NCBI GenBank assembly: GCA_002205965.3
Contig: NADL03000663.1
Location: 41,954 to 105,953 of the forward strand
Source: Kappaphycus alvarezii
Lineage: Eukaryota > Rhodophyta > Florideophyceae > Gigartinales > Solieriaceae
Direction: 5' to 3'
Length of the DNA: 64,000 nucleotides
Positions 1 through 64,000 of this stretch are shown here, piece by piece (the first letter of the stretch is position 1; each line of letters starts with the position of its first letter). Under the pieces are notes generated by a model, which made no database searches, was not told the origin of the DNA, and worked only from the letters and a program-made list of their open reading frames with translations. The position numbers and the translations under genes are program-made.

Positions 1-538
1 ATTGCAGTAATTGTTTTAATAGACAACTTTTGTTGCTGAACACGGTCATAAAGATCCGTTCGAAATAGAGCCCGTTCAATATATTTTATCAATTTGTACA
101 TGCGAATCAATACGGTTTCAACAACAATGTTCCCATCTTTTTCATAAAATTGAGTTTCTCATCTGTTACATTGATGTGAAAATCAATCAATAAATATATA
201 TATTGATAATATATATACCGCAAGATCTTCCCTGTGTCTGCTTAAAGAAGGGTCCACGTTTTTCGGAGGATCTATCTAGTAGGTATTCAGTGATATTTGT
301 TTCATGGTGAGTTATTGAATAAAAAGCGTGACAGATATCATTTAATCTAGATTATGCATAAAATCTGCGAAAGGATCCATTCGTCGTGTTGCACCTGATT
401 TTTAAAGCAACAAGCCCCCAATCATGAAATTTATCACAAAGAAACCTGAAAAGAGAATTAAAATGGAGTGAACTCTACTGACTTGGTGCGGCTTTAAAAT
501 TAGTGACAACTATTTTGCTCCCGACAGGGGCATATTTT

Positions 539-802
539 CTATCCGAGTAAAATGGGAGGATCCTCCACAACTGCGCCCGCACCCGTAGTTAATTTATGAA
601 TACCCACCGCACACTTCTGTGCAACCTTGTACAACCCATAAAGATTTACCACCACAACTGTGATGTCTACGATCAGTCCACTCCAATGATCGTAGGAAAC
701 GGTATTTACGACTAACATGCATATATGATTTATATTTTTCACTCCTATATCCGCAGTGGTCATCATGTTTATGATCATTATCCCAAATCCAACTCTTGAC
801 AA
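539..802 (-). CDS. Unrecognised hydrophobic reading frame, copy A
   Basis: An 87-codon frame on the minus strand of the tandem unit. It is rich in I, V, L and M, with a central hydrophobic stretch that could be a membrane segment, and ends with a stop at 539. The listed first codon is not ATG, so it may be an exon or the end of a larger gene. Copy B has the same frame. The diverged third copy keeps recognisable pieces of the translation (a G-I-x-x-I-N-x-M-T core and an LVVNTVSYDH core) with mostly conservative changes. That is the best hint that the strand is, or was, coding. I do not recognise the family. Confidence 0.35.
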   Translation of the reverse strand: MSRVGFGIMIINMMTTADIGVKNINHICMLVVNTVSYDHWSGLIVDITVVVVNLYGLYKVAQKCAVGIHKLTTGAGAVVEDPPILLG

Positions 803-1206
803 ACTCCCAACACCCGCGCCGTGTGTTGCCTCAGCATGTGCCCGAATCGCCTCACTGTGCTCAAGAAAGCCTTCCCAGCCAAGCTAGTGACCGAAGCTGC
901 CATGACAATTCTTGGCGCCCCTCTAGGACCCATCTCTTTACGGAAAACCAGCCCAACGTTTGCATTGACAAATTCCAGGCGACCATGGGCACTCCTCAAT
1001 ACGGTTTCGGGATAACACTCTTGGAAGACACTCTTCGCCGCCCACACACGATTCCTTCTACAGTGCGTTCTATTCTCTGCATGCCGCATCCACCACATTT
1101 TCCGCCTCGTGTCCCTGGACGTATCCCTCTCCTCAGCAACTTGCTTCGCCCTCTTCGATGGCTGCATCCGCACGAAAGAATGACGCTCCTCAAGCCCCGT
1201 CCGCAC
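778..1206 (-). CDS. Unrecognised basic reading frame, copy A
   Basis: A 142-codon minus-strand frame that overlaps the end of the hydrophobic frame in another phase. It is rich in R and K in its first half. Copy B holds the same frame, slightly longer at 30,963-31,451. No motif is recognised. The strand is the same as the hydrophobic frame, so the two could be neighbouring exons of one gene, but no splice sites were convincing. It could equally be a chance opening in GC-rich sequence. Confidence 0.22.
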   Translation of the reverse strand: MRTGLEERHSFVRMQPSKRAKQVAEERDTSRDTRRKMWWMRHAENRTHCRRNRVWAAKSVFQECYPETVLRSAHGRLEFVNANVGLVFRKEMGPRGAPRIVMAASVTSLAGKAFLSTVRRFGHMLRQHTARVLGVCQELDLG

Positions 1207-1595
1207 AAGTGCTCCCTTCGCTGCGCCTGCTTGTCCATCGGTCCGAAACGCTCGTCCATTCGTGCACTCTTCATCTGACCGGATATATCTGATAGGGGTA
1301 AATCGTCGGAGAAGAGATACTTAGAACCAACTACCCCAAGACGGAGGTGTTGCGAGCGACAAAAGTGCTACCGTGGTATAGTTGAACAAATAAAAAGGAG
1401 TGTATATGGGAGAGAGTTGAGAGGGCTACAAGCAAGTATAAAAGGGGCAGGGTCTACCACTGATGCTCTGCGACCAGCTTAGGAAAAAGTTTTCTAGGGT
1501 CTGAAGTTGACTCTCAACTTCCTACTACTCGGAGCTTGACCTGAAGTTGTCTGCCAACTTGCTTGACCTCTCAAGGAGGAAGCACTTTACTCAGC

Positions 1596-1610
1596 TTATA
1601 TAGACCTTTC
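1596..1610 (-). promoter_or_regulatory. E1 LTR TATA box 1
   Basis: On the minus strand this reads GAAAGGTCTATATAA, continuing GCTGAG. A TATATAA box here would place U3 to its right and R-U5 (about 300 bp) to its left. E2 and the solo LTR keep the box. The right LTR of E1 has the same box at the equivalent place. Confidence 0.55.
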
Positions 1611-1775
1611 GGCTAATCCTAAAGTCTCAATCAAACATACTAAATACCATAAAACGCATTCACGGGAATCGTGTGAACCAGAGAGACCATTAGAAGATAT
1701 TTCCTCAAGGTAAATATCTAGGTGCCATACCCATGCCAGCCACCCATCGGCCAGGGGTGGGAATTGATGTGGCCA

Positions 1776-1790
1776 TTATATAGACCTTTC
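1776..1790 (-). promoter_or_regulatory. E1 LTR TATA box 2 (15-bp duplicate)
   Basis: The same 15 bases as at 1,596-1,610 recur exactly 180 bp upstream in the sense of the element. The solo LTR at 43,779-44,499 keeps both boxes. E2 lacks this one because its U3 is different. Confidence 0.45.
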
Positions 1791-2041
1791 AGAGTCACTC
1801 GTAGTATCACCCACAACCTAGAACTGTACTGACATCCACTATGACAGCGTGTCCTAAAATAAAAAATCAACCGATGAATTTGCCACACTCACCCAAATTA
1901 AAAATATCTTGCAAATTCAAAAACTGTAAAAATATCTTCCCAGTTCCAATACTGTATACAATTATGGTCCTCATCTAAATTTTTTCGTGTGCGAATTTGC
2001 GCACATCACGCCCTCCCGCTCAAGACGAACGTCCCGGCTCG

Positions 2042-3230
2042 TCACTGCTCTTGTTGTTCTTGTGGGAGTTCTATCCATTCATCAGGGAGAGTATAGGGTT
2101 CACTATAAGGATATGGTAGTAGCTCATTTCCAATATGATGAGAGAGTGTGTACCGTGCGATGACCGGCTCATCTCCTTGGTCAAGAGTTTCGTAGATTCG
2201 GCGTATGGTTTCATAGTGTTCTCTAATGAGCTCCTCCCGTTTCACTTCTCCAAACCTTCCAAATGTGAGGTAGTAAACGTAGTATGCAAACTTTTCTGGC
2301 AACGGGTCCAGAAACGGGTATCTGAAGGAGAAAAAAACTCGCAACATAAGGACTGAGTCCTCACGAGTAAGGTGCGCCCCGTGAATGGTCTGGAAGCACA
2401 TGCAAATACTAATGCAAAAAAGGAAATTACTTCTGCTTCTCGAGGGTCCTCTGTCATTTCGCGAAGCCAACGTCTAATTGGTAGCCGTCCAATAATTAAG
2501 GATGCATAGTTTCCCCCTGGGAGACTAGGCGGTGTTTGAGGCGATCTTCTTGGCGATCTTCCTCGCTGCTCCCGACGCCTTGCCCTCTTCGATGATCCGC
2601 CCCGATCACTTGATGGTCCAGCTCGTATCATCATCACGGCCTCGGGAGGATCCTGGTCTTCGGCTGAGGTTGTATTTCTGAGCGGAGCAACGTAAGGTTC
2701 CCATAGAGGATATGGGACCAGTCGATATTCCATATCAGGGGGCAAGCTGTAACCTCTCAGTCGCACATCTTGGTTGTTCTTGAGAAATACGTAAACTGGA
2801 CGGATAATGTTCAGATATGTTTGCGACAAGTCTCCGATAGCTACCATTCCATACCTCCCTATAGAGTAATGATATATGACTTCCACAAACTCTGGACCTG
2901 CTTCCGTGAACCTTCCGTTTTGGAATGAGAATAGAACTCTGATCAATAGTCGGAAATCTTCTTGAGGTAGCAATGGTCCGTTCAACGTACGAAAACATAG
3001 GCATATATTAATGTAGAAATGGATGATTACGTGGAGTTCGTAGTAGTCACGCGTAATCGAGATGATCCATTCCCAGGCCCTTTTTCCTCCCATAGGAATC
3101 ATTCTATAGTTAAAGATGAGTATGCCTCGTGGTTGCGCATAGTCCTGTGTGAGAAGGAATTCTTCAGGCCTCTGATGGTAAGGGACCAGACGACGTGCAT
3201 GGATTGCCCTCCTTGATCTCTTCCCTGAGC
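2042..3230 (-). CDS. E1 post-integrase region with two paralogous domains
   Basis: Downstream of integrase, and before the 3' LTR, the element codes for two related domains of about 115 aa. Domain 1 is at about 2,676-3,020 and domain 2 at about 2,060-2,415. They share ICLCFRTLNG / ICMCFQTIHG, RVLFSF / RVFFSF, SIGRYG / TFGRFG and YPLWEPY / YPYSEPY at matching spacing. A basic, arginine-serine-rich linker (KRARRREQRGRSPRR near 2,560-2,600) separates them. I see no signal peptide, no strong membrane helix and no chromodomain, so it does not look like an envelope. I do not recognise the domain. E2 has both domains too. Confidence 0.75.
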
Positions 3231-3249
3231 TTGAACAGAGCTTATAATG

Positions 3250-4450
3250 CGGGTGTCTTTCCTCCGTGACGATGCAAGGGTTCGAGTACTTTGTTTGGAA
3301 AGCCGGCCACTTCACAGCCTGTTGCATTGCTTTTCCGTGTGCTACAAGTACTTTAGAGCCGACTGAGAAAGTTTGGACTGGAGGCTCTTCATCCTTATTT
3401 CTTGTCTGTGTTAGCGCGCGGTGTGATCTCCAGCTTTCGGTGGCCAATAGTTCGACCTCTCTACTCTCTTCATCGATAACATTTGTTTCCATATCTCTCT
3501 GTAACATTCTAGGAGCTCTTCCGTACATTAGCTCAAACGGTGACCGTCCACTTCTTCCTCTTCTTCGCCGATAGCCGTATAACACTTTTGGTAAGGCATC
3601 TTCCCACTGGATTTCATTCTCGGACATAGTTTTCGATATTGATCGTTTGATGGTTCCAACCATCCTCTCCGCTTTCCCGTTTGACATAGGAGCATATGCG
3701 AGAACTGTCTTTAGCTGAATACCTTTTTCTTCCAAGAAACGAAGCAGTGAAGTTGCAGTAAAACAAAGTGCGTTATCCGAGATGATCCTTTTTGGAAGAC
3801 CAAACGGTTCAATTATTTCTTTTTCGATGAATCTCAGGACCACTTCAGCATTGGCCTCCTCAACTGCAACTGCTATTGGCCATCCAGTAAGATGTTCCAC
3901 CCCTATAAGGAGATATTTGTTTCCGGAAGAGGTTTCCTTGAATGGGCCGGCAAAGTCAATTGAAAAGGTTTCAAAGAGACCGGAAACTGGAAAGCCTAGA
4001 GTTGTCTTATACTTTCGTATTGGCGTGAATTTTTGACAGTTGTCGCAGCTTTTCACGAAGTTATAGACGTCCTTATGGATACTGGGCCACCAGAATCTCT
4101 CAGTAACGAATTTCTTGGTTGTTTCGAGATCCCAATGCCCTAACTCATCATGAAAAGTCCTCAAGATCTTCATTCTTTCTTTCAAAGGGGCCACTAGTCG
4201 AGGACCGGCTTTCGTGTGTCGGAAGAGTTTCCCATTCCATAGTGTAAAAGCCTTTTGATTCCTGCGTACCCAATTTCTGTGTTCAATATCAACCTTTCTC
4301 ATTTCTAGTCCATCCAGGAATTTAATTAGTCCGTCAATATTAGCTTCGTACTCGTTATTGTTCGGCACTTGCACCTCGGCAACTCCGACGATGTTCTCGG
4401 AAGCTTTTTCATTTGGAATCAGTGGATCCCTCAAGCGGGATAGGTAGTCG
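3250..4450 (-). CDS. E1 integrase
   Basis: DDE integrase that would join the cDNA to the chromosome. The zinc-binding HHCC module runs from HDELGH to CDNC (about 4,035-4,165). The catalytic acidic residues sit in FSIDFAGP (near 3,950), ISDNALCF (near 3,775) and NGKAERMVG (near 3,670). A GPY/F-like C-terminal module with W, P and Y residues follows at about 3,230-3,330, and the frame then runs on into the post-integrase region. Confidence 0.92.
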
Positions 4451-5960
4451 GCAGGCTGATTATTGCGTCCGGGCCTATACACAATTTCAAACCGATATTC
4501 TGCGAAAATGTCGAGCCATCGGGCCAAGCGGTGATGTACATCTTTCTTTTGGAATGCTGTCTTAAGTGCCTGGTGATCAGTTATCAAGACAAATTTCTCG
4601 AGTGATAAAAGGTATACGCGAAACTTTTTCAGTGCGAAGACAACAGCGAGCGCTTCTTTTTCGCAGACTGAGTATCTCCTTTCCGCATCATTCAGAGTGC
4701 GACTTGCGAATTGAACCGGGTGTAGTCTTCCGTTTTCATCTTTTTGGGACAAAACGGCACCCAAAGACCGTTCTGAGGCATCTGTCTCCACAACAAATGG
4801 TCTCTTGAAATCTGGATACATGAGCACTGGGGGACACATAGCTTATCTTTAAGCTCTTCAAATGCGGTTTGCATTTCCTTGTTCCATAAAAATTTTCCGT
4901 TCTTTGTTGTGCTGGCATGTAACGGTGCTGCAGTCTTGGCGAAATCTTTGATAAATCTCCTGTAATATGAGGCCAGTCCTAAGAAGCTTCGAACCTCCGT
5001 CTTTGAAGCGGGCCTTGGTGCCAACTTGATTTTTTTCGTTTTCTCTGGATCCACTTTAATTCCCTCTTGATCGACGATATGACCGAGTAATTGGATAGAC
5101 GTTTTCGCAAAGAAGCATTTGCTTAACTTAATTTTCAGGCTGTACGCAGCTATTTTCTCCACCACAGTCTTGACATGCGATATGTGCTGATCCAAGGTTT
5201 TTGAGAATATCACTACATCATCGATATAAACTCTTGCAAATGGAAGTCCTTTCAAAACCTCGTTCATCATTCTTTGGAATGTAGCTGGGGCATTCATGAG
5301 ACCAAAAGGCATCACTTCGAACCTGAATGTACCGGCTTTGCTGGTAAAAGTTGTTTTTTCCTTGCATTTTTCATCCAATGGAATCTGCCAATAACCAGTG
5401 TAAAGATCAATTGAGGTGAAGTATCTCCCGTCCTTCAAGTCCTCGAGGATTTCCTCCATATTCGGAATCGGAAATCGATCGGGTATCATTCTCTGGTTCA
5501 GTTGTCGGTAATCGACGCAAAAACGCAGCTTTCCATCCTTCTTTGGTGCGACCACAACTGGAAATGACCATGGGGATGAAACTGGCCGAATGATATCATT
5601 TTCCAGCATACTTGTAACATTCTCTGAGATAAATTGGTCATATTTTGGCGGTTGACGTCTAGGCCTGTGGTAAATTGGTTGAGTATCGGTAAGTTCAAAT
5701 GAGTGAGTGACCGGTACACTTGCTTGTCTTAAATCGAAACTCCATGCAATTACTTCGGAAGATGTTAACATGTCGGATATTATCATTGAGGCGGGGGCTG
5801 GAAGGTGCTGTACTTTTTCTTGAATTTCTCCAATTTGGCGCTGGTCCTTTTCTTGATCCTCACCCTCCAAATTTTGAAGGACCTCTTCCGGCGTGCTCAC
5901 ATCTTCAGATATGGAATTCGATATATTCTTGTTTTCCGTGCAATTGTAATCTTCTTTCAT
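4450..5960 (-). CDS. E1 reverse transcriptase and RNase H
   Basis: RT fingers and palm are clear: a PKKDGKLRFCVDYRQLN block near 5,500, SIDLYTGYWQIPL near 5,400, MPFGLMNAPATFQ near 5,300 and the catalytic box YIDDVVIFSK near 5,215-5,245. The connection follows (FLGLASYYRRFI near 4,970). RNase H lies at about 4,450-4,840, with the VETDAS block, an ITDHQAL block and a final YRPGRNNQPADYLSR. The order RT then RH then integrase is diagnostic for Ty3/gypsy rather than copia. Confidence 0.93.
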
Positions 5961-6199
5961 GCCCGAATTCCGTCCTTTGATTCGATATTATCGCAAAAAG
6001 AAACACATTCAGGTGTCAAACCTACCCTAGAATTCCATTCTTCATCTGTTTCAAACCCAGAATCATAATCGTCCCATGTCATGTTCATTGTCCCCCGAGC
6101 GTACCCTTTCTCACTTCCGAAAGTGTTAGTTGGTTCGGAATCTTCGCTGTCATAGCTAGAAGTGAAATCTTCACTGTCCGTCTCTCTTAGATCTTCCGG

Positions 6200-6832
6200 A
6201 TGTGTGCTTTTGTCGAAATCCAGGGGCATCTTCACGTTTCTGCCGTCAACATTAACTGAAACGATTTGGTTGCCCAAGTCAATGCAGGTCCCTAGTCTTT
6301 CCATGGTAGGACAGCCAATGATTGCATCGAAAGGGAGCTCCGGCATGACGAGAAAGTCTACATCAACTTTAGAGTCCCCAAAGAACACGGAAACCTTGTT
6401 AACAGTGCCCATGCATTTTGAGACGGTTCCATCCGCCACAGTTATTCTTCGAGTAGTTGGAATAATTTCGAGACCTAAATCTGTCACCAAAGTTTCTGAG
6501 ATAAGGTTTGGAACAGCGCCCGAATCGAAAAGAGCTTGGGTTTGCATTCCCAATACTTTGACTGGTACTAGTTTAAGACGTCTTGGTGCTGTCGAGGCCG
6601 ATTGAAGAAACAGTTTCTTACCCTTAGCGGACTTATTAGACCTGATAATTTTTTTGAGTTCTTTTCTCGCATCCTCTGCGTCGCCCCTCAAAAGTTGACC
6701 AAACGTTATCCCAGTTGGGGCCGATGCAAGCTCAGCCACCAAATTGTACTTCTTCACATATTCTAGTACGTCCTTCGGGATACTCTTAAATTTCTTACTC
6801 TTTCTCGTCTTCTTGGCCGAAGTGTTTCCCAC
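6200..6832 (-). CDS. E1 aspartic protease region
   Basis: Retropepsin-type protease that would cut the gag-pol precursor. The active-site signature FDSGA is seen near 6,500-6,540, followed by a hydrophobic core and the second-half ILG-like segment near 6,300-6,340. It lies between gag and RT, as in Ty3/gypsy elements. The C-terminal part before RT is acidic and serine-rich. Confidence 0.85.
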
Positions 6833-7039
6833 CCTGGAACAACTTGATCAAGCCTCTTGGTTCGAGGAGGTACAGGTGCTGGGATATGCTCCAGCATTCC
6901 ATAATCTAGCCTAGGTTTTTTCGACAAAACGTTCCCTTCCCCATCCCTTTTTGTCACATTAACTTGACTGATTTCTTCAGCGATGGATACATTACCGGCA
7001 TCCGCCAACCTTTGATCCTTCCTGTTTTGTAAGATTTTC

Positions 7040-7962
7040 ATCTCTGGTCCTGACTCACTCCTCGCGTCCGATAAATTTGCTCTTCTGTTGTCTTTAGACC
7101 AGCAGTTACTTTCATGATGCCCGTAACGACCGCACTTTCCACAACGAGTGTTTCTATGTGGATTATCAGGACACCTATTTGCAAAGTGTCCAGGCTTGTG
7201 ACAGTAGGAACAGACTTCTGCGGCCTTGGGGCCCCAGACTGGTTCTTCTTAATGGTAAGAGTAAGGCTTTCCAACTGCGAGGTTATCATGTCAAGTCGAT
7301 TATCGAATCGGGTTTCCAACCTTTCTTCCAAGTTTTTGACATCGCTCCTGACTGATTCCAATGCTGCTGCGCTAGTCGCTGGCCTTTGATAATTCTTTTC
7401 AGGATGTACGATCGATAGATGTACGGGTTTCCCTCGGTATTTCACTTAGTGACTGAAACGTCTCCGAATTTTTGACAAATTCTACTATGGTACCCTTCAG
7501 TTCATTAAAAGTGTGAGGGCCCTTGATGAGGAGGAAATCGGAGAGCCGCTTATCCCCCATCGCCGCCTTACGCAGCATTCCGTACTTGGCTTGGGCGTTG
7601 AACCCAGCCTTTTCATAGAGATCACACAAGTATACCAATGAGCTTAACAAATCGTCGAAGTTGAGCCGGGCCTCTATGGCGGTACGAATCATCTCATCTG
7701 GTTCTACCTGCTTAGCATATTCTTTCACAAGCCACTCACATACCTCACCGAAGTTACGCCCATTCCCGTTAAGAGACCACCCGTTGATAAACTTGGCCTT
7801 ATATTTGTGCTTTGCGTCACCATGAAGATAGGCGAAGATACTTTCGGCCTTCTCTTCATCGCTCTTCTCACGCATCACAACGTTGACATATGTATAGAGA
7901 AACTCCTCAACGTCTTCATTCTTGCCCCCTGTGAACGTTATACGAGCAGCGTTGAGATCCAT
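7040..7962 (-). CDS. E1 gag region
   Basis: Gag-type structural protein of a Ty3/gypsy element. It would form the virus-like particle and hold the RNA genome. The ATG at 7,960-7,962 opens a capsid-like helical region. The distal part has two classical CX2CX4HX4C zinc knuckles, one near 7,171-7,215 and one near 7,102-7,145. It lies about 75 bp inside the primer-binding site, as expected for the first gene. The sister element E2 has the same protein at 24,050-24,980. Confidence 0.88.
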
Positions 7963-8035
7963 GATTACAGAAAAGAAATCCCCTCGAATGGTTCCCTAAG
8001 ACTGCTCAACTCGAATACCTCGGGTGCAACCCCCT

Positions 8036-8049
8036 CCACAAGAGTACCA
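8036..8049 (-). other. E1 candidate primer-binding site
   Basis: Two bases inside the 5' LTR the minus strand reads TGGTACTCTTGTGG. It starts with the TGG that would pair with a tRNA CCA end. I cannot assign the tRNA. E2 has the same site at 25,052-25,065. Confidence 0.6.
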
Positions 8050-8051
8050 AA

Positions 8052-8771
8052 TGATAGGGGTAAATCGTCGGGAGAAGAGATACTTAGAACCAACTACCCC
8101 AAGACGGAGGTGTTGCGAGCGACAAAAGTGCTACCGTGGTATAGTTGAACAAATAAAAAGGAGTGTATATGGGAGAGAGTTGAGAGGGCTACAAGCAAGT
8201 ATAAAAGGGGCAGGGTCTACCACTGATGCTCTGCGACCAGCTTAGGAAAAAGTTTTCTAGGGTCTGAAGTTGACTCTCAACTTCCTACTACTCGGAGCTT
8301 GACCTGAAGTTGTCTGCCAACTTGCTTGACCTCTCAAGGAGGAAGCACTTTACTCAGCTTATATAGACCTTTCGGCTAATCCTAAAGTCTCAATCAAACA
8401 TACTAAATACCATAAAACGCATTCACGGGAATCGTGTGAACCAGAGAGACCATTAGAAGATATTTCCTCAAGGTAAATATCTAGGTGCCATACCCATGCC
8501 AGCCACCCATCGGCCAGGGGTGGGAATTGATGTGGCCATTATATAGACCTTTCAGAGTCACTCGTAGTATCACCCACAACCTAGAACTGTACTGACATCC
8601 ACTATGACAGCGTGTCCTAAAATAAAAAATCAACCGATGAATTTGCCACACTCACCCAAATTAAAAATATCTTGCAAATTCAAAAACTGTAAAAATATCT
8701 TCCCAGTTCCAATACTGTATACAATTATGGTCCTCATCTAAATTTTTTCGTGTGCGAATTTGCGCACATCA
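8052..8771 (-). repeat. E1 5' LTR
   Basis: Right copy in the window and the 5' LTR. It is essentially identical to 1,290-2,008. The same family recurs as the solo LTR at 43,779-44,499. Confidence 0.95.
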
Positions 8772-8776
8772 ATATC

Positions 8777-10762
8777 TTCCAAGAGTAAAACACCCAAACT
8801 TTTTTCCCTCTTCATCTGCGGAAAGCCTTGTCGATAGCGCTGCCCACCCCTCAGTCCCTGGCTACCGCGCCTAAACCCGCGATTTCATTCACGCATTGCT
8901 CACAGACTCGACCGCATCACATGTTGTTCACCAGGCACGTGCTTGAATCCGCCGTTCCCCCAGCTGTCACGTTTCCCATGACCTACATTTTCCCACTCCA
9001 TCACCATTCACTCTCCAATCAAACACCCTGAGCAACCTGTAATCCTCGTTCGGCGTAATCTAGCAATAGCTGTCGCAAGACTACACCGGCCGTGTGAGGT
9101 CGTCCCGCCTGACTCTGCCTCCTTTTCAGACTCTCTAATACACAGATCTGCCCCCCTCTAGTCTCGGAAAATAGCCATCCTACATCTCTAATCAATAAAG
9201 CAACCCCAATTATCCCCGCCTATTGCGTAGTGAAGGGAAACGTTTGGGTGTTTTACTGTTGGAAGATATTTCCGACCTATCCCATGGTTTTCCAGACAAC
9301 CGCAATCGACTCAAAAAGGGTATACCTACAGCGTAATGGGGAAGGAACTACGCTTCCTAAAATGCTACCTTCAGGCCCGTAGTGAAGCCAACTCTGCTTC
9401 CAAGAATTTTTGAGGTGGGCAGGTGCACTGATATGGGACAGGACGGCGCGTGAGGATGTTTTTGTGCTGCGTGTCAACATTAACTACCAACCGATCAACG
9501 ACACGTTCCGTCATCCTGATGCCGCAACCCTCCAATTTCATATCGCCAATTTCATATCGCCTCGCTGATCCAGTAATATGCTCATCGCTCTGCGGTCCCC
9601 TCCAATTGGCTCCTTCCCGTCGAGCATCTACCTTCGCCCATCCAAACACCATCGCCCCCGCTTCTAATCCCAGGGACCTCTCCCTTTCGCGATTGCTCCC
9701 CCTACCGTCTCCCAAGTATTCTTCCCTTCACAGCATGCGACACACTTCAACTAGCCCCACTCGAGACGGCACACCCAGCTTACCGTGCACTCTTTAACTT
9801 CAAATTTGCTCCACTCCCCTGTTTCCACACTTCTTCATCCTGATAATGAATGAGTAAAGAAGTTGACTATCCTTCCCCAGCTTCCAAACCTCATGCACAC
9901 CAGACACCCATTCACTGTATGACGCTGCATCATTTCTACCCAAAGCCCCCGTTTCCGGATTCAATCCGCCCCTTTACATCAAAGCCTTCATGTATTACCT
10001 ACCACGCACATATTCAACCCCTAACCTTCATCATGTGTACTTCCCTCCACGATACTGTACTCTTACCCGCTCACGTCCTCCATTGCGTGTGTCTCCATTC
10101 CGTGATGGAAAACCAAGTCCATATTTTGACGCCAGGTCTAGCCTCGCCGATCCGCCCGATCTCAACTCCCCGTGGCCCGCCTTGTCCGACCTAGCCAACT
10201 ACCCTCTGCCCATACACTTGTACCCTTCTCACATACACCTCCAGTATTTTAACCCTTCCGATAAACCCGAAACCCTTCCTGCATACTTGGCGCCAACTTC
10301 CGTTGCTCCCCTCGCCTCTTCCTGTGCTTTTTTCTTCACCTTCAATTGTTTCGGGCTATCCTACATTCTACCCGTACGCCTGTATTTCACGCCGCCCCCT
10401 AACCTTTCAACCTTCCGACCAACCCAATCTCTCTCCTGTGCCATTCTCTTCAAATACTTCTGCTCCGCTCCCCTTCTCCAGTGCCCCTCTCTGCATTCCA
10501 TCCCGGAGCCTCCGCGCAACTTGGCGTCGCCGTTCCATCCCTTTCTCAATACCGACCTTCCCATCTGGTCAGAGCGATTCCACCCCTGGCAAGATAGCTG
10601 TGCCACACACATTCCCTCGCAGTCCCTCAGCCCTCCCTGGCTTCTCTTCCCGACCTCAAGCTCTTCACCTACCGAGAACAGAACAAATATTATCGCACGC
10701 CGTTGAGCAACAGAAAAAAAGCTTGCCTTACCATCACGCGAACCGTCGCCTCCGCTGTCCAA
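8777..10762. other. C- and T-rich part of the unit, copy A, no assigned gene
   Basis: Apart from the micro-insertion, this stretch matches copy B (31,506-33,440). Its plus strand is pyrimidine-rich and holds long overlapping openings in several frames, for example 238 codons at 9,990-10,706. All are proline- and serine-rich, and none shows a domain. The skew alone produces such openings. A decayed gene is possible, but I cannot choose a frame. Confidence 0.5.
9235..9378 (-). mobile_element. 144-bp micro-insertion, copy A
   Basis: A 144-bp insertion absent from copy B (empty site near 31,930), with an 8-bp target duplication gtagtgaa at 9,227-9,234 and 9,379-9,386. On the minus strand it starts GGGCCTGAAGG and ends with the constant end AACACCCAAACGTTTCCC. 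It codes for nothing. This is the longest of the family seen here. An 8-bp duplication would also suit a hAT- or Merlin-like non-autonomous DNA element, but the two ends share at most GGG as an inverted repeat. Confidence 0.8.
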
Positions 10763-11209
10763 CACTGTGATAGTGGTAAATTGTCGGGAGAAGAGATATT
10801 CAGAACCAACTACCCCAAGAAGGAGGTGTTGCAAGCGACAAAAGTGCTACCGTGGTATAGTTGAACGAACGAAAAGGAGTGGATAGGGAAGACAGTTGAA
10901 TGGGCTACAAGAAAGTATGGAAGGGGCAGGGTCTACCACTTATGCCTAGTGACTCGGGTAAAATAAATGCTTCTTGGGTTTGAAGTTGACTCTCAACTTC
11001 CTAACTATTTGGGACTGAGCTTGAAGCTGTTTGCCAACTTTCTTGACCTCTCCATGAGGAAGCGGTTTACTCAGCTTATATAGACTTTTGGCTAACCCTA
11101 AAGTCCGAACAAAACTACAGAAGGTACCAGGAAATGCATAAAACAATTTGTGTGGATGATATACTCTAAACAAAAGATACTTAAGAAACTAACAATCAAT
11201 GAGATCCTC

Positions 11210-11838
11210 TTATTTCCCATTCTCTAAATCAGATCCAAACAACTCCTCTAAAATATCCATGCTGTCCAAGCAGTCCCCACAAATATCTGCGAATGGCTCA
11301 CAGCTCTCTATTCCCTCCTGGGAGATATCTAAACTACTAAAGATATCTCCATCCGGTTCCAGCGTCGGCACCACTTGATCCATACTCTCCAGTCCAGGCC
11401 CCACCAGTACAACACTTTCCATGCCCCATTTCCCTCATCCAACTCGTCCTCGTCCTCGTCATCCTCCTCTTCCTCCTCTTCATCCTCATCCTCATCCTCA
11501 TCCTCATCCTCATCTTCAACCTCATCCTCATCCTCATCCTCCTCATCATCCTCATCCTCATCCTCATCGTTATTAACCTCATAGACCAATCCAGGGGCTA
11601 CCCACTCCTCAAAGGTCTCCCCAGCTCCCTCCTCGATGTCCCACTCCTGACTCTCAGGTACCTCCTCGGCCTCATCCTCGACGAAGAGCTTGCGGACGAA
11701 TTCTATTATCTTCTTCTTAGTCTGCCGTCTCAGGTAGTCGTCTGCATCCGTCGGGCCATATACTGCGAGCGCAAGGCCGTTTAAGGGCGAGAGGGGCGGT
11801 TTTTAGTGATGGGGGCGGAGGGGCGAAGGTTGCTCATT
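11210..11838 (-). CDS. Acidic protein region encoded in the U3 of E2
   Basis: On the strand of the element, inside U3, lies a coding-like region of about 200 codons. It starts near an ATG at about 11,835 (beginning M-S-N-L-R-P), passes a lysine/arginine-rich helix (YLRRQTKKKIIEFVRKLF near 11,690-11,740), then a long D/E tract, and ends in a serine- and leucine-rich tail with a stop at 11,210. The other LTR begins in the same way near 26,230 (M-T-N-L-R-P). A TATTTAAA box lies upstream near 11,947 on the same strand. I do not recognise the protein. Acidic tracts of this kind occur in histone-binding and nucleolar proteins, but that is only an analogy. Confidence 0.5.
11441..11577. repeat. TCC/TCA microsatellite in left LTR of E2
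   Basis: Tandem TCCTCA and TCCTCC hexamers. On the minus strand they give the D/E tract of the acidic frame. The plus strand gives poly-serine, an antisense shadow. Confidence 0.9.
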
Positions 11839-12299
11839 TTGGTTGTAAATGATTGTAGACGGAGGATAGAGGGTGTTTTGGGTGTGTTGGTGGAGAGGAG
11901 TGATGAGTAAAATGATCAGGGACGTTTGAAACTTGGAATAAAAAGGTTTAAATAGGCTCCCGGGGCAGGTTCTATCGATTAGGAATAGGTAAATAAATCT
12001 GCAAGGGATTTTGTAGTAGTGCATTTGCGCCCTTTTTCTCAAAAAAACGAATTTGGAGGAGGAGGTAAGCAAAAAGGGAAAAAGAACTTGATTCGGGATC
12101 GATTCAGAGGGGTAGATACAGTATAAAAATATCTAGATAAAATGGAAGTAAATTTGGGGAGGACCGCGGTAATGATAAGCGAGGTTCAGGGAGGACGAGG
12201 AAGGACCGGAACTATAAGCAAATTTGGACAAGGAGAGGTAGTACTGTAAACTATAGGCCTGTAGATGACGGCGACAAAAAAAATCTGCGCCTAACACCT

Positions 12300-14689
12300 T
12301 CCTGGACTTAGGTCGAACGTCCCGTCTCGTTCTCAATGCTCTTGTTGCTCTTGTGGGAGTTCTATCCATTCATCAGGGAGAGTATAGGGTTCACTATAAG
12401 GATATGGTAGTAGCTCATTTCCAATATGATGAGAGAGTGTGTACCGTGCGATGACCGGCTCATCTCTTGGTCAAGAGTTTCGTAGATTCGGCGTATGGTT
12501 TCATAGTGTTCTCTAATGAGCTCCTCCGTTTCACTTCCCCAAACCTTCCAAATGTGAGGTAATAAACGTAGTATGCAAACTTTTCTGGCAACGGGTCCAG
12601 AAACGGGTATCTGAAGGAGAAAAAAACTCGCAACATAAGGACTGAGTCCTCACGAGTAAGGCGCGCCCCGTGAATGGTCTGGAAGCACATGCAAATACTA
12701 ATTGCAAAAAAGGAAATTACTTCTGCTTCTCGTGGGTCCTCTGTCATTTCGCGAAGCCAACGTCTAATTGGTAGCCGTCCAATAATTAAGGATGCATAGT
12801 TTCCCCCTGGGAGACTAGGCGGTGTTTGAGGCGATCTTCTTGGCGACCTTCCTCGCTGATCCGACGCCTTGCCCTCTTCGATGATCCGCCCCGATCACTT
12901 GATGGTCAGGCTCGTATCATCTTCACGGCCTCGGGATGATCTTGGTCTTCGGCTGAGGTTTGTTTCTGAGCGGAGCAACGTAAGGTTCCCATAGAGGATA
13001 CGGGACCAGCCGATATTCCATATCAGGGGGCAAGCTGTAACCTCTCAGTCGCACATCTTGGTTGTTCTTAAGAAATACGTAAACCGGACGGATAATGTTC
13101 AGATATGTTTGCGACAAGTCTCCGATAGCTAGCATTCCATACCTTCCTATAGAGTAATGATATATTACTCCACAAACTCTGGACCTGCTTCCGTGAAACT
13201 TCCGTTTTGGAATGAAATAAAACTCTTATTAATAGTCGGAAATCTTCTTCAGATAGCAATGGTCCGTTCAACGTACGAAAACATAGGCATATATTAATGT
13301 AAAAATGGATGATTACGTGGAGTTCGTAGTAGTCCGCGTAATCGAGATGATCCATTTCCAGGCCCTTTTTCCTCCCATAGGAATCATTCCATAAGTTTAA
13401 GATGAGTATGCCCCGTGGTTGCGCATAGTCCTGTGTGAGAAGGAATTCTTCAGGCCTCTGATTGTAAGGGACCAGAAGAAGTGCATGGATGGCCCTCCTT
13501 GATCTCTTCCCTGATCTTAAACAGAGCTTATAGTGCGGGTGTCTTTCCTCCGTGACGACGCAAGGATTCGAGTACTTTGTTTGGAAAACCGGCAACTTCA
13601 CAGCCTGCTGCATTGCTTTTTAATGTACTACAAGTACTGTAGAGCTGACTGAAAGGTTTGGACTGGAGCTCTTCATCCTTATTTCTTGTACAAGTACTGT
13701 AGAGCTGACTGAAAAGGTTTGGACTGGAGGCTCTTCATCCTTATTTCTTGTCTGTGTTAGCGCGCGGTGTGATCTCCAGCCTTCAGTGGCCAGTAGTTCG
13801 ACTGCTTTACTCTCTTCATCGATAATATTTGTTTCCATGTCTCTCTGTAACATTCTAGGAGCCTTTCCGTACATTAGCTCGAATGGTGACCGTCCACTTC
13901 TTCCTCTTCTTCGACGATAGCCGTATAACACTTTTGGTAAGGCATCTTCCCACTGGATTTCATTCTCCGACATAGTTTTCGATATTGCTCGTTTGATGGT
14001 TCCAACCATCCTCCCCGCTTTCCGTTTGACATGGAGCGTATGCGAGAACTGTCTTTAGCTGAATACCTTTTTCTTCCAAGAAACGAAGCAGTGAAGCTGC
14101 AGTGAAACAAAGGCGTTATCCGAGATGATCCTCTTCGGAAGACCAAATGGTTCAATTATTTCTTTTTCGATGAATCTCAGGACCACCTCAGCATTGGCTT
14201 CCTCAACTGCAACTGCTATTGGCCATCCAGTAAGATGTTCCACCCCTATAAGGAGATATTTGTTTCCGGAAGAGGTTTCCTTGAATGGGCCGGCAAAGTC
14301 AATTGAGAAGGTTTCAAAGAGAGCGGAAACTGGGAAGCTTAGAGTTGTCTTATACTTTCGTATCGGAGTGAATTTTTGACAGTTGTCACAGCTTTTCACG
14401 AAATTTTAGACATCCTTATGGCTTCTGGGCCACCAGAATCTCTCCGTAATGAATTTTTTGGTTGTTTCGAGATCCCAATGCCCTAATTCATCATGAAAAG
14501 TCCTCAAGATCTTCATTCTTTCTTTCAAAGGGGCCACTAGTCGAGGACCGGCTTTGTGTGTCGGAAGAGTTTCCCATTCCACAATGTAAAAGCCTTTTGG
14601 TTCCTGCGTACCCAATTTCTGTGTTCGAGATCAAACTTTCTCATTTCTAGTCCATCAAGGAATTTAATAAGTCCGTGAATATAAGCTTC
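12300..14689 (-). pseudogene. E2 integrase and post-integrase region
   Basis: The 3' half of the E2 coding body, left of the E3 insertion. It is closely related to 2,042-4,350 of E1: both unrecognised post-integrase domains (about 12,370-12,715 and 12,970-13,300) and the integrase with its DDE blocks and GPY/F-like module (about 13,500-14,680). It is broken in several places. Confidence 0.88.
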
Positions 14690-14694
14690 GTACT

Positions 14695-15201
14695 TGTGAC
14701 GAATATGCCCAGTAGTATCCCGCTAGTAGCCCTCAAACGGCATGAGCACCGTAGAGAGGCACCAGTGCAACATAAGCAATGTAAGGAGACATCAGCGCAA
14801 CTAATGTACTGTAATCTGGCACCGACGCAACGCAATACCACAGACCAATCAGACGAAGCCATTATGGATACCTGGCGTACTCCTAGATACTTTCAGGCAA
14901 GACCAATCAGCAAGTGCTTTGTGCTGTCTCGCCAAGTGGATCAATGGAACTCTGCCATGATGGGCAATATTGTCAGTCTCACCGCAATATACTAGGTGAA
15001 CTCTCAAACCTTGTAGTATTACGCCCCTAGGCCTGTTCTTCTAGAATACCTTTGAATTTAGTATTGTTTGCTTACCATTCATTGTCACTCTCGTTGAATG
15101 CTTCTCTATATAAACCATGGTCAGAAGCTCCGGTCTGTTCACCGGAAGCTTCAACCATCAGTTCAACCATCGATTACCTCTTGTGCGCCCAAACCCCCAC
15201 A
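14695..15201 (+). repeat. E3 5' LTR
   Basis: 507 bp, TG...CA ends, near-identical to 20,856-21,364. A plus-strand TATATAA box lies near 15,110. Confidence 0.95.
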
Positions 15202-15203
15202 TC

Positions 15204-15216
15204 TGGTAGCATCGCC
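15204..15216 (+). other. E3 primer-binding site, initiator-Met-tRNA type
   Basis: TGGTAGCATCGCC begins two bases after the 5' LTR. Initiator methionine tRNAs end in GCTACCA, so this is the likely primer. The exact tRNA of this species is not in the window. Confidence 0.6.
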
Positions 15217-15489
15217 AAAAGTTTGTCAGTACTGCGAGTTCTTCCAATCCGACAGTAAGTTAAAATCTCTATTAGATTTGCCTTTCTGCCCGATTGCAAG
15301 TGGAGACTAACATTTTTTTTACTCTGATCCTTCCGGATAACGCCCAGTGCCGAAAAACACAACTTCCAGGGACCGCCTTCGTCGCCTGACGAGTACACCG
15401 AGAAGGACTTACAGGGATTTTTCGAGGAAAATTGTCGAGAAGTAAGTAAGTTCTGTTACGGTCAAGAACCAAGGACACCGACTAGGATT

Positions 15490-15953
15490 GAAATCGAAGA
15501 ACCGAGAACCCGCCGCCTCCCGCTTTCGCACTTCCGTCGGCCCTTCCACCGATACCAGCGCTTCCCGAGATCCCCCGCTCAAGGCCCGTCAAATCAAGGA
15601 AGGCCAAACCGACCACCAGGCCTACGATTTCGAAGAAGGGCCTACCTGTTCTTCCTGACGCCGCCTCTATCGTTATCCAAAGGACAGCCAACCATCGTAT
15701 CCGGAAGTCTGTCAGGAGGCCTCGAATGACCAAGAACCCTCGATCGTCTCCTTTCCACTGCCGTCACTGTCAAGTCACCTGCACAGGCCGCGTGCAGTAC
15801 TTCGAGCATCTCCGTTCCCGCAAGCATCAGCACCGCGCTGACAAGACAAGGCACACCTGCAATATTTGCAAAATAGAAGTTCCGAGCAAGGCAGACCTTG
15901 AGCGCCACCGTCTTGGCCGTCGTCACCGCGAGACTGCTCGTAAGTCTGAGTAG
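15490..15953 (+). CDS. Two-zinc-finger protein frame in the E3 leader
   Basis: The frame is open from about 15,490 and its first ATG is at 15,726; the stop is at 15,951-15,953. From the ATG it gives 75 aa with two C2H2 fingers: FHCRHC...HLRSRKH and HTCNIC...RHRLGRRH. The spacing fits the U1/matrin-like double-finger class that binds structured or double-stranded RNA. The in-frame sequence before the ATG is proline-rich and then basic. It lies ahead of gag and in a different frame. An AATAAA follows at 15,964 and an A8 run at 15,990, as if a processed transcript had been captured. Zinc fingers are not a normal Ty3/gypsy leader component. Confidence 0.6.
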
Positions 15954-16234
15954 CTTGTATTTGAATAAACCTATCCTTGTCGAATAGGAAAAAAAACAAA
16001 AGTTGCTTTCTCAACCGACTTCGTTTGTGCTGTGTTCACCCTCCCGCTGTGGCTACCTTACAAACTCGCTTTCCCCAGTTCCTTGCAGTAGGACTTGTAA
16101 GTCCGTATCGCCGCCAGGTTCTAGACAGGAAAACAACCGTTTGGTAAAGCATCGGAAGGAGGGCTACTATAGCACACCCGACGTGACTGACGTCAAACCC
16201 TTACGTCAGAGAAAATCAACTTTCCCAAGTTATC

Positions 16235-16305
16235 GACTGGGATTCGAACTCGAGACCTCTCACTGGTGTTTTGCTGGTCTTGCCAACTCGGCCACAGTGC
16301 AGACC
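16235..16305 (-). ncRNA. tRNA-like Pol III promoter relic (SINE head or tRNA pseudogene)
   Basis: On the minus strand an A box TGGCCGAGTTGG (16,283-16,294) and a B box AGTTCGAATCC (16,240-16,250) are separated by 32 bases, the spacing of a tRNA gene. The TGGCCGAG start recalls serine or leucine tRNAs. The T-stem arms do not pair well, so it is not a functional tRNA. Downstream on the same strand a T-rich run (15,988-16,001) could be a Pol III stop or SINE tail. Confidence 0.5.
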
Positions 16306-16439
16306 GATTCTTGCCGAACAAATTGGAAAACTTCTATTTAAAAGTAAAAGAAAACCAACAGCACACGCTGACACTGCACTCTATCGACCAATAGATGAAA
16401 ATATGTGACATCGAAATACGGAAACTCCGGGAATTACGG

Positions 16440-17353
16440 TAGAGGCTCTCGCACAAGCTGTAAGCGAACTTCAACGTCAGCTGACAGAGGCCCATAATCA
16501 GATCTCCGCGCAGCAGAATCAGCTCAATAATGCTGCTCAGAAGGTAGGAGCCCTCGAGAATGAACTATCTCTCGTCAGGATCAATACTGGTACCTCAAGT
16601 AGTCAAAATGAAAACAAGGACGCCCCCAAGAAGAATAAACCGGGATCTTTCGGTGGGAAAGGGTCCGTCGGAAGCTGGTGCGTGCAGATGGAGAATTACC
16701 TTGGTGAAGCAGATGGGCAAGCAACTATGAACATTGCACTGAGCTATCTTTCGGGAAATGCTCATGAATGGTGGATGGTCTATTCCAAGAGTGCCGAGGG
16801 GAAGGAAATTCAAACATGGAAGGAATTGAAGACTGCTCTCCTCAATCGTTTTGAGACGATAAACAAAGAAAAAATCGCCCGAGACAAACTGGCTCGCTGG
16901 AAACAAGTCAAGGACGTTCCAACGTTTAATGATGATTTTAACAAAATCTTATTGGACATCCCAGACATTGGAGTGAAGGATCAAATAGATCGATACTCAC
17001 GCGGCCTGAAACCATACATTTGGAAAACCTTATGCACGAAAGAATACACCAAGCTTTCCGATCTTATGGGAGATGCAGAAAGAGTGGAAGCGGCGTACAG
17101 GCGTTCAGAACCCCTGAGAAATACCAAGTCCGGTGGAAAATTGCTGAATGGAAGTTCATCTGCCGGAAGTAATGGTCCTGTACCGATGGAAATTGGAAAC
17201 GTGGAAGTGAAGTCTGGTGTCGAGTCATCAAATGTGAATCTACAGAAGCTCGATAAGGTAGAGCGCGACAGATGCATGCGTGAAGGACTGTGCCTAAGAT
17301 GCAGACAGAAAGGACACATAGCAAAGAACTGCCCAAAAGCCCGGAAGAACTGA
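16440..17353 (+). CDS. E3 gag
   Basis: Gag with an N-terminal coiled-coil-like, glutamine-rich segment (about 16,450-16,570). A capsid region follows with a typical YLxGxAxEWW block (near 16,750-16,775), and one CX2CX4HX4C zinc knuckle, CLRCRQKGHIAKNC, ends the protein (near 17,290-17,335). The frame is open upstream of 16,682, so the start lies earlier than that point. Confidence 0.85.
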
Positions 17354-17399
17354 TTGACGGTCCGCATTCAGTTCTAGATCAAAGAAATCTCATTCTTTC

Positions 17400-18900
17400 A
17401 ACAGTAAGATCCAAAGAACTAGTTAGGGCCACACCGACCCAACCTTCCAACGCCACCACCGGGGACTTCTTATTGTTAAAGGAGTTATTTCCAATGGACC
17501 AGCTAAAATTCTCATCGACCCCGGCGGTGAAGTTAACTTCCTCAGCGAATCATTTTGCGATCACCATAAGATTAAAACCGAAGAATCAAAAGAACTTGCC
17601 GAAATGGCGAACGGTGTTGATCAAAAATTAATGGAAACACCGCGTCCTGTTATCGTCCAGATAAAGAAATACACTGAACCACTGTACTTCGCCATAAGTC
17701 CCCTGAAGAGGTATGATGCAATCCTTGGGAAGGAATGGTGTGGAGCCCATAAAGCGATTATCGACACCACCGAAAATCAAGTTTCATTCAATTACAAGGA
17801 TGAAAATTACGTTATCGAAGCCAATGAAAGGCTATTGAATTCTTTCGTCTCCGCAAATTCAATACTCACTGATTTAGAAAAAATTATGGGACGTATGCAG
17901 TACTTGTGAGACCCCTAAGTTCAAAGTCCTATTCTACGGAAACCTATTCCGGAGAGATTCAAGACATACTTACCAAGTATGAGGATGTATTCCCAAGCAG
18001 ACTTCCAAAAGGCCTCCCTCCGAAGCGAAAGTATGATTTCAAGATTGAATTAGAAAAAGAAGCGAAGCCCCAGAAAAAGGGTCTCTACCGTCTTTCGGAC
18101 AAAGAAATGGGGGAGCTTCGCAAGCAGCTAGATGAGCTGCTGGAGAGTGATTTCATTAGACCGAGCAAGAGCCCGTGGGGGCTCCAATTCTCTTCGTGAC
18201 GAAGAGGGACAGCTCATTGCGGATGTGCGTGGATTACAGAGCACTCAATCGGCTTACTGTAAAGAACAGTTATCCACTGCCGCGCATAGACGATATCTTT
18301 GATCAGCTCAAAGGATCAAAGTACTTCTCTAAAATAGATCTGAGGTCAGGTTATCATCAGATCAGACTGGATGAATCTTCAATACCCCTCACGGCATTTA
18401 GAACTCGATATGGACATTTCGAATTTCTGGTATTGCCATTTGGATTGACAAATGCCCCAGCGACTTTCATGGGTCTAATGAACGACATTTTCAAAGATGT
18501 ACTTGACGTTTTTGTTATCGTATATCTGGATGACATTCTTATATTTAGTAGGACATGGGAAGAACATTTGAAACACATCGCTGAAGTATTAGAGATCCTT
18601 AGAAGGGAGAAGTTATTCGCAAAATTGTCAAAGTGTGTCTTTGGTGTTAAAGAAGTTGAGTATCTTGGGCACATTATATGCCAGGAAGGAATTGCTGTGG
18701 ATCCCAACAAGATTAAAGCCGTCATGGAATGGCCGCTGCCTCGGAACAAACAACATCTTCAGTCGTTCTTGGGGTTCGTAAACTATTATAGACGGTTTAT
18801 TAAGGGTTGTTCCTTAATTTCGAAACCACTTACCGAGTTGACAAAGAACGTTTGTTTTCATTGGACAGAAACTCAAGAAAAATCATTTCAAACCCTGAAG
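17400..18900 (+). CDS. E3 protease and reverse transcriptase
   Basis: A retropepsin-like region lies at about 17,480-17,900. RT follows: [19 protein letters not shown] near 18,195, [11 protein letters not shown] near 18,335, [12 protein letters not shown] near 18,435 and the catalytic box YLDDILIFS near 18,520. The blocks are those of chromoviruses. Confidence 0.9.
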
Positions 18901-20540
18901 AAAATATTGTGCAACGCTCCAGTCCTTCGAAATTTCGATTCAAGTCTACCGATCTATGTCACTACAGATGCTTCCCAATACGCAATTGGTGCTGTATTGG
19001 AACAAGGAACCGCGAAGGACAAAAGGCCAGTCGCTTTCGCATCCAGAACTTTAAATGATGCCGAACAGAATTATGCAGCCCACGAAAGAGAGCTATTGGC
19101 CATTGTCGACTGCCTAAAGTGGTGGAGAGCATACTTGTATGGTAACTTCTTCACTGTTCATTCGGACCACTACCCGTTGAGATACCTCGAGACACAAGAT
19201 AATCTGTCACAGAGACAGGTTAGATGGTTGGAAAGATTAGTTGACTTTGATTTCAAGATTATACCCATCTCCGGGAAATCAAATATAGTTGCCGATTCCC
19301 TTTCAAGACAACCCCAGAATGCACCCTCACCCCACCATCGAAACAAAGGGCTACTCCAAGAAGTAATAATGAAGACATCTTCGGAATCAAACAATATTAC
19401 TGTTCCGTTTTTTGAATCATCCGAACTCGAAGAGCTTGTGAAAGACTACAACCTAGATGAAAGCCTCAAAGACGAATACAAAGATCCGAACGCACCTTTC
19501 CAAAGAAATGGATCGCTTTTGTTAAGACACGGAAAAATTTGCATACCAGAAGGAACGTTTAAAGCCAAGTTATTGCATGACTACCATTCGACTCCAAATA
19601 CTGGACACTTGGGAATATCCAAAACAATCAATAGAATATCACCGAAGTTTTACTGGAAAAACCTGCGGGCTGATGTAATTCAGTACGTTCGCTCTTGTCA
19701 TTGCCAGAAAGATAAGCAAGCCAACCAGAAACCTGCAGGGTTTTTACAACCTCTTGATCCCCCGAAAACAAAGTGGACGCACATAACCATGGATTTCATC
19801 ACACCACTTCCCAAATCAAGGAACGGAAATGGTGGAGTACTCACGGTCGTTGACCGACTATCAAAAATGATAAGGATTATCCCGACAAAGCCAAAATTAG
19901 ATGCTCTTTCAACTGCCAGCCTTTTTAAAGACCACATATACAGAAACCATGGAATCCCGGAAAATATCATTTGCGATAGAGATCCAATTTTTATGAGCAA
20001 GTTTTGGAAAAGTCTATTCCACCTATTAGGTACCAAAATATCCCCTTCTTCTGCATACCACCCACAGACAGATGGGCAATCTGAAGTGATGAACCGAAAG
20101 ATTGAGGAAATGATTCGTTCCTTCGTTAGTTTCGACAAATCCGACTGGGACAAATACTTGGTCGACTTTGAAGTTGCCTACAACTCTTCGATTAACGCAA
20201 CTACAACATTCTCCCCATTCTTTCTCAATTACGGAATTCACCCTAAAACTGTTCCTTTGGACATACTAGCCACAGAAAACCCAGCCGCGGCAAACTTCCT
20301 CAAAGCTATGCGAGAATCACTGAAAAGGGCCCAAGAACAAATAAAGAGGTCGAACGATGCCACAGCATCTTATGTCAACAAAAGTAGGAGGCCTTCGACG
20401 TTCAAAGTTGGTGATAAAGTCTGGCTTTCAACTAAAAATCTAGCTCTGGAGGATGGCGCTGGATCTCGTAAACTTAACCCCAAGTATTTGGCCCTTTCGA
20501 AATATCGGAAAATATTAACGGAGTCACGTACCGCTTAATT
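18900..20540 (+). CDS. E3 RNase H and integrase
   Basis: RNase H begins at [14 protein letters not shown] (near 18,960) and ends near 19,310 with [11 protein letters not shown]. Integrase has a zinc module from [10 protein letters not shown] to CHC (near 19,590-19,705). Its catalytic blocks are TMDFITPLP (near 19,790), CDRDPIFMS (near 19,975) and TDGQSEVMN (near 20,070). Confidence 0.92.
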
Positions 20541-20639
20541 CTTTCCCAGCCAATGATTGATAAGGGAATTCACAATGCTTTCCACGCAAGCCTCCTTAAG
20601 CCGTACTTCCGAGATGAATTTGACCGAGAACTCCCACCG

Positions 20640-20846
20640 CCACCACCAATAAAAACGCAGGATGGACACATAGAGTACGAAGTCGAATCCATATTAGCAC
20701 ACAAGAAGCAAAACAGAAAAACCAAATATCTCATCAAATGGAAAGGGTACGCAGATCACGAAAACTCCTGGTTGTGTGAAACAGAGCTTCAAAACTGCCA
20801 AGAAATATTGAAGAGCTACAAGAATCGGGGCGATTCTTCTTCTTAG
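20640..20846 (+). CDS. E3 C-terminal chromodomain
   Basis: After the integrase comes YEVESILAHK, then YLIKWKGY and ENSWL, the three conserved blocks of a chromodomain, with aromatic residues where the cage for methylated histone tails is expected. Chromoviruses use this domain to steer integration to heterochromatin. That fits its place here, inside another element. Confidence 0.92.
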   Translation, partial: PPPIKTQDGHIEYEVESILAHKKQNRKTKYLIKWKGYADHENSWLCETELQNCQEILKSYKNRGDSSS

Positions 20847-20855
20847 GGGAAGTGA
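20845..20855 (+). other. E3 polypurine tract
   Basis: AGGGGAAGTGA lies directly before the 3' LTR. Confidence 0.7.
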
Positions 20856-21364
20856 TGTGACGAATATGCCCAGTAGTATCCCGCTAGTAGCCCTCAAACG
20901 GCATGAGCACCGTAGAGAGGCACCAGTGCAACATAAGCACTGTAAGGAGACATCAGCGCAACTAATGTACTGTAATCTGGCACCGACGCAACGCAATACC
21001 ACAGACCAATCAGACGAAGCCATTATGGATACCTGGCGTACTCCTAGATACTTTCCAGGCAAGACCAATCAGCAAGTGCTTTGTGCTGTCTCGCCAAGTG
21101 GATCAATGGAACTCTGCCATGATGGGCAATATTGTCAGTCTCACCGCAATATACTAGGTGAACTCTCAAAACCTTGTAGTATTACGCCCCTAGGCCTGTT
21201 CTTCTAGAATACCTTTGAATTTAGTATTGTTTGCTTACCATTCATTGTCACTCTCGTTGAATTCTTCTCTATATAAACCATGGTCAGAAGCTCCGGTCTG
21301 TTCACCGGAAGCTTCAACCATCAGTTCAACCATCGATTACCTCTTGTACGCCCAAACCCCCACA
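20856..21364 (+). repeat. E3 3' LTR
   Basis: 509 bp, the partner of 14,695-15,201. Confidence 0.95.
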
Positions 21365-21369
21365 GTACT

Positions 21370-24300
21370 CGTTATCGATCGGCACTTGAACTTCGGCAAC
21401 TCCGACGATGTCCTCGGAAGCTTTTTCATTTGGAATCAGTGGATCCCTCAAGCGGGATAGGTAATCGGCAGGCTGATTATTGCGTCCCGGCCTATACACA
21501 ATTTCAAACAAATTTTCTGCGAAAATGTCGAGCCATCGGGCCGAGCGGTGATGTACATCTTTCTTTTGGAATGCTGTCTTGAGTGCCTGGTGATCAGTTA
21601 TCAAGACAAATTTCTCGAGTGATAAAAGGTAAACACGAAACTTTTTCAGCGCAAAGACGACAGCTAGCGCTTCTTTCTCGCAGACTGATTATCTCTTTTC
21701 CGCATCATTCAGAGTGCGACTTGCGAATTGAACAGGGTGTAGTCTTCCGTTTTCATCTTTTTGGGACAAAATGGCACCCAAAGACCGTTCTGAGGCATCT
21801 GTCTCCACAACAAATGGTCTCTTGAAATCTGGATACATGAGCACTGGGGGACACATAGCTAATCTTTAAGCTCCTCAAATGCAGTTTGCATTTCCTTGTT
21901 CCAGTAAAATTTTCCCGTTCTTCGTAATGCTGACATGTAATGGTGCTGCAGTTTTGGCGAAATCTTTGATAAATCTTCTGTAATATGAGGCCATTCCTAA
22001 GAAACTTCGAACCTCCGTCTTTGAAGCGGGCCTTGGTGCCAACTTGATTTTTTTCGTTTTCTCTGGATCCACTTTAATTCCCTCTTGATCGACGATATGA
22101 CCGAGTAATTGAATAGACGTTTTCGCAAAGAAGCATTTGCTTAACTTAATTTTCAGGCTGTACGCAGCTATTCTCTCGACCACCGTCTTGACATGCGATA
22201 TGTGCTGATCCAAGGTTTTTGAGAATATCACCACATCATCGATATAAACTCTTGCAAATGGAAGTCCTTTCAAAACCTCGTTCATCATTCTTTGGAATGT
22301 AGCTGGGGCATTCATGAGACCAAAAGGCATCACTTCGAACCTGAATGTACCTGCTTTGCTAGTAAAAGTTGTTTTTTCTTACATTTTTCATCTAATGGAA
22401 TCTGCCAATAACCAGTGTAAAGATCAATTGAGGTGAAGTATCTCCCGTCCTTCAAGTCCTCGAGGATTTCTTCCATGTTTGGAATCGGAAATCGATCGGG
22501 TATCATTCTCTGGTTCAGTTGTCGGTAATCGACGCAAAAGCGAAGTTTTCCATCTTTCTTTGGAGCTATCACAACTGGAAACGACCATGGGGATGAAACT
22601 GGCCGAATAATATCATTTTCCAGCATACTTGTAACATTCTCTGAGATAAATTGGTCATATTTTGGCGGTTGACGTCTAGGCCTGTGGTAAATTGGTTGAG
22701 TATCGGTAAGTTCAAATGAGTGAGTGACGGGTGCACTTGCTTGTCTTAGATCGGAAGCTCTCCATGCAATTACTTCGGAAGATGTTAAAATGCCGGATAT
22801 TTTCATTGAGGCGGGGGCTGTAAGGTGCTGTACTTTTTCTTGAATTTCTGCCATTTGGCGCTGGTCTTCTTCTCGAGCCTCTCCCTCCAAATTTTGAAGG
22901 ACTTCTTCCGGCGTGCTCACATCTTCAGATATGGAATCCGATATATTCCTGTTTTCCTTGCAATTGTAATCTTCTTTCATGCTCCGAATTCCGTCCTTTG
23001 ATTCGATATTATCGCAAAAAGAAACACATTCAGGTGTCACGCCTACCCTAGAATTCCAGTCTTCATCTGTTTCAAACCCAGAATCATAATCATCCCATAC
23101 CATGTTCAGTATCCCCGAGCGTACCCTTCTCCACTTCCGAAAGTGTTAGTTGGTTCGGAATCTTCGCTGTCATAGCTAGAAGTGAAATCTTCACTGTCCG
23201 TTTCTTTTAAATCTACCGGATGTGTGCTTTTGTCGAAATCCAGGGGCATCTTCACGGTTCTGCCGTCAACATTAACTGAAACGATTTGGTTGCCCAAGTC
23301 AATGCAGGTCCCTAGTCTTTCATGGTAGGGCAGCCAATGATTGCATCGAAAGGGAGATCAGGCATGACAAGAAAGTCTAAATCAACTTTAGAGTCCCCAA
23401 AGAACACGGAAACCTTGTCAACAGTGCCCATGCATTTTGATACGGTTCCATCCGCCACAGTTATTCTTCGAGTAGTTGGAATAATTTCAAGACCTAGATC
23501 TGTCACCAAAGTTTCTGAAATAAGGTTTGGAACAGCGCCCGAATCGAAAAGAGCTTGGGTTTGCATTCCCAATACTTTGACTGGTACTAGTTTAAGACGT
23601 CTTGGTGCTGTCGAGGCCGATTGAAGAAACAGTTTCTTACCCTTAGCGGACTTATTAGACCTGATAATTTTTTTGAGTTCTTTTCTCGCGTCCTCTGCGT
23701 CGCCCCTCAAAAGTTGACCAAACGTTATCCCAGTTGGGGCTGATGCAAGCTCAGCCACCAAATTGTACTTCTTCACATATTCTAGTACGTCCTTCGGGAT
23801 ATTCTTAAATTTCTTACTCTTTTTCGTCTTCTTGGCCGGAGTGACTCCCACTCCTGGAACAACTTGATCAGACCTCTTGGTTCGAGGAGGTACAGGTGCT
23901 GGGATATGTTCCAGCATTCCATAATCTAGCCTAGGTTTTTTCGATAAAATGTTCCCTTCCCCATCCCTTTTTGTCACATTGACTTGACTGATTTCTTCAG
24001 CGATGGATACGTTACCGGCATCCGTCAACTTTGATCCTTTCTGTTTGTAAGATTTTCATCTCTGGTCCTGACTGCTCCTTGCGTCCGATAAATTTGCTTT
24101 TCTGTTGTCTTTAGACCAGCAGTTACTTTCATGATGCCCATATCGACCGCACTTTCCACAACGAGTGTTTCTATGTGGATTATCAGGACACCTATTTGCA
24201 AAGTGTCCAGGCTTGTGACAGTAGGAACAGACTTCTGCGGCCTTGGGGCCCCAGACTGGTTCTTCTTAATGGTAAGAGTAAGGCTTTCCAACTGCGAGGT

Positions 24301-24980
24301 TATCATGTCAAGTCGATTATCGAATCGGGTTTCCAACCTTTCTTCCAAGTTTTTGACATCGCTCCTGACTGATTCCAATGCTGCTGCGCTAGTAGCTGGC
24401 CTTTGATAATTCTTTTCAGGATGTACGATCGGCATAGATGTACGGGTTTCCCTCGGTATTTCACTTAGTGACTGAAACGTCTCCGAATTTTTGACAAATT
24501 CTACTATGGTACCCTTCAGTTCATTAAAAGTGTGAGGGCCCTTGATGAGGAGGAAATCGGAGAGCCGCTTATCCCCCATCGCCGCCTTACGCAGCATTCC
24601 GTACTTGGCTTGGGCGTTGAACCCAGCCTTTTCATAGAGATCACACAAGTATACCAATGAGCTTAACAAATCGTCGAAGTTGAGCCGGGCCTCTATGGCG
24701 GTACGAATCATCTCATCTGGTTCTACCTCCTTAGCATACTCTTTCACAAGCCACTCACATACCTCACCGAAGTTACGCCCATTCCCGTTAAGAGACCACC
24801 GTTGATAAACTTGGCCTTATATTTGTGCTTTGCGTCACCATGAAGATAGGCGAAGATACTTTCGGCCTTCTCTTCATCGCTCTTCTCACGCATCACAACG
24901 TTGACATATGTATAGAGAAACTCCTCAACGTCTTCATTCTTGCCCCCTGTGAACGTTATACGAGCAGCGTTGAGATCCAT
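21370..24980 (-). pseudogene. E2 gag, protease, RT and RNase H region
   Basis: The 5' half of the E2 coding body, right of E3. Gag starts at an ATG at 24,978-24,980. Two zinc knuckles lie near 24,120-24,230, the protease FDSGA box near 23,540, the RT box YIDDVVIFSK near 22,230 and an ITDHQAL RNase H block near 21,590. The sequence is very close to E1 throughout. It is broken in several places. Confidence 0.9.
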
Positions 24981-25067
24981 GATTACAGAAAAGAAATCCC
25001 CTCGAATGTTCCCTAAGACTGCTCAACTCGAATACCTCGGGTGCAACCCCCCCACAAGAGTACCAAA

Positions 25068-26686
25068 TGATAGGGGTAAATCGTCGGGAGAAGAGATATT
25101 CAGAACCAACTACCCCAAGAAGGAGGTGTTGCAAGCGACAAAGTGCTACCGTGGTATAGTTGAACGAACGAAAGGAGTGGATAGGGAAGACAGTTGAATG
25201 GGCTACAAGCAAGTATGGAAGGGGCAGGGTCTACCACCTATGCTTAGTGACTGGGTAAAATAAATGCTTCTTGGGTCTGAAGTTGACTCTCAACTTCCTA
25301 ACTATTTGGGACTGAGCTTGAAGCTGTCTGCCAACTTGCTTGACCTCTCCATGAGGAAGCGGTTTACTCAGCTTATATAGACTTTTGGCTACCCTAAAGT
25401 CCGAACAAAACTACAGAAGGTACCAGGAAATGCATAAAACAATTTGTGTGGATGATATACTCTAAACAAAAGATACTTAAGAAACTAACAATCAATGAGG
25501 TCCTCTTATTTCCCATTCTCTAAATCAGATCCAAACAACTCCTCTAAAATATCCATGCTGTCCAAGCAGTCCCCACAAATATCTGCGAATGGCTCACAGC
25601 TCTCTATTCCTCCTGGGAGATATCTAAACTACTAAAGATATCTCCATCCGGTTCCAGCGTCGGCACCACTTGATCCATACTCTCCAGTCCAGGCCCCACC
25701 AGTACAACACTTTCCATGCCCCCATTTCCCTCATCCAACTCGTCCTCGTCCTCGTCATCCTCCTCTTCCTCCTCTTCATCCTCACCTCATCCTCATTTCC
25801 TCATCCTCACTCATCCTCATCCTCCTCTTCAACCTCATCCTCATCCTCATCCTCATCCTCCTCTTCAACCTCATCCTCATCCTCATCCTCATCTCCTCTT
25901 CAACCTCATCCTCATCCTCATCCTCATCCTCCTCTTCAACCTCATCCTCCCCGTCCTCCTCGTTATTAACCTCATAGACCAATCCAGGGGCTACCCACTC
26001 CTCAAAGGTCTCTCCACCTCCCTCCTCGATGTCTCACTCCCGCCCCTTACCTACGTCCTCCGCCTCATCCTCGATAAAGAGGCGACTTACGAATTCGATG
26101 ACCTTTTTCTTGGTTTTCCGGCGCAGGTAGTCCTCGCGTCAGTAGGTCCGAAATGGAGTAGGGAATAGAGTTTAGGGGTCGGGATGGCGATTTTTGGAAA
26201 TGATTTTCGAGGGGCGTAGATTGGTCATTTTGGTAGGTTTGGGGGAATAGGAGGTAATGGAAGGTGTTTCGGGTGTGTGGGGGGAGAGGTGTGATTAGCA
26301 AAATGATCGGGGACGTTTAAAACCTGGAATAAAGGGGTTTAAATAGGCTGCCGGGCAGGTTCTATAGATTAGAAATAGGTAAAACAAATCTGCAAGGGAT
26401 TTTTGTAGTAGTGCATTTGCGCCCTTTTTCTCAAAAAACGAATTTGGAGGAGGAGGTAAGCAAAAAGGGAAAAAAAACTTGATTCGGGATCGATTCAGAG
26501 GGGTAGATACAGTATAAAAATATCTAGATAAAATGGAAATAAATTTGGAGAGGACCGCGGTAATGATAAGCGAGGTTCAGGGAGGACGAGGAAGGACCGG
26601 AACTATAAGCAAATTTAGACAAGGAGAGGTAGTACAGTAAACTATATGCCTGTAGATGACGGCGACAAAAAAATCTGCGCCTAACA
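25068..26686 (-). repeat. E2 5' LTR (1,619 bp)
   Basis: Partner of 10,768-12,296. The 90-bp length difference lies mostly in the TCC/TCA tract. A primer-binding site like that of E1 follows at 25,052-25,065 on the minus strand. Confidence 0.93.
25739..25966. repeat. Expanded TCC/TCA tract with 36-bp higher-order repeat
   Basis: The tract of the right LTR is longer. It is organised as repeated blocks of about 36-42 bp, each opening with TCCTCTTCAACC and closing with a run of TCCTCA, about four blocks in all. Confidence 0.85.
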
Positions 26687-26691
26687 CACTG

Positions 26692-27908
26692 CTTCACAAT
26701 ACACCAAAGCCGCAGCCTGACATGTCAGATCTCTAATCCCCATACACCTATGTAAGGTTCATACATACACAACATCCTTTGCTCCGCTCCACAACATCTA
26801 CTACTCTCGCTCAACCCCGCCCTCCCTCTTCCCACCCTGAACACATAGATTCTCCTTCTACATTGATTTGGAGGTCCTACTCGTTTCTCTATCACCTACT
26901 GCGTTACTGCCGCACTTCCACCAGCAAGTCTTATTGCACAGCATGACTTGCTCCCGCGCAATGAAGCCCGGCGAAGCCCCGTATGATCACCCGGCTCCGT
27001 TCAACAATTGGCGCACCTCTCTACACTGTGACATCCATTCATGCTGCCCCGGCACGGTCAACTTTCCTACACACTCCTTAGCGACTCTTCATCGTATTGT
27101 GGATCAAATCGTATGACGGTTTCCATTCGCATTTTCGTAGCCGCCCTGCTGGTCAGCCCTCTATCAGCGTCCTACTTCTGTCCTGGGACATGGTGCTACA
27201 AAATCACATAAATAGCCCCCAGTCTCCGTTGAATCGCTCATGAGGAATATCCAGCGCCCTCCTATTCTCCCACCTGCCCATCTGCAAACTGAATAGCCCA
27301 AGCTTCTACTCTTTCTACAATCGCTATACTTCTCCATGAGTTCACGTCTGTCTGCAAAGAACTCCCCATTCCCCGCGCACCTATCACGACTGGGGCCCCT
27401 ACATATGGTGCTTCTATGCCCCCGCCTATTCCTTCAGCAGCCACTTCCCGGCCGGAACTTCGAATGGCTCTCACTCTCAAACCGGCCAAAGTGATCGCTC
27501 CCTTGGTCAGCCAAGTCGCTCTCTCAATGCCCTCCGTGCCCGCCATGTCGTCCTCATCCTTCTCGACACAATTCTGTTTCCAGCCGCTCCTCCAATCAAC
27601 ATGGAAAAGAGCCATCTCAGATCATGTCCTCAAATCGAGGCTCTGAAAAAGACAATTTGGGATCAAGTTCAAGTGGAGGTTCTGATACGGGTCTCGTTGT
27701 GGATCAAGAAAGTCTAAATACTCCTCAAGGACGTCTCATCGTCTTCAGTCGGAACCAAGGAGTCGCTGCAGGAAGCACGGGCCGACAGAAAGCTGGGAGG
27801 TGCATCAAAGGACCGAGGGGTAGAGCGGGCTGCTTCTACAAGCAATTGTCCACCATGTCCTCCATGTCCACCTGGGTGGACACGAAATTACTAAGACGTC
27901 TGGGATGA
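26692..27908 (+). pseudogene. Serine- and cysteine-rich gene-like region, copy A
   Basis: Copy-A version of 33,450-34,659. The copies match at high identity but differ by several single-base indels, so the frame that stays open at the end of copy B is not continuous here. No known family is recognised. Confidence 0.3.
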
Positions 27909-27909
27909 C

Positions 27910-30185
27910 TCTGTTGGCTGCAAGAGAATTGACACCGCTAAGAAAATTTCAATGACGGCAATTCATATCCAGTCAATCGGGAGGAGCGATTTCTTTGTGC
28001 TCCGGTCGATAGCAGTTGTTCATTTTCTGAAATTCCGTGGAGTAGGAAATCAGAACCTAGTTCTACAGGGGCATATTTACTCTTTTTGTTAGCAGCAGCT
28101 ACCATTTTAAATCGCATATCAGCCAGATGTGCTTGTTGCTCGGAGTAAAGGAGGTATTGACGTAAAAGGATCGTTTATTGGGCAAGCAAGTATCCATTAA
28201 CAGTTTCGTTGATTCATTAAACTCATGTTTATGTAGATCATTTTCTTCATGGATCCAATCCTTTGTTTCCCTAATATGAGCCCGTCCATCATTTTAGTCA
28301 CAAAACAACTATCAATTTCGGCAGCTCCTGGATGGAACTGAAGACATTCTGAGTTGCGCAGCGAAATTATGCAAAGGTTAGAAATCAGTAGCAGAATTTT
28401 AGGCATCACTCGTTATTGTCACGTTGGGAACTGGTAACGATTTTTGGATATGAATTAAATTTGGCTCACTTCCTTACATGATTTCCTCAACAGTAAAATT
28501 TTCATTCGTGTGATGGAAAATGTACCTATTTTGAGTATACACATTTTCCGGAATTATTATCGGAATAATCATTCTGGAAAAATTGTATACTATTAGACCA
28601 GAAACACCCTGACAACTCTAGTCGTGGGTTCAAGTAGTCTTTTATGTTAACGTAATAGTTTCGCTAGGTAACTATACAGCTGCTAGGTCCCGCATGACAC
28701 TTTAGACTTATTCCATAGAAAAATTTTAATTGAGTCTAATCTCGACAAAAATATCATTACCACTTATTGCATGTCTGAGACAGAATCAACTGGAACTTAT
28801 CACCGAAACTACAATATTTGAGCCAAGAATAACACATTTTTCGGATGTTGGCAAAATCCGTCTCTAAGACAGTGGAAGTGATGTTGCAAAACTTATGTAT
28901 TTTCAGGGAAAGATAAAAATATTATATTTCCACATGTAGCCTACGGGAAATTCTACCAGAACTTTTTTCAAAGTTCAAAGTCATGTTTTCAATCTAGATG
29001 GTTACATATTGATGACATACTGTTTTCCAGCTCTTAATGGTCCAGAATAGAGTACTCTCTACCTTATCTACATCGAAACTTTAGCTATTACATCATGATA
29101 ATATCATTAACCGAATATTTTTTATGGAATTCGAATGATTAAGACTTTCATGTAGAACGCTAATATAGTTTTGCTGACATGATTGGTTTCTATTATGCAG
29201 ATGATATCATGATTTACTCAATAATTGAAAAATACCTTTTAGAAGATGCTACTTGCACCCAAACTCTTATCAATAAAAAGATGTGATTAGACTTTTACGC
29301 TTCGGAATATTTTTTGGAGATGTTTTGTGATTACTGCCTTACAGGTACGAAAGAAACGGGAGAAAAGTTTTGATAGAATAATTGAAATAATTAAATTTCC
29401 ATTGCTCTGTAGAAAGGAGATGAAATCTCTTCATTTCTGGAACTATTTGTAGTTTCTATAAAATAAACTCAGCCCCCTAATCAGTTGAACGATGCCCTAG
29501 TCGGAGCGAAAGCCTTTATATGTACCACATGGATTACATTCAGTTCAAATTCACGGAAAATAGTATTTAACATGATTTACGGATAGATTGATTGCCTGAA
29601 TATTCAATATATGTTATTTCATCTGAAAAGAAACTAAATGAAGAGCAGATGCAAATCTGTTGAGTTGTAAAAATATGTGAACAATTTTACGACATTTTCT
29701 CCTAGATCTGTACTTGCATTGAATGAGTTCCGCGCATATCTAATCATTATATGTTGATATTATCTTCAACTACTGCAAAGAAATTTTTTGCGTAAAAATG
29801 GAGCAAGATGGAAAGAAACGCATATTTGCCATCCATCAGGAGACTTAGCTTGTCATTTGAGATTGAAGGGGAACGTGTGTATGGTTTCCCTAAATTAGAA
29901 ATTATCTGCTTTCACGTGGTATATATAGGATGAGCTCTTTCAGCTAGTTATTACTTATCAGATATGTATACTGTAATCTAGATTCATAAATACCAATACA
30001 CGTAAGTATTAAAGTTTATGAAGTGGACCTGACCGATGAGAATATTTACTAGGTAGCCGAGGGAAAAAATCTCCAGAAATTCGAGATCGACAAGTCATTG
30101 ATTCAAGAAATGAGTACAAGCTTTAAACATACTTTATCATGAAGCAAAATGATATCACCTGTATTCAGTACAGTGGTTTAATTCG
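27910..30185. other. AT-rich part of unit, copy A
   Basis: No gene is recognised. Stops are frequent in all frames. The counterpart in copy B is 34,661-36,958. Both hold a short stretch that translates to a YADD box like that of reverse transcriptases (copy B near 35,950-36,000). Confidence 0.6.
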
Positions 30186-30723
30186 ATTGCAGTAATTGTT
30201 TTAATAGACAACTTTTGTTGCTGAACACGGTCATAAAGATCCGTTCGAAATAGAGCCCGTTCAATATATTTTATCAATTTGTACATGCGAATCAATACGG
30301 TTTCAACAACAATGTTCCCATCTTTTTCATAAAATTGAGTTTCTCATCTGTTACATTGATGTGAAAATCAATCAATAAATATATATATTGATAATATATA
30401 TACCGCAAGATCTTCCCTGTGTCTGCTTAAAGAAGGGTCCACGTTTTTCGGAGGATCTATCTAGTAGGTATTCAGTGATATTTGTTTCATGGTGAGTTAT
30501 TGAATAAAAAGCGTGACAGATATCATTTAATCTAGATTATGCATAAAATCTGCGAAAGGATCCATTCGTCGTGTTGCACCTGATTTTTAAAGCAACAAGC
30601 CCCCAATCATGAAATTTATCACAAAGAAACCTGAAAAGAGAGTTAAAATGGAGTGAACTCTACTGACTTGGTGCGGCTTTAAAATTAGTGACAATTATTT
30701 TGCTCCCAACAGGGGCATATTTT

Positions 30724-30987
30724 CTATCCGAGTAAAATGGGAGGATCCTCCACAACTGCGCCCGCATCCGTAGTTAATTTATGAATACCCACCGCACGCT
30801 TCTGTGCAACCTTGTACAACCCATAAAGATTTACCACCACAACTGTGATGTCTACGATCAGTCCACTCCAATGATCGTAGGAAACGGTATTTACGACTAA
30901 CATGCATATATGATTTATATTTTTCACTCCTATATCCGCAGTGGTCATCATGTTTATGATCATTATCCCAAATCCAACTCTTGACAA
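30724..30987 (-). CDS. Unrecognised hydrophobic reading frame, copy B
   Basis: Copy-B counterpart of the frame at 539-802. It is open over the same 87 codons with only a couple of amino acid differences. No function is assigned. Confidence 0.35.
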   Translation of the reverse strand: MSRVGFGIMIINMMTTADIGVKNINHICMLVVNTVSYDHWSGLIVDITVVVVNLYGLYKVAQKRAVGIHKLTTDAGAVVEDPPILLG

Positions 30988-31461
30988 ACTCCCAACATCC
31001 GCGCAGCGTGTTGCCTCAGCATGTGCCCGAATCGCCTCACTGTGCTCAAGAAAGCCTTCCCAGCCAAGCTAGTGACTGAAGCTTCCATTACAATTCTTGG
31101 CGCCCCTCTAGGACCCATCTCTTTACGGTAAACCAGCCCAACGTTTGCATTGACAAATTCCAGGCGACCATGGGCACTCCTCAATACGGTTTCGGGATAA
31201 TACTCTTGGAAGACACTCTTCGCCGCCCACACACGATTCCTTCTACAGTGCGTTCTATTCTCTGCATGCCGCATCCACCACATTTTCCGCCTCGTGTCCC
31301 TGGACGTATCCCTCTCCTCAGCAACTTGCTTCGCCCTCTTCGATGGCTGCATCCGCACGAAAGAATGACGCTCCTCAAGCCCAGTCCGCACAAATGCTCC
31401 TTCGCTGCGCCTGCTTGTCCATCGGTCCGAAACGCTCGTCCCTTCGTGCACTCTTCATCTG

Positions 31462-31505
31462 ACCGGATATATCTTCCAAGAGTAAAACACCCAAATCTTT
31501 TTCCC
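31462..31505 (+). mobile_element. 44-bp micro-insertion, copy B
   Basis: The 44 bp run from ACCGGATATATC to TTTTTCCC and are flanked by a 10-bp direct repeat, tcttcatctg, at 31,452-31,461 and 31,506-31,515. The interior and right end match the other micro-insertions (9,235-9,378 in reverse, 33,222-33,349, 44,796-44,843). Copy A has the same insertion, later split by E1 (1,280-1,289 and 8,772 onward), so this copy predates the tandem duplication. Confidence 0.6.
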
Positions 31506-33194
31506 TCTTCATCTGCGGAAAGCCTTGTCGATAGCGCTGCCACCCCTCAGTCCCTGGCTACCGCGCCTAAACCCGCGATTTCATTCACGGCATTGTTCAC
31601 AGACTCGACCGCATCACATGTTGTTCACCAGGCACGTGCTTGAATCCGCCGGTTCCCCCAGCTGTCACGTTTCCCATGACCTACATTTTCCCACTCCATC
31701 ACCATTCACTCTCCAAATCAAACACCCTGAGCAACCTGTAATCCTCGTTCGGCGTAATCTATCAATAGCTGTCGCTAGACTACACCGGCCGTGTGAGGTC
31801 GTCCCGCCTGACTCTGCCTCCTTTTCAGACTCTCTAATACACAGATCTGCCCCCCTAGTCTCGGAAAATAGCCGTCCTACATCTCTAATCAGCAAAGCAA
31901 CCCCAATTATCCCCGCCTATTGCGTAGTGAAGCCAACTCTGCTTCCAAGAATTTTTGAGGTGGGCAGGTGCACTGATATGGGACAGGACGGCGCGTGAGG
32001 ATGTTTTTGTGCTGCGTGTCAACATTAACTACCAACCGATCAACGACACGTTCCGTTATCCTGATGCCGCAACCCTCCAATTTCATATCGCCAATTTCAT
32101 ATCGCCTCGCTGATCCAGTAATATGCTCATCGCTCTGCGGTCCCCTCCAATTGGCTCCTTCCCGTCGAGCATCTACCTTCGCCCATCCAAACACCATCGC
32201 CCCCGCTTCTAATCCCAGGGACCTCTCCCTTTCGCGATTGCTCCCCCTACTGTCTCCCAAGTATTCTCCCCTTCACAGCATGCGACACACTTCAACTAGC
32301 CCCAATCGAGACGGCACACCCAGCTTACCGTGCACTCTTAAACTTCAAATTTGCTCCACTCCCCTGTTTCCACACTTCTTCATCCTGATAATGAATGAGT
32401 AAAGAAGTTGACTATCCTTCCCCAGCTTCCAAACCTCATGCACACCAGACACCCATTCACTGTATGACGCTGCATCATTTCTACCCAAAGCCCCCGTTTC
32501 CGGATTCAATCCGCCCCTTTACATCAACCCTTCATGTATTACCTACTACGCACATATTCAACCCCTAACCTTCATCATGTGTACTTCCCTCCACGATACT
32601 GTACTCTTACCGCTCACGTCCTCCATTGCGTGTGTCTCCATTCCGTGATGGAAAACCAAGTCCATATTTTGACGCCAGGTCTAGCCTCGCCGATCGCCCC
32701 GATCTCAACTCCCCGTGGCCCGCCTTGTCCGACCTAGCCAACTACCCTCTGCCCATACACTTGTACCCTTCTCACATACACCTCCAGTATTTTAACCCTT
32801 CCGATAAAGCCGAAACCCTTCCTGCATACTTGGCGCCAACTTCCGTTGCTCCCCTCGCCTCTTCCTGTGCTTTTTTCTTCACCTTCAATTGTTTCGGGCT
32901 ATCCTACATTCTACCCGTACGCCTGTATTTCACGCCGCCCCCTAACCTTTCAACCTTCCGACCAACTCAATCTCTCTCCTGTGCCATTCTCTTCAAATAC
33001 TTCTGCTCCGCTCCCCTTCTCCAGTGCCCTTCTCTGCATTCCATCCCGGAGCCTCCGTGCAACTTGGCGTCGCCGTTCCATCCCTTTCTCAATACCGACC
33101 TTCCCATCTGGTCAGAGCGATTCCACCCCTGGCAAGATAGCTGTGCCACACACATTCCCTCGCAGTCCCTCAGCCCTCCCCGGCTTCTCTTCCC

Positions 33195-33235
33195 CGACCT
33201 CAAGCTCTTCACCTACCGAGAAGAGCTTGAGGTCG
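33195..33235. repeat. 15-bp perfect inverted repeat at insertion junction
   Basis: cgacctcaagctctt at 33,195-33,209 and its exact reverse complement at 33,221-33,235, with an 11-base loop. The left arm is native sequence, present in copy A near 10,650; the right arm exists only because of the micro-insertion. Confidence 0.9.
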
Positions 33236-33349
33236 AGTTCCTTCCCCATTACGCTGTAGGTATACCCTTTTTGAGTCGATTGCGGTTGTCTGGAAAACCA
33301 TGGATAGGTCGGAAATATCTTCCAACAGTAAAACACCCAAACGTTTCCC
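33222..33349 (+). mobile_element. 128-bp micro-insertion, copy B
   Basis: Absent from copy A (empty site near 10,672). The target duplication is taccgaga at 33,214-33,221 and 33,350-33,357. The last 114 bp match the reverse complement of 9,235-9,378, and the right end is the same (CAAACGTTTCCC). The first 14 bp are unrelated to the family and instead are an inverted copy of the neighbouring flank. Confidence 0.8.
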
Positions 33350-34079
33350 TACCGAGAACAGACCAAATATTATCGCACGCCGTTGAGCAACAGAAAAAAA
33401 GCTTGCCTTACCATCACGCGAACCGCCGCCTCCGCTGTCCAACACTGCTTCACAATACACCAAAGCCGCAGCCTGACATGTCAGATCTCTAATCCCCATA
33501 CACCTATGTAAGGTTCATACATACACAACATCCTTTGCTCCGCTCCACAACATCTACTACTCTCGCTCAACCCCGCCCTCCCTCTTCCCACCCTGAACAC
33601 ACATAGATTCTCCTTCTACATTGATTTGGAGGTCCTACTCGTTTCTCTATCACCTACTGCGTTACTGCCGCACTTCCACCAGCAAGTCTTATTGCACAGC
33701 ATGACTTGCTCCCGCGCAATGAAGCCCGGCGAAGCCCCGTATGATGTCACCCGGCTCCGTTCAACAATTGGCGCACCTCTCTACACTGTGACATCCATTC
33801 ATGCTGCCCCGGCACGGTCAACTTTCCTACACACTCCTTAGCGACTCTTCATCGTATTGTGGATCAAATCGTATGACGGTTTCCATTCGCATTTTCGTAG
33901 CCGCCCTGCTGGTCAGCCCTCTATCAGCGTCCTACTTCTGTCCTGGGACATGGTGCTACAAAATCACATAAATAGCCCCCAGTCTCCCGTTGAATCGCTC
34001 ATGAGGAATATCCAGCGCCCTCCTATTCTCCCACCTGCCCATCTGCAAACTGAATAGCCCAAGCTTCTACTCTTTCTAC

Positions 34080-34659
34080 AATCGCTATACTTCTCCATGA
34101 GTTCACGTCTGTCTGCAAAGAACTCCCGCCATTCCGCGCACCTATCACGACTGGGGCCCCTACATATGGTGCTTCTATGCCCCCGCCTATTCCCTTCAGC
34201 AGCCACTTCCCGGCCGGAACTTCGAATGGCTCTCACTCTCAAACCGGCCAAAGTGATCGCTCCCTTGGTCAGCCAAGTCGCTCTTCTCAATGCCCTCCGT
34301 GCCCGCCATGTCGTCCTCATCCTTCTCGACACAATTCTGTTTCCAGCCGCTCCTCCAATCAACATGGAAAAGAGCCATCTCAGATCATGTCCTCAAATCG
34401 AGGCTCTGAAAAAGACAATTTGGGATCAAGTTCAAGTGGAGGTTCTGATTACGGGTCTCGTTGTGGATCAAGAAAGTCTAAATACTCCTCAAGGACGTCT
34501 CATCGTCTTCAGTCGGAACCAAGGAGTCGCTGCAGGAAGCACGGGGCCGACAGAAAGCTGGGAGGTGCATCAAAGGACCGAGGGGTAGAGCGGGCTGCTT
34601 CTACAAGCAATTGTCCACCATGTCCTCCATGTCCACCTGGGTGGACACGAAATTACTAA
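34080..34659 (+). CDS. Unrecognised serine/proline/cysteine-rich C-terminal frame, copy B
   Basis: The frame is open from about 34,060 to the stop at 34,657-34,659. It starts with a short helical stretch (TLSTIAILLHEF near 34,065-34,100). A proline-rich part, CPPCPPC (near 34,300), a serine/arginine/glycine-rich region, a second CPPCPPCPP and the end WTRNY follow. The composition changes along its length like a disordered tail. The frame also continues before the first ATG at 34,177. It might be the last exon of a plus-strand gene of the repeat unit. No domain lets me name it. Confidence 0.35.
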
Positions 34660-35900
34660 GACGTCTGGGATGACTCTGTTGGCTGCAAGAGAATTGACAC
34701 CGCTAAGAAAATTTCAATGACGGCAATTCATATCCAGTCAATCGGGAGGAGCGATTTCTTTGTGCTCCGGTCGATAGCAGTTGTTCATTTTCTGAAATTC
34801 CGTGGAGTAGGAAATCAGAACCTAGTTCTACAGGGGCATATTTACTCTTTTTGTTAGCAGCAGCTACCATTTTAAATCGCATATCAGCCAGATGTGCTTG
34901 TTGCTCGAGTAAAGGAGGTATTGACGTAAAAGGATCGTTTATTGGGCAAGCAAGTATCCATTAACAGTTTCGTTGATTCATTAAACTCATGTTTATGTAG
35001 ATCATTTTCTTCATGGATCCAATCCTTTGTTTCCCTAATATGAGCCCGTCCATCATTTTAGTCACAAAACAACTATCAATTTCGGCAGCTCCTGGATGGA
35101 ACTGAAGACATTCTGAGTTGCGCAGCGAAATTATGCAAAGGTTAGAAATCAGTAGCAGAATTTTAGGCATCACTCGTTATTGTCACGTTGGGAACTGGTA
35201 ACGAGTTTTGGATATGAATTAAATTTGGCTCACTTCCTTACATTGATTTCCTCAACAGTAAAATTTTCATTCGTGTGATGGAAAATGTACCTATTTTGAG
35301 TATACACATTTTCCGGAATTATTATCGGAATAATCATTCTGGAAAAATTGTATACTATTAGACCAGAAACACCCTGACAACTCTAGTCGTGGGTTCAAGT
35401 AGTCTTTTATGTTAACGTAATAGTTTCGCTAGGTAACTATACAGCTGCTAGGTCCCGCATGACACTTTAGACTTATTCTATACAAAAATTTTAATTTGAG
35501 TCCTAATCTCGACAAAAATATCATTACCACTTATTGCATGTCTGAGACAGAATCAACTGGAACTTATCACCGAAACTACAATATTTGAGCCAAGAATACA
35601 CATTTTTCGGATGTTGGCAAAATCGGTCTCTAAGACAGTGGAAGTGATGTTGCAAAACTTATGTATTTTCAGGGAAAGATAAAAATATTATATTTCCACA
35701 TGTAGCCTACGGGAAATTCTACCAGAACTTTTTTCAAAGTTCAAAGTCATGTTTTCAATCTAGATGGTTACATATTGATGACATACTGTTTTCCAGCTCT
35801 TAATGGTCCAGAATAGAGTACTCTCTACCTTATCTACATCGGAACTTTAGCTATTACATCATGATAATATCATTAACTGAATATTTTTTATGGAATTCGA

Positions 35901-36098
35901 ATGATTAGACTTTCATGTAGAACGCTAAAATATAGTTTTGCTGACATGATTGGTTTCTATTATGCAGATGATATCATGATTTACTCAGTAATTGAAAAAT
36001 ACCTTTTAGAAGATGCTACTTGCACCCAAACGCTTATCAATAAGAAAGATGTGATTAGACTTTTACGTTTCGGAATATTTTTTGCAGATGTTTTGTGA
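35901..36098 (+). pseudogene. Possible ancient reverse transcriptase remnant
   Basis: A 65-codon frame holds FYYADDIMIYS, close to the catalytic box of reverse transcriptases, in AT-rich sequence. Downstream text resembles the end of an RT domain only loosely. If real it is a very old, thoroughly broken fossil, far older than E1-E5. It may also be chance. Confidence 0.3.
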
Positions 36099-36958
36099 TT
36101 ACTGCCTTACAGGTACGAAAGAAACGGGAGAAAAGTTTTGATAGAATAATTGAAATAATTAAATTTCCATTGCTCTGTAGAAAGGAGATGAAATCTCTTC
36201 ATTTCTGGAACTATTTGTAGTTTCTATAAAATAAACTCAGCCCCTAATCAGTTGAACGATGCCCTAGTCGGAGCGAAAAGGCCTTTATATGTACCACATG
36301 GATTACATTCAGTTCAAATTCACGGAAAATAGTATTTAACATGATTTACGGATAGATTGATTGCCTGAATATTCAATATATGTTATTTCATCTGAAAAGA
36401 AACTAAATGAAGAGCAGATGCAAATCTGTTGAGTTGTAAAAATACGTGAACAATTTTACGACATTTTCTCCTAGATCTGTACTTGCATTGAATGAGTTCC
36501 GCGCATATCTAATCATTATATGTTGATATTATCTTCAACTACTGCAAAGAAATTTTTGCGTAAAAATGGAGCAAGATGGAAAGAAGAACGCATATTTGCC
36601 ATCCATCAGGAGAACTTAGCTTGTCATTTTGAGATTGAAGGGGAACGTGTGTATGGTTTCCCTAAATTAGAAAATTATCTGCTTTCACGTGGTATATATA
36701 GGATGAGCTCTTTCAGCTAGTTATTACTTATCAGATATGTATACTGTAATCTAGATTCATAAATACCAATACACGTAAGTATTAAAGTTTATGAAGTGGA
36801 CCTGACCGATGAGAATATTTACTAGGTAGCCGAGGGAAAAAATCTCCAGAAATTCGAGATCGACAAGTCATTGATTCAAGAAATGAGTACAAGCTTTAAA
36901 CATACTTTATCATGAAGCAAAATGATATCACCTGTATTCAGTACAGTGGTTTAATTCG

Positions 36959-37590
36959 ATTGCAGTAATTGTTTTAATAGAAACTTTTGTTGCTGAACAC
37001 GGTCATAAAGATACGTTCGAAATAGAGCCCGTTCAATATATTTTTATCAATTTGTACATGCGAATCAATACGGTTTCAACAACAATGTTCCCATCTTTTT
37101 CATAAAATTGAGTTTCTCATCTGTTACATTGATGTGAAAATCAATCAATAAATATATATATTGATAATATATATACCGCAAGATCTTCCCTGTGTCTGCT
37201 TAAAGAAGGGTCCACGTTTTTCGGAGGATCTATCTAGTAGGTATTCAGTGATATTTGTTTCATGGTGAGTTATTGAATAAAAAGCGTGACAGATATAATT
37301 TAATCTAGATTATGCATAAAATCTGCGAAAGGATCCATTCGTCGTGTTGCACTTTAAATTTAAGCCAAGGAGCCCCGAACCAAGAAATTTATCACAGAGA
37401 AACCTGAGAATGGGGTAAAAACCCTACACTTGTGAAGTTTGCGATCAATCTACTCCGATGATCGTAGGAAACGGTATTTACGACTAACGTGCAAACATGA
37501 GATATCATGACGTAATCAGACCATAGTTTTCACAGGTAAATCCACAAAGGTCATCGTATTTATGGTCAGTATCCCATCAAGCCTTAAAAA
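36959..37590. repeat. Tandem unit copy C, truncated then diverged
   Basis: Positions 36,959-37,352 are almost identical to the start of copies A and B. From about 37,353 the near-identity ends at once, but a clearly diverged alignment goes on to about 37,590. An example is the shared stretch around 37,465-37,490 that matches 690-715. The third repeat is therefore part fresh copy and part ancient relative. Confidence 0.8.
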
Positions 37591-40500
37591 TTTGACTTTT
37601 TTTCAAGGAGAAACGGTCAATTTGTTTTTCTCAACTCCACTATCACGATGACCATACGCCGGTAGAAAAATATTACGTCAAAAAGGAATTGTTAAGTGCA
37701 AAATTTTACAGCATTGAAAGCTTAAACTTGCTCGATTCTATATTGTTTAATAAGAGCCCATACAAATCTCGAATTGTTGGGTATCCTGACATTTTTAAGA
37801 GTTATTATATATATAAAAAGCGAAAAAAGTCTCTACTTGATAAAAGTGCCTGTTTCTCGAGTAGCGCAGCTACCAAACAGCAAGAAACTACCCGAAGATG
37901 CTGCTGCCCATTCTTGAGTACGATGAGACCTTCGCTTACCTAGAATATACCACTAACTAATTCATGTGAGTGCTCCGACATCATATAGTTCTTCCCGCTG
38001 CTGGGCGATAAAACATAACGCCGGGATGGGCTACTTATAGCATAACCGCACTCTTACTGTTTATTTTCGGCTTTTATTTCCCCCCACATTTCATGATCAT
38101 GGTAAGGTTAAAATATTTACATATAGAGGCAGTTGAATTATTTGTTCCATGCTTCAGCTCTTTAATAATGTCATTCATCTACAGTCAAGTCAACCCCGAA
38201 TGGTAACACACCTTCACAGGAACATCGAGGATTCTGTGATGGATCTTCTATTTTTGGCGGTTATTAGGCTCTATTCGGATTTTATCTTTATTTAAATCCT
38301 ATTTTAGACCAATTTCTGCATCATTGAGACACACCCATTTAAATTGGAGAAGCGAGGTCGTAACTCCAATAATTCTATTAACGTACAAAATATTTGAAAT
38401 ATTCTGATTAAACAATCATTACCGCGCTTGCTTTGGAAATGAAACCCATTTTTCAACCTACCACCGACCCAACTCGTGGTCATTTTGCCTGCGTTACGAT
38501 TTAATGCCAACAACTTCCACTTCATCTGATTTTATTCCGTCCCTTCCAATGTTTCCTTTACCTCTACGAAACACCCTATGTGCTTTACAACAGTTTTTTT
38601 CGAAATAACCAATGAGAAAGAAGCACAAAAAGTCCCGCTAACTTTGTAGTCTTCAGATTCTCCGAGTAAGTTAATTGGTGCATTGTATGATTCAATTTTT
38701 ACTGACAGAACAGAAAAGAAGTTTTAGCAGTTGCGAAAGAGATTAGTATATACAAGGATCCCGTAGGAACAGAAAAAATTCGTCACCTTCCTAATTTGGA
38801 AAGAAGAACGGCCTTTTTTGAAACCCGTTGCAGGTCTCGTTTTACACTTACTCCAGAATCTACTGTTCTTGAGACTATGGCACCAAAGGAAAGGTCCCAA
38901 CTGACAACTTTTATGACCTTATACTAGATAAAACTTGGATAAATATAAACAGGAAGAATAATCCCCCCCTTTCCTGAATACTTGAAAGCCGCATGATAAT
39001 GACTTGCGGTATTTAATTTCATTTACGGAAAATATTTCTAATTCGCTATGAATTGGTTTTCTACCACTACGCACCAAGGTCAAAAAGCTCCATGTTTGAG
39101 ACTAGCGGCGCTTACTCCTTTCATTACGATTACACTTTTTAAACTGTTCCGTGGGGCAGAAAAACTAGAAATCCTTCTATATGTACGTATTAGGTTCACA
39201 GAAAAACTGAGTAATGGTACATGTGGACTGTGAATGGTTATTTTAGCAGATAAACGGAGCGCGTGGTGAAGTAAAAGTAGAAATGCAAATTGAACGGTCG
39301 AGTTAAGGCGCAAATACATTTTTATGTCTCAAAATAAGTTTCACATTTCCTATAGCCCAACTTAGATCCTCGTAATTAGAATGTTTGATGTGAAGAGACC
39401 CGAAAGACTAATCATCTAACGTAAATCATTCTGTTATATGTTCAAGGAGGTGCTGAAGCACTGTATTGTGTATGTTGCAGCCAGCTCTCAATACTTTTTC
39501 CAGGTCAGCGAGATATGAAAAATGCTTTGAACTACAGAACCACTGCGCTTTGCTTTAAATCTCTACGTTTTAGCTTTTTCATTTAGGATGTACTAGTTCT
39601 ACGGTTGAAAAAGGGCGCGTGAAATATTTTCATCCGCCATTGATGCCTATTAGCACCATACCAAGGCACGTGGTAGAGTACTTCCGATTTATTTGCTGTG
39701 CCACGAAACTGGAAAGGATCTGTGGTAGTCGGACTGTAATGTTAATCAAGAAAAGTTTTGTACCGTGGCGAAACATCAGCTACCGACCGAGACTACGTTT
39801 GATTGCTTTTAGATTCCTCGCTGCAGAAAGCGGTCCTTTATGTGGGTGATTAAGTAAAGATTGTTAGCGAAATTTGGCCCTTGGTGGCTCAAAGAAGGAG
39901 TAAGGGATGGAAAAATGATTAAAATAATAAAGAGTAGGTACAGAGCTTAGTAAGGAGGGACGGATGTGAAGACGAGAAAGTGGTGAAAAGGGCGATTTAT
40001 GCAGCAGACTACCTCCATCGTTTCCAACCATTGTCATTCCTATACCTCCAGCCGCGATTCTCTTTCCTTTCACGTGAACTCCTAAAGTTACGATGGCCGG
40101 AGTAAAATCAACTTAGTAAAGACAGGCGGAATTTCGGAGATTTTTGCTGTCGCCACTGACTCTGTAATCGGAAATGAAAGAAAATGACACGAAAAAAAAG
40201 ACATACAACTGGAAACATAGTTAGAATGTCAAAATTTCGGAATACCCGAGGGAAAATTACATGGATGAAGAGGCATATGATTTAGTTAAGTAGGAATGTA
40301 ATATGAAGGCAACATTTGGTGATGAGTGCAGGGAAAGCGGAAGTTGAAAATACTAAGAGCCGCGAAATAGCCCCACCTGTGGAGAAGAAGTAGGAGGGTA
40401 GAGAAAGCCGGATACAATAGACTTTCCCGGTTCCTCTTCAGTAGTGGAAGCTTTCCCACGGGTATCTATTAAGTTGGCTAGAGCATACCCCGTTGCTTTT

Positions 40501-42255
40501 TGGAGCAGCCTCTTGGCTCGGGCAACGAGAATAAATCATTGCAAAGAAAAGTAAAGATAAAATAATGTTTTATGAAAGATTATACACGAACCTCTTGCCT
40601 CTACTCCAACCGTCGAAACGTCTCCAAACAGCTTCCGGACGCATCTGAACAACAGCTATGAGAATATATCATCAAAAGCACAGAAAGTGGTATAAAGAGG
40701 AAGGAGGGGGTAGAAATTTACTATTAAAGGTTGTTAGACTTCTGAATGCCAGTTGGAGACCAGTCAAAGGTCCGTGTGGTTGACTTGAAGCACTGCAACT
40801 TATCAATTTGTCACAAACCCGTTGTGAACCCTAGAGTTGGACGAATAGTCTCAACTTAGATTTTAGTGTGTGCGTGTGTTTAAGCTCGGAAATCGATCTT
40901 CGCTCTCCACTGAAAATCCGGAAAAACCAAGTGAACCCAGATGAAATGATCGCTACGCGGGTTTCGTATTGAACTACGCGTATACCTTTTATTTAGTTTA
41001 ATATTTCCGTGGATTAGTCCTTGACTCAAGGTTCTTGAGTAACTGGGAAGATACAGTAAGATTTATTCGGACCCCTATGCAAAAGGAAAACAACTACTCT
41101 TTCCAATATTTATACATTGATGTTACATCAGTGTATCCTCGAAGTGCCCCTATTTGCGCCACCACGACGGTGTCGTACAACTGACACGTTATTAGAATTT
41201 GGCCCAAAAACTTATTACCAGTAACCACATTTTTCAAAAGCGCTGTGGTGTAGGTCTACAAAATTTGCCTCAAAACATTTTCTCACCCCTTCGCAATTTC
41301 CCTGACAAAAAGTCAAAATCGGTCTATGAATTTTTGAAATTATGAAACACTGAAAAGGTTAAAGTGACTTTCATACCTCTTTTCATTGTTTTCCATGATT
41401 ACATCATTCTGCAACTCTTTTCAAAGAAATTAACGTAAAATAGTGGAACAAAGTACAGAGCATTACCTATGTAGAAATTAATAAGTGACGAAAAATGATT
41501 GTCTCCTCGGCTTTTTTTCCATTATAAAGGAGAAAATATTTCAGATAGACCTTGGGGTGATCTATTCGCCTATGCTATCATACAAATTTTCAGAGCATTG
41601 TTCTGTGCCTGTTTCTGTGAATTACCATCTGACATCAATGGAATGTCCTTTTCTGTTCACTCGCAGCCAATAGGGGCTACCATAAATTAGCCCTGTCATC
41701 AGCTGCTTCAAATAAATCTTTACCTTGCTCCGTTTCCTTTTCTTTCCTCGTTCTTTTCGGAACCAGTGGCTTCAGGCCGGAAAAAAGGGCATCCATCTCT
41801 GCAATACTATTTTACTATCTTACATTCTTATGTATCTTGGTTGGAAGACTTGATAATTGATCAACACGCACAACACACCCATCTCTTTCTTCCCGCTGTG
41901 AAACACTAGTTATCCTGCTCGTCTCCAATGGAGCAGGCAGAGGATACCGCTTTAGGGAGCAGGGTAGGTACATAGTTCACGATTTCTCAGAACTAAAGTA
42001 TACAAAAGACTTAATATCTCGCGTTCAACGGCTTCGGACTTGCACATGCAATTACAGTATAGGCTCTTAAATTCTGCGAATTTTGTACGCTTTAAAGCGC
42101 CCCCATCTCTGTGGTCAGATTACTGTTTAGGATCTACTCCCTTTTGATGTCGCTCAACACTATCTCTTCCTGAATGTATCAATTGGATCGGCACAGAACG
42201 AATAATTATCGCGAAATGTCGTTATGTGCTCCATACAACGTTCCACATATTCGGT
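37591..42255. other. AT-rich region without recognisable genes
   Basis: Six-frame reading gives only short openings (under about 85 codons), none with a domain or a good context. I see no inverted terminal repeats, tRNA-like boxes or LTR-like pairs. Local oddities are limited to simple AT tracts. Confidence 0.6.
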
Positions 42256-42545
42256 TCAGACAAATTCGATCTTGGTAGGTTCCATCTGTTGCTCACTAGC
42301 TACCGTAATACGAATATCCACTAATGATTGTAGCAAGTGACAGTATTCTGTTTCCTCAGGCTCCGGATCGTGGTCGCAGACAGACAAACCCTCACTCAGA
42401 AAACCTGGGTGACCAAATTCACACATCCGTCTTCGATTACTAGAAAAATTTTCGTTAGTACACTGCACTACTTCATCCATCTTTGCCAACTTCGCCACAG
42501 TCACAATCTTTGGCTCGATGAATTCAAGTATTGCTGGCGGCTAGT
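42256..42545 (-). CDS. Unrecognised acidic reading frame
   Basis: About 96 codons are open on the minus strand, ending in a stop at 42,256-42,258. The sequence is balanced and coding-like (PKIVTVAKLAKMDEVVQC near its start, then an acidic DPEPEETEY). An AACTAG lies just at the upstream end and could be a splice acceptor, so this may be the last exon of a gene. The first in-frame ATG is internal. No family is recognised. Confidence 0.3.
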
Positions 42546-42854
42546 TTCCCCCAAATTGCCTGAGGAACACAAAAAACGGTGACTTGTAGAGGAAAAATGT
42601 GCATTGCATTCAATTTAGTATCAATAATACAAAGCTTTGTAGGCAGATTAGCGTTTCGCGGTGCAATTATGTCAAGTATCGTCAATGTTTATTTGCTGAA
42701 ACTAATCATTGGAAACGATTTCCTAATGGAAATTATTCGGGAGTCTAGATCTGATATTTATATGTATCACTGTGTGAGTCAACGACTCCGTTAACATCAT
42801 TACCTTTTGGGTCGCTTCGAGATTGCGCCTAAATCTCTGCTGTAACAAACTCTA

Positions 42855-43067
42855 ATGAATGTATGCGAGGCCCCCAAATGCAAGTCGGTGCCTGACGGTG
42901 CTTGTAAGTTTGTTTGTTGCGGAACAGTCACCTTTGTCTGCGCAGTTCCTACCTCCAGTCTGCCCTGCATCAGAACCTGTACTAAGAGGTGCGGTATGTT
43001 GCGCGCGGATGTCGTTTTGACTCAGCAGTTATGGAGGAGTTTAGGGTTGTTACGTAATAGCTGGTAG
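42855..43067 (+). CDS. Small cysteine-rich frame
   Basis: An ATG-started 70-codon frame with ten cysteines in its first 50 residues, including a CC pair. There is no signal peptide and no recognised pattern. It may be chance, but the cysteine density is noteworthy. Confidence 0.2.
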   Translation: MNVCEAPKCKSVPDGACKFVCCGTVTFVCAVPTSSLPCIRTCTKRCGMLRADVVLTQQLWRSLGLLRNSW

Positions 43068-43626
43068 GATAGTGTCCGAGGGGTGGGAGCGATTTTTGGG
43101 TACAATTTTTGGGAGTACATTGGGCGTGCGAGTTAGCGGAGGGCACAATGTTGGAGTCTGGATGATGAGATTAAGCGATCAGTTGGTGCGTTTTTGAAGA
43201 GCAGGTGAGGGATGGGAATGAGCAGAGGGTGCTAGTGTGGAGAGCATGGGAAATGAGGTAGGACGGTTGCAACGATGGCAAAGAGTAGTGGATGGGGAAT
43301 TTGCAAGAGCTTTTGCTGCCACCATGAAGAGAAGTCGAAATCTAGAGGGTTCGATGTGATAACTGGGTCGATGTGATTGGTGATTGGACAGAGAAGTGTT
43401 CGATACCAAAGCGAAGGAATGGAAGCCAGCGGATTGTGTGCTTATGCGCGAAAACAGTGGAGGCGATAGCGTAGAGGGGAGAAATTGGGGTGTTTTAATG
43501 ATTAAAAAATAGATTAGCCTAGAGTGGAAGAGCCGGACGGGTGAGAAATAGGAGTTGAAATTTGTTGGAAGTTGATTCGTTTCCGTCCGATATTTCCTAG
43601 TCCGGGTTTGAAATGCTGGCGCAAAC

Positions 43627-43778
43627 GTGGTCAGCTGGGCTTCCCTCATTGGCTTCTCATTTTTCATTTTTCAATGCTTTACGTTTCAAAAAGTTGTAGA
43701 AAGAACCGACCTGCGCCCCCTGGCAATTGATGTTTATGGCCAGATCGACACCTTCGGCCTCAAGCTCCTCGAGGATAT
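43627..43778 (+). pseudogene. Reading frame interrupted by the solo LTR
   Basis: A coding-like stretch (near its end AIDVYGQIDTFGLKLLED) runs into the LTR boundary at 43,778. Sequence right of the LTR (44,505 onward) is also open for a while. I do not recognise the family. It may be a piece of a host gene or of another repeat. Confidence 0.35.
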
Positions 43779-44499
43779 TGATGTGCGCATATTCGCACAT
43801 GACAAAAATCTAGATGAGGACCATAATTGTATACAGTATTGGAATTGGGAAGATATTTTTTCAGTTTTTGAATTTGCAAGATATTTTTTATTTGGGTGAG
43901 TGTGGCAAAATCATCGTTTGATTTTTTATTTTAGGACACGCTGTCATAGTAGATGCCAGTACAGTTCCAGGATGTGGATGATACTACGAGTGACTCTGAT
44001 AGGTCTATATAATGGCCACATCAATTCCCACCCCTGGCCGATGGGTGGCTGGCATGGGTATGGCACCTAGATATTTAACTTGAGAAAATATCTTCTAATA
44101 GTCTCTCTGGTTCACAAGATTCCTGTGAATGCATTTTATGGCTATTAGTATGTTTGATTGGGACTTTAGGATTAGCCGAAAAGTCTATATAAGCTGAGTA
44201 AAGTGCTTCCTCCTTGAGAGGTCAAGCAAGTTGGCAGACAACTTGAAGTCAAGTCCCGAGTAGTAGGAAGTTGAGATTCAACTTCAGACCCAAGAAACCT
44301 TTTTCCTTCGCTGCTCACAGAGCATCAGTAGTAGACTCTGCCCCTTTCATACTTGCTTGTGGCCCTCTCAACTCTCTTCCATATACACTCCTTCTTGCTC
44401 GTTCAACTATACCACGGTAGCACTTTTGTCGCTTGCAACACCTCCTTCTTCGGGTAGTTGGTTCTGAATATCTCTTCTCCCGACGATTTATCCCTATCA
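43779..44499 (+). repeat. Solo LTR of the E1 family
   Basis: A 721-bp LTR, reverse-oriented relative to the LTRs of E1, with target duplication gatat at 43,774-43,778 and 44,500-44,504. It starts TGATGTGCGC and ends TCCCTATCA, the complement of the E1 ends. It is visibly more diverged than the two LTRs of E1 are from each other. Both TATA boxes are kept. It arose most simply by recombination between the two LTRs of a once complete copy. Confidence 0.93.
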
Positions 44500-44795
44500 G
44501 ATATCATATCGCAAATTGTGCTGCCGCGAGGCGGGGAAATCTGCCGCCACAGAGTTGCGCGCTCCGAAAAAAGCTGTCAGGTTGCGTGCAACCGTATGCA
44601 GTACTGTACTGCCGTTATGTTCAAATAGCGCAAAATCAGCGCTTTTGAGCCCCACTAGGTCCAGTAGGGGCCGTAAGGTCCCTTCATACTGTATTTGAAT
44701 AAAAATGTCACCTCTTCCCCTCAACTCAAAACCAAAACAACTACAGTCTCTGCGCTCTTAACGGCCACAGTGACACCCCACAGCAACCTATGGGA

Positions 44796-44843
44796 TAGAC
44801 CGGATATATCTTCCAAGAGTAAAACACCCAAGCCTTTCCCCCT
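44796..44843 (+). mobile_element. Micro-insertion family member
   Basis: GATAGACCGGATATATC through AACACCCAAGCCTTTCCC matches 31,462-31,505 almost base for base, including the constant right end. The flanks cctatggg and cctatagc may be a degraded 8-bp target duplication. C-rich sequence follows, as it does in the tandem unit. Confidence 0.5.
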
Positions 44844-45287
44844 ATAGCAACCGTATCCAAGTCACCTCAGCCGGCCACCACCGCTCTGCCCTCCGAAGTA
44901 GGGCCATTGCCGCCCCACCTGTGTCCCACACTTCAGTCGACGCCGCCGCCGCCTCACCCTACTCGCGACACCACCCACTACCTCCAATTTCGTGCCTCGC
45001 CGCACATGCCACTCCACATTTACGCCAGCGGCCTCCAGACCACAACAGCTCCGCGCCTAACCACCCGAACGCTAACCCGTCCCGATTCCGTCTCCACACG
45101 TCCCACTATCCGCCCAACTCGTTCCCGTAATGCGCATTACTCCCTCTCCCCTCTTCCTCTCTTTCCCTGGTGTCCTCGACGGCAGCGCCCTGCGTCCTTT
45201 TCGTCAGATGGCACCGCCGTCTGCCGCTCGTCCCGACGGTATATGACGTCGACAACTTTGTTTCTTTCCCGCCAGCACGGTTTTCGA

Positions 45288-45325
45288 ATATGGGAACGCC
45301 AGCCGTGAGGCTGGCGTTCCCATAT
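45288..45325. repeat. Perfect 17-bp hairpin
   Basis: Arm 45,288-45,304 (atatgggaacgccagcc), loop gtga, and an exact complementary arm 45,309-45,325. It has no T-run, so it does not look like a terminator. Confidence 0.92.
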
Positions 45326-45703
45326 CAAGCGAGTCGCACCCCGCACCGTACTATTGTCGAGCATCGCTCTGCTGTTGCGGTTGCTTCGCTCACGGCTTCC
45401 ACTCGACATCGGGTCCATCTCTTTCTATGCCCGTTCCGTTACGACTGCGCATGCTCACGGCACAGACTAGCTTGTGGTCTGGGTTGACGCGGAAACCTAT
45501 TCAGCACGTCTTCGCACCAGGAGGTGCTTTCTGCTCTCCCTGTCCTGTTGGCTTCCCGCTCCCGGTGCACTTGCTGCAATTGTGTTTTTGACGTGGTGAA
45601 TGGCTGTGCCCTCCTGCCTCGTCCTCTCGTTTACCTATCCCACATCATCCATGACTGAAGCAGTGTCGAAACAAGGTAAGCCAGTGAGAAAAGCGCTCTT
45701 GTA

Positions 45704-45795
45704 ACAATTTCCCTGTTACACCACTGTGTAATAGAGACTTGTTCGCTGTTGCTATTCCAGTTCTCTATTATACAGTAGTGTAGCAGAGAAACTGT
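45704..45795. repeat. Foldback, 34-bp arms
   Basis: Arms 45,704-45,737 and 45,762-45,795 are inverted copies at 29 of 34 positions, with a 24-base loop. All five differences are transitions. It may be a small MITE or the relic of a duplicated inversion. I found no convincing target duplication. Confidence 0.8.
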
Positions 45796-45974
45796 ACCGT
45801 CTTGAATGATTTTAGAAATTTGATTTTCCTTCAATGTTTTTATTTGACGTGGAGCCCCACGTCATCGTTTTACTTACGTGCTTATATTCTAGATAGTACA
45901 ATTCTATAGTTACACCTCTACTTTCTAGTAAGTTCTACGGAGCTAATAAATTATAGAATTTCTGAACTTCCAAC

Positions 45975-46286
45975 AATGCTGTTCCCGCCACGTTCATCTG
46001 GGGTAAGTACCACAATACTCTCACCTTCGTTTTACTTCTTTTCGTACCATCCACAGTCACGTGGATCTCGGTGCCCGGCGCCCCCCCCCTGCTTCTCGCT
46101 GCCAAGGCGATCGATTGGAACATCGACATCCCGACCACGCTTTCTTCATCGCACCGATCATCGACTATCCCGCAGGCTCCCGTGTCCTCCGCTGACGAGG
46201 ACAAAATTTCAAAATCCTCAACGGCCAATTTCCGCAGCACTGTATTGATTTCATTGCTGTATCAACTGAAAGAGAAGCACGGGTGA
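45975..46286 (+). CDS. Possible two-exon gene fragment
   Basis: A candidate 54-base intron (46,003 GTAAGT to 46,056 CCATCCACAG) separates a short upstream piece from a coding-like exon. That exon contains AAKAIDWNIDIPTTLSSSH and ends VLISLLYQLKEKHG with a stop at 46,284-46,286. The size and splice sites suit a fungal intron. The opposite strand is also open for about 100 codons, so the strand is not certain. No family is recognised. The start is not visible. Confidence 0.28.
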   Translation, partial: NAVPATFIWGKYHNTLTFVLLLFVPSTVTWISVPGAPPLLLAAKAIDWNIDIPTTLSSSHRSSTIPQAPVSSADEDKISKSSTANFRSTVLISLLYQLKEKHG

Positions 46287-46478
46287 CAATTACAGTTTGA
46301 ACAAGGAGGTCTGAAGTGCATACCGACCGTACAGGACAGGAAGTCTCGAGGATTGGCACACTGTACAGTACTGTACAGTAGTAAGTCCAATCGCTTAGTA
46401 GGTTGCACTGTTTTCTAGGACCTCAGGGGATCGGAAAATTGTCACTCTGCTTACTGTACTGTTCCCTATTGCCACCAT

Positions 46479-47130
46479 TGTGGAGAAACGACTCGTGCCA
46501 ACCAGTAGTCGTTATATTTCTTACCATCTTCCAGCTGTTTCTTCGAAGTCGGATACCATACCTTTTCCTTTCTATTGTATCCTATAATGGGCCTGCTCTA
46601 TTACATTTAGAAGGCGCAAGCAACCACTGGCTCGCAACTTTTGTTTTGAAGCAGTACAAAGTCGGACCTACCCAGTTCATGCACCACTGGGCCGGCTCTA
46701 CCTATCGTAGACACACGACACTCGATAGGCAACAGTCGTTGCCTATCCTACCGGCCCGACTGTTGCTCTGAAGGCGAATCACAGCTCGGACCTATTTAGT
46801 GTATACTATACTGGGCCAGCTCTACCTAGCATAGATGCACGTCCGCTGATAACCAACAGTCGTTGTCCATCTTACCGGCCCCGACTGTTGCGCTGAAGGG
46901 CAAATCCATGACTCGGACCTATCCGCACTACCGCATACTGGGCCAACTCTGGTTACAAATATTTTTCTGCAATACCCGATTGCATATTCGATAGTCATAG
47001 CTTGACTAAGTTTTTATGGAAGGGTTGTGTACAAATTAGTATTTAAGATAGCTATCTCTGCTAGACTAGCCATCCTCTCTCAAAAAACCAATCAATCAAC
47101 TCATCAACCAAACCTCAACTAATCAACAGA
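46479..47130 (+). repeat. E4 5' LTR (right boundary approximate)
   Basis: The first 490 bp match the right LTR up to the point where E5 intrudes. The LTR probably extends to about 47,130, because a TATTTAAG box lies near 47,038 and the gag-like region starts soon after. I found no clear primer-binding site. Confidence 0.7.
46663..46955 (+). repeat. Tandem repeats in left LTR of E4
   Basis: Units of 124 and 127 bp start with CGGACCTA at 46,663 and 46,787; a partial third begins at 46,914. Each full unit holds a hairpin (GATAGGCAAC / GTTGCCTATC in unit 1) and the pair CAACAGTCG ... CGACTGTTG. Confidence 0.85.
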
Positions 47131-47149
47131 TCAACAAGTGTCAGACGCA

Positions 47150-48700
47150 AATACGTTCTATCCACATTCGCGAATAAGGCTAGACGTGAAAAAGTCCTCA
47201 AGCTCGTTAATCGGATGGAAGATCAACCCCAGGATCCTTCGAATACAACCCGGTTTATCAACTGGGAACGTGTTGAAGCCGACAACACCTTACAACAAAA
47301 TATTGTTCGCTTCTTCCGAACATTCGATGGTTTCAATCCTCAAGCTCGTGGAGAAGACCTTCGGACGCTACTCAAGGAATAGTTCTCTATATGGGATCTC
47401 ACCAGGGCGGAAATTCTTACCAACAGTAACATATCCAAGTGCATAAGAGTGTTTATGGAAGACAGCGTCCTTCATCCCCAAACCAACATTTGAATTCCAA
47501 TCTTCTATGCATACGCATCGTCAGTGTGATATGGCCGGAACGAGAATTCCACTATGACATAAGCGAGGCATACCACAGGTACCGAACTTAAAACAAGGAA
47601 GGTTACAACTGGAAGTCTTCAATCCTCCTCCTAGGAATCTGCAAACCCCTCACCGAGAAGGTAGCAATCACCAACCGGTAAATCGCCATCTAAATTTCGA
47701 CCAAGAGAGTGGAAACGGGGCCAGTAAAATTTATGCTTTCTTTAGTCGAGACTCCTCGAAGTTTGGTGGGAATTCAAGGGAAAAAATCATTATGGCTTTG
47801 ACCGAATTCGACCATTTCTGCAACGTCAACAACATCCAGCAGAGCCAACGTATCTCTCTTATCCACAATATGTTCCGAAATGAAGCATTGAGTTTCTACT
47901 ACTCCTCTTTGCGTAAAATGCAAAGCTAGGATAAAATAGTACATGCATTGCAGCAACGCTATTGCAGCACTACAACTCGTATGCAGTCCATAGAAGACGA
48001 GGTTTCACTGCAATAACTTCATGATAGATTTTGCTAACGAAGGCGAAGCACTCCAGAAACTCGCAAGAAAAATTGAGGATCTTGTTCCCCAGTGCTCACC
48101 TGGTCGTAACTCGGAAGAATACCAAAAACATGTAATCTATCTTTCGGTGCTGATGAAACCCATGGGCCGCTGCCCCCATTAAAAGCATGAATAACCCAGG
48201 AAGCGATTTTAAAACGTTTCTCGACGCTTTGGACAGAGCGGAACACAAAGCCCGTATCTGTGCAACCTACAACCAGCCCATTGCACTACCGTCAAACGCT
48301 TTGTCTATCAAAAATACTCCTCACAGATCACAGGAACTATCTAGACAAGTACCGCCTCTCAAGTCACCATCGCAACCCCAACTGTTCATGCCAAACTCCC
48401 AATACAGAGCACCACAAGAACCTTTTCAACCAGAATCTGTTGAAGTTGCTTCCTTAAGTCCTTAAAACGGATACTATCGCCTCAGCCAAACTAATGGAGC
48501 AGTCAACTGGTTCCAATCTCAAGCGCGCTATGGATCGGATCTACATGCTCGTCACCGCAAGAACATTACCTTTTCCTTCGACGCAAAATGCTTCAATTGC
48601 GGAAGTACCGACCACGTTGAACGTCGATGTACTCAACCACGTGACGCTGATCGCATCGTCAAGAATCGAATTTCATTTATGCTGCGCAACAAGACAACTA
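47150..48700 (+). CDS. E4 gag region
   Basis: A gag-like helical region (VLKLVNRMEDQ near 47,195), ending in a CX2CX4HX4C zinc knuckle, CFNCGSTDHVERRC (near 48,580-48,630), in frame with the pol region that follows. It is broken in several places. Confidence 0.7.
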
Positions 48701-50700
48701 AGCAAAAAGTAATCATTTTGAAAAAGATTTTATCGGAGCAATCTGAGCACATTAATTTCCTTTCAAGCATGCTTTTTGATATCTTGAAAGATCCTGATGG
48801 TTTCACTAAGCCCTCAGATGGTAATAAGGCAGATGGAAATGCGTATCTTGAGGAGTCACTACAAGAAACTGACGATGAGGACTCCGTTGTGGATTCGGAA
48901 CAAGTGCCAGATCCCCAGTATATTCTGTTCACTCAAGCTTCCCACACAACATCTTCGCAAACGTCGCCTCACACATCACCACATGCATTTTCTAAAGATG
49001 AAATAAGCTCTAGCATCTTTGAATCTCCGATACCTGAGAACCCACCCTCGACGAAATATTTTGATTCGGTCACTAATGAAGACAATACATCAAGTAACGG
49101 TTCAAGTCGCTTCAATTTATCACACATCAATAGCTTCAGTTTTTCTGTAATCTCCAGTAGGTTCATTTCACCTGCATCTGTCGCTAACGCATTACCGCAG
49201 GATGATTCATCGTACTCACCCCCGTCTATTTGGATACGGAATATAATGCAAGTGCCGTCACCCGAGTATGCGGCAAAGGGGAAACGAACACGGAATGATT
49301 TAAGTTCTTATCATGTCGATCACCGCCTCTGTCATGATCCTCATTTATCCTCATCCCATGACAACCGAAATGTCATCAATATCAAGTACTGTGACACTCA
49401 TTTCTCTAACACACCTAAACCGTTCATTGGTGCGTGTCTTGATATCGGCGCACAACGCTCATGTATCGGACCGGCACAAGCTAAGGCGTTATACCGTCAG
49501 ATGAAAAAAAAGATGAAGCTATCTTCGTCCGACTACAGCTTCAAGTTCGGCGATAGCATCTATGCTAGCCTAAGAACTGTTAATATACGTATACCGACTC
49601 CAGACGGCGCCTTACTCGAATTGGACGTTGATGTTGTCGATTCTGACATCCAGTTTTTATTTGGACTGGATATCATGGACAAAAAACGGCTTGTAGCTGA
49701 CAATGTGGAAAATGTGTTGCATAGCCGTCAGTACGGCTGGAAACTACCAATAATCCGAACATTCAACCATCTATACGTTGATTGGAACATCAAGGATACC
49801 TTATTCACACGGGTGGAGCTAAGTCGATTACACAGGCATTACTGGCACCCCTCGGCTTCAAAACTATACAATCTCCTTAAGCGCGTACGTCCCGTGGACA
49901 CATCCCCCGAGACTCTCGCAGTTTTAAAGCAGATCAGCAAGGCTTGCCAAACTTGCAAAAGATATAAGAAAGGGCCGCATCGTTTCCGAGTCAGTTTTCC
50001 TCCACCTGATTGTGTATTCAATCATGAAATTGATCTTGACCTCGTCTGGCTACAGGGACGCCCAGCACTTCACGTCCTTGAACTCCACACCCATTTCTCT
50101 TCTGCTATATTCCTACCCGATAAGACTACCCAAGCAGTCTGGAATGCTTTTATTGTCTGCTGGGCTTCAACATACGTGGGTTACCCGTACAAAATGCGCG
50201 TGGATCAAGATAGTATTTTTACTGGCAAGGAATTCGAGACACTCGCGAAGTCCGCTGGTATTCAGTTGAAGATCTCTGGCGTCCACTCTCACAATGCGTT
50301 GGTAAACGGTGAGCGCTACCACAAGCCCCTGCGAAGGATCTTCAACAAGATCACAGAAGATGTCCCCGGTGTTGACACGGCAATTGCACTCCAGCTGAGT
50401 ATCAAGGCCATGAATGATACCACCGGACCTGATGGGCTAGTTCCATCTCTATTGGTTTTTGGAACAATTCCTAGGTTTGATCCACACTCGACACCTTTAC
50501 TCAATCATGCTGACCGCATGCGATCTATGGACCTAGCAAGAATTGAAATGGCGGACATCAGTGCAGAGCTCAGCCTCCAACGGGCATTCCGAGAACGTGT
50601 CCCACCTGCCGCTGACTTTATAGTACACGCTGGAGATCATTATATGTATGGCAAGAGAATTCAAGGATTTGGAAGGGACCTTACGAGGACACAAAGGTGC
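48700..50700 (+). CDS. E4 protease and integrase
   Basis: One long open frame. A serine-rich spacer is followed by a retropepsin-like segment (CLDIGAQRSCIG near 49,435-49,472, then FLFGLDIMD near 49,660). The pre-integrase zinc module runs from HRHYWH to CQTCKR (near 49,830-49,965). Integrase catalytic blocks are HEIDLDLVW (near 50,030), RVDQDSIFTG (near 50,200) and NGERYHKPL (near 50,310). Integrase before RT is the copia order. Confidence 0.85.
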
Positions 50701-50899
50701 AAAGCAAACAAGTCTGGGTTCAGAGACTGGATCGAGAGGCGAAATATAATATATCGAATATCATGCCAGCTTCCAAGGCAGATGAAAACTCATTATTGCA
50801 CCAGATCAACTACTCAACATCTTTCTTGGCCAATTCATCACCTCCTCTCCGCGTATATCTTACGGAAGTTCTTGAACCAACTGATCCTCGAAAGTCTGG

Positions 50900-52100
50900 C
50901 CCCGCTTTGCCGAAGCAAGGGCAAAAGAAATACGTGGTCTCCTAGACCGGAACATATTCGAGGTTGTACTGTGCGAGGAGCTACCGAAGAATACCAACAT
51001 ATTAGACGGGCGGTTTGTGCTAAGCATCAAGCATAAGGGCACAAAAGACGAGCCATACAAAGCACTTTATGTTGTACAAGGTTTCAAAGACAAGGAATTA
51101 CACAAACTGGTTCATCCGGCGACAATGCTTCGACACAGCTCTGTTCGTTTGGTCATAGCCCTAGCATCTATATTTGGCTTTCGTATTTGGTCGCAAGATG
51201 TGACACAAGCGTACCCTCAGTCTGCAGGCGAATTATTGCGGGATATTTATGTCAAACCACCAGAAGAACTGCAGCTCGACAAAAACCACCTACTGAAACT
51301 TCTCAAGCCGCTCTATGGATTGACTGATGCGGGAGACTATTGGGACGCCACAATTACGTCTCATCTCGCAATAAACTCCAGATGAATCAGTGTTCACTCG
51401 ACATCCGTTTGTTTTTTAGCTCCTAGACGGCAAACTAGCAGGTCTGTCCGGGTACTACGTCGATGATAGCTTCCATGCGGGTACAGAAGACTTTCTGATC
51501 CACACAAAGCAGACGGAAGAAAGGTTTGAGTCTAAACCAAGAGAGATGGATAATTTTACATTTGCTGGAATGCAAGCATCGACTACCTCCGGCGGTATTT
51601 GCTTGTCTCAAACCGAATATCTACGCAGAATCAAGCCGCTACCACTAGACGCTTCACTGATGGAATATCGCTCGCTACGCCAACGACTCCAATGGCTCAC
51701 GCACACCCGACCTGACATCGCTTGTGCTGTAAACAAGGCTTCTCAGGTAACGACAATTCCTTCGGTCCTCCGGCAATCGCCTTTATTAACCGCATCGTAC
51801 GGAAGGATACAAGTATCCCTATCGTGGAATCTACAACGACCATTGGATCAATCCTCCCTTTATCTGAGTCTACAGCGACGGCAGCTTTGCCGATAACGCC
51901 GACCTATCAACTCAACTTGGATTTCTTATTTTATTGTGCGACAAACACGACCAGTGCAACATCTTACACTTTAGTACACACAAGTCTCGAAGGGTGGTCA
52001 GATCCGTTCTAGGTGGAGAAACGTTGCTTTTGCAGACGCAATGGATTACACTCTCGCAATCAAAAGCGATATCGACAAAATTCTCAACCGGAACGTTCCC
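50900..52100 (+). CDS. E4 reverse transcriptase and RNase H
   Basis: Copia-type RT blocks: SQDVTQAYPQS near 51,195, LLKPLYGLTDAGDYW near 51,300 and YYVDDSFH near 51,455. The RNase H part has the copia-like HFSTHKSRRVVRSV near 51,970-52,010. The region is broken. Confidence 0.82.
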
Positions 52101-52398
52101 GTCCGTATATTACTGATTCAAAATCTCTCTTCGATGTGATTATCAAAAATAACATTACTACAGAGAAACGGTTGATGGTGAATTAGCTCAGTCCGAGAAG
52201 CCTACGAAGAAATGAAAATCAGTGATGTGGCATGGATTCGAAGCGAGTTCAACCCTGCTGATTCTCTAAAAAGGTGAAGGAGAACTCAGTTCTCAATAGA
52301 ATCATCGATGAAGGGATAGGCAAGCAACCCTATAGAACAATGGGTTATTCGCCGCGGAGTCTCTTTCGTCGGCTAAGATCGCAGTCCAGTATTCCTTC

Positions 52399-52410
52399 GA
52401 GAAGGGGGAC
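52399..52410 (+). other. E4 polypurine tract
   Basis: GAGAAGGGGGAC lies immediately before the right LTR. Confidence 0.7.
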
Positions 52411-52593
52411 TGTGAAGGAACGACTCGTGCCAACCAGTAGTAGTTATATTTTTACCATCTTCCAGATGTTTCTTCGAAGTCGGATACCATACCTTTTCCT
52501 TTCTACGGTATCTTATTCTGGGCCTGCTCTATTACATTTAGAAAGCGCAAGCAACCACTAGCTCGCAACTGTTGTTTTGAAGCAGTACAAAGT

Positions 52594-53010
52594 CGGACCT
52601 ATCCAGTTCATGCACCACTGGGCCGGCTCTACCTATCGTAGACACACGACACTCGATAGGCAACAGTCGTTGCCTATCCTACCGGCCCGACTGTTGCTCT
52701 GAAGGCGAATCACAGCTCGGACCTATTTAGTGTATACTACACTGGGCCAGCTCTACCTAGCATAGATGCACGTCCGCTGATAACCAACAGTCGTTGTCCA
52801 TCTTACCGGCCCCGACTGTTGCTCTGAAGCGAATCACAGCTCGGACCTATTTAGTGTATACTACACTGGGCCAGCTCTACCTAGCATAGATGCACGTCCG
52901 CTGATAACCAACAGTCGTTGTCCATCTTACCGGCCCCAACTGTTGCGCCGAAGGGCAAATCCATGACTCGGACCTATCCGCACTACCGCATACTGGGCCA
53001 ACTCTGGTTA
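52594..53010 (+). repeat. Tandem repeats in right LTR of E4
   Basis: The same repeat family as in the left LTR, but with three full units (starts 52,594, 52,718 and 52,842) and a partial fourth (52,969). Units 2 and 3 are almost identical, so the extra unit is a recent duplication. Confidence 0.88.
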
Positions 53011-53028
53011 CACATATATTTCTGCAAT

Positions 53029-53548
53029 TGAGGTATAAAACCGTTAGAGTTCACTTCTCTCTTATCTAACGGACGTCTCCGTTCGGGAAAGGGAAGGACC
53101 TCGGTAGATTGGTAGAGCGTTAGGTAGGTCTGCGACCAGCGAGGGACCACCGAACGGAATAACAAGGGAAACACAAGACAGAGGCTGGCTCACTCTCGGG
53201 ATGAGCTAACCGTGCCGCGGTTGGGGGAAATAAGCGGAGACGGTGACGGCGCGATACAGGCCAGAGGGAGACTAGTAAAACAAGGAGTAACCGAGCGGTA
53301 AAGGAAAAGGTAAAAGTAAAACAGGGAACTCCAAGGTGGAAGGGTGCTTACCTCTTTACTTGACGGGCACCGTAAAGGAGATCACAGTTAAATATCTGTG
53401 AAGTCCGTACGGAGTCCGATTGGACCTGGCACTAGACCCTAATGGTCCCGTGCATACAGGTGTCAATTTCTACTAATTATCATACGCATTACTAAATTAT
53501 ACCCTACTGTACTCTCCACAGTCCTGTAATTACCTTACGGATTCCTCA
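53029..53548 (-). repeat. E5 3' LTR
   Basis: 520 bp from TGAGG to CCTCA, giving a perfect 5-bp terminal inverted repeat. The right end is inferred from that repeat and from the change to C-rich sequence. The preceding five bases gcaat should recur beyond the window as target duplication. Confidence 0.7.
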
Positions 53549-53662
53549 CCCCGGCGCGGTGTACACTGCTGTACGCCCTCAACTTTGCCACGTGGTCGCC
53601 GAGCGGGTCAACGCGTGCATCGCAAAGCAACCGAACGGCCGGGTGATCTTCCCTTGGATCAT

Positions 53663-53669
53663 TATAAAT
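53663..53669 (+). promoter_or_regulatory. TATA box candidate for the opposite-strand E5 gene
   Basis: TATAAAT on the plus strand lies about 210 bp before an ATG in good context near 53,875. A further plus-strand TATAAAA sits at the outer edge of the LTR (53,034-53,040). Confidence 0.35.
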
Positions 53670-53874
53670 TCAGCCATCCCACTCACCGTGCGGTAACTTC
53701 ACTCACTATACCACAGACCCCCACCTTACCTCTGCGCACGTCCTCGGGCGTAAGTCATCCATCATCCTTCCTCTCTGTTCTCCTCTGCGCATGCCCTCTC
53801 CGCCATCAACATCACTCCCCTTTCGCAGCCCATATCAACCTACTGCTCAGAGAAATCGTCGCAACTCTCTCACC

Positions 53875-55690
53875 ATGCCGACTGGACAAGATACGCCGTC
53901 TCAATCTCTGACATCTTCCAACCCAGTTCCTTCCGTTCGGTATGACCCTGCAGCAATGGGGACAAGGTGGGGGACCTGCCGCCGATTCCTCATCACACTC
54001 CGTCCGGTGGTCTAGCAGCGCTACAGTACGCACCCCCGTCCGGAGCTTCAGTTCAAGTCATCACTTCCCGTCGCCGCCTCCGAGTTTGCCGGTTCTCCCC
54101 GGGCAAGAGTTGGACCATCGTTTGGTCGTGGGGATTCTTTCCGTGCGGTGCAGGTCCCGATGGGGGTGGACGACTTCATTCGTGGGCATCAAAAGTACTG
54201 GATGCTGAACGGTTCGCTGCCATACCACTTGTCCAACCACCGTATCGGAAGAACGTCAAGGGCCGAGAGCAGTCCTGGCAGCAGCACTGGGCTCACATTG
54301 GTGTGATTCTGGAAGCACCGCCCGGACTGGACTCTGCCTGGATCCGCTGCACTGGCGAACTTGGTTATACCGAACGGGTTGTTGCTCTGATTACAAGACA
54401 TCGCTGCCATACTCATCCGATTTGTCCATCTCCGGAGTTTGTCTGCTTCGATCAGCCCTACGACCGGTCCATCTTTTGGTTTGCCGATCGGAAGCGCTGG
54501 GGTGAGTCGGCCTTTACCGAGCATCGAATCCGCACTCGGTCCAAGGACAACTTCATTCACCAGGCTCACCGAACGGAATTTTTCGACGTACCCCGTCATT
54601 GCGCGCGAACTTGTACATCACGACTCCGAACGGATGGGACGAACTCGAGGCAACCCGCAGCTTGTGCATCCCTACTCCATCCGTTTTTGTGTACTTCTCT
54701 CATTGCCTGCTGCGTGAGCCTCACCGTTCGGATCGTCGCCTGACGGATATACTTTGGACTGCTGCTTTGTCCGAGTATATCGTGTTCGCCGGCTTGGCCA
54801 TCCTCGAAGCGGCATACTTCGGTATTACTAACTTTGTCCGTTCGGAAGATCCTCGTCTCTACAGTCAAGAAGGTGATGTACCGGGCGGTGACTGTGGTCG
54901 TCTCTTTCCAATTCCCGAGCGGTTGATGCGCGGAATAGAGGCATTCGGCATCGAGAACATCGTGTGCGACTCTGCTTACCGACCGGACTACGCAGTGGCT
55001 ATCTTCCGTCACTTGCGTTGCATCCAGTGGCCCGCGTACCCCGGTTTCTGCGGCTACAACTGGGAAGAAGACTCATTAGTACCGATTCGGGGTTCTGACC
55101 ATCGCTATCCAACACTTCCTCCTCCGCCAGAAGTCGGTTACAGTTCTCCCGTTCGGTCGCGAGGTCCTGAAGAAGTCCTGGCCCGTGGTGGTGGTCGTTA
55201 CACACCGCCTCCGTCTCCCGTTCCGGTAGAAGTTACTCCAGCGCCTTCCCATCCCTGTCCTTCTGCGAGCAAACCGAGAGGTACCGCGAAGCCATCTACT
55301 CCCTTGTCCGGCGCAACGAAGGCACCTCCTCTCCGTAGCGTTCCCGTTCCTGTTCCCGAACCGGTAGTAGTGGGAGCACTTGACAAACGCGAGGTGAGTC
55401 TGCAGTGCCCAAGCCGAGGCGCAACCGAGCGGAGAAAAAGAAGTTGAAGACGACCGTCCGGTGGTAGAAGAGATTCAGAAGTCTGTACAGAAGAATGCGG
55501 CTACGGAGCGCGTTGCATCTCCTCGAGCTTTTCCGTCCGGTAATGCGGTAACTCCCGTAATGGGTGTTCGCATTGCACGTCCTACAACTCCGACCGGTCT
55601 CCTCTACCTGTCACTCCTTGGAAACCAGACTACGAAAGCAGTGATTCGTCTGCGGCGGTTTCTCATGATCATCCGGGCGGGGCGTTGATT
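53875..55690 (+). CDS. E5 opposite-strand accessory gene region
   Basis: Between integrase and the 3' LTR the plus strand is coding-like over about 1.8 kb. It starts near an ATG with CACC before it, continues through a mixed globular region (HWAHIGVILEAPPGLDSAW near 54,290 and FGIENIVCDSAYRPDYAV near 54,950), and closes in a proline-, serine- and arginine-rich tail. I recognise no domain and see no signal peptide. Antisense genes in this position are known from some plant Ty3/gypsy elements; whether this one is related cannot be said. Interrupted about twice. Confidence 0.5.
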
Positions 55691-55699
55691 TCTGATACC

Positions 55700-57120
55700 A
55701 CGTTGGTCTCTCCGAAACGGTGATCCTACTTCGCGAGATTCAAGCCGTCTGTCGCCACACTCGCCGTCCGTTCCCGATTCGGTTGATGATGGTCTGCGTT
55801 TGTTACTAAGTACCATGATGGATGTGGACCGTTATGGGACATCTTAGCTAATTTGCGAACTTCCGTGCGGGTGAGGCCAGAGTTGGGTGAAGATGCGGAG
55901 ATACCATCCGAAACCGGAATTACCGATAGGGGTACCAAACGTCGTCGTCACCATTGATAGTACCGAGCGGTAACTTTGTCGTTGCGAATTAGCCGATCGG
56001 TAGTTACTCTCTTTTCTACTTCGTTGTAAAAGTTACCGACGTTCTGGTTCAAACTGTGTTTTCCCCTTTTCTTCTATTCCGTACGGTGATATCTTGACTT
56101 CTACTGCTCAGTTTCCGCCTCTGTCAACGCAGTGAGGGGGAGCACCTCCTCTTTAAAGTGGCAAGAGTTCAGGTCCGTAGCGTTAACCGTTTTAGAATGG
56201 GAGCATTTTCTTTTTTCCCAACTTTGCCGTCTTCTTCACCGTTCGGTAGACTTCATGTCCTTCGGCATATTACAGTGCGGTGCAGGTACTCCTGGAGGCG
56301 TTTCGGTGTTTTCTGGTACAGTAACTGAACCAATAAACACGCATTATTAGTGGAGTCAGGGGGTTCCTGCACCTTATTGAACCAATCAAAAGTATCCCCG
56401 TGCGGTAGGTATAGAATCAACCATTCATTTGCCTTCATTCTTGGCATCGCTCGGTCATTCCGCCTCCGGTCTGTGTTTTCCTTCTTTTTGCACCATCCGT
56501 TGTTTTCCCGCGCGGTACTGTACGCAGGTGGCTAAGAAATAATAAAATTTCATGATACCGTACTGTACTTTTGCGCGGTTTTTCTGCCATCCGTTTTCGG
56601 TTTCCACTCTTTGCATTTTGACCGTGGCCGGTATAAAAAGTCTGTTGCCCACCCTTTGGCTTGTCCAAACTCCGTCCCCTCACGGTTGCCTTTCCTCTTC
56701 CTCATCATCCTCCGTTCCGTCCGGTTTCTCCCTTCCCCTTGCACCATTTTCCGTTCGGTATACATCATCCTTCGGGAAAATACAGTACACTGCAGAAAGA
56801 GTGGTGCCTCCAGAAAGAGTGTCCGTTCGGAAAACAGTAAAGTAAACACGTCCCAGAAGGGGCGTACGTTCGGTAAGAGCCGTGCGGAATTCGGGACAAC
56901 CCAGAAGGGTTGGCCTACATGAGATCTGGGACGCAGATCGGTACTTCTCTCTCATCATCGTCCGGAATACCAGCCTTGAGGCCATAACCGCCTAGTTGGA
57001 CTATGTCCGATTTTCGTGAAACGGCAAGTGACTCCGGTAACTAATTCTTCCACCACAATAAACTCATTCCCTGGACAGTTAGGCTTGGGCCGCTTTCGGA
57101 GAGGAAAAGAACGTTCGGTT
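55700..57120. other. E5 spacer between accessory gene and pol
   Basis: No gene is seen. It is dense in CCGNNCGG (about ten copies). It also has loosely repeated blocks, such as TTGCACCAT followed within about 10 bases by a motif copy (56,489 and 56,740). The two coding directions converge here. Confidence 0.6.
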
Positions 57121-57507
57121 CTACCCCCTCCTTAGCTCGACGGCTCCCGGCGCCAATACTGACGTATTTGGTTTTCCGGGAGACCGTCAGGGTTTAAACG
57201 TATCCTCATCCGGGAATATCCGAACCAACGGACTCTGTACTCATTCCGGTCTGTGTTTCGCCGTGCGAAACGATCTTGTCCGCCACGTATTCCTCGTCCT
57301 CCGTATCGGAAGGTAATAAAGTAGGAGAATGCCGATCGGGAAGAATAGGTTGTAGAGGACTCACCAGACCCAGGGGTAGGAACTGTAGACGTATCGGATA
57401 AACCAGATAAAGGCAAACGACGCTCGGAACCTTAGTAACTCGGTCAATACTGACAGGAATAAGGAGACCATCCTGCTCAATGTAGACAACCGAGTCGGTA
57501 ACTGATT

Positions 57508-58600
57508 TCACCACGTACGGACCAGTAGTACGGGAAGAAGCTTTTTCCTTCCCTCGTTTAGTCTCGCCTCGTCGGTGTCAACTTCTCCCGTTAACGGATC
57601 CTTTTCTGCTCGTTCGACAGGACGCAGAGCCCGTGGCGGTCGATCAACAAATACAGTATCCCCCGAACGGATAACCGGTCGGAATCTTACTTTCCGATCA
57701 AAGTCCTGTTTTGCTTTTTCCTGCGCGGTAGTCATCTTCAAGTTAGCTTTTCGTAAAGCATACCGAAGTCGGCGCATCGTCGCTCGTTTCAGCTGTACAG
57801 GAGTTAGGGTTTCATCCGTAGCGGAGTCAGCCACTCGATCAATTGTTCCCGTAACGGTGATACTCGGCGGGTGTCGAGTTAATACCAAATCAAAGGGAGT
57901 AGTTCCCGTTACCCGGTGTACCTGCATATTGTAGGCGTAGGTCAATGGTTGTAAATAAAGATCCCAATCGGTTTGATGTTCTTCCACATAGTGACGAAGG
58001 CGCTGTACAATTGTCTTATTAAACCGTTCGGCTTGCCCATTAGTTTGAGGGTGATAGGCCGTGGTTAAGAAATGGCGGGACCCCAGCATACTGCAAACCG
58101 CATCAAAGAACTTAGCAGTAAACTGTTTCCCGTTATCGGTTAAGACATAAAGAGGGGCGCCATAAGCATAAACCCAATGGTCAAGGAACGCAGCTGCGAC
58201 AACCGCGGCGGTAGTAGTTCGTAAAGGGATGCAACGAGTGAGCTTAGAGAACCGATCGGTGATAACCAAAATAAAGACAAAGCCACGAGTAGTCTTCCGT
58301 AGCGGTCCGAGCAAATCCATTGCGACAAATTCGAGGGGGCCACTAGCTGGGAAGAGTTTCATAAACTTCTGAAACTTCCGTACGGTTCCGCGGTTACGAG
58401 CACAACTAACACAATCCCGGACGGTCATAAACACATCGTTCGCCATTTGTGGCCAGTAATACTCCCGCCGAAGGGAATAGTACATTCTAGTTCCGCCTGG
58501 ATGACCGGCTAAACGGGGATAGTGAGCCATATACAGTAACCGTGCTCGGAGCGACTTAGGAACAACTCGTTGTAAAGCTCCGTCCAATTTGGACTTTCGA
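57508..58600 (-). CDS. E5 integrase
   Basis: The zinc module runs from HYPRLAGHPG to CVSCAR (near 58,395-58,530). Catalytic blocks are VAMDLLGPL (near 58,320), LTDNGKQFT (near 58,130) and TNGQAERFN (near 58,030). The C-terminal part is basic and reaches about 57,508, and a shorter frame follows to about 57,130. Confidence 0.92.
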
Positions 58601-61212
58601 ACGAGAATACCGTATCGGTCGAAGTCGAACTCTGTTCACCGACTGCATTGGCCTTCCCTAGGCAGAATTCGTCCTTAGCTTGTTCAGCTAGGAATTCTTC
58701 CACCGTAAACGGGTTTGCAGGTTCATCAACCTCTGCAAGTGCCATTACCTCCGGTAGGCCAATAATTCTATTTTCCCCGAGTTCGGATTCCCAATATGCG
58801 ACTACAGCGTCGTGGTAATCAAGCAAACTTTCGCTTCCAGCTTGTTCCGGTTCGGCGTTGCTTTCAACGATGAAACAGGGGACTTCATAGTCGATATCTG
58901 TGTCGTCTTCACCTTCCGTTCGGAGTCTAGATACACCATCAGCCAACTGATGCTTGATACCCGGGCGGTATTCCACATCATATTCATACTCGGCTAACCT
59001 CAACCGCCATCTCGCAAGCCGTCCGGATGCGTCGGCTAGATTCAAAATCCAACGTAGTGCATGGTGATCCGTACGGAGAGTAAACTTGTCGCCATAAAGG
59101 TAAGGTCGTAGAGTTAGAATTGACCAAACAACAGCTAGGCATTCCTTCTCGGTGGTTGAATAATTCTGTTCCGCTTTGGTCAAACTCCTACTCCAATACC
59201 CAACAGGCAGTTTGTCACCGTTCGGTTGTTCTTGTAGGAGTGTGCATCCGACTTGATACTCGCAAGCGTCAGTGTCCAATGTGTATTTATAACCGATGCG
59301 GGTAAAGCCAGGATAGGTGGTGATACCAACTTCTGTTTCAGCGTCATAAAGGCATCAAATTCTTCATCATCTAGGATACCGAATTCGAACGGACTTCCTT
59401 TTCCGGTCTTCTTGTTCAGCGGCGCGGCTATCTTGGCGAAACCCTTGATAAACCGACGGTAAACGTTGCACATTCCTAAAACGACCTTAATTCCGTCTGG
59501 TTAGTCGGTGGAAGCGCTCTTTTGATAGCATCGCAATTCCTGTTATCCACGAGGAGTTGACCCGGACGGATGACATGGCCCAGATACGCAACCTCTGCCT
59601 CGAAGAAGGTGCACTTCGCCAAGCGGAGCGTGACACCAGCGGCTCTTAAAAGGCTCAACACTTCTCTAACATGCTGAAAGTGTTCCGAAACGGTCTTAGA
59701 ATAAATGATGACGTCGTCCAAGTAAACAAGGGCATACTGCCACTTAACCCGTGAAAGGATTATATCGACAGCCCTTTGGAACGTCGCGGGAGCATTCTTA
59801 AGACCGAACGGCATACGGGTAAAGCGAAACAAACCATGATGGCTAGAAAAGGTAGTCTTGTCCCTATCCTCTTCCGGTATCTCGACTTGCCAGTAGCCAC
59901 TGTTACAGTCTAGAGTAGAAAAGACCGTAGCCTCTCCCAGCGAGTCGATACACTCATCCATCCTTGGTATAGGATAGGAATCCCGTACGGTTACAGCATT
60001 CAGTCTTCTATAATCTATACAAAAACGTAAGGTGCCGTCCTTCTTCGGCGCGAATACGACTGGACTGGCCCATTCCGACTGTGTGGGCTCAATCACTCCG
60101 GCGGATAACATTCGATCGATCTCTTTCTTCTCGAATTCTCTTGCTTTTGGCCCGGCACGGTACGGTTGTTGATAGATTGGCCTAGCATCTGGCGTGAGCT
60201 CAATTCGATGCTTAGCTATATCTATCTTTCCGAGACGGCCAGTCCACATTTCGGAGAACTCGTCCAACAAATTGAGGACATCCTTTCTTATTTTCTCTTC
60301 TTTCACACCGACGCGGACCTGATCATGCCAATCTGGTTGCAATCCTTCTTGGCCGATCGGTCTGTCACTCGATGTATAATTACGTTGCGACTGCCAATTT
60401 GGTACAGTCTTCTCGTCTCTGCTTGAACCGGTCGGTAAAATAGATTCAGAATTAGAGTCCTTACCCCCCTCCTTAAGATGAGGTGCCATCCTGGCAGCGG
60501 GAAGAGTGACGGACAAAATCCGAGCGGGTGCAGGTAGAGCGAGACCCACGACTGTATTCTTGGGGAGAGTTGCAGTCTTACTAGAAAAATTACTCATTAA
60601 AACGACGAACGGCCGGTTCGGGCGGATGTCCATGATCCCATTTGCCATAAGGGCGAGATGTTTGATTAAGGGTTTGGGATGATTCTGGACAAGGCACAAA
60701 CCACCGGTCGGACATTGAACACGAATTGAAACATGACTCATAGGGGGTATTGTTACATGGGAGGCAAGACGAATCTTCCGGGATCGGGACTCAAAGGAAA
60801 GGGCTTGGATAGACGTAGAACGTTTCGACTTTGTCTCCGTCTTCGGTAACGTTCTGCCAACAATAGTAACTGGTGGTGCATGATGAAATACAACTTTCCG
60901 GTCGGATGGTAAAATAGCGCGTACATGTTGATCAATAAATGTAGTACCCAGAATGCAATCGACGGCTAGATTACCAACCACCAGGAAACGAACACGAGTC
61001 TTCAATTCACCGATACGGACATTAAGATCAAGAGTACCCAAACATCGGATGGGTTTATTTGAAGCGTCCAATAAAGGGGGTGCGGCAACCGAACGGATAG
61101 ATGATTTCCAAGCATCCGGTAGGGTGCGCACATTCACGATATTTGGTCCCGCTCCGGTATCAAGGACAGTCGTTAAAGGAATCATTAACGACGGGTCCCG
61201 TCCAACGGTCAT
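58600..61212 (-). CDS. E5 protease, reverse transcriptase and RNase H
   Basis: The protease active site LDTGAGPNIV is near 61,135-61,165. RT blocks are FAPKKDGTLRFCIDYRRLN (near 60,030), TLDCNSGYWQVEI (near 59,890), MPFGLKNAPATFQ (near 59,795) and YLDDVIIYSK (near 59,710). RNase H follows, with TDACEYQVGCTL (near 59,260), a TDHHALRWI block (near 59,060) and YRPGIKHQLADGVSRL (near 58,940). Confidence 0.93.
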
Positions 61213-61364
61213 TGATACTTTGTAGTTGCGTTTCTTAAAGAAATAAAGAGAATCACCAGCACTAGAATCATAACGCAGAGAGAAATCAGACGACAGAGAG
61301 GAGGTCTTCCGTTCCGGTGTCCATCGAAGACCTTTAGAATTCCAAATCGGAAACGACGACGCCC

Positions 61365-63475
61365 CTACGCGTTTCCGGCATCGTTTTCCGACTCGGGGTT
61401 ATCTACTTGTCCCGGAAGAGGGAGTGTTTCAGTAATCCCCTCCTCGATAATGTTAACCGAATGCGGCGCACGGGATGGACCAATCTGCGGGGGTACCGCA
61501 GCGGAGTTGTCCTTGTTTGCCATAAAGCGGCGATAGTTTTGGCTACGGATCTGCATCAATTTCGACCGGTCGGTAGCATTCAAGTAAGGACAGACGACGT
61601 GGCCGGGATCCAAACAAAGACGACAGAATGGAGGTTTAGACCTGGACGGAGGGTTACCAGCGCGATTCACAGGAGTACTCACTGTATCGGCCGGCGAGCT
61701 TCCTTGAGGGGACTTCGGCTGCTGCATTGCTGCAGGTGACGATGGTCCGGACGGATAGAAACTCGAGGGCGGCGTTGAATACGTAGTCACGCTGTTACCC
61801 GTACGGTCACCTTGAGTTAAAGCAAGAACTTCCAAATCTTCAACCCGTTCGGTCACGGTTGAACTGTCTTCTTGCGAAGGACTTTCGATCGTTAACGCCC
61901 TTCCCGGTCGGTCGCGTGGTTGAAATCTTGTCTCTTTCGTTAACGGGTAACTTGTTGCTATATTCGATACCGGTCGGCGAGCTGTACGATACCCTTCTCC
62001 CAATGCGTGGGCATGATTGACTACTGTCTGATAATCCGCATTCGGGTGAGTGGCGAGATACAGCCGCACCTGTTTGCAAGTGGCAGGCAACAAGCCATCT
62101 ACGAACAACGATTTCAACCTCCGATCGGAAAATACAGTACCGCAACGGAGAGCTTTGTTCCACAACATCCGGGAATAGGACTCTTCGGTCATTGAAGAAC
62201 TTTGCTTAAAGTTCACAACTTCCGAATAGGCCATCGCGATTACCTCATCGGTTGCATACGTACGGAGTAGAAACTGAACCACTTCTTTGTACGAACGGAG
62301 CAACTCATGATGGTTTCTATCCATCGCCATCGAACCGCCGGTCATACGAGCTTGCACTAGCACTTCGGCTTGTCCGGTGAGGTAGAATTGGAAACACCAC
62401 ATGGCGGCCTGCTCCGGTACGGAATTCATGTTACAAGCGTCTTTGAACTTGGCCAAAAAGTTCAAAACCGCGATCGGATCTGATCCAGAGAACATGTGCG
62501 GTCTCATCTGGATGTCTATCTTCTTTCTGTATTTAACGATACTCCTCGACGACCCGTGAGAATCTGCCGAACGGAGTTCCAAACGATAGGTCTTGTAGTT
62601 CACTGCCTTCGTGAACAACTCATTCAACGGACGTAGCGGCTTCAACTTCTTACTAGACCTCTCTTTTTCTTCTTACCACGACGGGAGCTATCCGAACCGG
62701 ACGACGACGAACTGGATGAACTCGACGATTCCGAATCGGTACTCGCATCACTTGAATCGTGGGAACTCCGGCGACGGGAACCCTTCTTACTCTTCTTCTT
62801 CTTCTTGCGGCTTCGGCTCTTCTTCCGGCCATCATCGGAACTTGAACTTTCGAATTCCGAATCGGTACTAGTCTCCTCTTCTCGATACTTGCGACGCGAC
62901 CTTGATTTCTTCTTACCGTGACGGGAAGGAGAGCGATCATCATCACACTCACCACGTCCGCTACGGTGTTTGGGACTCGACTCTTCATCATTAGAGTCTC
63001 GTCCCCCAGCAGGGTTAACCGGAAAGTACGGTTGTTTCACATCCATGGGTGGAACAGCCGACTCCCGTAAAGGACTTGTATTACCGTGTTCGGTGTTTTT
63101 AAACTGTAAATGCCCAGACGGGCCTGGTAGACTCTTGGCGAGATTTCCGGTCGGTAGACTGCTCGAACTATCCGGTACGGGTTTAGACTCTTCGTCAGCT
63201 CTGAGTAATTCCTCGATGGGCATATTTGCAAAGCGCCTCATCAGAGCTGTAGTCTCCTCCCGAAGGAATGACATGACCATCGGCTCCGCAGCCTCGGCCA
63301 TTATGTCATACACCTTTGCTTGGAGCTCGGACTCCATAACCGAATGGACTTGTTCCTGCACCTCCTTCTTAACCATCTCCTGTACTTCGACCTTTAATTC
63401 CGAACGGATTTTCTTCTTCACTTCTTCTGTTGCATTATCAACTTCCGTACGGACTTGTGGACCCAGGGCATCCAA
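61365..63475 (-). CDS. E5 gag with long coiled-coil and SR-rich N-terminal part
   Basis: The N-terminal part (about 62,642-63,475) begins with a highly charged coiled-coil stretch (EEVKKKIRSELKVEVQEMV near 63,370). It ends in a serine/arginine/lysine-rich region with KKKKKSKKGSRRRSSHDSS near 62,780. A capsid-like part follows (about 61,900-62,645), and then a single zinc knuckle CRLCLDPGHVVC near 61,590-61,630. The SR/K-rich part is unusual for a Ty3/gypsy gag and suggests strong RNA binding or nuclear traffic. The first codon is not settled. Confidence 0.82.
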
Positions 63476-63919
63476 TACACGCGGGACGACCCTCGCTGTG
63501 TATCCACCGGGCCCTTTCCAAACCGATCGGTGATGTCATTCCGGACGGTGATGTCATGGCTCTTGCCAATCCACTGTCTCCGGACGGAGGTCCTGGAAAC
63601 AACTGATAGGGGGCCGAAGTAACGGGGTCGGCGGCACTTGTCGGCGTCGCTTGGTTCCGTGCACGGTCATGCAAATACCGTTCCGGTTCGGCGAGCGGCT
63701 TCGTCAGTGCCGACGGCGCACTGCGGGTGCTATGGGAAGACTGGGAGCCTTCCGGGCGGTCTACGGGGCGGACATCTTGACTTCGGTATCTTCTTCTTGA
63801 AGTACCGAACGGATAATACTGTGATTTTCGACTCTGCTTCTCTTGTTTTCCGGTGGCGTCTCTTCTCGAAACCTAAAACCGTACGGAATTAACCAAAAGG
63901 GGTTCTAGGTCGGGAGAGT
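63476..63919 (-). other. E5 leader between 5' LTR and gag
   Basis: 444 bp with short openings only, but six copies of CCGNNCGG (63,523, 63,541, 63,580, 63,752, 63,805 and 63,879). RNA packaging signals of LTR elements usually lie in this region. Confidence 0.6.
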
Positions 63920-64000
63920 TGAGGTATAAAACCGTTAGGGTTCACTTCTCTCTTACCTAACGGACGTCTCCGTTCGGGAAAGGGAAGGACCTCGGTAGAT
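63920..64000 (-). repeat. E5 5' LTR, first 81 bp
   Basis: Matches 53,029-53,109 with very few differences; cut by the end of the window. Confidence 0.9.

Follow-up and report, generated by a model that had tools for sequence, protein, structure and literature searches.

A palindromic motif dispersed through a chromodomain LTR retrotransposon of an algal genome as a possible set of sites for a dimeric DNA-binding protein

The end of the window (the whole stretch of 64,000 nucleotides analysed here) is occupied by E5, a chromodomain Ty3/gypsy LTR retrotransposon in which Pfam matches place reverse transcriptase (RT), RNase H and integrase in Ty3/gypsy order. The C-terminal integrase chromodomain typical of chromoviruses is present (PF00385 in the near-identical copy L014, from which its position in the window was projected). 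The features are as follows.

53029..53715, minus strand: left LTR, in the 3' position with respect to gag-pol (687 bp, TGAGG...CCACA; 7 copies of CCGNNCGG; boundaries and LTR pairs taken from other copies)
53716..53725, minus strand: presumed polypurine tract adjoining the 3' LTR (GACCCCCACC on the plus strand; same position in other full copies)
53872..55316, plus strand: antisense ORF (aORF) for a protein without known relatives, its frame broken in the window copy
57120..57250, minus strand: C-terminal chromodomain of pol, its approximate position projected from L014 (PF00385, E=1.4e-7 in L014; frame broken in the window copy)
57508..58635, minus strand: integrase, H2C2 zinc binding and rve core (Pfam)
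58509..59354, minus strand: RNase H (Pfam)
59476..61398, minus strand: protease region and RT (RVT_1, E=4.9e-34; the protease is a sub-threshold match in copy L014 only)
61365..62672, minus strand: C-terminal part of Gag, assigned by position (open frame, no Pfam match)
62642..63535, minus strand: N-terminal part of Gag, assigned by position (open frame, no Pfam match)
63910..63919, minus strand: presumed primer-binding-site region, from its position (GGGAGAGT here, GGGAGACCAGT in most other copies)
63920..64000, minus strand: right LTR (the 5' LTR), truncated where window and contig stop (81 bp matching the left LTR at 97.5%)
53079..63977, no strand: 77 CCGNNCGG sites (first at 53079, last at 63970-63977), with a further 37 CCGNNNCGG and 20 CCGNNNNCGG in E5

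The right end at 63977 originally ascribed to the element is an artefact of the window, given that the right LTR begins at 63920 and that window and contig both stop at 64000. Target duplications were compared in other copies, the right flank of the window copy being missing: 5-bp duplications match in C482, C513, C732 and a solo LTR on C9, nearly match in C130 and C641, and do not match in C780 and C718. The duplicated sequences (CTGGT, ATCGA, CAGTA, GTCTT) are unlike the motif described below, and an explanation by integration targets was discarded. E5 thus resembles other chromoviruses in its RT, RNase H, integrase, C-terminal chromodomain and LTRs and in the 5-bp duplications of several copies, but differs from them in its dispersed dyad sites and its long antisense ORF. 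A search of viral and prokaryote contig collections for relatives led nowhere.

By exact count, CCG-N2-CGG occurs 77 times between 53029 and 63977, on average once per 143 bp, in agreement with the original prediction, whose named examples are all included and whose first copy, at 53079, indeed falls 50 bp into the left LTR. The remaining 53,028 bases, which had been thought free of the motif, contain five copies (13084, 21541, 27448, 34210, 43533). The excess in E5 survived the refutation tests that had been proposed for it: 200 dinucleotide shuffles of E5 gave a mean of 4.0 and a maximum of 11 copies, 500 synonymous-codon shuffles of seven open E5 segments gave a mean of 6.7 and a maximum of 14 against 47 observed, and a sample of this genome, 40 kb in twenty pieces of 2 kb, held five copies. 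The dinucleotide and codon nulls thus fall short by factors of 19 and 7, respectively, and refute, in the sense tested, the view that the motif is a compositional or mutational by-product of G+C-rich codons, CpG retention or repeat expansion. While the observed/expected CpG ratio is raised over the window's final 12 kb (1.08-1.22 versus 0.73-0.98 elsewhere), as such a by-product would have it, CGG and CCG in other arrangements do not exceed about twice their expectation (e.g., CGG-N2-CGG and CGG-N11-CGG, each 10 versus 4.8). The exceptions are CGG-N1-CGG (21 versus 4.6) and CCG-N1-CCG (10 versus 4.0), mostly because 17 sites have a centre starting with G and nine a centre ending with C. Tandem Repeats Finder reported no array inside E5 at a score of 50 or more, which rules out spread by tandem repetition and suggests that the sites probably arose singly. 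Altogether, we regard a by-product as extremely improbable.

The excess extends to CCG-N3-CGG (37 versus 4.5 in dinucleotide shuffles) and CCG-N4-CGG (20 versus 4.3), giving a spacing preference of 2>3>4, while spacings of 0, 1 and 5 to 15 are near expectation, the largest being spacing 8 with 9 versus 4.6. Of all 77 sites, 47 fall within open segments read as coding (32 in gag-pol and 15 in the region of the antisense ORF, where frames are broken in the window), spread across the three codon phases as 14/16/17. Site density per kb is 13.0 in the 5' leader, 10.4 in the aORF region, 10.2 in the LTR and 4.6-6.3 in gag-pol. It does not simply track freedom to vary, since the largely non-coding stretch 55991-57507 has 6.6 sites per kb, similar to gag-pol. 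Across the genome, pairs of motifs 10-40 bp apart are found at 1078 places versus 940 for a mirrored control, a small difference that speaks against a genome-wide role and means that motif pairs alone are not diagnostic.

The fixed frame and free centre had been taken as signs of a protein recognition site, and this reading gains support from the way the sites vary. The two halves of the E5 dyad vary independently, unlike the inverted repeats of families C713 and C585b discussed below, the centre is not self-complementary, spacing is short and flexible, and near misses at spacing 2 comprise five G-U versus 14 A-C cases. Without covariation between halves and without a preference for G-U, the sites have the look of a target that a dimeric protein recognises in double-stranded DNA. 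Single-mismatch sites are unevenly divided between the halves (28 versus 42 on the sense strand), a point against this reading. An alternative is that the motif acts in genomic RNA, as a structural or packaging signal made of mini-hairpins or Gag-binding elements, and the presence of sites along the entire element and the saturation of sister families with hairpin-capable inverted repeats are compatible with it. However, the preferred spacing of 2 is too short for an RNA hairpin, spacings of 5 or more are not enriched, arms of 4 or more show no excess in E5, and in six of eight pieces from families with inverted repeats the enrichment of A-C stems exceeds that of G-U stems. E5 thus displays neither the G-U tolerance nor the hairpin-capable spacing of an RNA structural element, and we find a role in RNA highly unlikely.

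The motif had also been assigned to E5 and not to the genome as such. The second part stands, but the dyad is common to a clade of families among which half-site and spacing differ by lineage. We applied a core test to all 33 sampled rows (p<0.001, with expectation taken from other CC/GG spacings within the same sequence). With this fixed cut-off the core CC-N4/5-GG is detected in all 14 rows belonging to the E5 RT clade and in four of the 19 others. The resulting 18 dyad rows imply four changes on the RT tree. An earlier grouping by hand, which counted L049, L070 and L073 as dyad, assigned L059 and L079 (both passing both cut-offs) to the inverted-repeat group and left eight rows ungrouped, split the two kinds on a single branch with support 100/98. 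Around the common core we distinguish CGG spaced 2, CGG spaced 3, GGWG and plain GG: the frequency of C before GG is 0.69 in the E5 subclade, that of G two bases after GG is 0.54 in the L052 subclade, the L053 subclade has neither extension, and C567 has a dyad spacing of 3. The four rows outside the clade that pass the core cut-off (L059, L079, L074, L083) count against the explanation that we come to favour.

Outside the E5 clade, a different kind of symmetry is found. In 10 of the 19 outside rows (55-66% RT identity), arbitrary perfect inverted repeats reach 2.4 to 7.0 times their expected number; the ORFs of L057, for example, contain 51 versus 5.1 in synonymous shuffles. Dyads and inverted repeats could be forms of one DNA-level trait with a shared function, such as binding of a symmetric element protein or extrusion of structure, of which the E5 motif would be a specialised form. 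Both kinds occur densely, have Watson-Crick symmetry and show no sense-strand bias towards G-U, the excess outside the clade includes ORFs, and C713 combines GG-N8/9-CC ends with covarying inner pairs. On the other hand, the remaining nine outside rows show only 0.7 to 2.1 times expectation, template-switch mutation could generate inverted repeats, and the excess is absent from all E5-clade rows sampled, which, together with the lack of covariation in the dyads, means that the two traits may be unrelated. We judge a common function to be unlikely. Somewhat less doubtful, if still a tentative proposal, is that related chromoviruses of a single algal genome, as a whole group, label themselves with dense two-fold-symmetric DNA sites that extend into their coding sequence: fixed half-sites in one clade, re-tuned in sequence and spacing between lineages, and arbitrary, perfectly complementary inverted repeats in many sister families, in what would be DNA-level self-recognition with rapid co-evolution of protein and site. 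An apparent case of selection on the arms of L084 (93% like L057 versus 77% elsewhere) proved to be an ascertainment effect, as a two-way count (fraction changed 0.140 + 0.067 in the arms versus about 0.225 at other sites) leaves little conservation. RNA viruses have genome-scale ordered RNA structure, and some of the sister families are similar to them in pervasive symmetric pairing across coding sequence; the sister families nevertheless differ in having no G-U preference, and E5 in having no excess of hairpin arms.

Against a role as binding sites, the comparison of copies shows little sign of site conservation. Three copies at about 92-93% identity keep 8/14, 8/14 and 7/13 sites, no better than the 50-62% of G+C-rich control windows. 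Of 84 sites, 52 are kept in the C641 copy, where identity in the two pieces is 0.936 and 0.924 at fixed bases versus 0.920 and 0.907 for flanks. C567 keeps more than its control, 4 of 8 versus 16 of 101, a small number. Some of the compared copies carry stops, so selection may have ceased there.

One candidate for the binder is the antisense ORF, which in copy L010 is open for 628 codons from stop to stop and for 488 from the presumed first Met. It has at least 103 matches in its own genome at 28-100% identity (87 of 216 candidates scored), no homologue among 8000 scored database candidates, no Pfam match, and PDB matches at chance level only. In C567, the family with the changed spacing, the aORF is 38-44% identical and the RT 80%, so that the aORF diverges faster than RT; as RT was the one protein compared, this speed may be ordinary. 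Evidence against this candidate exists too. A detectable aORF lies near four of five sampled rows of the E5 subclade and near none of nine rows in the other two dyad subclades (87 of 216 candidates scored), and it therefore cannot be the only binder, short of having become unrecognisable through divergence.

Taken together, we lean slightly towards the explanation that E5 carries dispersed sites for a dimeric, sequence-specific DNA-binding protein and has been selected to carry many of them. A protein with two-fold symmetry would bind along the element's own double-stranded DNA, and each chromovirus lineage would have its own half-site and spacing around the common CC-N4/5-GG core. Whether encoded by the element or co-opted from the host, such a protein could coat the element lengthwise and distinguish it from all other genomic DNA, most plausibly keeping it transcribable through anti-silencing or activation. 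The sites could instead be directed at the host alone, with no protein of the element involved, as targets of a host activator that the element exploits or of a factor for silencing or methylation. This would account for a core GG dyad common to families without a detectable aORF, but a single host factor would not dictate the different spacings and half-sites within one genome (CGG spaced 2 versus 3, GGWG, GG), and the background density is only 5 sites in 40 kb. Elements that succeed should, moreover, lose a silencing target, whereas 80, 84 and 84 sites were counted in the examined stretches of three young copies, whose LTR pairs are 97.2-98.5% alike. A purely host-directed role strikes us as rather unlikely.

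Several known systems help to place the dyad-binding explanation. Leu3-type Zn2Cys6 proteins bind everted CCG-N4-CGG, and E5 shares with their sites the everted CGG half-sites and short spacing. However, a spacing of 4 is not the best in E5 (20 sites, after 77 at spacing 2 and 37 at spacing 3), sister families use spacing 3 or other half-sites, and the host is probably a red alga and not a fungus. The fungal setting once suggested for the motif found no support: no Zn-cluster domain was detected in the E5 ORFs by Pfam at E<=0.001 or at E<=1, and, among the 120 of 270 polymerase matches listed, organism names appear only for three matches to the red alga Agarophyton chilense and for a single bacterial MAG record.

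The statement that no such element had been described holds for this element as far as searched: among the open-licence PubMed Central papers listed we found none on point for palindromic motifs in algal LTR elements and no description of a DNA-level self-recognition system of LTR retrotransposons. There is, however, a precedent among VANDALs, which are Mutator-type DNA transposons. In Arabidopsis, each VANDAL family is densely supplied with its own motifs, to which its VANC protein corresponds (PMC5735166). These motifs (YAGTATTAY; AGTTGTCC/AC) are mainly non-coding and in tandem repeats, those of VANDAL21 having a single orientation (PMC5735166, PMC10398659). The likeness with E5 lies in a dense short motif confined to one transposon family, in motifs that differ between related families and in an extra, fast-evolving element gene (PMC5735166, PMC10398659). 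E5 likewise has a dense family-specific motif that is rare elsewhere and different motifs in its relatives. It is, by contrast, an LTR retrotransposon and not a Mutator-like DNA transposon with vanA/vanC genes, and its sites are two-fold symmetric, both coding and non-coding, and dispersed rather than arrayed in tandem in non-coding sequence. The best reading by analogy would be that E5 marks itself for a binder specific to its lineage, much as VANDALs do for VANC, the differences being the LTR type of the element, the palindromic sites and their place within coding sequence.

If this explanation is true, a binding site has been built into an LTR retrotransposon from end to end, coding sequence included, and related families have re-tuned the spacing and half-site. 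CGG spaced 2, CGG spaced 3, GGWG and GG would then form a natural series of protein-DNA co-evolution within one genome, and anti-silencing by retrotransposons would become testable beyond plants. It would also raise a sharper question, namely why arbitrary inverted repeats pack the sister families.

The enrichment of the dyad CCG-N2-CGG in E5, a chromodomain Ty3/gypsy LTR retrotransposon, is real, far above chance and lineage-specific. Counting CCGNNCGG across the whole window gave 77 copies in 53029-63977 and 5 in the remaining 53 kb; the original prediction was thus exact for the element but mistaken in seeing no copies outside it. Its further expectations, an excess over shuffled sequence and scarcity elsewhere in the genome, were borne out. 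Dinucleotide-shuffled E5 held on average 4.0 copies and at most 11 (200 shuffles), while synonymous-codon shuffling of seven open segments, slightly overlapping but with each site counted once, gave a mean of 6.7 and a maximum of 14 (500 shuffles) versus 47 observed, two of these segments falling in the region of the antisense ORF (aORF), where the window frames are broken. Those 47 dyads occupy all three codon phases. The genomic background, taken from twenty 2-kb stretches at positions picked blind, contained 5 copies per 40 kb, and a comparable dispersed dyad was found in none of eight scanned segments of window positions 1-53028. When all 3-mer pairs at spacings 0-15 were ranked in E5, CCG-N2-CGG came first by a wide margin (77 versus 7.7), followed mostly by its own sub-patterns and CCG-N3-CGG. 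The latter was in excess (37 versus 4.5), as was CCG-N4-CGG (20 versus 4.3), and CCG-N5-CGG was not (3 versus 4.4).

Features of E5 in the window
53029-53715: LTR, 687 bp
53872-55316, plus strand: aORF, between integrase and left LTR, opposite in strand to gag-pol
Minus strand: gag-pol, with Gag (by position), RT, RNase H and integrase
63910-63919: presumed primer-binding site, by the right LTR

Dyad density was highest in the 5' leader (13.0 per kb), the aORF region (10.4) and the LTR (10.2), and lower in the aORF-integrase interval (6.6) and gag-pol (4.6-6.3), which suggests that coding constraint may limit the sites, yet leaves part of the pattern unexplained. The chromodomain was detected in a near-identical copy, L014. 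The RT ORF had 270 database matches; among the 120 listed, the top few showed 49-58% identity across 88-94% of the ORF and some shorter ones 72-74% over about 40%, with three from the red alga Agarophyton chilense and one from a bacterial MAG record, which points to a red alga as the probable host. The window, which shares its end with the contig, also carries several further LTR-type elements in 1-53028. Some of these are nested or duplicated, and they include a 2.7-kb repeat (approximate size) at 27.8-30.5 kb and again at 34.5-37.3 kb. The same part shows a mild inverted-repeat excess (751 versus 563; arm 5, loops 3-12).

Other copies in the same genome (assembly of 336 Mb, 884 contigs) are similarly rich in dyads, counted in fetched stretches with flanks included: 84 each in C718, C482 and C130, 80 (63+17) in C780, 68 in C513, which has a deletion, and 63 in C641. 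Target duplications of 5 bp match in C482, C513, C732 and a solo LTR on C9, nearly match in C130 and C641, and were not found at the flanks of C780 and C718; LTR pairs are 97.2-98.5% identical in C780, C718 and C482. As side observations, the presumed primer-binding site reads GGGAGAGT in the window copy and GGGAGACCAGT in most others, the contigs of C659, C718, C482 and C780 terminate at or just past the E5 copy, three copies (L004, L013, L015) have one right flank in common, and E5 copies carry frame-shifting indels, some of them perhaps assembly errors.

The C641 copy, at about 90% identity, retained 52 of 84 aligned sites; in its two pieces identity was 0.936/0.924 at fixed bases, 0.920/0.907 in flanks and 0.885/0.921 at other CpG. 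For three relatives that are 92-93% identical in DNA over the RT region, retention was 8/14, 8/14 and 7/13 sites and did not exceed that of G+C-rich control windows (50-62%). Since 23 of their own 24 sites are present in E5 too, these relatives lose sites without gaining them. The more distant C567, 72% identical in DNA where it aligns, retained 4 of 8 sites, versus 16/101 G+C-rich and 134/1356 unselected control windows. Single-mismatch sites on the E5 sense strand had the fault in the 5' half in 28 cases and in the 3' half in 42.

The dyad varies between lineages. Relatives by RT were drawn from the same genome (52-100% identity; 150 scored of 11133 candidates) and sampled through twelve 2.5-kb stretches and twenty of roughly 1.5 kb, with five extended, possibly past the element ends. 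At 87-93% RT identity, L048-L050 still carry CCG-N2-CGG; C567 (80%) favours CCG-N3-CGG (36 versus 3.9 in 5.5 kb); C837 (73%) has ACC-N4-GGA (47 versus 8.9); and C447 (73%) has CCT-N2-AGG (20 versus 4.1), AGGTG (63 versus 18.8) and AGGAG (70 versus 23.9). Common to the dyad families is CC-N4/5-GG: a 9-kb stretch of C837 holds 145 copies at spacing 4 and one of equal length in C447 holds 122, over a flat background of 71-96 per spacing in 40 kb. In an RT tree of 33 rows, the E5 clade comprises 14 (support 100/98), all of which passed a fixed cut-off for this core, as did 4 of the 19 others. Within it, the E5 subclade has C preceding GG at 0.69, the L052 subclade G two bases past GG at 0.54, and the L053 subclade neither. 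Separately, TACAGTA/ACTGTA words are enriched in several related families (E5, C447, C837, C585b and C713 elements), for example ACTGTA in E5 (18 versus 3.7) and TACAGTA in C713 (13 versus 0.5).

Outside the E5 clade, 10 of 19 rows (L056, L057, L058, L059, L071, L075, L079, L081, L084 and L086; RT identity 55-66%) hold perfect inverted repeats at 2.4-7.0 times expectation (arm 5, loop 1-8), L056/L057/L071 being one near-identical family and L059/L079 another; the other nine stand at 0.7-2.1 times. These repeats are short, perfect and of arbitrary sequence, and in L057 83 non-overlapping ones cover 1410 of 2501 bases (arm at least 5, loop up to 12). They exceeded synonymous-codon shuffles in all four ORFs tested, two of the C585 element (51 versus 5.1, 45 versus 4.3) and two of C713 (20 versus 5.4, 19 versus 5.8). 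Perfect arm-5 stems were enriched 2.9-8.1 fold, those with one G-U 1.0-1.9, one A-C 1.4-2.2 and one other mismatch 1.2-1.6; A-C exceeded G-U in 6 of 8 pieces, G-U pairs not being preferred. The sister-clade repeats, too, are a symmetry at the level of DNA, or else a copying mutation, and not RNA structure of the sense strand. Those of C713 are bounded by a fixed GG...CC, and their inner pairs covary (67 versus 32, 54 versus 33).

RNA folding was also considered as the cause of the E5 dyads, and rejected. Covariation is absent from the base pairs within and around the fixed frame: at CCG-N2-CGG, complementary pairs numbered 16 versus 21 expected in the centre and 23 versus 25 just outside the frame. 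In addition, near misses at spacing 2 were fewer for G-U (5) than for A-C (14), and E5 has no surplus of inverted repeats with arms of at least 4. This fits a dimeric protein on double-stranded DNA, in line with the proposal of a protein recognition site with a free centre. The nearest known system is VANDAL/VANC of Arabidopsis, in which short, dense, family-specific motifs are bound by an element-encoded anti-silencing protein and related families carry other motifs (PMC5735166, PMC10398659). Among the literature matches listed, judged by title and start of abstract, only the VANDAL papers were relevant.

In copy L010 the aORF has an uninterrupted frame of 628 codons between stops. It had no relatives among 8000 scored database candidates, no Pfam match at E up to 1 and only chance-level matches in the PDB. 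When 87 of 216 candidates from its own genome were scored, it had 103 matches with identities of 28-100%, and it diverges much faster than RT, our only yardstick: 38-44% versus 80% in C567, 44-53% versus 76% in C669, 53% versus 74% in C658 and 42% (over part) versus 75% in C283. In all four, aORF and RT were assigned to one element by their distance of 4-6 kb. Judged from sequence, such divergence is the behaviour expected of a self-marking protein, making the aORF a candidate binder; C567 is also the family with the switched dyad spacing. What speaks against this candidate is that matches to the aORF lie near four of five sampled E5-subclade rows (E5, L048, L050 and L051, not L049) and, among the 87 scored candidates, near none of nine rows of the other two dyad subclades, so the dyad is older than the detectable aORF or more widespread. 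The binder may instead be integrase, Gag or a host protein. Overall, the dyads are best read as self-marking sites for a putative dimeric DNA-binding protein.
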